A stretch of 39,933 nt of DNA, from NCBI RefSeq assembly GCF_000336875.1, contig NZ_AOJK01000072.1, forward strand, positions 548 through 40,480, given 5' to 3'. Positions within the stretch are counted from its first letter, which is position 1; every line of letters starts with the position of its first letter. This DNA comes from Halorubrum californiense DSM 19288 (GTDB taxonomy: Archaea > Halobacteriota > Halobacteria > Halobacteriales > Haloferacaceae). Below are positions 1-39,933 of this stretch, in pieces. Under the pieces are notes generated by a model. The model was not told the origin of the DNA, did not search any database, and worked only from the letters and a program-made list of their open reading frames with translations. Made by a program: the position numbers and the translations under genes.

Positions 1-1
1 G

Positions 2-418
2 GGCGTCCGCTGGGACGAGCAGGAGGCGCGCGCCGACGAGACGTTCTTCTCGCCCCGCCACGATCCCGACCTGTTCCCGCCCCACGACCGGATCCAGCCA
101 ATCCTCCAGTTCGCCGAGGCCGACGTGTGGGAGGCGTTCTGGAACTTCGTCGTGCCGGACACCGTCGAGGCGTTCCCCGACGAGGGGCACATCCCGCAGG
201 CGGACGACGACCTCCCCGAGGGCGTCAGTCAGGAGGATATCCCCATCTCGCCGAAGTACTTCGCCGGGTTCCGCTCGCTGGGCAGCGAGGTCTCGACGGA
301 GAAGACGACCGAGGAGCCCGCGTGGCTCCAGAACCTCGAGGACACGACCGAGCGCGCCGGCCGCGCACAGGACAAAGAGGACCTGATGGAGCGCCTGCGC
401 GACCTCGGCTACATGTAA
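2..418 (+). CDS. Phosphoadenosine phosphosulfate reductase family protein, 3' part
   Basis: The reading frame is open from base 2 and ends at TAA 416-418; the 5' end lies outside the window. The visible part begins GVRWDEQEARADETFFSPR and continues with RIQPILQFAEADVWEAFW. This arginine/tryptophan-rich stretch followed by 'PIL.(F/W)(T/A)EADVW' is characteristic of the C-terminal half of PAPS-reductase/CysD-type enzymes in the adenine nucleotide alpha-hydrolase superfamily, which act on adenylylated sulfate. The last residues, RLRDLGYM, are a common haloarchaeal ending. The N-terminal nucleotide-binding loop is not in the window, so reductase and sulfurylase-like roles cannot be separated. A GC-rich hairpin follows the stop. 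Confidence 0.72.
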   Translation, partial: GVRWDEQEARADETFFSPRHDPDLFPPHDRIQPILQFAEADVWEAFWNFVVPDTVEAFPDEGHIPQADDDLPEGVSQEDIPISPKYFAGFRSLGSEVSTEKTTEEPAWLQNLEDTTERAGRAQDKEDLMERLRDLGYM

Positions 419-424
419 TCGACG

Positions 425-455
425 GGCGGGAGAAACCCGCCTGACGGCCTCTTTT
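425..455 (+). terminator. Hairpin plus T-rich tract between convergent genes
   Basis: A perfect 6-bp stem (GGCGGG 425-430, CCCGCC 436-441) with an AGAAA loop lies directly after the upstream stop codon. It is followed by CCTCTTTTAT, which runs into the stop codon of the leftward gene. The placement between convergent genes fits a transcription terminator. Archaeal termination depends mainly on T-tracts, so the hairpin itself may be incidental. Confidence 0.35.
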
Positions 456-1707
456 ATGATTCTCCGACGTCCGCGGTGAAGCCGACCTCTCGGAGCCGGT
501 CCGCGAGCGGCAGGCCGATCCCCGACGCCGGCGTCAACACGCCGCCGTCGAACGGGGAGTCGACGTCGCCGCGCACCAAGCAGACGGCCGACTCGCCGAG
601 CATCCGCGCCGTCGCGCCGTAACCGGGGTCGCGGTCGGCGCCGAACTCGGCCTCGACGGTGAACGGTCCGTCCGGGCCCGTCCCGCGGCCCAGCACGCGG
701 ATCAGGAAGCTCCCCGCTTCCGCCTCCTCGCGCGTCGGCCCCTCGCCCGGATCGGGAAAGACGTACTCGCGGAGCGCGTTCCGCACCGGCCCGAGCGACA
801 TGGCCGCCGAGAACAGCCCGAGCCCGCCGGCGACGGCGCTCGCGGTCGCCGCGCCGACTGGGCCCGATCCGGTCGGCACGGCCTCGCCGCACTTGAACTC
901 GCGTCCCCACGGGTAGCCGAGCAGGGCGTTGCTCCGCCGGACCACTCGCTCGTTCACCGGGGCCATCGGCGACGGGGCGGTCCACTCGCCGCGGAGGGGG
1001 TCGCGCCGCGGCCAGCGCTGCTCGCCCGGGTCGACGCCGCTCCGCTCGCCGCGAGGGGCCAGCGAGTAGGGGTTCCGGAGCGCCTCCCGCGCGAGCGGGT
1101 CGGTCGCGGCCGCCTCGAACAGCTCGCCGAAGCTCGCCAGCGTGCCGCCGCTGACGCTCCCGCTGCCGCCGTCGAGGTAGATCCGGACGGACTCGCAGGG
1201 CTCGTCGTACGTCTCCGCCGCGAACGACTGGACGAGCAGCGTCCCGAGGTCCGCCGGCACGGAGTCGAACCCACAGCTGTGGACGATCCGGGCGCCGTTC
1301 TCGACGGCCGTCTCGTTGAACTGGTCGATCGATTCGCGCACCCAGTTCACCTCGCCGGTGAGGTCGCAGTAGTCCGTGCCGGCCTCGACGCAGGCCTCGA
1401 CCAGCGGCGTGCCGTAGGCCGTGTACGGGCCGACCGTCGTACAGACGACCCGAGTGTCGCGGGCGATGGCCCGCAGGCTCTCCGGGTCGGTCGCGTCGCC
1501 CACGACGACGGGCACGTCCTCCCACGCGTCGCTCCGGCTGGTGAGGTCGTCGACGAGCGCGTCGATCTTCTCCCGGTTCCGCCCGCCGACGGCGAGCGAG
1601 AGGTCCGCGGGCCCGTACCGCTCTGTGAGGTACTCGGCGGTGAAGCGCCCGGCGACCCCGGTCGCGCCCCACACCACCACGTCGTGCGTCCGATCCGTGT
1701 CGGTCAT
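454..1707 (-). CDS. Saccharopine dehydrogenase-like NAD(P)-binding oxidoreductase (trans-acting enoyl reductase family)
   Basis: A 417-aa protein starting MTDTDRTHDVVVWGATGVAG. The WGATGVAGRFTAEYL segment (residues about 12-27) is the dinucleotide-binding turn of a Rossmann fold. Further on, VCTTVGPYTAYGTPLVEAC and GTDYCDLTGEVNW (about residues 85-125) are signature stretches of the saccharopine dehydrogenase/SCCPDH family, which includes mycobacterial trans-acting enoyl reductases. Family members reduce C=C or C=N bonds of lipids or amino-acid adducts with NAD(P)H; the substrate here cannot be told from sequence. It is a stand-alone leftward gene with no partner in the window. The ATG start is the first one before the Rossmann motif. 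Confidence 0.8.
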   Translation of the reverse strand: MTDTDRTHDVVVWGATGVAGRFTAEYLTERYGPADLSLAVGGRNREKIDALVDDLTSRSDAWEDVPVVVGDATDPESLRAIARDTRVVCTTVGPYTAYGTPLVEACVEAGTDYCDLTGEVNWVRESIDQFNETAVENGARIVHSCGFDSVPADLGTLLVQSFAAETYDEPCESVRIYLDGGSGSVSGGTLASFGELFEAAATDPLAREALRNPYSLAPRGERSGVDPGEQRWPRRDPLRGEWTAPSPMAPVNERVVRRSNALLGYPWGREFKCGEAVPTGSGPVGAATASAVAGGLGLFSAAMSLGPVRNALREYVFPDPGEGPTREEAEAGSFLIRVLGRGTGPDGPFTVEAEFGADRDPGYGATARMLGESAVCLVRGDVDSPFDGGVLTPASGIGLPLADRLREVGFTADVGES

Positions 1708-1851
1708 TCGTGCGTCCGTACGAGCCGCCCGCCTAAACCCGCAGGGGTACGCGTCGTCGGGACGAAGCGGGAGCGGGAGATGACGCGGGAGGCGAGGTGA
1801 GCGTCTCTCGGGACGCGCTACCTCTTTACATCGGCAGCCGCAACAGGGGGT

Positions 1852-2115
1852 ATGGCCGTTGGCACTCGGTTATCACTACAGCTCGCCGACTTCGGCACCC
1901 GATCGCTCGTCACGCACGCGCTCATGGCGCTGGGGTTCGTCGGTGCGATCGTCACGGGATTGTTCGTCGAGGGACAGCTCGGCACCGTCTCGATGGCGGC
2001 GTTCATCAACTTCACCGCCGGGCTATGGATCAGCCAGTCGATCCATTCGCTCGGCAACGCCGCCACCGAAGACGAGTATCAGGGCGTCCTCAAGGAGCTA
2101 CTGAATCGTGTCTAG
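1852..2115 (+). CDS. Small membrane protein, function unknown
   Basis: An 87-aa protein with two predicted membrane segments, about residues 19-37 (THALMALGFVGAIVTGLFV) and 43-60 (GTVSMAAFINFTAGLWIS), and a charged C-terminus. A TTTACA element at 1825-1830 lies about 25 nt before the ATG, which suggests a leaderless message and supports this start. Its stop overlaps the GTG start of the next small membrane gene by 8 bp, so the two are probably co-translated and may act together. I do not recognise a family with a known function. Confidence 0.65.
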   Translation: MAVGTRLSLQLADFGTRSLVTHALMALGFVGAIVTGLFVEGQLGTVSMAAFINFTAGLWISQSIHSLGNAATEDEYQGVLKELLNRV

Positions 2116-2317
2116 CGAACCCGGGATCGACACGGGCCGCTTCGGCCGAACACTCGTACTCATCGGCTTCGTCACGACCGTCTTCCTGTTTCTGATCGCC
2201 GAGCGCCTCTCCGGCGACACGTTCCGGATCGGCGCTATCGCGATCGGGATGGTGGCGCTGATCACCGCGATCACCGGCTTCCTTATCGCGGCCGGCAACG
2301 CGGTCGAAGGGCACTGA
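2108..2317 (+). CDS. Small membrane protein, function unknown
   Basis: A 69-aa protein that starts with GTG inside the last codons of the preceding gene (8-bp overlap). It has two hydrophobic segments, about residues 15-30 (TLVLIGFVTTVFLFLI) and 42-61, separated by a short polar loop. This arrangement resembles many uncharacterised two-helix proteins of haloarchaea. The overlap and similar architecture suggest that it works with the upstream 87-aa protein, perhaps as a heteromeric membrane unit, but nothing in the sequence identifies a role. Confidence 0.6.
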   Translation: MSSEPGIDTGRFGRTLVLIGFVTTVFLFLIAERLSGDTFRIGAIAIGMVALITAITGFLIAAGNAVEGH

Positions 2318-2351
2318 TTCGGCGGGGGGCATCCCCCGCATCGTCGACGCG

Positions 2352-3263
2352 CTACCGGTAGGGCTCGCAGACCAACTCGACGCCCTCCTCGAAGCTGATC
2401 TCGGGCTCCCAGCCGGTCGCCTCGCGGAACGTCGAGTAGTCCGCCATCGTGTCGTGGACGTAGCCGTCGAACGGGCATTCGATGTACACGGGATCGATGT
2501 CGGTGCCGAGCGCGTCGTTGATCAGGTCGACCATCTCGTTGAACGAGTACGCCTCCTGCGTGCCGACGTTGTACACGCCCGTCAGCTCGTGGTCTGCGGC
2601 GAGTTCGCAGGCGCGGGCCACGTCTGAGACGTGCGTGAAGTCGCGGGTCTGGCTGCCGTCGCCGAACAGCTCTGGTGCCTCGCCGTCCGCGATGGCGTCG
2701 GCGAACTGCGCGACCGTGTTCGCGTACTCGCCTTTGTGTTCCTCGTTGCCGCCGAAGCCCTGGTACACCGAGAAGAACCGGAGGCCGGCCATGTTCATCT
2801 CGTGGTGGTTGGCGTAGTACTCTGCGTAGCGCTCGCGGGCGAGCTTCGAGGCCTCGTAAGCGGTGCGGGCCTCCACGTCCATGTCCACGGGCGAGGGCTC
2901 GGTGCGGCTCCCGTAGATGGAGGAAGTGGAGGCGTACACGACCGTCTCACAGCCCGCTTCGCGGGCGCGCTCGACGGTGTTGACGAACCCCTCGACGTTG
3001 ACGCGGCAGCCGCGCTGGGGGTCGCTCTCGTGCATGTTCCGCGAGGAGAGCGCGGCGAGGTGGAAGACGACGTCGACGTCGACGGGGAACTCGCCGTCCA
3101 TGACGGAGGCCTCGACGAACTCGACGTCGTCGTCGAGGTTCTCGGCGGTCCCGAGGTAGGTGTCGTCGACCGCGATCACGTCGTTGTCGGCCGCGAGGCG
3201 GTTCGCGAGGGTCGAGCCGATGAAGCCCGCCCCGCCCGTGACGAGGACGCGTTTGTCCTGCAT
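2352..3263 (-). CDS. NAD-dependent epimerase/dehydratase (UDP-glucose 4-epimerase-like)
   Basis: A 303-aa extended short-chain dehydrogenase. LVTGGAGFIGSTLANRL (residues 7-23) is the NAD-binding glycine motif. VVFHLAALSS follows near residue 65, the catalytic Ser lies in YASTSSIYG, and the YxxxK pair in AYEASKLARERYAEYY. DGSQTRDFTHVSDVA is the usual substrate-binding and 'RDF(I/V)HV' segment of GalE-like enzymes. It should interconvert or dehydrate a nucleoside-diphosphate sugar in the cytoplasm. A fourth family member besides the three at 19-22 kb, it lies apart from them and is transcribed away from the VapBC pair. The exact sugar is not predictable. Confidence 0.85.
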   Translation of the reverse strand: MQDKRVLVTGGAGFIGSTLANRLAADNDVIAVDDTYLGTAENLDDDVEFVEASVMDGEFPVDVDVVFHLAALSSRNMHESDPQRGCRVNVEGFVNTVERAREAGCETVVYASTSSIYGSRTEPSPVDMDVEARTAYEASKLARERYAEYYANHHEMNMAGLRFFSVYQGFGGNEEHKGEYANTVAQFADAIADGEAPELFGDGSQTRDFTHVSDVARACELAADHELTGVYNVGTQEAYSFNEMVDLINDALGTDIDPVYIECPFDGYVHDTMADYSTFREATGWEPEISFEEGVELVCEPYR

Positions 3264-3337
3264 GGGTCATGATTCTGCGGGCGTCGGGATTATCGTGTCG
3301 GTTCGGCGTCGACAGGGAACGACGAGAGCGTATTTAT

Positions 3338-3353
3338 GTATGGGCACCCATAC
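3338..3353. promoter_or_regulatory. Palindrome overlapping the vapB start codon (putative autoregulatory operator)
   Basis: GTATGGG-CA-CCCATAC is a perfect 7-bp inverted repeat with a 2-nt spacer. It contains the ATG of the antitoxin gene (3340-3342), so codons 1-5 (M-G-T-H-T) are partly dictated by the palindrome. VapB-type antitoxins usually repress their own operons through palindromes, which is the inferred role here. A TATA-like TATTTATG abuts it on the upstream side. Confidence 0.5.
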
Positions 3354-3588
3354 GGAACAGACAAGCAAGAACATCGCGATCAGTGACGAGGTCTACCGGC
3401 GCCTCAAACGCGAAAAGGGCGACCGGAGCTTCAGCGAGGTCATCGCCGACACGCTCGACAACGGCGGGACCCTCGCGGACGTGACGGGGAAGCAGATACT
3501 CGATCCGGACACGTACGACGCCGTCGACGCGGAGATAGCGCGACTGGGCGACGGCACGCTCGACCGGCTAACCGATGAAACTCCTTGA
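3340..3588 (+). CDS. vapB: VapB-type antitoxin
   Basis: An 82-aa protein beginning MGTHTEQTSKNIAISDEVYR. The N-terminal ISDEVYRRLKREKGDRSFSEV (about residues 13-33) is a ribbon-helix-helix-like DNA-binding segment of the VapB family found next to archaeal PIN toxins. The acidic C-terminus (about residues 55-82) would wrap the toxin. An ATG further upstream in frame is not needed; ATG 3340 matches the usual 'MGT' start of haloarchaeal relatives. The end overlaps the toxin start by 14 bp, typical of translationally coupled toxin-antitoxin genes. It neutralises VapC and probably represses the operon through the palindrome at its start. Confidence 0.8.
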   Translation: MGTHTEQTSKNIAISDEVYRRLKREKGDRSFSEVIADTLDNGGTLADVTGKQILDPDTYDAVDAEIARLGDGTLDRLTDETP

Positions 3589-3988
3589 CACGTCGGTGGT
3601 CGCCGACATCGACCGAGGAGGCGTCGACGAGAAGGTCCGCGCGCTGGATGCGGAGGGACGTCACGCGATCAGTATGGTCACCGTGACGGAACTCCGACTG
3701 GGCGTCGAACTCCAGTATGATCGGGACACCCAGGCGTATCAGGACGCAATCGACGCTCTCGATCGCCTCGTTTCCCGCTTCGACGTACTGCCGATCGCCC
3801 GACCGGTCGCGACCGCGGCCGCGGAGACAATCGCCGACCTCCGCGCCGACGGGCAGCGGCTGGACGACCTCCACGACGTGTACATCGGTGCGACCGCACG
3901 GACCGAACAGCTGCCGGTGGTGACGGCGAACGTCGACCAGTTCGAACGGATCGACGGCGTCCGGGCCGTCGACTGGGAGCAATTCTGA
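3575..3988 (+). CDS. vapC: VapC-type PIN-domain ribonuclease toxin
   Basis: A 137-aa PIN-domain protein. KLLDTSVVADI (residues 2-12) carries the first metal-binding Asp, and VTVTELRLGV (about 34-43) the conserved Glu. The Asp cluster LDDLHDVYIGATA (about 96-108) and TANVDQFERIDGV (about 115-127) complete the acidic active site for Mg-dependent RNA cleavage. PIN toxins of this type usually cleave tRNA or rRNA; the target here is unknown. It is coupled to the antitoxin by overlap, and all expected acidic residues are present, so it is likely functional. Confidence 0.85.
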   Translation: MKLLDTSVVADIDRGGVDEKVRALDAEGRHAISMVTVTELRLGVELQYDRDTQAYQDAIDALDRLVSRFDVLPIARPVATAAAETIADLRADGQRLDDLHDVYIGATARTEQLPVVTANVDQFERIDGVRAVDWEQF

Positions 3989-4027
3989 CCCCGAACCGTC
4001 TTTGCGGTGGGTGGCGATAACCGGGGT

Positions 4028-5368
4028 ATGTTCGGAACCAGCGGCGTTCGCGGGCCGGTCGGCGAGACGGTGACGGCGGACCTCGCGCTCGGCATCGGTC
4101 GCGCCGTGGCGACCGATGGCGCGGCGTCCGTCGTGGTCGGCCGCGACGCCCGCGACAGCGGGCGGATGCTCGTGCGTGCGCTCACGGCGGGGCTCATCGA
4201 GTGCGGGGCCGACGTGATCGACGTCGGCGTCGAGGCGACGCCCACGGTGGCGCGGGCGGTCGTCCGCGAGGAGGCGGACGCGGGGCTCGTCGTCACGGCC
4301 TCGCACAACCCGGCGCCGGACAACGGGATCAAGCTCTGGACCGCGTCCGGTCGCGCGTTCGACGAGGAGCGAAACGATCGGATCGCGGAGATCGTCGACG
4401 CGGAGTCGTTCGCGTTCGCCGCACACGACGCGATCGGCGGGGTCGAGGAACGAGACGCGGCGGCGGGCGGCGACGCCCGCACCGCCCACGAGCGCGCCCT
4501 CCGCGAGAGCGTCCCGCTGCCCGACGACCTCTCGGTCGTCGTCGACCTCGGGAACGGCGCCGGCCGGGTCGCGGCCGACGCGCTCCACGCCGCCGGCTGC
4601 GACGTGGAGGCCCTCAACGGCCAGCGCGACGGGCGGTTCCCCGGCCGGCCGAGCGAGCCGACCGCGGCGAACTGCGAGACCGCCTGCGAGGTGGTCGCCG
4701 CGACCGACGCCGACCTCGGGATCGTCCACGACGGCGACGCCGACCGGACGATGGCGATAGACGAGCGCGGGCGGTTCCTCCCCGGCGACGCGCTGCTCGC
4801 GCTGTTCGCGCGCCGCGAGGCGGAGGCTGGCGACCGCGTTGCGGTCCCGGTCGACACGAGCCTCCTCGTCGCCGACGCGCTCGCCGAGGTCGGCGCCGAG
4901 GTGACGTACACGCCGGTCGGCGACTCGTACGTCGCCGCGGAGGCCGCGAAGCCGGGGGTCGCCTTCGGCGGCGAGCCGAGCGGCTCGTGGATCTGGCCGG
5001 ACCGGACCCTCTGTCCCGACGGCCCGCTCGCGGCCTGCGTCCTGACCGCGCTCGTCGGCGCGGAGGGATCGCTCGCGGCGCTCGTCGACGACCTCCCCGA
5101 GTACCCGATCCGACGGGACTCGGTGCGGACCGGGGACAAGACGGCGATCGTCGAGCGCGTCGGGGAGATCGCGGCCGCCGAGTACGACGACGTCTCGACG
5201 CTCGACGGCGTCCGGGTCGAGACGGACGCGGGCTGGTTCCTCGTGCGCGCGAGCGGCACCGAGCCGCTGGTGCGGATCACGGCCGAGGCGCGCGACGAGG
5301 ACGACGCGGCCGCGCTCTTCGGAACTGCCCGGGACCTCATCGATCGCGCCGCCGAGGACGGCGACTGA
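4028..5368 (+). CDS. glmM: Phosphoglucosamine mutase
   Basis: A 446-aa alpha-D-phosphohexomutase. MFGTSGVRGPVGETV opens the protein, as in the family. VVTASHNPAPDNGIK holds the phosphoserine (about Ser92), DGDADRTMAI is the Mg-binding loop, GGEPSGSWI the sugar-specificity loop, and RASGTEPLVRI the C-terminal phosphate-binding loop. It interconverts glucosamine-6-P and glucosamine-1-P for UDP-GlcNAc synthesis. A longer frame begins with GTG at 4007, but MFGTSGVRG at 4028 matches the family start. The next gene (54 bp downstream) is glmU, so the order follows the pathway; GlmS is encoded at 15 kb. Archaeal members may also use other hexose phosphates. Confidence 0.88.
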   Translation: MFGTSGVRGPVGETVTADLALGIGRAVATDGAASVVVGRDARDSGRMLVRALTAGLIECGADVIDVGVEATPTVARAVVREEADAGLVVTASHNPAPDNGIKLWTASGRAFDEERNDRIAEIVDAESFAFAAHDAIGGVEERDAAAGGDARTAHERALRESVPLPDDLSVVVDLGNGAGRVAADALHAAGCDVEALNGQRDGRFPGRPSEPTAANCETACEVVAATDADLGIVHDGDADRTMAIDERGRFLPGDALLALFARREAEAGDRVAVPVDTSLLVADALAEVGAEVTYTPVGDSYVAAEAAKPGVAFGGEPSGSWIWPDRTLCPDGPLAACVLTALVGAEGSLAALVDDLPEYPIRRDSVRTGDKTAIVERVGEIAAAEYDDVSTLDGVRVETDAGWFLVRASGTEPLVRITAEARDEDDAAALFGTARDLIDRAAEDGD

Positions 5369-5422
5369 CGGCGCCGCTGCCGACCGCAGCCGATAAGCCT
5401 CGTCCCCCCGTCGGCCACGCAC

Positions 5423-6631
5423 ATGTACGGAGTCGTGCTCGCGGCCGGCCGCGGGACCCGAATGCGACCGCTGACGGACCGCCGCCCGAAACCGCTGCTC
5501 CCGGTCGGGGACCGCTCGCTGCTGGAACGGGTGTTCGACACGGCCCGCGACGTTGTCGACGAGTTCGTCGTCGTAACGGGGTATCAAGGCGACGCGGTCC
5601 GCGAGGCGATCGGCGACTCGTACCGTGACCGACCGGTCCACTACGTCGAGCAGGCGGAGACGCTGGGGACAGCCCACGCGATCGAGCAGACCGAGCCGGT
5701 CGTCGACGACGACTTCCTCGTGCTCAACGGCGACGTGGTCGTCGACGCGTCGCTCCCGCGGGCGCTCGCCGAGGCCGGTGCCCCAGCGATCGCGGCCACC
5801 GAGGTCGAGGATCCGCGGGCGTACGGCGTGATCTCGACCGCCGAGGACGGCTCGCTGGCGGGGATCGTCGAGAAGCCGGCCGACCCGCCGACGAACCTCG
5901 CGAACGTCGGCTGTTACGCGTTCGAACCCGAGGTGTTCGAGTACATCGACCGGACGCCGGAGAGCGAGCGCGGCGAGTACGAGATCACGGCGACGATCGA
6001 CCGCCTGCTCGGCGACGGTCGGCGGATCGACGTCGCCCGGTACGACGGCGCGTGGCTCGACGTGGGGCGCCCGTGGGAGCTGTTGAAGGCGAACGAGTTG
6101 GCGCTCGACGCGCTCGACGATGGAACGGAAGTCTCCGGCACGGTCGAGGAAGGCGTCCACCTACACGGCCCCGTGGTCGTCGAAGAGGGGGCGCGAGTGC
6201 GGTCGGGCGCCTACGTCGAGGGACCGGCGCTGATCTGCGAGGGTGCCGACGTGGGACCGAACGCCTACATCCGCGGGTCGACCGTCGTGGGGCCGGACGC
6301 GCACGTCGGCCACTCGGTGGAGATCAAAAACAGCGTGCTGATGGCCGACGCGTCGGTCGGCCACCTCTCGTACGTCGGCGACTCGGTGCTCGGTCGCGAC
6401 GTGAACTTCGGCGCGGGGACGAACGTCGCCAACCTCCGGCACGACGGCGAGAACGTCCGGATGACAGTCAAAGGCGAGCGCACCGACACAGGCCGGCGGA
6501 AGCTCGGCGCGGTGGTCGGCGACGGCGCGAAGACCGGGATCAACACGTCGCTGAACGCCGGGGTCAAGCTCGGCGCCGGCGAGACGACCGGGCTCGCCGA
6601 GGCGGTCACGCGCGACCGCCCGTCGGAGTAG
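5423..6631 (+). CDS. glmU: Bifunctional sugar-1-phosphate nucleotidylyltransferase/acetyltransferase (GlmU type)
   Basis: A 402-aa two-domain enzyme. The N-terminal pyrophosphorylase has the GVVLAAGRGTRMRPLTD signature (residues 3-19), RRPKPLLPV, and the metal-binding FLVLNGDVVV. After about residue 230 come hexapeptide repeats of a left-handed beta-helix. The end includes GAGTNVANLRHD and GRRKLGAVVGDGAKTGIN, which resemble the acetyl-CoA site of archaeal bifunctional enzymes such as that of Sulfurisphaera. It should make UDP-GlcNAc from GlcN-1-P, UTP and acetyl-CoA. GATAAGCC about 28 nt before the ATG could serve as a TATA box. The second nucleotidyltransferase at 13.8 kb lacks the acetyltransferase signature. 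Confidence 0.85.
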   Translation: MYGVVLAAGRGTRMRPLTDRRPKPLLPVGDRSLLERVFDTARDVVDEFVVVTGYQGDAVREAIGDSYRDRPVHYVEQAETLGTAHAIEQTEPVVDDDFLVLNGDVVVDASLPRALAEAGAPAIAATEVEDPRAYGVISTAEDGSLAGIVEKPADPPTNLANVGCYAFEPEVFEYIDRTPESERGEYEITATIDRLLGDGRRIDVARYDGAWLDVGRPWELLKANELALDALDDGTEVSGTVEEGVHLHGPVVVEEGARVRSGAYVEGPALICEGADVGPNAYIRGSTVVGPDAHVGHSVEIKNSVLMADASVGHLSYVGDSVLGRDVNFGAGTNVANLRHDGENVRMTVKGERTDTGRRKLGAVVGDGAKTGINTSLNAGVKLGAGETTGLAEAVTRDRPSE

Positions 6632-6653
6632 CGCGGGACCCCCTCGGTCGGTC

Positions 6654-8876
6654 CTACTCCTCTCGCCCCGCGTACCGCTCGAAGACGTCGCCGACCGCCC
6701 GGCCCGACTCCTTCAGCCGCTCCGTGTACGCCGGTCGGTCCCACGTCTGGGGAACGTACGACAGTGCGTCGAGCCCGCCGTCCGCGCTCCCCGGGACCGC
6801 GTGCGTCAGGTTCGTCTCGGCGTCGAGCGCCGTCGCGTCGCCCCCGCCGTCCCCCGGAACGTACGAGGCCGCGGCGACGTCGATCGACTCGAACGTCTCG
6901 TAGGCGTCGAGCCCCTCGGCCCAGAAGTCCCCGAGCCGACGGCGGCGGCTCGGGTCGGCGACGTTGAGCAGCAGCCACGGGAGCCGGACCTCGACCGCGT
7001 CGTTCGACGGCGAGACGTGAACGTCGGCGAGCGAGTCGTACCGCGGGGAGTCCGGGTTCCCGTTCCCGTAGCGGAGCCCCCCCGTCTCGACCGACTCGAA
7101 CGGGACGCGCTCACCGGTTTCGGGGACGGTGTAACCCCGGTTGATCACCGTCCGCAACGGCGTGAAGTCGCCGGGGGCGGGGTCCCGGTAGCGGTCGAGG
7201 TCGAGCCCAGCGCCGGCCCCGTACTCGTACGCGAAGGCGTCGTAGCGCGGTTCGACGGTCACCCGAGAGGCGTCGGGCCCGCCGAGGCGGACGACGAAGT
7301 CGGCGGGGGCCGTCGCGTCGAGGCCGTACGGAAGGAGCCGCTCGCCGCGGTCGGTGAGACCGAGCGCGAGGAGGTAGTTGGTCGCGTCCCAGTCGGGCTC
7401 GCCGCCGAGGTCCGCGAGTTCGAGCCGGACCGAGAGGTACGCGGCGTCGCTCGTCACGCGGAGCGCCGTCAGCTCGCGGGCCCCGTCCGCGCCGTCGCCG
7501 AGCCGGACGGGGTCGCGAGCGGGCGTCGCTGCGGTCGCGTCTCGCCACGCGTCGGGCGAGCCGTCGAGCGGGACCGCGTTCGCCGGGTCGAACGCGAGCA
7601 GCCCGAACCGCTGTTCCGGCGTCTGGACGTTCGACCAGAACGGTCGACGGTTGGGGTCGGAGAACGGCGCGAAGTTCCACGTCCGCTTGAACCACTCGTC
7701 GTGCCAGCTGAAGACGATCCCGCCGGCGGTGTCGGCCTCCCGGATGTCCTCGTACATCGCGGCGAGTATCCCGCCCTGTTCTGTCTCGGTGTGGCGCCCC
7801 TGATCGCGGCCGTGAACGTCGCGCTGGGAGATCCCGCGCGAAGACGGAACGCCGAACTCGGCGACGAGCAGCGGGTGGTCGGTCGCGCCGACGAGGTCGT
7901 TCAGGTAGCCGGCGTAGCTGTTCGGCTCGCCGCGGTGGTCGACGTAGTTCGCGTACTCGGGCGTCTCGTTCAACAGCGGCGGGTAGTACGGGTACACGTG
8001 GTACGCCGCGAACGTGCCGGCCTCGGACGCGTCGGTCGCGACGACCGCGTCCGGGTCGACGGAGACGGCGTCCTCGTCGGGGAACGGCTCGTACGGGTGG
8101 TCGAGGGGGTCGGTCGTCACCCAGTTGGTGAACGCCGCGGGGCGCTGCGCGCCGTACTCGTCGGCCTCGTACGCGACGGCGGCGTCGAGGCGGGCCGCGA
8201 GCCACGCCTCGAACGGGGACCCGTCCGGCGCGGCGAGGAACTCGCCGTCGTGGCCGGTCGCCTCGGTGACCCAGTTCGTCTCGCGGACGACCGCCGGCGG
8301 CCACTCGATGCCGACGACGTAGCCGAGGACGGCGTCGCTCACGTCGGCGTCGTACGTCCCGCTGGCGTACCCGAGCTCCGGCTCGACCGTCGTCGCGCCG
8401 TGGACGGCGTCGACGACCTGCCGCATCGAGCGGTCGAACGACGGCGACAGCGACGTGGCGTCGCCCGCCTCGCGGAGGGTCTCCTCGCCGATCCAGTTGC
8501 CGTGGAGGACGTAGATCGGGTCGGCGTGCGACCGGTTGTACGCCGCGAGCGCCCGGTAGAGCGCGGGCGGGTGGACGGTGTACACGCGGACGACGTTGAC
8601 GCGCAACTCGCCCATCAGCTCCAGCCAGCGGTCGTACTCGGCGCGGGTGATCGCCGCCTCGCCGGGGAACCGGCCGGGCTTGGCCATCCCGAGGTTCACG
8701 CCGCGGACCGACAGAGAGTCGAACGCTCCTCCGTCCACCGCGACCTCGAACCCCTCGTCGCCGACGCGGAACCGGCGCGGCGGGCCCTCGTCCGAACCGA
8801 GGCCGCGGAAGCCGCAGCCGGCGGTCCCGACCGCACCGGCGACCCCGACGCGACCGAGGAATCGGCGTCTGCGCAT
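6654..8876 (-). CDS. Secreted Tat lipoprotein, glycoside hydrolase-like TIM-barrel protein
   Basis: A 740-aa protein starting MRRRRFLGRVGVAGAVGTAG followed by Cys21: a twin-arginine signal with a lipobox (TAGC), so a membrane-anchored extracellular lipoprotein. SVRGVNLGMAKPGRFPGE, then VNVVRVYTVHPP and LLVAEFGVPSS, resemble the (beta/alpha)8 barrel of GH2/GH5-like hydrolases. The Glu in AEFG is a candidate nucleophile; GGIVFSWHDEWFKRTWN closes the barrel. Roughly the last 300 residues are beta-rich and may bind sugar. An upstream in-frame ATG exists (9020), but only the 8876 start gives a signal peptide, and a TATA-like box sits 27 nt before it. It is near the GT2 synthase and may trim its polysaccharide. 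The family is inferred from motifs only. Confidence 0.7.
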   Translation of the reverse strand: MRRRRFLGRVGVAGAVGTAGCGFRGLGSDEGPPRRFRVGDEGFEVAVDGGAFDSLSVRGVNLGMAKPGRFPGEAAITRAEYDRWLELMGELRVNVVRVYTVHPPALYRALAAYNRSHADPIYVLHGNWIGEETLREAGDATSLSPSFDRSMRQVVDAVHGATTVEPELGYASGTYDADVSDAVLGYVVGIEWPPAVVRETNWVTEATGHDGEFLAAPDGSPFEAWLAARLDAAVAYEADEYGAQRPAAFTNWVTTDPLDHPYEPFPDEDAVSVDPDAVVATDASEAGTFAAYHVYPYYPPLLNETPEYANYVDHRGEPNSYAGYLNDLVGATDHPLLVAEFGVPSSRGISQRDVHGRDQGRHTETEQGGILAAMYEDIREADTAGGIVFSWHDEWFKRTWNFAPFSDPNRRPFWSNVQTPEQRFGLLAFDPANAVPLDGSPDAWRDATAATPARDPVRLGDGADGARELTALRVTSDAAYLSVRLELADLGGEPDWDATNYLLALGLTDRGERLLPYGLDATAPADFVVRLGGPDASRVTVEPRYDAFAYEYGAGAGLDLDRYRDPAPGDFTPLRTVINRGYTVPETGERVPFESVETGGLRYGNGNPDSPRYDSLADVHVSPSNDAVEVRLPWLLLNVADPSRRRRLGDFWAEGLDAYETFESIDVAAASYVPGDGGGDATALDAETNLTHAVPGSADGGLDALSYVPQTWDRPAYTERLKESGRAVGDVFERYAGREE

Positions 8877-8899
8877 GAGAGAACGTGTCGGCGGACCGA

Positions 8900-8906
8900 G
8901 ATAAGG
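8900..8906 (-). promoter_or_regulatory. TATA-like element of the glycoside hydrolase gene
   Basis: Read on the minus strand this is CCTTATC, centred about 27 nt upstream of the ATG at 8876. That spacing predicts a leaderless transcript and supports the lipoprotein start. Confidence 0.4.
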
Positions 8907-8985
8907 CTGTCTTCGGCCCGGTCCAAGATGCGGTTTTATAATGAGGCCGCGACAAATGTTATCATAACCGGCGACCCGCTTTACC

Positions 8986-10149
8986 ATGGTGTCTGACACG
9001 TCCCGTTCCGAACCGTTCAAGAGCCTGCTACAGCTGACCGCGACCGATCAGTCGACCGAGGAGCGGCTCCTGAAGGCGATAGACGTCGGCCGGGAGTACC
9101 TCGGCGTCGACAACGGCGTGCTCTCGTACACCGGCGAGGGGCGCTACGAGGTGGTCGAGACGAACATCCAGACCGGCCCCTACGCCCAGGGGGGCGTCGT
9201 CGACCTCGACGGGACGTGGTGTCGCCACGTCGTCGAAAGCGGCGAGGCGATAGGCTTCGCAGACGCGGCCGAAACCGAGTACCGCGACGACCGCGCGCTG
9301 GAGGCGACCGGGCTCCACTGCTACGTCGGCGCCGAGGTGACCGTCGACGGAGAGACGTACGGAACGCTCTGCTTCTCCGACGACGTTCCGCGAGACGATC
9401 CGATCACGGACGCCGAGCGCGACTTCGTCTCGGTGCTCGCGCGGTGGGTGAGCACCGAACTCGAACGGCAGAAACACTACGCGGAGCTGCGCGAGCAGAA
9501 CGAGCGGCTCGACGAGTTCACCGGGATCGTCGCGCACGACCTCCGGAACCCGCTGTCGGGGGCCATCGGCTTCGTCGAACTCGCGCAGGAGCGCGTCAGC
9601 GGGCAGACGGCCGAGTTCCTCGACCGCGTCCGGGGGGCGCTCGACCGGATGGAGTCGATGATCGCGGAGTGCCTGATCCTCGCGAAGGAGGGCGCCGACG
9701 TGGGCGAGCGGAGTTCGGTCGCGCTCGAACCCCTCGTCAGGGAGGCGTGGGACACGGTCCGGACGCGCGACGCGACGCTGACGGTGGACGTGGCCCCCGA
9801 GACGGCGATCGTCGCCGACGAGATGCGCCTCCGACGGCTCTTCGAGAACCTCTTCCGCAACAGCGTGGAACACGGCGGCCCGAGCGTCTCGGTGACGGTG
9901 ACCGGCGACGCGGACGGCTTCGCGGTCGCGGACGACGGGCCGGGGCTCCCGCCGGCGGTCGAGGCGGCGCTCACTGCGGCCGACGCGGAGAACGTCAAGT
10001 CGTTCGGACTCGGGCTGTTGGTCGTTCAGCGCGTGGTGACGGGCCACGGTTGGGACCTCGCCGTCGACAGCGCCGACGACGGGACGCGGTTCGCCGTGAG
10101 CGACGTCAACGCCGCGGAGCCGGTCCACGAGGCGCTGCGCTCGGACTAG
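8986..10149 (+). CDS. GAF-domain sensor histidine kinase
   Basis: A 387-aa soluble kinase. Residues about 20-165 form a GAF sensor domain (LDGTWCRHVVESGEAIG, VTVDGETYGTLCF). A short helix follows, then the HisKA motif IVAHDLRNPLSGAIG with His184. The ATPase domain has the N-box NLFRNSVEHGG, G1 VADDGPGLPP and G2 FGLGLLVVQRV. It would autophosphorylate in response to an intracellular cue and pass phosphate to a receiver. There are no membrane segments. The nearest receiver gene (13.4 kb) is broken by a stop codon. Its 3' end overlaps the convergent GT2 gene by 44 bp. Confidence 0.88.
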   Translation: MVSDTSRSEPFKSLLQLTATDQSTEERLLKAIDVGREYLGVDNGVLSYTGEGRYEVVETNIQTGPYAQGGVVDLDGTWCRHVVESGEAIGFADAAETEYRDDRALEATGLHCYVGAEVTVDGETYGTLCFSDDVPRDDPITDAERDFVSVLARWVSTELERQKHYAELREQNERLDEFTGIVAHDLRNPLSGAIGFVELAQERVSGQTAEFLDRVRGALDRMESMIAECLILAKEGADVGERSSVALEPLVREAWDTVRTRDATLTVDVAPETAIVADEMRLRRLFENLFRNSVEHGGPSVSVTVTGDADGFAVADDGPGLPPAVEAALTAADAENVKSFGLGLLVVQRVVTGHGWDLAVDSADDGTRFAVSDVNAAEPVHEALRSD

Positions 10150-12124
10150 CTGCCCCGTCCGTGACCCAGACGACCCCCTCGTCGCCGGCGCCGTCCAAGG
10201 GGTCGCGAGTCCAGACGAATCCGCCGTCACCGGGGCCGAGCGACGGGTCGGTGACCCAGACGAACCCCCCGTCGCCGGCCCCTTCCGAGAAGTCGGTCGT
10301 CGCCGCGAGCCGCGCGGATCCGTCGTCGTCGAGCGCGAGGACGAAGCCGCCGTCACTGGCGCCGAGCGACGGGTCAGTGACCCAGACGAATCCCCCGTCG
10401 CCGATCCCCTCCGAGAAGTCGGTCGTCCAGACGAATCCGCCGTCGCCGGCGCCGGCAGTCAGCTCCGGGGTCGGGACGAACCGCCCCGTGTTTTCGTCGG
10501 CCGCGATCCCGGCGAGCCAGCGGACCCCGTCCGTCTCCGGCGCGTCGACGAGCCGGTCAACCCAGACGAATCCGCCGTCCTCCGTCGACGATGCGGCCGC
10601 ACCCGTTTCGGACGCCGAATCGTCCGGTCCGGATTCGGAGACCGCCGACGCGGTCGCCGCGACGCCCGCTCCGGCGGCGCCCGCCGCCTCGGCGCTGTCG
10701 GTCCCGGCGTCGCCGAAGCCCCGCCGCTCCATGGCCCCCCACGACTGGTCGCCGCGGAGGTACTCGACCAGGCCGTGCCAGGCGACGATCGTCTTCCACT
10801 GGCGGTAGCCGAAGTTTTCTAACACGCCGTACCAGAGCAGTCGGAGGATGTCCCACGGAGACTCGTAGCGGTTGTAGCTCCACACCTCGCTGAACACGCC
10901 GAACCACGAGAGGAACACGCCGGCGCCGACCGTGAGCAGCAGGAAGACGAGGAAGAACTCGATGTTGAGGATGCCGAGGTACCACCCGAGCGGGAGCAAC
11001 ACGTAGCCGAACCCCTCGATGAGCGGGCCGAGCGCCTCGGCGGCGGTGAAGAACGGTAACACGACCGTGCCGACGCGACCGTACGCCCGACGGAAGAACA
11101 TCCGCCGGCTCGCGACGACCGTCTCTAACATTCCCCGGTACCACCGGCGGCGCTGGCGCCCCAGCGTCCGGAGCGTCTCCGGGACTTCGGTCCACGCGAC
11201 GGGCTCCGGGACGAACTCGATCCGGTAGTCCACGTCGGCGTCGGAGAGGTGTTCGTGGAGGCGGATGACCACGTCGAAGTCCTCCGTGATCGTGTCGTGC
11301 CGGTAGCCGCCGATCTCGCGGACCCGATCGGTCCGGAACACGCCGAACGCGCCGGAGATGAGGATCAACCCCTTCAGGCGGGCGAGCCCGAGCCGCCCGG
11401 AGTAGAACGCCCGCAGGTACTCCATCACCTGAACGCCCGCGAGCCCGGTCTTCGGGAGGTTGATCTCCTTGACCTGGCCGTCCTGAACGACGCAGTCGTT
11501 CGCCACGCGGATCGTGCCCCCGCTGGCGACCGTCCGCGAGGGCTCCTCGAGGAACGGCACGACGACGTCTAACAACGCGTCGCGGTCGATCACGGTGTCC
11601 GCGTCGACCGCGCAGAACAGCTCCTGATCGGTGAGCCAGACGCCGGCGTTGAGCGCGTCGCTCTTCCCGCCGTTCTCCTTGTCGACGACGAGGAGGTTCT
11701 CGTGGGTCGCGGAGCGGTACACGCCCCGGATCGGCTCCGAGGGCACGTCGTACGGCACCTCGGCGTCGACCGGACGGAGCCCGAACGCGTCTTCGAGCCG
11801 TTCGAGCGTGGCGTCCGAGGAGCCGTCGTTGACCACGACGATCTCCTGGTCGGGGTAGTTGAGCGCGAGCATCGAGCGCACGCTCTCGACGATGCTCGCC
11901 GCCTCGTTGTACGCCGGCACGACCATCGCGACGCCGGGGTAGAACGGGCTGTCGAACGCGCGGAACGACGGGGTCCACTCCGACTCGCGGACGCTGTCCC
12001 GGAGCTGTGCCAGCGCGAGCACGTGGATCAGCAGGTAGCCGACGTTGATCAGCAGGTAGTACGTGACGATGAACACCCCGGATCCGACGACGAGCGTCGT
12101 CCCGAGCGCTTCGAGCGTCGTCAT
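10106..12124 (-). CDS. Processive family 2 glycosyltransferase with repetitive C-terminal tail
   Basis: A 672-aa membrane synthase. An N-terminal membrane segment (about residues 9-35) precedes the GT2 domain: VVPAYNEAASI, VVNDGSSDAT, ENGGKSDALNAG, AVDADTVIDRDAL, TITEDFDVVIRL and QRRRWYRGM. These are the D, DxD, TED and (Q/R)xxRW motifs of cellulose-, PNAG- and hyaluronan-type synthases. Several membrane helices follow (about residues 355-430). The tail (about 515-660) has seven copies of a DGGFVW-like motif, unusual for this family. The start ATG overlaps the stop of the HEAT gene (ATGA), so translation is coupled; a longer in-frame extension would lie inside that gene. The polymer made is unknown. 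Confidence 0.82.
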   Translation of the reverse strand: MTTLEALGTTLVVGSGVFIVTYYLLINVGYLLIHVLALAQLRDSVRESEWTPSFRAFDSPFYPGVAMVVPAYNEAASIVESVRSMLALNYPDQEIVVVNDGSSDATLERLEDAFGLRPVDAEVPYDVPSEPIRGVYRSATHENLLVVDKENGGKSDALNAGVWLTDQELFCAVDADTVIDRDALLDVVVPFLEEPSRTVASGGTIRVANDCVVQDGQVKEINLPKTGLAGVQVMEYLRAFYSGRLGLARLKGLILISGAFGVFRTDRVREIGGYRHDTITEDFDVVIRLHEHLSDADVDYRIEFVPEPVAWTEVPETLRTLGRQRRRWYRGMLETVVASRRMFFRRAYGRVGTVVLPFFTAAEALGPLIEGFGYVLLPLGWYLGILNIEFFLVFLLLTVGAGVFLSWFGVFSEVWSYNRYESPWDILRLLWYGVLENFGYRQWKTIVAWHGLVEYLRGDQSWGAMERRGFGDAGTDSAEAAGAAGAGVAATASAVSESGPDDSASETGAAASSTEDGGFVWVDRLVDAPETDGVRWLAGIAADENTGRFVPTPELTAGAGDGGFVWTTDFSEGIGDGGFVWVTDPSLGASDGGFVLALDDDGSARLAATTDFSEGAGDGGFVWVTDPSLGPGDGGFVWTRDPLDGAGDEGVVWVTDGAASPSAAPRGPAPRR
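10214..10427 (-). repeat. Direct duplication (two 88-bp copies, 126-bp offset) in the GT2 tail
   Basis: Bases 10214-10301 and 10340-10427 are near-identical, offset by 126 bp (42 codons), so the frame is kept. Both encode TDFSEG-x-GDGGFVWVTDPSLG followed by another DGGFV. Single DGGFVW units also flank the pair. In-frame spacing and third-position differences indicate an expanding protein repeat under coding constraint. Confidence 0.8.
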
Positions 12125-13362
12125 CCGCGCACCTCGTCGTGGAGTCGGTCGCGGTCGCGAGAGATGTCTCGCGCGAGCCGATCGAAGCGGGCGTGCTCGA
12201 CGGCCCACGCCCACGCGACATCGAATGCGGCGGTCTCATCGGCGGGTCGACCGTGGGCGGACGCGGTTCGGTCCGCCTCGATGTCGGCGCGCGGCGGGTC
12301 GTTCGGGTCCACCGCTTCCGCCGAGGTCCCCTGTGAGACCAGCGTCTCGGCCGCGGTGACCTGTGCCCGCGCGTCGGGGTCCGCGGTCCCGGCGGTCTCG
12401 ATCGCCGCGATTGCCTCCGCGTCCCCCCACGTCCCGAGCGCTCGGTACGCGCTCGCGCGGACCGGCGGGGTCGGGTCGGCGGCGATCGCGGTGAGGTCGA
12501 CGGCGTCCCTGACCGCCCGGTTCCAACCGTACGCGCCCAGCGCCCGCCACGCGGCTGACCGCACCCTCGGGTCGGGGCTCGACAGCGACCCGACGGCCCA
12601 CGAGAGATCGGCGTCCCCGACCACGGTGGTGAGGTGGCGGACGACGAGCAGCACCTGCCGCTGGAGCGCCGGATCCCAGCCGTCGAAGTCGGCGGCCGCC
12701 CGGTCGAAGAACGGCCCGGGGTCGCGCTCGGCGACGCGGTACAGCGTGTCGACACCGAACACCGAGAACGACTCCGGCTCGTCGCGGAGGAGCAGGTCGA
12801 CGCCGGTCGCCGCGCAGTCATCCGTCTCGGCCGCATACAGCACCCGAGCGGCCGCGGCGCGCTCGCGCGGCGTCTCGAGACAGTGCGCTCTGAGCAGGTC
12901 GCGGTCGGGCGCGTCGTGGAGCAGGGCGAGCCAGACGAGCGCGTGGGTGCGGTCCCAGTAGCCGCCGTTCGCGATCTCGCGGCGGGCCCGCTCGTGGACG
13001 CCCAGCGCCCGCCCGAGTCCGGCCAGCGCGTCGGCGTCGCGGCCGTCGAGCTCGCGGAGGTACACGTCGAGCAGCGACTCCAGTTCTTCTCGCTCCGCCG
13101 CCGAGACCCCGGCGACCCACTCGTCCCACGCCGGGTCGTCGCGGCCGTAGAGCCGGTCGAGTAGCTCCGACCGCAGCGCGGCGCGCATCGGGACGCGCTG
13201 CCGGCGTCGCCGGGCCGTAAAAACCGAGTAGCTGAGCGTGAGGACCGCCACCGCGAACAGCAGCGAGCCGAGCACGACGACGGCGAGCGAGAGCGTCCCC
13301 GACTGGGGGCCTGCGAGCGGACCGTACACCGACGCCGCCGTGGTCGAGGCCGCGAGCGTCAC
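12121..13362 (-). CDS. Membrane-anchored HEAT-repeat protein
   Basis: A 413-aa protein that starts with GTG 3 nt after the receiver-gene stop. Residues about 23-48 form one membrane helix (TLSLAVVVLGSLLFAVAVLT) followed by the basic RRRRQR, so the large C-terminal part is cytoplasmic. That part is all-alpha. Two clear HEAT units are visible: SPDPRVRSAAWRALGAYGW and DPTPPVRASAYRALGTWGD (about residues 255-320). HEAT proteins are scaffolds; the position between a receiver gene and a GT2 synthase, with an ATGA overlap to the synthase, suggests that it links the regulator to the synthase. The open frame extends further upstream in a different frame from the receiver gene, but that part is an arginine-rich shadow. 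Confidence 0.68.
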   Translation of the reverse strand: MTLAASTTAASVYGPLAGPQSGTLSLAVVVLGSLLFAVAVLTLSYSVFTARRRRQRVPMRAALRSELLDRLYGRDDPAWDEWVAGVSAAEREELESLLDVYLRELDGRDADALAGLGRALGVHERARREIANGGYWDRTHALVWLALLHDAPDRDLLRAHCLETPRERAAAARVLYAAETDDCAATGVDLLLRDEPESFSVFGVDTLYRVAERDPGPFFDRAAADFDGWDPALQRQVLLVVRHLTTVVGDADLSWAVGSLSSPDPRVRSAAWRALGAYGWNRAVRDAVDLTAIAADPTPPVRASAYRALGTWGDAEAIAAIETAGTADPDARAQVTAAETLVSQGTSAEAVDPNDPPRADIEADRTASAHGRPADETAAFDVAWAWAVEHARFDRLARDISRDRDRLHDEVRG

Positions 13363-13364
13363 GG

Positions 13365-13745
13365 TTACGCCTCGACCAGTCGGTCGATCCGGACCAGCAG
13401 TTCGTTCGGACTGAACGGCTTCGTGAGGTACTCGTCGGCGCCGGAGTCGAGCCCCTTCAGCACGTCGGCCTCCTGGCCGCGCGAGGTGAGCATCACGACG
13501 GGGACCTCCGGGTCGACCGCGAGCTCGCCGCGCCGGATCGTCCGCAGCAGCTGAGTGCCCTTCATCCGCGGCATCATCACGTCGAGGACGACCACGTCGG
13601 GGGCGGCGTCGGCCTCGTCTAACGCCTGCCGGCACTCCTCGCCGTCGTGACACACCGTCAGGTCGTACCCCGCGTTCGACAGTTTTTACTGGAGGATCGA
13701 CCGGATCGTCTCGTCGTCGTCCGCGATGACGGCCGATTTAGCCAC
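13365..13745 (-). pseudogene. Response regulator receiver domain, interrupted by an in-frame TAA
   Basis: Reading from GTG 13745 gives VAKSAVIADDDETIRSILQ, then TAA (13688-13686), then KLSNAGYDLTVCHDGEECRQ and the rest of a receiver domain in the same frame. The acidic pair lies before the stop; the phosphorylated Asp (VVVLDVMMPRMKG), the conserved Thr (VVMLTSRG) and Lys (YLTKPFSPNE) lie after it. Without the stop this would be an ordinary 126-aa single-domain regulator. A restart at GTG 13655 would lack the acidic pair and first strand. It is either a recent nonsense mutation, a base error, or read through. The HEAT and GT2 genes follow in the same direction. Confidence 0.72.
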
Positions 13746-13806
13746 ATTGGAAGTACGTGCGGTTGGCTACTTTACTTTTCGGCACCGACGCTCGGTCCCG
13801 CGAACG

Positions 13807-13814
13807 ATTTAAAT
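13807..13814 (+). promoter_or_regulatory. TATA box of the nucleotidyltransferase-glmS operon
   Basis: ATTTAAAT is centred 27 nt upstream of ATG 13838, the expected spacing for a leaderless haloarchaeal transcript. It supports 13838 as the start rather than the in-frame codon at 13757. Confidence 0.6.
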
Positions 13815-13837
13815 CGCGGCGGACAGACCGTTCTCGT

Positions 13838-15013
13838 ATGGGAATCGACTCCGTAACCGCGGTGATCCTCGCCGCGGGCGAGGGACGGCGCCTGGCGCCG
13901 CTGACGAACCGGCGGCCGAAGCCGATGGTGCCGGTGGCGAATCGGCCTCTACTCGAACACGTGATCGAGGCGATCACGGCGACGGCGATCGACCGGATCG
14001 TCCTCGTCGTCGGCTACGAACAGGAGCGCATCCGGAACCACTTCGGCGACGGCGACGACTGGGGGGTGACGATCGAGTACGTCGAGCAGTCGACCCAGCT
14101 GGGAACCGGCCACGCCGTGTTACAAGCCGAGCCGGTCGTCGACGGCCCGTTCGTCGTGCTCAACGGCGATCGGATCGTCGACCCCGCCGTCGTCTCGCAC
14201 GTCCGCGACCGAGCGATCGACGACGACCTCCCCGCGATGACTGTCACGACCGCCGCGAACCCGCGCCAGTACGGCGTGGTGACGCTCGACGGCGACCGCG
14301 TGACCGACATCGACGAGAAGCCGGAGGGGACGGTGGAGACGAACCAGATCAACGCCGGCGTCTACGCCTTCTCCCCGGCCGTCTTCGACGCGATCCGCGA
14401 GACGCACGTGGCCGGCGAGCTGGCGATCACGGCGACACTCAACGATCTCGCCGCGACCGAGACGCTGTCGGCCGTCCGGTACGACGGCCGCTGGCTCGAC
14501 GTGTCGAACCTGTGGGACCTCCTGACCGTGAACGCGGCACTGATCGGTGATTCTGGGGCGTCGAACGCCGACGGTCCCGCCTTTGGCGACTCCGTGACCG
14601 TCGCCGACGACGCCGCGCTCGCGGGCAACGTCCGCGTGGGGCCGAACGTGACGATCGGCGGCAGCACCGCTGTCGGCAGTAACGCGACCATCGAGGCGGG
14701 CGCGGTGGTGGAGAACGCCGTGATCTTCCCCGACGCCGTGATCGGCGCCGGGGCGGTAGTCAGGGACGCGATCGTCGCCGGCAACGCCCGGATTGGTCCG
14801 AACGCGACGGTCGCCGGCGGTCCGGCGACCGTGGTCGTGGGCGACGCCGTCCACCGCGGCGTTGAGCTCGGCGGCGTGGTCGGCGACAACGCCACCGTCG
14901 GGAGCGGCGCGACGCTCGCCGACGGCGCGATCGTCGGCGACGACGTCACCGCCGACGCGGGGGTCGTGATCGACGGACGAGTCGAGTCGGGCGCGGTCGT
15001 TCGGAGGGGGTAA
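13838..15013 (+). CDS. Sugar-1-phosphate nucleotidyltransferase with left-handed beta-helix
   Basis: A 391-aa protein. TAVILAAGEGRRLAPLTN (residues 6-23), RRPKPMVPV and FVVLNGDRIVD are the nucleotidyltransferase signatures. YGVVTLDGDRVTDIDEKP and RWLDVSNLWDLLTVN complete that domain (to about residue 235). Hexapeptide repeats follow to the end (for example GPNVTIGGSTAVGSNATI). Unlike the enzyme at 5.4 kb it lacks the NLRHD and GRRKLGA segments, so an acetyltransferase activity is doubtful. It ends 2 bp before glmS, so it probably supplies an NDP-amino sugar or NDP-hexose in the same pathway. The nucleotide and sugar cannot be assigned. Confidence 0.82.
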   Translation: MGIDSVTAVILAAGEGRRLAPLTNRRPKPMVPVANRPLLEHVIEAITATAIDRIVLVVGYEQERIRNHFGDGDDWGVTIEYVEQSTQLGTGHAVLQAEPVVDGPFVVLNGDRIVDPAVVSHVRDRAIDDDLPAMTVTTAANPRQYGVVTLDGDRVTDIDEKPEGTVETNQINAGVYAFSPAVFDAIRETHVAGELAITATLNDLAATETLSAVRYDGRWLDVSNLWDLLTVNAALIGDSGASNADGPAFGDSVTVADDAALAGNVRVGPNVTIGGSTAVGSNATIEAGAVVENAVIFPDAVIGAGAVVRDAIVAGNARIGPNATVAGGPATVVVGDAVHRGVELGGVVGDNATVGSGATLADGAIVGDDVTADAGVVIDGRVESGAVVRRG

Positions 15014-15015
15014 CC

Positions 15016-16896
15016 ATGTGTGGGATCAGCGGCTACATCGGGGAAGGTATCGCGCCGGCCGACGGAGAGTCGGCGGCGGGCGACGGCGCCGCGGGTGACG
15101 GAGGCGGGTTCGCCCGCGTGGGCGACATCGTCCACGAGGGGCTCCACAATCTAGAGTACCGCGGCTACGACTCGGCGGGGGTCGCGCTCGTCGGCGAGGC
15201 GAGCGGGCTCACCGTTGCGAAGCGGTCGGGCGAGGTCGACAACCTCACCGTGCCCGACGTGGCCGACGCGGCGCTCGGGATCGGACACACGCGCTGGAGC
15301 ACGCACGGTCCGCCGACGGACGAGAACGCTCACCCGCACACCGACTGTGTCGGCGACATCGCCGTCGTCCACAATGGGATCGTCGAGAACCACGAGGCGC
15401 TCAAGGCGGAGCTGTCCGACCACGAGTTCACGAGCGACACCGACACCGAGGTCATTCCGCACCTGATCGAGGAGGAACTCGCGGCGGCGTCCGACGCGGG
15501 CGACCTCCTCGACGCGGTGCGGGCCGTCGAGAGCCGGTTGGAGGGGAGCTACGCGATCTGCGCGGTCCGCGAGGACGACGACCGGATCGTCGTGGCGCGT
15601 CGGGGCAGCCCCCTCGTGTTGGGCCATGACGAGGACGCCACCTTCGTCGCCAGCGACGTGACGGCGTTCCTCGAACACACCCGGGACGCGACCTACCTCG
15701 AAGACGGCGACGTGGCATCGCTGTCGGCCGAGGGCGTCGAGGTCTACGCCGACGGCGAGCTGGTCGACCGCGAGACGGAGACGGTGACGTGGGAGGCCGA
15801 CGCGGCCGAGAAGGGCGGCTACGAACACTACATGCGGAAAGAGATCCACGAGCAGCCGGAGTCGCTGCGCCAGACCATCGCGGGACGGCTCGACGTCGAC
15901 GCCGGCGACGCCGACCTCGACACCTCGTTCCCGCCGGGCTTCCTCGCCGACCTCGAGGAGATCCAGATCGTCGCGTGCGGTACCTCCAACTACGCGGGCC
16001 GCTACGCCGCGCAGCTGTTCGAGGACCTGTCCGGCGTGCGCGCGACCGTCGAGACCGCGAGCGAGTACGAGTTCGGCGCGGGCCGCAGCGCCGACCGCAC
16101 GCTCGTCGTCGCGGTGACCCAGAGCGGCGAGACCGCCGACACGCTCGGTGCGATCCGCCGCGCGAACGCGGCCGGGGCGCGGACGTTCGCCGTGACGAAC
16201 ACGCTCGGTAGCACCGTCACGCGCGAGGTGGACGACACCGCGTTCATTCGGGCCGGTCCCGAGATCGGCGTCGCGGCGACGAAGACGTTCGCCTCGCAGG
16301 TGGCGACCCTCGCGATGCTCGCGGTGGCGATCGGCCGCGAGCGCGGCGCGCTGGCCGCCGCGGACGCGCGCCCCGTGTTGGAGGGACTCCGTGACCTGCC
16401 CGGCGCGGTCCAGCAGGTGCTCGACAACGAGGACGCGGTGCGCGAGGCCGCGACCGAGTACGGCGACAGCGAGGCATTCTTCTTCGTCGGGCGGCAGCTC
16501 GGCGTCCCCGTGGCGCTGGAGGGCGCGCTGAAGCTCAAGGAGATCTCCTACGACCACGCCGAGGGGTTCGCGGCCGGTGAGTTGAAGCACGGTCCGCTGG
16601 CGCTGGTGACGCCGGAGACGCCCGTGCTGGCCGTCCTGACCGAGGGTGGACGCGCCGACGAGACGATGAACAACGTCACCGAGGCGCAGACGCGGGGGGC
16701 GCCCGCGATCGGCTGTGTGTCGGCGGGCGACAAGTACGCCACGCTGGACGTGTCGCTGCCGGTTCCAGACGTTGGGGTCGTCGAACCGCTCGTCGCGAAC
16801 GTCTACCTCCAGCTGTTCGCGTACCACGTGGCGAATGATAAAGGCCGGTCGATCGACAAGCCGCGGAACCTGGCGAAGAGCGTCACCGTGGAGTAA
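15016..16896 (+). CDS. glmS: Glutamine--fructose-6-phosphate aminotransferase (isomerizing)
   Basis: A 626-aa enzyme. MCGISGYIG puts the catalytic Cys at position 2 after Met removal. LEYRGYDSAGVAL, GHTRWSTHG and VVHNGIVENH define the glutaminase domain. ACGTSNYAGRYAAQLFEDL, VTQSGETADT and KTFASQ belong to the two SIS isomerase domains; LKEISYDHAEGFAAGELKHG is the usual late motif, and the end LAKSVTVE is the family C-terminus. It converts fructose-6-P and glutamine to glucosamine-6-P, the entry to UDP-GlcNAc. An acidic, Gly/Ala-rich insertion of about 20-25 residues follows MCGISGYIG. It is in an operon with the nucleotidyltransferase 2 bp upstream. Confidence 0.93.
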   Translation: MCGISGYIGEGIAPADGESAAGDGAAGDGGGFARVGDIVHEGLHNLEYRGYDSAGVALVGEASGLTVAKRSGEVDNLTVPDVADAALGIGHTRWSTHGPPTDENAHPHTDCVGDIAVVHNGIVENHEALKAELSDHEFTSDTDTEVIPHLIEEELAAASDAGDLLDAVRAVESRLEGSYAICAVREDDDRIVVARRGSPLVLGHDEDATFVASDVTAFLEHTRDATYLEDGDVASLSAEGVEVYADGELVDRETETVTWEADAAEKGGYEHYMRKEIHEQPESLRQTIAGRLDVDAGDADLDTSFPPGFLADLEEIQIVACGTSNYAGRYAAQLFEDLSGVRATVETASEYEFGAGRSADRTLVVAVTQSGETADTLGAIRRANAAGARTFAVTNTLGSTVTREVDDTAFIRAGPEIGVAATKTFASQVATLAMLAVAIGRERGALAAADARPVLEGLRDLPGAVQQVLDNEDAVREAATEYGDSEAFFFVGRQLGVPVALEGALKLKEISYDHAEGFAAGELKHGPLALVTPETPVLAVLTEGGRADETMNNVTEAQTRGAPAIGCVSAGDKYATLDVSLPVPDVGVVEPLVANVYLQLFAYHVANDKGRSIDKPRNLAKSVTVE

Positions 16897-17963
16897 GCCG
16901 GGGTGTGAGTCCCAAGGAGTCAGCCCACCAGAAGGGTTTAACCAACATTCACGCGGTTGATTCGACCGTTGTTGGGTAACCATCTCGTAGCCGCTCCTCG
17001 TTCGAAATCGGTGTAGCAGCGGCGGTCGGTGGGATGGGAGTTCTCGGGCGGTAGAACGTTAGACGGTAACCGACCGCTTTGTTGGAGGAGAACGCCCGAA
17101 CCACCCTATTACAGTGGTTTCCCCGCCGCAGTATTCCGGGGTCAAAACGCGTGTCACTCGGTGGGCCAACCGAATCCGGACGTAACCCGTGTGACCTTGA
17201 TTGGATAGACTCGGCAACAGACAGGCGCCCTCCCCGAGTTCCCCGATCCCCTCGGCTAATGGGGCCGGCGCAGCACCGAGACACCCGGCTATGAATACAT
17301 CTCCGTCAGTATGTGATTAGACGAACTGCCAGATCACCCCGGGAAAACCGGGGGTGTTTCGACTTATTTGCCATATCAGTGCGTCGATATTTTGGACCGG
17401 TAGTGCCGCCAGGTATCCCACTGCGATCGCTTTTTCGAGGTCCACAGTCACCCTGCTGTCTGGCGATCTGGGAGTGACCGTCCGGCAACCCACCTTGCGG
17501 GGATCACCCAAGCGACGGGACCCGCGGCTGCCCTGAAAGTCCCCACAGCGCTACACCAGTTTTCACAGGGGAGTGTTACGGGCGGGAAATTGGGTGTATA
17601 CCCCGCGTTTTTGACACAGAGCGCCGATCTCGCGGGAGAAATCTCATAATCGACCTGTGGCAAACGGGAGATCCTTTGCCCGGACGCGGAAAGCAAGCAC
17701 ACCCGGAGTGTCTTATTCGGCCGTCCCGCTCGGTGCCCGATCAGTTACGATAACCGTGGCTGTGCGCTGACGCGAAGCCACACGCAGCAACTGTGTCAGC
17801 GTAGTTCTGACCGCCAACCCAGACAACCACGTATCGGCTGCGCCCCACAGCGGACGGCGACACGAGTCAGTCAGGGCGACAACCGACTGGACACACCCCC
17901 CAGCGGCGTGGACGGTACTATCCCAGTCGTGATACGATTAAAAACAGGCCACGGACGCGGCGG
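16897..17963. other. Intergenic region of about 1.07 kb without a supportable gene
   Basis: Only short open frames on both strands, none with acidic haloarchaeal composition or a recognisable family. Base composition is less GC-biased than the flanks. An imperfect inverted repeat, with arms CCAACA (16942-16947) and TGTTGG (16970-16975) and a nested ACGcGGT/ACCGT pair, lies shortly after glmS. A frame on the minus strand around 17317-17511 has a somewhat protein-like stretch (EKAIAVGYLAALPVQNID), which could be a decayed gene, but no family is evident. The region may be a relic of a lost insertion. Confidence 0.5.
17335..17359 (+). repeat. Hairpin with T tail in the long intergenic region
   Basis: CACCCCGG (17335-17342) pairs with CCGGGGGTG (17348-17356, one bulged G) around a GAAAA loop and is followed by TTT. 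It resembles a terminator stem, but no gene ends here. It may be a relic of a lost gene or part of a small RNA. Confidence 0.35.
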
Positions 17964-18083
17964 TCAATCGTCGTCCCGCTCGTCGTCACGGCCTTCGGAG
18001 AGCCGTTCCCAGATCTCCGTACAGCCCGCGCCGTCCGGGACGTCAGCGAGATGTGCGTCGTCAGCAGCGTCCGAGTTACTCAT
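17964..18083 (-). CDS. 39-aa acidic protein divergent from trmB
   Basis: ATG 18083 to TGA 17964. The protein starts MSNSDAADDAHLADVPDGAG and continues CTEIWERLSEGRDDERDDD. The acidic N-terminus, the PDGAGCTEIWE core and the acidic tail look like a genuine small haloarchaeal protein. I recall similar short proteins with an 'LPDGAGCTEIWE' core in this group, but could not check. It contains a single Cys and Trp and no membrane segment. The TrmB-type palindrome overlaps its start codon, so it is probably controlled together with the adjacent regulator. Function unknown; a small protein partner of the sugar pathway is one possibility. Confidence 0.6.
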   Translation of the reverse strand: MSNSDAADDAHLADVPDGAGCTEIWERLSEGRDDERDDD

Positions 18084-18096
18084 GTTCTGAGTAACT
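18074..18096. promoter_or_regulatory. TrmB-type operator between the 39-aa gene and trmB
   Basis: AGTTACTCA-TGTTC-TGAGTAACT is a perfect 9-bp inverted repeat with a 5-nt spacer. It fits TACT-N8-GAGTA, the form reported for Halobacterium TrmB sites. It covers the ATG of the 39-aa gene (18081-18083 on the minus strand) and lies about 73 nt upstream of trmB, upstream of a TATA-like GTACTTAG (18137-18144). Confidence 0.75.
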
Positions 18097-18168
18097 GAAT
18101 GGGCGCCAACGTGATAACCTTTCCGGCCCACCAGTACGTACTTAGGGAGCGACGGAAGACAACTATCT

Positions 18169-19062
18169 ATGGCTGATTCCGCCGAGGATCTCTTCTCGTT
18201 GCTCGATCTGACGGAGTACGAAGCCGAGGCGTTAGAGGAGCTGTTGTTGTTGGGACGGACGACCGCACCTGATCTCGCCGAGGCGACCGGGATCCCGAAG
18301 GCGCGGATCTACGGCGTGCTCGATGCGCTCTCGGAGGCTGGGTACGTGAAGATGATCCCCGGCCGGCCGAAACAGTACGAGCCACACGACCCTGCGGCGA
18401 TCTCCGAGCGCGCGGTCGAGAACCGCCGGCACGCCTACGAGCGGTTCCGCGAGGACGTCGAGTCCGTCGAGGAAGCGTTCGTCGACGAGTACGCGCCGGT
18501 CCGCGACCGCGGCGTCGACGAACTCAGCCCCACGGAGGACCTGTTTCACGTGGTCGACGTCGGCGAACCGAGCGAGCGCGAAACGCGCCGGCTGTTTCGC
18601 GGGGCGGAGGAGGCGGTGTACGTGCTCTCGAAGAGCTTTGGGTACATCGAGGCCGTCCGGCCGGCGATACGCGACGCCGTCGACCGCGGCGTCGCCGTCG
18701 ACGTCCTCCTCTTGCACCCTGACTCGCTGTCGCCGGAAAACCGGGAGCGACAGGCAGAAATTCGGGAACTGCTTGCCACGGAGTTCCCGTCGATCGCCGT
18801 GCGCGTCAGCGACCGCCTCCTCCCGTGGCGTGGCACCTTCGCCGACCCGAGTCTCTCGTACGAGTCGGGCCAGGGGCTGCTGATGGTCGAACAGGAGGAG
18901 GTGCCGAACCACCACCGCCAGGCTGCCGTCACCGAGAACCCGTCGTTCGTGGCGGGGATGTGGCAGTACTTCGACCTGCTGTGGCGCCACGAGAGCGTCC
19001 CCGCCGACCCGGACCCGGGCCCGGACCCCGATCCGCAAAGTGGAGATACTGCTCCGGAGTGA
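18169..19062 (+). CDS. TrmB-family transcriptional regulator
   Basis: A 297-aa regulator. Residues about 10-75 form the TrmB winged helix-turn-helix (LTEYEAEALEELLLLGRTTA, LAEATGIPKARIYGVLDALS, then the wing YVKMIPGRPKQYEP). A helical linker follows (about 80-110). The effector domain has RRLFRGAEEAVYVLSKSFGY and AVDRGVAVDVLLLHPDSL, typical of the PLD-like fold of the family, which often senses sugars or sugar phosphates. The C-terminus is Pro/Asp-rich. A matching palindrome lies on each side of the gene. It is followed by an epimerase operon, so it probably controls nucleotide-sugar synthesis and itself. The effector is unknown. Confidence 0.85.
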   Translation: MADSAEDLFSLLDLTEYEAEALEELLLLGRTTAPDLAEATGIPKARIYGVLDALSEAGYVKMIPGRPKQYEPHDPAAISERAVENRRHAYERFREDVESVEEAFVDEYAPVRDRGVDELSPTEDLFHVVDVGEPSERETRRLFRGAEEAVYVLSKSFGYIEAVRPAIRDAVDRGVAVDVLLLHPDSLSPENRERQAEIRELLATEFPSIAVRVSDRLLPWRGTFADPSLSYESGQGLLMVEQEEVPNHHRQAAVTENPSFVAGMWQYFDLLWRHESVPADPDPGPDPDPQSGDTAPE

Positions 19063-19131
19063 CGCGAGCGGACCGGAGTCGGCAGTGACGTTATCACCGG
19101 CGCGAACCCAACCGCAAAGCCTTTACTCGTA

Positions 19132-19152
19132 GTTACTCGACCACCGAGTAAC
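19132..19152. promoter_or_regulatory. TrmB-type operator at the start of the sqdB-like operon
   Basis: GTTACTCG-ACCAC-CGAGTAAC is a perfect 8-bp inverted repeat with a 5-nt spacer and the same TACT-N8-GAGTA core as the site at 18074. It ends 1 nt before ATG 19154. A TTTACT TATA-like element (19122-19127) lies about 30 nt before the ATG, so the operator is between the TATA box and the expected transcription start, a position that favours repression. Confidence 0.75.
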
Positions 19153-19153
19153 G

Positions 19154-20302
19154 ATGACCGTACTACTCACCGGTGCCGACGGCTACCTCGGCTGGCCGAC
19201 CGCCCTGCGACTGGCTGACCGCCTCGACGAGCGGATCGTCTGCGTCGACGACTTCTCGCGACGCGACTGGGTCACCGAGTCGGGGAGCGTCTCCGCGACG
19301 CGGATCGAAGCGCCCGAGGAGCGGTTCGGGCGTGTCGAGAACCTCAGCCTAGTTGAGGGGGACCTCGCTGACCGGGACTTCGTCCTCCAGTTGTTGGACA
19401 CCCACGAGCCCGACACCGTCCTCCACGCGGCCGCACAGCCCAGCGCACCGTATTCGTCGATCAACGGCGAGCGCGCGCTGTACACCCAGCGCAACAACGT
19501 CTCGATGACGCTGAACCTCCTCCACGGACTCCACGAGACGGGTCTGTCGGACACCCACTTCATCGAGACGACGACGACCGGCATCTACGGCGCGCCGCAC
19601 TTCCCGATCCCGGAGGGTGGCCTCGAGGTCGACCGAAAGGGCGGCTCCGATGAAGTGCCGTTCCCGGCGATGGGCGGCAGCTGGTACCACCAGACGAAGT
19701 CGTTCGACGCGGCGAACATGCGGCTCGCGGAGTCGCAATTCGACTTCCCGATGAGCGAGGTCCGGACCGCCATCGTCTACGGCACCGAGACCGCGGAGAC
19801 GCGTGCCCACGAGAGCCCGACGCGGTTCGACTTCGACTACTACTTCGGTACGGTCGTCAACCGGTTCTGCGCGCAGGCCGTGGCGGGGTACCCGATCACG
19901 GTGTACGGGAAAGGCGAGCAGCGCAAGCCGATGGTGAGCCTCGAGGACGCCGTCGAGAGCCTCGTGCGCCTCGTCGAAGAGGGCCACTCCGGCGACGACA
20001 GGATCGACGTGTACAATCAGGTCACCCGGCCGATCGCGATTGTCGAGTTAGCCGAGACGATCGCCGAGGTCGGCGCCGAGTTCGACCTCGACGCCGAGGT
20101 GAAACACTACGAGAACCCGCGCGAGGAGGACGAGGAACACAAGATGGAGATGGAGAACGAGCGGTTCCTCGACCTCGTCGGCGGGCAGCGCCAGGAGCTC
20201 GAGTCCGGGATCCGCGACGTGCTCAGGACGCTCGTCGAGGAACAAGACCGGATCGCCGCCCACGAGGACCGGTTCCTGCCCGGCGTGCTGACCGATGAGT
20301 GA
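19154..20302 (+). CDS. UDP-sulfoquinovose synthase-like (SqdB/Agl3 family) SDR enzyme
   Basis: A 382-aa extended SDR. LLTGADGYLGWPTALRLADR (residues 4-23) matches the unusual 'GGDGYCGWATAL' motif of SqdB. AAAQPSAPYSSINGERALYT followed by QRNNV, the catalytic ETTTTGIYG (T139-T142) with Tyr178 and Lys182 in WYHQTKS, VYGTETAET, NRFCAQAVAGYPITVYGKG and VYNQVTRP are all SqdB-specific. Such enzymes convert UDP-glucose and sulfite to UDP-sulfoquinovose, used for sulfolipid or, in Sulfolobus (Agl3), for N-glycans. It is first of three genes (8-bp overlap with the next) and lies directly downstream of a TrmB operator. Substrate assignment is by family only. Confidence 0.8.
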   Translation: MTVLLTGADGYLGWPTALRLADRLDERIVCVDDFSRRDWVTESGSVSATRIEAPEERFGRVENLSLVEGDLADRDFVLQLLDTHEPDTVLHAAAQPSAPYSSINGERALYTQRNNVSMTLNLLHGLHETGLSDTHFIETTTTGIYGAPHFPIPEGGLEVDRKGGSDEVPFPAMGGSWYHQTKSFDAANMRLAESQFDFPMSEVRTAIVYGTETAETRAHESPTRFDFDYYFGTVVNRFCAQAVAGYPITVYGKGEQRKPMVSLEDAVESLVRLVEEGHSGDDRIDVYNQVTRPIAIVELAETIAEVGAEFDLDAEVKHYENPREEDEEHKMEMENERFLDLVGGQRQELESGIRDVLRTLVEEQDRIAAHEDRFLPGVLTDE

Positions 20303-21284
20303 ATCGGGCGAGGACGACGGTGAGCGCCGTGACGGCCAGCGCGTCCTCGTCACCGGCGGCTGCGGCTACATCGGTAGCGCGCTCGTCCCGCGGCTGCTCG
20401 ACGAAGACCGTGTGAGCGAGGTCGTCGTCCTCGACTCGCTGGCGGCGGGATCGCCCGCACATCTGGCCGGGTGTGTCGGCCCGGATCTGGACTTTCGCCG
20501 GGGCGACGTGCGCGACTACGGCGCCGTCGAGAGCGCGACCCGCGGCGTCGATGCCGTGATCCATCTGGCGGCGATTACGGGCGCGGCGTCGACGCACGAC
20601 CGGCGCGACGAGACGTTCGCAGTCAACCGCGACGGCACCGAGAACGTGCTCACGGCCGCGGGGAAGTTCGACGTCGACAGCGTCGTCGTCGCCTCCTCGT
20701 GTAACAACTACGGGCGGGCGGCGAGCCGCGACATCGACGAGACGACCGAGCAGAACCCCCTCAATCCGTACGCAGAGTCGAAGGTCGCTTGCGAGCGGCT
20801 GCTCGACGAGGCGGTCGACGCGTACGACTTCGACGCAACCGCGCTCCGGATGAGCACGAACTACGGCTGGTCGCCCGGCGTCCGGTTCAACCTCGTGGTG
20901 AACCACTTCGTCTTCCGCGGGTTGACGGACCGCCCGCTGACGGTATACGGCGACGGATCGAACTGGCGGCCGTTCATTCACGTGCGCGACGCGGCGCGGG
21001 CGTATCTCGACGCGGCGCTCGATCCCAACGCGTGGCCCCAGCGCGTGTACAACGTCAGCTCGAACGAGGGGAACTACCGGATCGCGGAGATCGCGGAGAT
21101 CGTCCGCGAGGAACTGGATCGTGATTTGGACGTGACGTATCTCGAGGACGAACAGCCCGGACCCTCCTATCACGTGAGCTTCGACCGCTTGGCCGAGACG
21201 GGCTTCGAGACGGAGTGGACGCTGCGCGAGGGGATCCGCGACATCGCGAGCGAACTGACCGGCACGGAGGCGATTGGTGTATGA
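20295..21284 (+). CDS. NAD-dependent epimerase/dehydratase
   Basis: A 329-aa extended SDR. VLVTGGCGYIGSALVPRLLD (about residues 17-36) is the NAD site. IHLAAITGAASTHDRR, ASSCNNYGRA (catalytic Ser region) and NPYAESKVACE (YxxxK) follow, then TVYGDGSNWRPFIHVRDAAR near residue 220. It should epimerise, dehydrate or reduce an NDP sugar. Its ATG overlaps the stop of the SqdB-like gene by 8 bp and its own TGA overlaps the next ATG (ATGA), so all three enzymes are probably made in fixed ratio. An N-terminal acidic extension of about 15 residues precedes the fold. The sugar is not predictable. Confidence 0.83.
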   Translation: MSESGEDDGERRDGQRVLVTGGCGYIGSALVPRLLDEDRVSEVVVLDSLAAGSPAHLAGCVGPDLDFRRGDVRDYGAVESATRGVDAVIHLAAITGAASTHDRRDETFAVNRDGTENVLTAAGKFDVDSVVVASSCNNYGRAASRDIDETTEQNPLNPYAESKVACERLLDEAVDAYDFDATALRMSTNYGWSPGVRFNLVVNHFVFRGLTDRPLTVYGDGSNWRPFIHVRDAARAYLDAALDPNAWPQRVYNVSSNEGNYRIAEIAEIVREELDRDLDVTYLEDEQPGPSYHVSFDRLAETGFETEWTLREGIRDIASELTGTEAIGV

Positions 21285-22318
21285 CGGACACGACACAGAC
21301 CGAGACGGCTGCGGGGGACGGAGCGACGAGTGCCACGGATGCGATCGAGACGCCGACGATCGCGGTTACGGGGGCGGGCGGCTACATCGGGAGTCGCGTC
21401 GTCGTCGAGTTTCAAGAGGCGTACCCCGACTGGGAGATCATCGCGATCGACAACGGGTACCGCGCGCAGGTGGATTCGATCGGCGACGTCGACATCGACC
21501 ACGTCGACATTCGGAATCGCGGTCGGTTGGAAGACGCGCTCGCGGGTGCGGACGTGGTGTGTCACCTCGCGGCGATAAGCGGCGTCGACGACTGCGACGA
21601 GAACCCCGACCTGGCGTACGAGGTGAACGTCACCGGGACGAACAACGTTGCGTGGTTCTGTCGGAAGACGGGTGCCGCGCTCGCGTTCCCGTTCAGTATG
21701 GCCGTGCTGGGCGATCCTGAGGAGTTCCCGATCACGGCCGACCAGCCACGGGACCCGTTGAACTGGTACGGGCGGACGAAACTGCTCGGGGAACGGTCGA
21801 TTGAGGCGTTCGCGGACGGCGCGTTCCCGGCGCATCTGTTCTTGAAGTCGAATTTGTACGGCGAACACGTTGTCGATGGGGTTGAGGTTGGGAAACCGAC
21901 CGTGATTAATTTCTTTGTGAATCGTGCGCTCGCGGGCGAGACGCTGACTGTCTACGAGCCCGGGACGCAGGCGCGGAATTTTGTTCATGTGAAAGACGTG
22001 GCGCGGGCGTACGTGCGGAGCGCGGAGCGGCTTCTGGAACAGTTGGAACGGGGGGTGACTGGGACCGAGACGTACGAGATTGCGAGTGAGGAGGATATGA
22101 GCGTGATGGAGGTGGCGGAGATTGTTCGGGAGGTGTCGCGTGAGGAACGGGAAATCGACGTGGACGTAGAGTTGGTTGAGAACCCGCGGAGCGGGGAAAC
22201 GATGGTCGAGAAGTTCGGGGTGAATATCTCGGCGGCGAGAGAGCAGCTCAGATGGAAGTTGGATGAGAGTGTGAACGGGTCAGTTCGGCATCTGTTGATC
22301 CCAAAACCCGACTCATAG
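21281..22318 (+). CDS. NAD-dependent epimerase/dehydratase
   Basis: A 345-aa extended SDR starting at the ATG that overlaps the previous stop (ATGA). After a Thr/Ala-rich leader of about 27 residues comes IAVTGAGGYIGSRVVVEF. VVCHLAAISGVDDCDENP, FPFSMAVLGDPEEF (active-site region) and NWYGRTKLLGE (YxxxK) are the family motifs; QARNFVHVKDVARAY follows. The first half has GC-rich codons and the last 450 bp becomes visibly AT-richer, marking the edge of the variable island. It probably performs the third step of the nucleotide-sugar route of this operon. Last gene of the TrmB-controlled set. Confidence 0.83.
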   Translation: MTDTTQTETAAGDGATSATDAIETPTIAVTGAGGYIGSRVVVEFQEAYPDWEIIAIDNGYRAQVDSIGDVDIDHVDIRNRGRLEDALAGADVVCHLAAISGVDDCDENPDLAYEVNVTGTNNVAWFCRKTGAALAFPFSMAVLGDPEEFPITADQPRDPLNWYGRTKLLGERSIEAFADGAFPAHLFLKSNLYGEHVVDGVEVGKPTVINFFVNRALAGETLTVYEPGTQARNFVHVKDVARAYVRSAERLLEQLERGVTGTETYEIASEEDMSVMEVAEIVREVSREEREIDVDVELVENPRSGETMVEKFGVNISAAREQLRWKLDESVNGSVRHLLIPKPDS

Positions 22319-22392
22319 ACCGTCGAGGAACTATTAAACCAGCCTCAACGGTGACGACAGTCGTCCGCTTAAATATCAAAACATGAAAATTA

Positions 22393-23412
22393 CTAACTAT
22401 TACCCGTGGGGTCCGTTGTACCGACTCCGATACTCCACATCGACCCGCTGACCCGGTTCCGGCCGAAACCCACGTCACCGTCGTACGCACAATAGATTCT
22501 CCCACCGACTGGCTGAATGTCGAGATGATGCATTCGACCGGAGTTCCATCCCAGTCCACCTGTTCCTTCTAGCAGCGCGTCGTCGGACAGCGGTCGATCC
22601 TCGTACGTCAGCGTATCCAACGAAGTAATCTCGTAGGTCCGCAGTTTGTCGCCGTATTCGGTGGTACAATCTTGGAAGAACGCGATGATGCTGTCCTCTC
22701 GCACGAGTGGGCGGCCCGCTGGACGTCCAGCACTTGGACGGTCTGTGACTACTGGGTTCTCTGGATGTGGCGTCCAATCGGGGTCCGTCAACGTCTCGGA
22801 GTAGTAGACGCTGAGTTCGTCGTTTGAGCCGGTACCCGCGATCGCCCACCACCGAGACTTCCACTGAAAGACGATTGTGTCTTGATACTTGTCGGGCCCA
22901 GTGATAATGTCGGCGACAGGTTCCCACTTGAGCGGAAACTCTATCGATCGGTAGAGCCGGGCTGGAGCTCTGTAGTCGCCCGAGTTCGCGATGTCTGGGA
23001 GCATGTATATTTCGTCGGCGGTGGTGAAGACGTACGGGAACGAGAGGTGGCGGTCGCCATCTAGTGCCAGCCCCGTGTATGTCCATGACTTCCCTTCGTC
23101 GTCGCTGACAGCGTGCCCGATAGCCGCCGTCGGATCGCGATGTGGGCTGAACACTTCAAAAAAGAGGTGAATGGTCCTGTCTTCCACGTGGAGAAAGGGG
23201 TCAGCGACGAATCCGAGATCGCCGTGGTTCGTCACGTCGCTGGCGCGGAAGGTAGGTCCAGGCAGTGAAGAGGACTTTAGCCGGTTCAGTACAGTTGGCA
23301 CATCGGTGGTTCCGAATTCTAAGGAGCGGTGATTCCGGCTGGCGAGAGTATGGTGAACACCGAGTATCCAGACCCGAGCGAATCGCCGGAGTGATCTGAT
23401 AATTTGGTTCAC
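22393..23412 (-). CDS. Beta-propeller protein related to the N-terminal domain of GIPC glycosyltransferases
   Basis: A 339-aa protein, GTG start. FVADPFLHVEDRTIHLFFE, AIGHAVSDDEGKSWTYTG, LSFPYVFTTADEIYMLPD and ARLYRSIEFPLKWEPV resemble the five-bladed propeller found at the N-terminus of glucosamine inositolphosphorylceramide transferases and in some bacterial glycan proteins. No separate glycosyltransferase domain follows, so its role (glycan binding or a GH43-like activity) is open. The N-terminus has basic residues and one weak hydrophobic patch. A TATA-like TTTTATAT lies only about 21 nt upstream, so a slightly later start is possible. It follows the sulfatase-like gene by 106 bp in the same direction. 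Confidence 0.62.
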   Translation of the reverse strand: MNQIIRSLRRFARVWILGVHHTLASRNHRSLEFGTTDVPTVLNRLKSSSLPGPTFRASDVTNHGDLGFVADPFLHVEDRTIHLFFEVFSPHRDPTAAIGHAVSDDEGKSWTYTGLALDGDRHLSFPYVFTTADEIYMLPDIANSGDYRAPARLYRSIEFPLKWEPVADIITGPDKYQDTIVFQWKSRWWAIAGTGSNDELSVYYSETLTDPDWTPHPENPVVTDRPSAGRPAGRPLVREDSIIAFFQDCTTEYGDKLRTYEITSLDTLTYEDRPLSDDALLEGTGGLGWNSGRMHHLDIQPVGGRIYCAYDGDVGFGRNRVSGSMWSIGVGTTDPTGNS

Positions 23413-23518
23413 CGTGTGGCCTCTGGTAATATAAAAATCTACGCCAAATTATGATGGCTTTCCTGCTGTATCAATTTAGCGGAACCAGTTGATATATTAG
23501 TGCCAGAAATGAATCCAC

Positions 23519-24907
23519 TCATAAGTAACCGAGATCCTCCAAGTCCTCCATAACGGCATTATCTACAGTCCTCGTTTTCAACTGTCGACGATATTCCTCC
23601 ATTCCCACATTAAAAAACTCGCTCTCATCGTCCAGGTTCCCCGATCGCTCTTCAACCAATTCTTGATAGCAAGGGTCATCGAACATGAGCTTGTATTTCT
23701 GTATATTCCCAAGAATATCCCAGATATATTTCGTTCTGTTGTCATAGTGTGCCCTCATCATACGGTTCCAATATTCAAATTCCTCGTCTGTTCCCGGAAA
23801 GTTATTTTCTTTCTCTCTATAACCAACAAGACCTTCGTGTTCGGCTACAATTGGGCTACCGGTGAGGTTATCCACCCTACTCTCATTATTGGCGATTTGA
23901 ACTATTAATTCACCCAATTCTAATTGTGAAAAGTAGTTGTCCACCTTTTTCGGGAACCCTTCAGGGGGATTTATAATTGATAAAGGAACATGTAATACAG
24001 ATTCAGTCATGGAACCCATGTGACCCAGGAGATCCTCATCGTAAGGGTATCCCAAATTATGGCCGTGATCGGCCGTTATTAATACGGTTGTTTCAGTATC
24101 AGTTTCTTTGCTAACATACTCGTACAAGTCTACTACAATCCGATCGAGATAATCGATGGACGCTCCGTACAGGTCTCGGTAGTGGTCCACGTACGATTCT
24201 TCGAACTCATCGCTTTCCCACACATAGTGAGATTCACTTGACCAATCATCAGGGGCTGAATGAAGCGAGTGGTCGAGGTTCTTGTGGACTCTGTGTTTCG
24301 TGTGAGCGTCCATGAAATTCATAAATATAAAAAATGGCTCCTCGGCCTGTCCAGTTTCTTCTTTCGCTATCCGACTCAATTCGGCAGCGCCTTGGTCCGG
24401 TGGCCCACTGACAGGGAGTTTGAACATCAGATCCTCAAGATCATTCCACAGTGCACGTTCCACATTTTTGTACATCGTGAAAGGATCGCCCGACGCGAGT
24501 GTCTCCTTCAGTGCAATCAAGTACTTCTCGACGCCGGCATCCAGATCGGCATTGTTCACGATATGTTCCCATCCTGTAGTTCTGTGTCGATCAAAGAATT
24601 TATCAAATCCGTAGTCCGGTTGTAAAAGCCCATGATCTGTGAGACAAAGCTTGTCGTGGTCGGATAGTTGATTTAAGAACGTTTCTCCCACATCAATTTC
24701 ATCAAATGATTGATTTCCAGAGTGAACCCCGTGTTGATGGAGGAGTTGCCCTGTCAGAATACTTGCGTGACTGGGAGTACTCCATGACGCGGCTGCCCGA
24801 CACTGTTCAAAAGAGGTTTGTGACTTGTCTTGAATTCGTTCAGCAAACTTATCAAAATAATCTTTTCGAACAGTATCGAGGATGATCAAAATAACATTGC
24901 GTTCCAT
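23519..24907 (-). CDS. Sulfatase/alkaline phosphatase superfamily protein
   Basis: A 462-aa protein. VILIILDTVRKDYFDKF (residues 5-21) carries the first metal-binding Asp. WSTPSHASILTG holds the nucleophile position (Ser43 in S-T-P-S-H). FFIFMNFMDAHTKHRVH and VLITADHGHNLG are the remaining metal-ligand motifs. The end, EDLEDLGYL, is the common terminus of haloarchaeal members. Family enzymes hydrolyse or transfer sulfate or phosphate esters, often on glycans. In-frame ATGs exist further upstream, but the TATA box at 24932-24939 lies 28 nt before ATG 24907, so this start is preferred. The gene is AT-rich, unlike the core genes. An ISH3 copy sits 114 bp upstream and leaves the promoter intact. 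Confidence 0.8.
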   Translation of the reverse strand: MERNVILIILDTVRKDYFDKFAERIQDKSQTSFEQCRAAASWSTPSHASILTGQLLHQHGVHSGNQSFDEIDVGETFLNQLSDHDKLCLTDHGLLQPDYGFDKFFDRHRTTGWEHIVNNADLDAGVEKYLIALKETLASGDPFTMYKNVERALWNDLEDLMFKLPVSGPPDQGAAELSRIAKEETGQAEEPFFIFMNFMDAHTKHRVHKNLDHSLHSAPDDWSSESHYVWESDEFEESYVDHYRDLYGASIDYLDRIVVDLYEYVSKETDTETTVLITADHGHNLGYPYDEDLLGHMGSMTESVLHVPLSIINPPEGFPKKVDNYFSQLELGELIVQIANNESRVDNLTGSPIVAEHEGLVGYREKENNFPGTDEEFEYWNRMMRAHYDNRTKYIWDILGNIQKYKLMFDDPCYQELVEERSGNLDDESEFFNVGMEEYRRQLKTRTVDNAVMEDLEDLGYL

Positions 24908-24931
24908 AGGTTCACTTATCATATTGTGTGT

Positions 24932-24939
24932 ATTTATAA
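24932..24939 (-). promoter_or_regulatory. TATA box of the sulfatase-like gene
   Basis: TTATAAAT on the minus strand, centred about 28 nt before ATG 24907. This predicts a leaderless transcript and decides between several in-frame ATGs. Confidence 0.55.
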
Positions 24940-25021
24940 GTAGCGAGATGTGGTATCTCAAAAATGGCAGACTTTGATGGGGAAGTCGTGTTCAGTTAAG
25001 CATGAAAACTGAAACGAGTGT

Positions 25022-26412
25022 CAGTACCTCACAAATCCGGTTAGTTAGAACGTCTGCTTGCTGCGAATGTGCCTAACAAACAGCAGCAAGCAGACAGTGA
25101 AATCCACGAGGACCAACTCCTTAACTTCCTCGTCAACCGGCTTGACGAGGAAGTTTCTCTTGACCTTGCCAACAACGCTGAAATCAATGCCCAGGACATC
25201 TACGAGGTCCTCGTCGGCGCGACCGCCGACGGGACCTCGATCTCGACGCTGTGTGACTCCAGTGAGGACTCACCGCCTGCGAACACGATCCTCTCCCATC
25301 TGCGGACGAAGTTCGAGCCGGAACGGCTCGAACGAGTCGCTAACGCACTCTTTCGGCGGGATATCGTCGAACTGCTCCCCGAGCAGGTGGAGGTCTGCGC
25401 AGACCTCCACCTGCGGCCCTACTACGGTGACGAAGATGACACAGACGGACTCTATCATTCGGAGGCTAAGCGGGGAACCACCGCGTTCCACGCTTACGCG
25501 ACGCTCTACGCACGCGTGAAGAACAAGCGCTACACGCTGGCGGTGCGCCGTCTCGAGGACGGCGACACCGCCAGCAGTGCCCTCGCCGAGTTCCTTGGTG
25601 TTCTCGACGGCCTTAACACCGAGGTCAAGGCCGTCTACCTCGATCGCGGATTCTACGACAGTAAGTGTCTCACGCTGCTACAAGCGCACAACTACGCCTA
25701 CGTCATCCCGATCATCCGGTGGAGAGAGGTGATTCAGCAGGAACTCTCGGAAGGGTGGAGTCGCGTCATCCAACACGACCTGACAGGGAAACTCGACGGT
25801 CACAGCTGGACCGTCGAGTTTTCCGTCTACATCGACTGTACGTACCTGAATGGCCGATACGACGAACACGGGGTGGCGCGTCACGGCTACGCCGCTGACG
25901 CGCCGTTCATCGAGACTCCACGCGACGCACGATACCACTACTCGAAACGCTTCGGCATCGAGTCGAGCTATCGTTTGTCCGAGCAAGCGATAGCAACGAC
26001 AACAACGCGAGACGCGACGGTGAGACTGCTGTACGTCGTGGTGAGTCTGCTGTTGCAGAACGTCTGGCGGTATCTACACTACGAATACGTGGCGACGCCC
26101 CGCCGAGGCGGGCGTCGCCTCTGGTGGTGGCCGTACAAGGAGTTCATCAATATGGTTCGGCGGGCTGCGTGGACGGCCCTCGCGGTGCGTCGGGCCGTCC
26201 CCGCGAACCGGCCACCTGACGACCGGTTCTCCCGGTAGTCACCGGTCAAGTACGCCTTTTCGTGAGTGGCAACGCTGTCGCGTCGGCGGCTGACTGCCGC
26301 CGACAGCGACAGCTCCGCCCTCCATTACCGTTGCTTGACCACTACCAACGACTCATCACAACAGAATTGGTAACTCAGGTCAGGCTAACTGGCGATGCTT
26401 TGTGAGGTACTG
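25022..26412 (+). mobile_element. ISH3-family insertion sequence, intact
   Basis: A 1391-bp element with 14-bp identical terminal inverted repeats: CAGTACCTCACAAA at 25022-25035 and its complement at 26399-26412. It is flanked by the direct repeat AGTGT (25017-25021 and 26413-26417), a 5-bp target duplication. It carries one transposase gene. A perfect hairpin (GTCGGCGGC 26282-26290, GCCGCCGAC 26296-26304) lies after the transposase stop. Length, repeats and protein fit ISH3-group elements. Uneroded ends and an unchanged duplication indicate a fairly recent insertion between the sulfatase-like gene and the flippase gene. Confidence 0.88.
25069..26238 (+). CDS. ISH3-family transposase
   Basis: A 389-aa DDE transposase with a GTG start, beginning MPNKQQQADSEIHEDQLLNF. 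Acidic catalytic positions are visible in VCADLHLRPYYGDEDD, VYLDRGFYDSK and KRFGIESSYRLSEQ (Y-x-x-R-x-x-x-E type motif). GTTAFHAYATLY and RLLYVVVSLLLQNVW are typical of the ISH3 group. The frame is complete, with no stops, and it fills most of the element. It catalyses cut-and-paste movement. The codon bias is as GC-rich as the chromosome, in contrast with the AT-rich host genes around it. Confidence 0.88.
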   Translation: MPNKQQQADSEIHEDQLLNFLVNRLDEEVSLDLANNAEINAQDIYEVLVGATADGTSISTLCDSSEDSPPANTILSHLRTKFEPERLERVANALFRRDIVELLPEQVEVCADLHLRPYYGDEDDTDGLYHSEAKRGTTAFHAYATLYARVKNKRYTLAVRRLEDGDTASSALAEFLGVLDGLNTEVKAVYLDRGFYDSKCLTLLQAHNYAYVIPIIRWREVIQQELSEGWSRVIQHDLTGKLDGHSWTVEFSVYIDCTYLNGRYDEHGVARHGYAADAPFIETPRDARYHYSKRFGIESSYRLSEQAIATTTTRDATVRLLYVVVSLLLQNVWRYLHYEYVATPRRGGRRLWWWPYKEFINMVRRAAWTALAVRRAVPANRPPDDRFSR

Positions 26413-26496
26413 AGTGTGAACTCTGCTGCCCATCGCCAAAATATCAATATAAATCTGATCGCACGACAGTAGTTGATCTGGTGTATGACTCAATTA

Positions 26497-27942
26497 TCAC
26501 GATAGTGGGACCCTATCGGGCAGGTTCTGACTTACTGTCTCCCTGAACTCATGAGATATCCATAACAGAGAAAGAAAGTACACCCCGGCTCCGCTCGGTA
26601 CCAACATTATGACAAGCACGAGATTGTGATTTAATACACCGTATATTTTTTCTGCCCAAAGAAATGAGTGAATAAAACCCGTCATAATTCCAGCGGCGAT
26701 AAACTGCTTTGTTATCACCATTACCGGGAAATCAAAGTTGATAATAGCGGTCACATATCGGTAGGCAATAATCAAACTAATCGATGCCGAAGTTGCTGTT
26801 GCGACAGCCGCGCCGAGCCAGCCATACAAATAAACGAGGATTACGTTCAGGATCAGGTTAGTAACGACGAAAGTTCCGTTCACGCGGAATGCGAGATCTG
26901 GACGGTCAATTCCATTCAGGGTATTGAGAAGTTGTGACTGATATCCCATCACGACATTTGCCAATATGAGGATAGAGAGTATAGTTGTCCCCTGTGTGAA
27001 TTCTGGCCCGTAGATCCGGAGGAGACGTTCGCCAAGAAGCTCGCCGCCAAACAGCCCGGGGATGAGAAATAGGCCCCCATAAGTGAGTGATTGTTCAACA
27101 ATATCTTTAACAGCCTGTACATCGTCTTTCGCGGAAATTTTACTTAAGGCGGGGTATAGAGTCGATTGTAATGATCCAGTGAATATTGTGAGAAATGTCC
27201 CGATGTTCCAGGCCACTGAATATATACCGATAAGAGATTGTGGGACAAAAAAACCAAGCACAATGACGTCAGTATAATTGAACATGCGTCCTCGAAGTCG
27301 TCCAATCCACGCGTACTTTGCAAAATCTCTTAAACTTCTAAAATGTTGCTTCTCCGGGCGTGATAGCTCCGGTAGTTTACGCACTACTACATATCCGCCG
27401 ATACTGATGATCAAGAGGTAGGCTACAATGTGTCCAATAAATAATCCAGTCACTCCCAGACCGACTACAACGAGGCCGATATGAAGAGTACTTCGGATAA
27501 AGACCCGGACGGTACTCAAGATGTCCCGAAGATGAACAAGTTGTAACCCGACCAATAATGGGTTTACGGTCGCAGAAGCCAAGTTACCAAAGAGAATCAG
27601 AATCAGAAATCCAGTTGTTGGAAACCCGACGTAGTCATTCAGGTATGGGCGAGCGATTAGAAAACCGACAGCTAATAGTATGAACAGAAAAATGACTATC
27701 GTGGCACCGGCAACGGCAAATTCACCCTTCTCTGACCCTTCAGAAACCCGTTTCGATATTGCCCCCGAGAAGCCGATGGTTCCCGCAATCGAGATCCAAG
27801 ACACCAGTGCTAGTGCAAGATTGTAAATTCCGAGAGGCTCCGCCCCGATTGTTCGAGCAACATACAGAGTGGCAACAAAGCCGACCACAGCACCAATCAC
27901 CTGTGATATAAAAGAGATAGCGGAAATCTGTCCGAGCTTCAT
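26497..27942 (-). CDS. Wzx-type oligosaccharide flippase
   Basis: A 481-aa polytopic protein with about 12-14 hydrophobic segments. The start ISFISQVIGAVVGFVATLYV, then ARTIGAEPLGIYNLALAL, is the characteristic N-terminus of polysaccharide-type MOP-superfamily flippases. YTDVIVLGFFVPQSLIGIYS and GWLGAAVATATSASISLIIA are conserved later segments. It should move lipid-linked oligosaccharides across the cytoplasmic membrane, like AglR-type proteins of the archaeal N-glycosylation pathway. It is AT-rich and lies leftward, upstream of the sulfatase-like and propeller genes, from which the IS now separates it. A TATA-like ACTTAGG is about 31 nt before the ATG. Confidence 0.85.
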   Translation of the reverse strand: MKLGQISAISFISQVIGAVVGFVATLYVARTIGAEPLGIYNLALALVSWISIAGTIGFSGAISKRVSEGSEKGEFAVAGATIVIFLFILLAVGFLIARPYLNDYVGFPTTGFLILILFGNLASATVNPLLVGLQLVHLRDILSTVRVFIRSTLHIGLVVVGLGVTGLFIGHIVAYLLIISIGGYVVVRKLPELSRPEKQHFRSLRDFAKYAWIGRLRGRMFNYTDVIVLGFFVPQSLIGIYSVAWNIGTFLTIFTGSLQSTLYPALSKISAKDDVQAVKDIVEQSLTYGGLFLIPGLFGGELLGERLLRIYGPEFTQGTTILSILILANVVMGYQSQLLNTLNGIDRPDLAFRVNGTFVVTNLILNVILVYLYGWLGAAVATATSASISLIIAYRYVTAIINFDFPVMVITKQFIAAGIMTGFIHSFLWAEKIYGVLNHNLVLVIMLVPSGAGVYFLSLLWISHEFRETVSQNLPDRVPLS

Positions 27943-28392
27943 AAGTAAGAGAAAATTCTACAGTTCCCGCCTAAGTCTTTTTTGTTATCCATTCTCACTT
28001 TGTAGTAGTACTATCAGACAGAGGGAATATATTTCAGTCACTTTGACGAAGGCGAACAGTACAGCTGATGGAGAACCATATCACGGCTTACAGACCGGAT
28101 ATTGTAATGCCCTCGGCGGTCGTCGTCGAAAATGTCAGATTTAGCAGAATCTTATATTCATCCTGAACAGTAGAGTTGTAGAGTTGAAAGACAGCACCGT
28201 GATGCCGGTAGTCACAACACTGTATGCCGGCCGATCAAGTTCGCCGCGATCTCGTTAACGGAGTACCGTGGCTTTCGTGATATCGGGAATATGCTTGGCG
28301 GTACTAAGCTGCGAATAAACCTCTTTCGACTGTCCTTCACCGACATCTTGAAGTCTAAAACGGAATTTCCTACCCTATGAGGTATTGATGAC
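27943..28392. other. Intergenic region of 450 bp between divergent genes
   Basis: AT-rich first half with the flippase promoter. Around 28170-28185 there is a short tandem repeat (TAGAGTTG twice). A minus-strand frame at 28212-28400 encodes about 60 residues with a protein-like ISRKPRYSVNEIAANLIG stretch, perhaps a transposase fragment, but no family can be supported. No other gene is seen. Confidence 0.45.
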
Positions 28393-29394
28393 GTGGCCAA
28401 GATCCTCCTCCTTCACACGAACGAATCGTACGCAGAAACGCTGGCCCACTACGTCTCGGTCGAGTATCCGTCCTATGATGTCGATGTCGTCTCTCGCGTC
28501 CCCGTTCCGGAACGCCTTCGGGCTCTCCTCGCACGCGAGTACGACCTCATTCAGACGGACGAACTGATAGCCAACGGAATGCTCGCCACCGGTGCGTCGG
28601 TGGTCTTCGACGTCCCGCTCGTCGTCGCGATTCGCGGGTGGGCCGACTACACGAACGCCCACGGACAGTACGGTTGGCTCAAAGACGCCACCATCCGGAC
28701 TCGAACCCGTCTCGTCCTTCACCGAGCGTCTGAGGTGATATTCATCAGCGACACGGCTAGCGAGACGTTTCGCGAGCGGTACCCGGTTTCCCGGTACTCT
28801 GTCATTGGCCGGCCCGTCGACACCGACCGGTATGGTTCCGGCCGGACAAGTGACCGGGAGACGTTCGACCTCCTCACCGTCACGAACCTTCGGTATGAAG
28901 AGAAGTACGATGGCGTCCTGACGGTGTTGCGCGCCCTCCAACCGCTGTTCGAAGAGCATCCCACACTCAGATACAGAGTCGCCGGCGGTGGGCAGTATCT
29001 GGCCGCGCTCCGCGAGTACCTCGCCGACTACGAATACGCCGACCGCGTGACCGTCCTCGGGTTCGTCGACGCCGTCGAAGACGAGTTCGCCAGTGCCGAC
29101 GCATTCGCATACGTGAGTTTTCTCGACTCTTTCGGGACTGTGATACTGGAAGCACAGGCCGCCGGACTCCCCATCATCGGGGGCGACGCAATGGGCGTTC
29201 CGGACGCCGTCGGTGACGCCGGTGACATCTGTCCACCGACGCCCGACGGCGTCCGTAACGCCCTTGACCGCCTCCTCACTGACGATGACCACCGCGAGTC
29301 GCTCGCGACCCTAAGCCGTAAGAAGATGGCAACGTACAACGAGGGGTGCGCCGCTGACCACGTCGATGTCTGGGAACGAGTACTCCATACGTAG
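28393..29394 (+). CDS. Family 4 glycosyltransferase (GT-B fold)
   Basis: A 333-aa protein with a GTG start; an overlapping ATG at 28388 is out of frame. The N-terminal Rossmann half begins AKILLLHTNESYAETLAHYV. The C-terminal half has TVTNLRYEEKYDGVLTVLRA, YRVAGGGQYL, RVTVLGFVDAVEDEFASADA and AYVSFLDSFGTVILEAQAAG. The last contains the E-x7-E-type motif of GT4 enzymes (F-G-T-V-I-L-E-A-Q-A-A-G-L-P). It transfers a sugar from a nucleotide donor to a lipid-linked or polysaccharide acceptor on the cytoplasmic face. It is more GC-rich than its neighbours, so it may have entered the island separately. Convergent with the sulfatase-like gene. Confidence 0.82.
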   Translation: MAKILLLHTNESYAETLAHYVSVEYPSYDVDVVSRVPVPERLRALLAREYDLIQTDELIANGMLATGASVVFDVPLVVAIRGWADYTNAHGQYGWLKDATIRTRTRLVLHRASEVIFISDTASETFRERYPVSRYSVIGRPVDTDRYGSGRTSDRETFDLLTVTNLRYEEKYDGVLTVLRALQPLFEEHPTLRYRVAGGGQYLAALREYLADYEYADRVTVLGFVDAVEDEFASADAFAYVSFLDSFGTVILEAQAAGLPIIGGDAMGVPDAVGDAGDICPPTPDGVRNALDRLLTDDDHRESLATLSRKKMATYNEGCAADHVDVWERVLHT

Positions 29395-29412
29395 TCAGCG
29401 ACCGAACCTAAG

Positions 29413-30768
29413 CTACTCCTGATATCCGAGGTCACGGAGGCGCTGGCGAACCTCCTCATCCATCTCGACATCACCGAGGTCCTCGCGGCTTTCGTCCAAC
29501 AACGCCACATGGTCCTCTAGCGTTTCGCGAAGATCTGATAATACGTCGAGATTTTCAGTAGCTATATCGTTTATTTCATCCGGATCAGAAGTAAGGTTGT
29601 ACAGTTGCTCATCGCCATTCTCCTCACGGATATACTTCCAGTTCGTGGTCCGAACAGCAAACCGGCGATCGTCTGTGTCAGTGTCGGCCCATTCGGCGAC
29701 GACCTCTGACCGATTCCATCGGTCGTCGACTTGACTCAGCGGTTGACCCCGATAGGTCTCCGGTCGATCGACATCCGCTTTATTGGCGAGAGTCGGTGCC
29801 AGATCCATCAAGCCGACGAGATTGTCGTTATCTCCTGTTTCCTCTTCTCCAGTCTCAACAAACAGCGGCACGTGAATGACTTCGTCGTGGAAGGTGGCAC
29901 TGTGACTGAACCCGTCGTGATCGAGGAATTCTTCTCCATGATCGGCGGTAAACGCGATTAAAGGGTCATTGTCCCATTCCGCCTGAAGCGTCTCTATCAG
30001 CCGTTCGACTTGCGCGTCGACATAGGCAATCTCGGAGTCATATAGGTCTATGAGGGTCTCAAACTCGGTGTCAGCTATTTCCTCCGGCGACTCTAACATC
30101 TTCCTCCGAAGCTGGACGGCGTCACGGTCGTTGACCGGTTCATCACGGAACCGACGCTGATGCTCCGACGGCGGGACATAAGGATGGTGGACATCCATAT
30201 AATGTACCCAGAGGAAACGTGGAGTGCTATTCGTTGAAGACGCCCAAGAGAGCGCGCGATCGGTGATATCCTGAGCGTCAACATAGGCAGAACCGAGTTC
30301 AATACCTGCCCTTTTTTCAGTCGCGTTGAATGCCTGTTGGAGAAACCCGTAGAGACGGCCATCAGAATCAAGATGTGTTTTAATTTCTTGCCGGAGTTTA
30401 GCGATCGTCCCCGGATCGGATTTCGAATCAAAAAACCGATTGAATCCTCTATCGTAGCCGAAATCAGCAGAGAGATAGAGATTCGAATGGAAACCAGCAG
30501 TCTCGTAGCCTGCGGCTTTCAAAATCTCGGCAATTGTGGTTCGTTTCGGGGAGAGCCGTTCGAATCCCCCGTACTCAAGCGCATACGAAGACGTCATGAT
30601 AGATGGAAAAGAAGGCCGGGTAGAGCAGGCATGGGAAAAAGCGGATTGGAACGTTTCGGCGCTGGCGGCACGTTCGTCGAGATTCGGGGTTGTATCTCGA
30701 TCGTATCCGTGCCAGCCGACGTGATCCGCACGGAGCGAATCGACTGTCACGAGAACGATGTCACGCAT
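29413..30768 (-). CDS. Sulfatase family protein
   Basis: A 451-aa protein. IVLVTVDSLRADHVGWHGYD (about residues 4-23) is the classic N-terminal metal site. CSTRPSFPSIMTS contains the nucleophile region; by position the T-R-P-S-F (Thr50) aligns with C/S-x-P-S-R, so no formylglycine Cys is present. FLWVHYMDVHHPYVPP and AFTADHGEEFLDHDGFSHS give the other ligands. WKYIREENGDEQLYNLTSDP and the end RLRDLGYQE are typical of the family. It may remove or transfer sulfate or phosphate on glycans. It starts 21 bp after the GT4 gene stop, so they form an operon. Confidence 0.85.
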   Translation of the reverse strand: MRDIVLVTVDSLRADHVGWHGYDRDTTPNLDERAASAETFQSAFSHACSTRPSFPSIMTSSYALEYGGFERLSPKRTTIAEILKAAGYETAGFHSNLYLSADFGYDRGFNRFFDSKSDPGTIAKLRQEIKTHLDSDGRLYGFLQQAFNATEKRAGIELGSAYVDAQDITDRALSWASSTNSTPRFLWVHYMDVHHPYVPPSEHQRRFRDEPVNDRDAVQLRRKMLESPEEIADTEFETLIDLYDSEIAYVDAQVERLIETLQAEWDNDPLIAFTADHGEEFLDHDGFSHSATFHDEVIHVPLFVETGEEETGDNDNLVGLMDLAPTLANKADVDRPETYRGQPLSQVDDRWNRSEVVAEWADTDTDDRRFAVRTTNWKYIREENGDEQLYNLTSDPDEINDIATENLDVLSDLRETLEDHVALLDESREDLGDVEMDEEVRQRLRDLGYQE

Positions 30769-30789
30769 ATGGCCAATGTGGCCCGCGGA

Positions 30790-31785
30790 CTATTTGACGC
30801 TTTTGAGCGCTTCCGCGTAATCCGACGCCACACTCTCCCAATCGAACTCCGCCGCGAACGACGCCAACGTAGAGTCCGACCTGTTTCGCGCTGCGTTTTC
30901 GATTGCTTGTGCGATTGCCCCCGGTTCCGGACGCGTGAACTCCACCAACCCCTCGAATCGTTCTTCAGATCTACCGGCTGATTGAACGACAGACAGACCG
31001 GCAGCTCCGTACTCTAATACTTTGAGCGTGTGAGGGTCATCCACCAATGAAATCCCGACATCGGCTGATGCGAGGTATCCCGGAACTTCTTCGTGAGGAA
31101 CAGTGCCGAGGTAATGTACGTTTGACCACTCTAATTCCCTCTCTTTCACCGTGTTTCGTAAGCTCCCATCACCGAGCACAATTAGTGACCACTCGGAAAG
31201 AAATTCCATTGCGTCCATCAGATCTGTGACGTGATATATTGGTTCGAGACCACCGACGTATATCGCGACATTATCCCTGAGCGAAAGTGTGGATAACTTG
31301 TTTCGTGCCGATTCAACCGCATCTGGATCCGGGTCGGCAAACCGATCGTAGTCGACTCCCAAACTTGTCGGGTTGACTTCATTCGCATACCGTTCAACGC
31401 GCAACCGCTCCTCTTCGTACACGTACATAACACAGTCCGAAAGAGCGAAGCAGACGTTTTCGACGAACTGAACGGGGATGGCAGTAACTACCGAGTTCGT
31501 TTCACGAAACTGTCGGATTGGATCTACGTGATCGCCAATTACGGGTTTTCCGGTGAGTTTTCCAACGAAAGTCGCGGCGAACGCGCCGGCACGAGTCGTA
31601 CCGATAACGACATCGTACTCATTACGTTCGGTGATCGCCTCTCGAATCGTCTCCAACGTCGTAGCAACAGTTTGTACGTCGAATCCGGCTGACCGGAGAT
31701 GAGACGAGATCCGCTCTCGGCCGACGCTTATATTATCGGGCTTATCGGGGGTAAACCACCTGACGCGAGATTCATGTTGCGGCAC
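30790..31785 (-). CDS. Family 4 glycosyltransferase
   Basis: A 331-aa GT-B enzyme with a GTG start at 31785. The N-terminal half has RVRWFTPDKPDNISVGRERI and DVVIGTTRAGAFAATFVGKL. The C-terminal half has VAIYVGGLEPIYHVTDLMDA, LIVLGDGSLRNTVKE, VHYLGTVPHEEVPGYLASAD and KVLEYGAAGLSVV, the donor-binding E-x-G-A-A-G-L motif. It should add a sugar to a lipid-linked glycan at the cytoplasmic side. It is the first gene of a two-gene leftward operon with the sulfatase and divergent from the phosphatase-like gene at 31861. A TTATTAA element (31821-31827) could drive it with a leader of roughly a dozen nucleotides. Confidence 0.82.
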   Translation of the reverse strand: MPQHESRVRWFTPDKPDNISVGRERISSHLRSAGFDVQTVATTLETIREAITERNEYDVVIGTTRAGAFAATFVGKLTGKPVIGDHVDPIRQFRETNSVVTAIPVQFVENVCFALSDCVMYVYEEERLRVERYANEVNPTSLGVDYDRFADPDPDAVESARNKLSTLSLRDNVAIYVGGLEPIYHVTDLMDAMEFLSEWSLIVLGDGSLRNTVKERELEWSNVHYLGTVPHEEVPGYLASADVGISLVDDPHTLKVLEYGAAGLSVVQSAGRSEERFEGLVEFTRPEPGAIAQAIENAARNRSDSTLASFAAEFDWESVASDYAEALKSVK

Positions 31786-31831
31786 AAATCTAGCCTCTAC
31801 GCGACGCTACGAATCAGGAGTTAATAAGCAC

Positions 31832-31837
31832 TTATAC
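31832..31837 (+). promoter_or_regulatory. TATA-like element of the gene at 31861
   Basis: TTATAC centred 26-27 nt before ATG 31861, as for a leaderless transcript. It lies next to the divergent TTATTAA of the opposite gene. Confidence 0.5.
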
Positions 31838-31860
31838 CTCTCTCGTCGGAAACAGACGAT

Positions 31861-32814
31861 ATGAATCTTCGATACGCACTTAGAGAAATTCGGAAAAACG
31901 GTACAGATCGGACTTGGTGGCGAAAGCGTTTTTTAACCCATGTGGTGAGTCAGTACTTCACAAAGATCAGAAAACCCGATAGCGAACCTGTCACTGATCG
32001 AGAGTGGGATAATATGATTATTTTAGATGCGTGTCGGTACGATCTATTTCACGAATTGTATCAAGAGGATCCCCTTCAGGGGGAGCTACGATCACGAACG
32101 AGTGTTCAGTCGGGAACCCCTGGATTTCTCTCGGAAACGTTCGCGAACGACAAGTTCCACGATATCGTGTACGTGACGGGGAATCCGTACGTAAATACTG
32201 ATTTACCACCTGAAACTTTTCACGCTGTGGAATCCGTATGGCAGGATGGGTGGGATGATGATCTACACACTGTTCACCCTGACACGATGGCTGAGCGGAC
32301 AGTGGAGATAGCAAACCAGTATCCCAATAAGCGAATTATCAGTCACTTCCTCCAACCACACGCACCGTTCGTCGGCGACGTCAAACTCGGCCACCGAGAG
32401 ACGTTCGCCATTCGTGAGCAAGCAATGGGAGACGATGACGCGAGGACCCGCAATCGGACGCCTTTCGAACTACTTGATGCGGGTATCGTGACACGCGAGG
32501 AGGTGTGGGAAGCATACCGATCGAATCTCAGATTCGCGTGGCCCGCAGCTAAGCGGCTTCTCTCGGAATTTCGGGGGTTGACTGCGGTTACCTCCGATCA
32601 CGGGAACGCGATGGGCGAACGCGCGTGGCCCTTCCCGATTCGGGTCTACGGACACCCGCTCGGGGTTTTGATTCCCACACTCACTCAGGTACCTTGGCTC
32701 ACGCATACAAACGGACGAAGGAGAGAGATAACCACGGAGCCACCAATTTCCGGATCTACCACGATTGACGAGTCGACTTCAGAACGACTTCGTATGCTTG
32801 GCTATGCCGAGTAG
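31861..32814 (+). CDS. Alkaline phosphatase/sulfatase superfamily protein, short form
   Basis: A 317-aa protein shorter than typical sulfatases. WDNMIILDACRYDLFHELYQ (about residues 49-68) has the metal-binding Asp56; VQSGTPGFLSETF (about 82-94) is the nucleophile region; HFLQPHAPFVGD and TAVTSDHGNAMGE give further ligands, then GHPLGVLIP. The end, ERLRMLGYAE, is the usual family terminus. I recall this 'DACRYDLF' subgroup in haloarchaeal glycan loci, function untested. The nucleophile and metal ligands appear present, so it may be catalytic on phospho- or sulfo-groups. The 3' end overlaps the convergent aglG-like gene by 13 bp. Confidence 0.7.
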   Translation: MNLRYALREIRKNGTDRTWWRKRFLTHVVSQYFTKIRKPDSEPVTDREWDNMIILDACRYDLFHELYQEDPLQGELRSRTSVQSGTPGFLSETFANDKFHDIVYVTGNPYVNTDLPPETFHAVESVWQDGWDDDLHTVHPDTMAERTVEIANQYPNKRIISHFLQPHAPFVGDVKLGHRETFAIREQAMGDDDARTRNRTPFELLDAGIVTREEVWEAYRSNLRFAWPAAKRLLSEFRGLTAVTSDHGNAMGERAWPFPIRVYGHPLGVLIPTLTQVPWLTHTNGRRREITTEPPISGSTTIDESTSERLRMLGYAE

Positions 32815-33725
32815 TCGAGAGCGCCGTAAAGGTATCCAAACCCGACTAACGCGGTGAGAATATACAGCGTAACGAGTCGTTGTAGGCCAGATACAGACGG
32901 CGACGCAATTAACCGACTGAGTAGATGTGGCGTCGCACTCGTTGTGAGATACCTGAGAAATGCTCCCTCTTCCCCGCCCTCGTCGTCGACGAACGACTCC
33001 ATCGCTCGCTTCGAGTACCCCTGCCAGAACGCCCGGTCGGTCAACCACCGAAACTCCGTCCGATACTCGAACACCTTGTGCGCCACTTCGGCTTCCGGAT
33101 CGTACCACACGCCTTGCCCGTACTCTTCCCGCATCCGGGCACACAACTCGGTCTCCCCACCTTGGAGGTTCTTGTCCCCCTTCCGCCCGCCGATCTCGAC
33201 GTCGAACCCACCCAACTCCGCGAACACGTCCGCTTGAAACGAGATATTCGAGCCGAAGGTGTTCCGCACTTCGCCCGGGCCGTCCGCGAATCCACGATGC
33301 GTCACCCCGACCAGCCAGTAGAACTCCTCGGGAAGAAACGACGGCTTCCCGGCGACCCACTCGGGGATCATCTTCCCGCCGGCCGCGATGGCGTCCCCCT
33401 CTTCGTAGGCGCGAATCAACCGTTCGGCCCACCTTTCGTCTGCCACCGCGTCGTCGTCGATGAACGCGACTACGTCGCCGGAGGCCAGCTCCGCACCGCA
33501 GTTTCGACTCGCAAGCAGTCCCAGATTCTCGTCGTTACACGCGATCACTGTGTCCTCGCGGTCGCCGTAGTCCTCCACGACGCGCTCGTACACTTCCGGC
33601 GTCCCGTCGACGATCACGACGAGTTCGACGTCGTCATGAGTCTGCGCGAGGACGCTGTCGGCGGCCTCGCGGAAGTGCTCGTACATGTCGAGCGTGTACG
33701 TACAGACGACGACCGAAACCTTCAC
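32802..33725 (-). CDS. aglG: Glycosyltransferase family 2, AglG-like
   Basis: A 307-aa GT2 enzyme. VKVSVVVCTYTLDMYEHFRE opens the GT-A domain. VVIVDGTPEVYERV, ENLGLLASRNCGAE, VVAFIDDDAVADERWAERL (DxD-like), FYWLVGVTHRGF, TFGSNISF and QGGETELCARM match the AglG hexuronic-acid transferases of haloarchaeal N-glycosylation. One membrane segment is near the C-terminus (TLYILTALVGFGYLYGAL). In-frame codons exist up to 33779, but GTG 33725 gives the usual start, and TGATAAG 28 nt before it is a good TATA box. It would add a sugar to dolichol-phosphate-linked glycan. It is divergent from aglB, the partner adjacent in Haloferax. Confidence 0.75.
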   Translation of the reverse strand: MKVSVVVCTYTLDMYEHFREAADSVLAQTHDDVELVVIVDGTPEVYERVVEDYGDREDTVIACNDENLGLLASRNCGAELASGDVVAFIDDDAVADERWAERLIRAYEEGDAIAAGGKMIPEWVAGKPSFLPEEFYWLVGVTHRGFADGPGEVRNTFGSNISFQADVFAELGGFDVEIGGRKGDKNLQGGETELCARMREEYGQGVWYDPEAEVAHKVFEYRTEFRWLTDRAFWQGYSKRAMESFVDDEGGEEGAFLRYLTTSATPHLLSRLIASPSVSGLQRLVTLYILTALVGFGYLYGALDYSA

Positions 33726-33867
33726 ACCGAGAGACTTTCGACGCGTGCGCTTATCATTTCCGCCTCGGGTTGGTGTCAAACGTGTTCGCAGTCGAGCACT
33801 CCGGACACACGCAGCGGACGCGGGTATATGACAAGCCTTATGCGCGTTTTGGCAGTGCCTTGCGGTA

Positions 33868-36800
33868 ATGAGCGATTCGAACGATCCGCCGGACGAATCG
33901 GGTCCGTCCCCGTCCGATCTCCTCGCGCGGTGGTATCACGTTCCCGCCCTCCTCGGAGTGGTCGTGTTCATGCTGTGGACGCGGCTGCGCTCGTACGGGA
34001 ACTTCATCCAGAACGGTGAAGTGTACTTCCGCGGCAACGACGCGTGGTATCACTTCCGCACCACGAGCTACCTCCTCGAAAACTTTCCTAATACCCTTCC
34101 GTACGACGTCTGGACCGGCTTCCCGTTCGGGACGAACGCCGGCCAGTTCGGCACGCTGTGGGACTACATCATGGCCGTCGGGATCTGGATCGCCCGACCG
34201 ATCATGGGGAGTACCGAAGAGGTCATGCTCGTCATGGCACCCATCGTCGGCGCACTCATCGCGGTGCCGACGTACTTTATCGCCCGCCGGTTCGTCGACC
34301 GCGTCCCGGCACTCGCGGGCGCTGCGACGCTGGCGCTGTTCTCTGGCACGTTCCTCCGCTACACGCACGTCGGCTTCCCCGACCACAGCGTGGCCGAGGT
34401 GTTCTTCCAGAGCACTGCCGTTCTCGCGTTCCTCACCGCGCTCGGCGTCACCGAACGCGAGAAGCCGGTGTGGGAACTCGTCGTCGATCAGGACTGGGAC
34501 GCGCTCCGCCGCCCCGTCGCCTACGCTACCGCGGCCGGCGTCGCGCTCGGCCTCTACATGTGGACGTGGCAGCCCGGCATCCTGATGGTCGGCTTCACGG
34601 GCATCTTCCTCGCGGTCAAGCTCACGAGCGACACCTACCACGGGAAGAGCCCGGAGCCGGTCGCGTTCGCCGGCGCGGTGGCGATGGTCGTCGCGGGCCT
34701 GATGCAGGTTATCCCGCTTGACACGTTCCGATTCGCCCCGAGCGAGTACTCGCTGCTCCAGATCGTGACGCCGCTCGGCGTCGCACTCGGCGCCGTCTTC
34801 CTCGCGTGGCTCGCCCGCCAGTGGGAGGCGCGCGACCTCAGCACCGACTCTTACCCCGCTGCGGTCGGCGGCCTCATCCTCGCGTCCGCAGGTGTCGTCT
34901 GGCTCGCGATTCCGTCGCTGTGGTCGACGATAATCAATAACCTCCTCAACACCGTCGCTTTCTCCGCGAGCGCTGGCGCCCGCACCATCGGCGAGGCGCA
35001 ACCGCCCCTCCAGGAGGCCTCGTTCTCGAACTTCGTTCTCTCGCAGTACGGGCTCGCCTTCTTCCTCGCGCTCGCCGCAGTGCTCTACATCCTCGCGCGC
35101 CCGCTCTACCGCTCCGACGACACAAACCACACGCTGTACATCCCGGCCGCGCTCGCGGTCGTCGGCTCCGTCTACGCGGTCCCACAGGCGTACGGCGCCA
35201 TCGGCGGCCTCGTCGGCGTCGACTGGCAGGTGATCGGCCTGCTCATCGCCGCCGCCTTCCTCGTCGGTGCGACGCTGCTCGTCGAGTACGACGCCGAGGA
35301 GCTGTACTTCGTCGTGTGGGCGGCGTTCATCGGGAGCGCCGCGTTCACGCAGGTCCGCTTCAACTACTATCTCGCCGTCGTCATCGCGGTCTGCACGGCG
35401 TACTTCCTCCAAGTCGCGCTCGACGCCTTGGATCTCACCTCGCTCGACGCGCTCCGCGACATCGAGGGCTGGCAGGTGCTCACCCTCGCGGCCGTCCTCG
35501 CCGTCCTCTTCGTCCCGCTCGTTGGCGTCGCCACGCCGGTCTGGCAGGCGGGCAACTCCAGTCAGCCGGGCAACGTCGTCCAGTGGGACGAGAGCCTCCA
35601 GTGGATGAACGACGAGACGCCGCAGCCGGGCGAACTCGAGGGCGCGGACAACCCGATGGAGCTGTACGGCACCTACGAGCGGCCCGCAGACGGCGACTTC
35701 GAGTACCCGGAGGGCGCGTACGGTGTCCAGTCGTGGTGGGACTACGGCCACTGGATCACCACCCGCGCCGAGCGGATTCCGAACGCGAACCCGTTCCAGC
35801 AGAACGCGGGCGCAGCGGCCGACTACCTGCTCGCGCCGAGCGAGGAGGCGGCGGCCGAGGTGCTCGCGAGCCAGAGCACCGAGGGGAACGACACCCGGTA
35901 CGTGATGGTCGACTGGCAGATGGCGTCGCCGAACTCCAAGTTCAACGCGCCGGTCACCTTCTACAGCGGCAACGAGACGGTGCGCGACTTCAACGAAGTA
36001 CTCTACCAGCGGGTAGAGGGACCGCAGGGCCAACAGGGCGGCCTCCGAGCGGCGCTTCAGACACGGACGCAGCGCTATCACGAGAGCCAGATGATCCGGC
36101 TCTATCAGCATTACGGCAGCGCGGTCGAGCCGCAGCCGGTCGTGATCGACTGGGAGCCGCAGACCGCACAGACCCAAGCGGGCGAGCAGGTCGACATCAA
36201 GGTCCTGCCGAGCGAAGGAGCAATCCGGCGGTTCGATAACCTCTCGGCCGCGCGGTCGTACGTCGATGAGGACGGCTCCGCGCAGGTCGGCGGCGTGATG
36301 GGCGTGCCCTCGGAGCGCGTCGACGCGCTCGAACACTACCGGCTGGTCCACGCCACGGAGGCGCCGGGGCGGTCGCCGTACGCCCAGCAGGCGCAGATCC
36401 TCGCCCAGCGGTTCGGGGTCGACCTCCAGTCGACGTTCGGCGAGTCACTGTTCGGCGCGTTCAGCGACGACTTCGTCAAGACGTTCGAACGGGTACCGGG
36501 CGCGACGGTCGAAGGCTCGGGCGCCGAACCCGGCCAAGAGGTCACAGCGACGGTCGAGATGCGGAAGCCGAACGGCCAGACGTTCGAGTACACGCAGTAC
36601 GCGACCGCCGACGACGACGGCGAGTTCGCGTTCACGCTCCCCTACTCGACGACGGGCTACGACGATTTCGGCCCCGAGAACGGGTACACGAACACGAGCG
36701 TCCGCGCGACCGGGCCGTACAACATCACCACCGCGCAGACGACCGGCGACGACCTGTACACGACCGAGCGGTTCGGACAGGTCGAGGTGACCGAAGGGCA

Positions 36801-37014
36801 GGTCGTCGGTGCCGACGACGCCGCAGCGACGGTCGAACTGGAGGAGCGGATTATTGACTGCCCGAGCGGCGACCCCGAGTGTCCGGTCGACGACGGCAGC
36901 GGGAGTGACGGCGGCGACTCGACGAACTCGACGGACGCGGGATCGCTGATCGGAGTGGAACCGGCCGCGACCACGGGGGCGACCGCGACGCCGACCGCGA
37001 CCGCAGCGAACTGA
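33868..37014 (+). CDS. aglB: Dolichyl-phosphooligosaccharide-protein glycotransferase (oligosaccharyltransferase)
   Basis: A 1048-aa protein, close to haloarchaeal AglB length. The N-terminal half has many membrane helices; the first external loop holds YFRGNDAWYHFRTTSYL (Asp58, metal-binding). The large C-terminal domain begins near residue 560 and has the signature SWWDYGHWIT (W623-W-D-Y-G627). Near the end are GSDGGDSTNSTDAGS and a Thr/Ala-rich tail. It transfers the lipid-linked glycan to Asn in N-x-S/T sequons of S-layer and archaellin proteins on the outer face. A CCTTATGC box about 28 nt upstream suggests a leaderless message. It is the anchor gene of the surrounding glycan region. Confidence 0.95.
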   Translation: MSDSNDPPDESGPSPSDLLARWYHVPALLGVVVFMLWTRLRSYGNFIQNGEVYFRGNDAWYHFRTTSYLLENFPNTLPYDVWTGFPFGTNAGQFGTLWDYIMAVGIWIARPIMGSTEEVMLVMAPIVGALIAVPTYFIARRFVDRVPALAGAATLALFSGTFLRYTHVGFPDHSVAEVFFQSTAVLAFLTALGVTEREKPVWELVVDQDWDALRRPVAYATAAGVALGLYMWTWQPGILMVGFTGIFLAVKLTSDTYHGKSPEPVAFAGAVAMVVAGLMQVIPLDTFRFAPSEYSLLQIVTPLGVALGAVFLAWLARQWEARDLSTDSYPAAVGGLILASAGVVWLAIPSLWSTIINNLLNTVAFSASAGARTIGEAQPPLQEASFSNFVLSQYGLAFFLALAAVLYILARPLYRSDDTNHTLYIPAALAVVGSVYAVPQAYGAIGGLVGVDWQVIGLLIAAAFLVGATLLVEYDAEELYFVVWAAFIGSAAFTQVRFNYYLAVVIAVCTAYFLQVALDALDLTSLDALRDIEGWQVLTLAAVLAVLFVPLVGVATPVWQAGNSSQPGNVVQWDESLQWMNDETPQPGELEGADNPMELYGTYERPADGDFEYPEGAYGVQSWWDYGHWITTRAERIPNANPFQQNAGAAADYLLAPSEEAAAEVLASQSTEGNDTRYVMVDWQMASPNSKFNAPVTFYSGNETVRDFNEVLYQRVEGPQGQQGGLRAALQTRTQRYHESQMIRLYQHYGSAVEPQPVVIDWEPQTAQTQAGEQVDIKVLPSEGAIRRFDNLSAARSYVDEDGSAQVGGVMGVPSERVDALEHYRLVHATEAPGRSPYAQQAQILAQRFGVDLQSTFGESLFGAFSDDFVKTFERVPGATVEGSGAEPGQEVTATVEMRKPNGQTFEYTQYATADDDGEFAFTLPYSTTGYDDFGPENGYTNTSVRATGPYNITTAQTTGDDLYTTERFGQVEVTEGQVVGADDAAATVELEERIIDCPSGDPECPVDDGSGSDGGDSTNSTDAGSLIGVEPAATTGATATPTATAAN

Positions 37015-37094
37015 CCGCGGTCCCGGACCGTGCGGTCGACACGGCCGCCCGATACCCGGTCCTTCATTACTGCGGCCCCGCTTTCCCCGAGCAG

Positions 37095-38039
<945 letters not shown>

Positions 38040-38075
38040 CCAGCAGATTGGGCCCAATCAGTTAGCGAGAGTAAC

Positions 38076-38420
38076 TCACAGCCAGTCGGTAGTGATGTAC
38101 GTCACCGTCTCCATAGCTTCTCGGTCCGGAAACGCCTCGATGACGCGTTGGATGATGTGATAGAGTTCCTGTGTCGCGAGCGATTGGTCCGGAACGTAGA
38201 ACACGCCGCTATGCGAGTCGACGGGCATCCGAACGAAGCCGTCATCGCTGGTGACGATGATCCGGTCATTCTCGACGGCGTACCGGCGAATCGCCTCATC
38301 GTCGACGCCTTCACCCAGCTCGTTCACGTCGACGACACGCTCTACGCCGTTGCCGGCTGTGGCGAGTTTGTCGGCGAGCGGCGCGGCGATGTTCTCGTCG
38401 AGCAGAAACGACGCCCGCAT
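38076..38420 (-). CDS. DUF5615 family PIN-like toxin
   Basis: A 114-aa protein. RASFLLDENIAAPLADKL (about residues 2-19) contains the acidic DEN motif; DEAIRRYAVENDRIIVTSDD (about 41-60) with the D-D pair is the second conserved block of this PIN-like family. It is probably a nuclease toxin held in check by the DUF433 protein encoded 3 bp upstream. A TGGxL-like end (TYITTDWL) closes the protein. Target unknown. Confidence 0.75.
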   Translation of the reverse strand: MRASFLLDENIAAPLADKLATAGNGVERVVDVNELGEGVDDEAIRRYAVENDRIIVTSDDGFVRMPVDSHSGVFYVPDQSLATQELYHIIQRVIEAFPDREAMETVTYITTDWL

Positions 38421-38423
38421 GCG

Positions 38424-38729
38424 CTACGAGTCCGCCAGATCCTCGGGGCAGGTGATGATGTTCGGATCGTCTTGTGCGGCATCATCTAACTCTCGACGAC
38501 GTTCCTCGACCGCCCGCATCTCTTCCGGGTGGTCGTGATAGTACGCCAGCGCGTGGTACACGTCCGAAGCGGTGAGGTCGAAGCGATCCGCGACCGTCCG
38601 GGCGTCGAGGCCACGCTCTTCGACCAGCGCGTGGATGTGCCGGACGGTGACCCGCCGGTCTCGGATGTGCGGCTCGTCGTGGATGTCCGACTGAGTACCC
38701 GAGACGACGGTGTTCAGCTGCCTCGACAT
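38424..38729 (-). CDS. DUF433 domain antitoxin
   Basis: A 101-aa protein. After about 15 residues comes SDIHDEPHIRDRRVTVRHI, VADRFDLTASDVYHALAYYH and HPEEMRAVEERRRE, the DUF433 helix-turn-helix with its usual 'I.G..I.V..I' pattern (here IRDRRVTVRHI). It is usually encoded before DUF5615 toxins, as here (3 bp spacing). A GTG at 38735 is also in frame, but ACTAAAC at 38754-38760 lies about 28 nt before ATG 38729, favouring that start. It probably binds both toxin and its own promoter. Confidence 0.75.
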   Translation of the reverse strand: MSRQLNTVVSGTQSDIHDEPHIRDRRVTVRHIHALVEERGLDARTVADRFDLTASDVYHALAYYHDHPEEMRAVEERRRELDDAAQDDPNIITCPEDLADS

Positions 38730-38853
38730 ACTCACAGATACAGTCGCAATGGTGTTTAGTCTTTGCCGATAGATGGGGTGTGCGTGTTTTCCGACCGATG
38801 GGGATGTGCCTCAGCGCACAACGCCTTTTCAGCTCACGACTATACACCCGGAC

Positions 38854-39438
38854 ATGGTCCAATTGGAATCCGACTCGGAACTCGACCGCGGCGACGCGGC
38901 GCCCGACTTCGAACTGGCCGGTGCGGACGGGGAGACGTACGCGCTCAACGACTTCGAGATGGAGGCGCTGCTCGTCGTCTTCACGTGTAACCACTGCCCG
39001 TACGCGAAGGCGAAGATCGACCTGCTGAACGACCTGGCGGCCGAGTACGACGACCTCGCCGTCGTCGGGATCAACCCCAACGACGCCGACGCGTACCCCG
39101 AGGACTCTCTCGACGCGATGCGCGAGGCGGTCGCGGACGGGACCGTCGCGTACGACGCGTACCTCCGCGACGAGACCGGCGCGGTCGCGGCCGCCTACGA
39201 CGCCGTCTGTACCCCCGACCCGTTCCTCTTCGGCCGCGAGGACGGCGGGTGGCGGCTCCGCTACCACGGGCGCCTCGACGACGCGCTCAACCCCGACGAC
39301 GAGCCGACCGAACTCTACGTCCGCGACGCGGTCGACGCTGTGCTCGCGGACGAGGCAGTCGAGATTCCTGACCAGCCCTCGCGCGGCTGTTCGATCAAAT
39401 CACCTACACCCGGCGTAAACGCCGGGGTTTGTCAGTGA
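38854..39438 (+). CDS. Thioredoxin-like/AhpC-TSA family protein with IS-derived C-terminus
   Basis: A 194-aa protein. GDAAPDFELAGADGETYALN (about residues 13-32) is the peroxiredoxin-like start, and VVFTCNHCPYAKAK carries the Cys45-x-x-Cys48 pair. VVGINPNDADAYPEDS and VCTPDPFLFG (cis-Pro loop) follow, as in redoxin/thioredoxin-fold reductases. The last conserved segment, QPSRGCSIK, is followed by SPTPGVNAGVCQ, encoded within the right end of the tnpB element, so the native tail was replaced. The domain itself looks complete. A TATA-like CTTTTC is about 26 nt before the ATG; earlier in-frame codons are less likely. Confidence 0.78.
   Translation: MVQLESDSELDRGDAAPDFELAGADGETYALNDFEMEALLVVFTCNHCPYAKAKIDLLNDLAAEYDDLAVVGINPNDADAYPEDSLDAMREAVADGTVAYDAYLRDETGAVAAAYDAVCTPDPFLFGREDGGWRLRYHGRLDDALNPDDEPTELYVRDAVDAVLADEAVEIPDQPSRGCSIKSPTPGVNAGVCQ
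39409..39426. repeat. Subterminal hairpin at the right end of the tnpB element
   Basis: CCCGGCG (39409-39415) and CGCCGGG (39420-39426) pair perfectly around TAAA. It lies about 20 nt beyond the tnpB stop and close to the element border, as expected of a TnpA-recognition or omega-RNA hairpin. Confidence 0.6.
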
Positions 39439-39447
39439 ACTCCCGGT

Positions 39448-39933
39448 CTACCCGCGTGATACGGTGGGCGTGAAATCGCCGCTCCCATTCACTGTTCCTG
39501 ACTTCAGGGCAAGGTGATTGGTTGCCCCTCCAGAACCAGACTTACGCCGATTCTGGAGATACCGCGCTGCTATGTTTCGCGCCGCGTTGTAGTCGCTGTG
39601 TAGCTCTTTACCGCACTTCTGACACACAAACTCATCGCCGTCGCGGTTATCCTCATGTGTGAACCCACACTCGGAATGACTACACTGCTGGCTTGTATAG
39701 GCTGGATTCACCCCTTCAACAGTGATTCCATCAGACTTCGCCTTGTAGGTTATCTTCCGCGATAGCTCTCGAAACGCCCACTGCTGGAACTTTGAGAGAT
39801 CCGACATCCGCTCTCGGAGATTCTCTAAGTCTTCCAGTATAATTGTCTCACACCCGTGGGCGACAGCCTCAGTAACTACCTCTTTCGACACATGGTGTAG
39901 ATAGTTCTCGCTCCAATTGGCGAAGCGATCACC
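39448..39933 (-). CDS. tnpB: TnpB RNA-guided nuclease, C-terminal part (continues beyond the window)
   Basis: The last 161 codons of an IS200/IS605-type TnpB; the frame is open to the window end. TIILEDLENLRERM has the RuvC-II Glu. The zinc finger is CSHSEC with CQKC, and DYNAARNIAARYL carries the RuvC-III Asp. FQQWAFRELSRKITYKA and GVNPAYTSQQCS are typical. TnpB is the ancestor of Cas12 and is guided by an RNA from the right end of its own element. The visible catalytic residues are intact, so it may be active. The frame extends upstream of the internal GTG at 39891 (FANWSENYLHHVSKE), confirming that it is not a start. Confidence 0.88.
   Translation of the reverse strand, partial: GDRFANWSENYLHHVSKEVVTEAVAHGCETIILEDLENLRERMSDLSKFQQWAFRELSRKITYKAKSDGITVEGVNPAYTSQQCSHSECGFTHEDNRDGDEFVCQKCGKELHSDYNAARNIAARYLQNRRKSGSGGATNHLALKSGTVNGSGDFTPTVSRG

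Follow-up and report, generated by a model that had tools for sequence, protein, structure and literature searches.

A private nonsense codon in the receiver gene of a conserved receiver–HEAT–GT2 operon of Halorubrum californiense, probably a recent null allele

The window, that is, the whole stretch of 39,933 nt analyzed here, lies on contig C72 of the draft genome of Halorubrum californiense DSM 19288 (G000; 83 contigs, 95.6% complete) and contains an interrupted gene of a single-domain response regulator (receiver), followed on the same strand by genes of a HEAT-repeat protein and a membrane GT2 (Table 1). The receiver frame, read from 13745 to 13365 on the minus strand, translates as VAKSAVIADDDETIRSILQ*KLSNAGYDLTV..., which places the TAA at codon 20, in agreement with the earlier note on this DNA; the proper stop of the gene is at 13367–13365, and the frame is otherwise open. 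Codon usage is coding-like on both sides of the TAA (scores of +0.30 before and +0.33 after it), and hence the frame is not a chance ORF. Translated through the TAA, it retains the acidic pair D9/D10, the phospho-acceptor D55, T87, and K109, so that the description of a normal receiver on either side of the stop holds, key residues included. These residues and the fold match liken the gene to CheY-type single-domain response regulators (PF00072), without an output domain, but here it is broken after residue 19, and due to the TAA no uninterrupted sequence yields the whole PF00072 domain. The A-rich element AAAAGTAAAGT, found upstream of the gene in closer orthologues, is retained. An out-of-frame ATG private to this genome (window 13743–13747) overlaps the GTG start of the receiver (CCAATGTGG).

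Table 1. The receiver gene, features within it, and neighboring genes (positions in the window)
Feature	Position	Strand	Basis
Single-domain response-regulator (receiver) gene, interrupted	13365..13745	-	translation, Pfam match
Private TAA at codon 20	13686..13688	-	aligned orthologues: Tyr in 14/15 closest genomes, His in 1/15
GTG restart ORF, 96 codons, without beta-1/alpha-1 and the acidic pair	13365..13655	-	Pfam match
HEAT-repeat protein, N-terminal hydrophobic stretch, GTG start 2 bases past the receiver stop	12121..13362	-	
PgaC/IcaA-like membrane GT2, start overlapping the HEAT stop (ATGA), C-terminal DGGFVW repeat tail	10106..12124	-	
GAF-HisKA-HATPase sensor kinase, convergent with GT2, candidate partner kinase	8986..10149	+	
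GlmU-like sugar-1-P nucleotidyltransferase, divergent neighbor	13838..15013	+	
GlmS-like glutamine-fructose-6-P aminotransferase	15016..16896	+	

Comparison with orthologues from relatives supports the earlier statement that the HEAT and GT2 genes are intact, and the gene of the candidate partner kinase is intact as well. The order receiver, HEAT, GT2 is kept in Halorubrum relatives and also in several further genera of haloarchaea, and the same order, with a HEAT-like gene in the middle, is observed in the bacterium Halanaerobium saccharolyticum (L066 1468–4337), where GT2 is 42% identical and the module is followed by a GGDEF response regulator. Judging by gene order, the receiver–HEAT–GT2 module is common to halophilic archaea and bacteria; we have found no description of it in the literature.

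The best named NCBIfam match of GT2 is TIGR03937 (PgaC/IcaA), with 137.3 bits, that is, below the cut-off of 422.3. The protein shares with poly-beta-1,6-GlcNAc synthases of this family the membrane GT2 core and the GlmS-, GlmM-, and GlmU-like neighbors, and differs from them in the C-terminal DGGFVW repeat tail and in having receiver and HEAT genes as partners. As the GlmM-, GlmU-, and GlmS-like genes flank the kinase/GT2/HEAT/receiver block, the product may be a GlcNAc-type polymer. The tail (window 10157–10454) is built of about seven repeats, each of 45 bases and coding for a unit similar to GDGGFVWVTDPS, and the GT2 open frame is far longer in genomes G001 and G005 (1121–1137 aa). A large secreted protein of the Tat/lipobox type (window 6654–8873) adjoins the kinase; it is 83–88% conserved in relatives and has no match in Pfam or NCBIfam.

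Codon 20 was compared in the 17 closest rows of the receiver alignment, all from the same genus, with amino-acid identity of 68–97%; since L010 and L064, as well as L017 and L065, are the same loci, these rows represent 15 distinct genomes. The records of H. lipolyticum and H. aquaticum coincide at the receiver locus with two of these Halorubrum genomes. The codon encodes tyrosine in 16 of the 17 rows and histidine in the remaining one. The comparison with close strains suggested in the earlier note thus yields a sense codon in all 15 closest genomes with an orthologue, and the stop is private to H. californiense. The orthologues align across the TAA without gaps; in less closely related receivers, the residue at this position varies. 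Where H. californiense has ATCCTCCAG TAA AAACTGTCG, the sister genome G010 reads ATCCTCCAG TAC AAACTGTCG, and in this identical context the TAA amounts to one private C-to-A change. The two receiver genes differ in 11 codons, with dN 0.011, dS 0.078, and dN/dS 0.14 when the TAA is left out. At receiver columns where the other five compared genomes agree, the TAA is the sole private amino-acid change, and comparison with relatives reveals no other lesion in the gene. The sequence past the stop shows no decay, and hence the stop is either of very recent origin or an artifact. The gene has no backup copy, as the closest of the other receivers encoded in the genome shares only about 38% identity with it, and no copy of the receiver–HEAT–GT2 operon was found in the plasmid records.

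We consider it probable that the receiver heading this conserved operon was inactivated recently by a nonsense mutation private to this genome, in which the Tyr codon TAC at codon 20 became TAA. Such an allele shares with ordinary recent nonsense pseudogenes the private single-base stop, the well-kept frame, and the intact orthologues in relatives, and differs from them in nothing essential, the base being that of the draft consensus. The main rival to the null allele is a base error: the TAA may come from the consensus or assembly, or be a minority variant, the living cell having a sense codon. This is distinctly less likely, yet has to be taken seriously, as we deal with a single base, the only lesion of the gene, in one draft assembly.

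For an estimate of the frequency of such breaks, three contigs of H. californiense (520 kb) and 400 kb of the complete genome of a relative, G021, were scanned in both directions (about 166 and 172 coding-like genes, respectively) using a codon-usage filter, and the rows that passed it were inspected manually; most proved to be antisense or to lie upstream of true starts. In H. californiense, the scan revealed three clear cases of a private nonsense codon due to a single base, the receiver TAA among them. The other two, which add to the case for an error, are TGG-to-TGA changes in genes of an MFS transporter (C25:68467; tryptophan in 11 of 11 relatives checked) and a small membrane protein (C25:about 76302; compared with G021 only). 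In the same scan no clear private nonsense codon was found in G021 relative to H. californiense, the difference of three versus zero being not significant. Three private nonsense codons in about 166 genes, with none in the reverse direction, are compatible with a consensus that contains a moderate number of errors. Several first-pass candidates for interruption were rejected because the gene truly ended there (e.g., at C72:112959) or two genes lay side by side. A coiled-coil ORF with a TAG on C41 was left out of the count, because of the low similarity of its relatives (only about 45–61%) and the variability of the site. The same contig carries a copper-oxidase-like gene (85226) that, with a TGA and then an apparent loss of frame, looks like an older pseudogene.

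On the other hand, several comparisons count against an error-prone assembly. In rpoB, rpoA1, and EF-2 (6 kb), compared over forward-oriented rows, that is, a part of the genomes, it shows one private amino-acid change, fewer than many aligned genomes of the genus, while an error rate giving three nonsense codons would predict about three such core-gene changes (a rough estimate, not a decisive one). The private nonsynonymous/synonymous ratio over ten window genes is 0.63, compared to 0.38–0.60 in five relatives, and is close to the 0.60 of G024. Unverified frameshift-like breaks are no more common than in the control genome (two versus four in G021). Hence, we see no strong indication that the assembly is noisy, and an isolated error is possible.

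Two further explanations accept the stop as real and assume that some receiver product is still made. A shorter product restarting at the GTG at 13655 could be made and functional, e.g., as a phosphorylation-independent ligand of HEAT. The 96-codon ORF pointed out in the earlier note does exist and retains most of the receiver fold, but it matches the Pfam Response_reg profile (PF00072) from profile position 29 onward only, and hence beta-1 and alpha-1 are cut off together with D9/D10. The acidic pair of receivers binds Mg2+, as needed for phosphorylation, and the restart product, lacking it, could not be phosphorylated. Moreover, this GTG is a valine codon inside the domain, and the alignment of the orthologues begins at the upstream start. 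We regard a functional restart as improbable.

Slightly less credible still is programmed or suppressor-mediated read-through of the UAA, which would yield some full-length receiver. The frame downstream of the TAA is perfectly preserved, as read-through would have it, but a mutation of very recent date would leave it equally intact. The stop is absent from all 15 closest genomes, and thus nothing points to selection for the TAA. Forty-five tRNAs were found, with tRNA-Trp and a few others unrecovered; all have standard anticodons, none of them UUA, CUA, or UCA, and tRNA-Tyr has the normal GTA. Demonstrated recoding in archaea is limited to selenocysteine, pyrrolysine, and –1 frameshifting, according to a 2021 review (PMC8211752). 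Read-through is thus unsupported: we found no paralogue that could serve as a backup, no tRNA reading the stop, and no relative sharing it. Least likely of all is part-time decoding of the UAA with the receiver dosage set by read-through, and we know of no such case in archaea. Thus, out of the three readings listed in the earlier note, very recent decay and error are supported by the private C-to-A change and the sense codon in the sister genome, whereas the comparison lends no support to read-through. The most likely explanation is an ordinary null mutation of very recent date, or an error of sequencing, rather than a new decoding trick.

If the null allele is real, translation would end after 19 residues and no phosphorylatable receiver would be made. 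We infer that in intact relatives the neighboring GAF kinase would phosphorylate the receiver, which would then dock on the membrane-anchored HEAT scaffold and switch the poly-GlcNAc-synthase-like GT2; in H. californiense this kinase–receiver–GT2 switch would be cut. A possible loss of phosphorelay input to the module, suggested in the earlier note, is a reasonable reading, and perhaps an understated one, as the amounts of HEAT and GT2 may drop too. With a gap of two bases between receiver and HEAT and an ATGA overlap between HEAT and GT2, the three genes have a spacing suited to translational coupling, and so the stop would probably lower translation of HEAT and, through HEAT, of GT2. This agrees with data on Haloferax volcanii, where stops introduced early into the first gene showed strict coupling of overlapping pairs to be nearly universal; across H. 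volcanii and Escherichia coli, it held for 13 of the 14 such pairs tested (PMC6728339). The receiver-to-HEAT step is less certain, as a two-base gap is not an overlap.

By itself, a receiver null allele is an unremarkable case of a regulatory gene being lost. Its main use is as a natural receiver knock-out in a conserved module with a possible role in the control of extracellular polysaccharide of haloarchaea; provided that the stop is real, comparison of this strain with intact relatives would show the role of the receiver.

The sister genome G010 is closer to H. californiense over a part of the locus than in the flanks. The kinase, GT2, HEAT, receiver, and second GlmU genes (window 8986–15013) have dS of 0.07–0.12 to G010, much below the 0.27–0.45 of the flanking genes (first GlmU, GH, GlmS, and an epimerase). 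This difference suggests that the block from the kinase to the second GlmU has been recently exchanged between the two lineages. The receiver of G010 (L145 3538–3161) carries H33L and, in beta-5, L107P (LTKPF), proline being present at this position in 1 of 104 aligned receivers. Unusual changes in the receivers of both sisters may reflect relaxed constraint in this clade, or chance.
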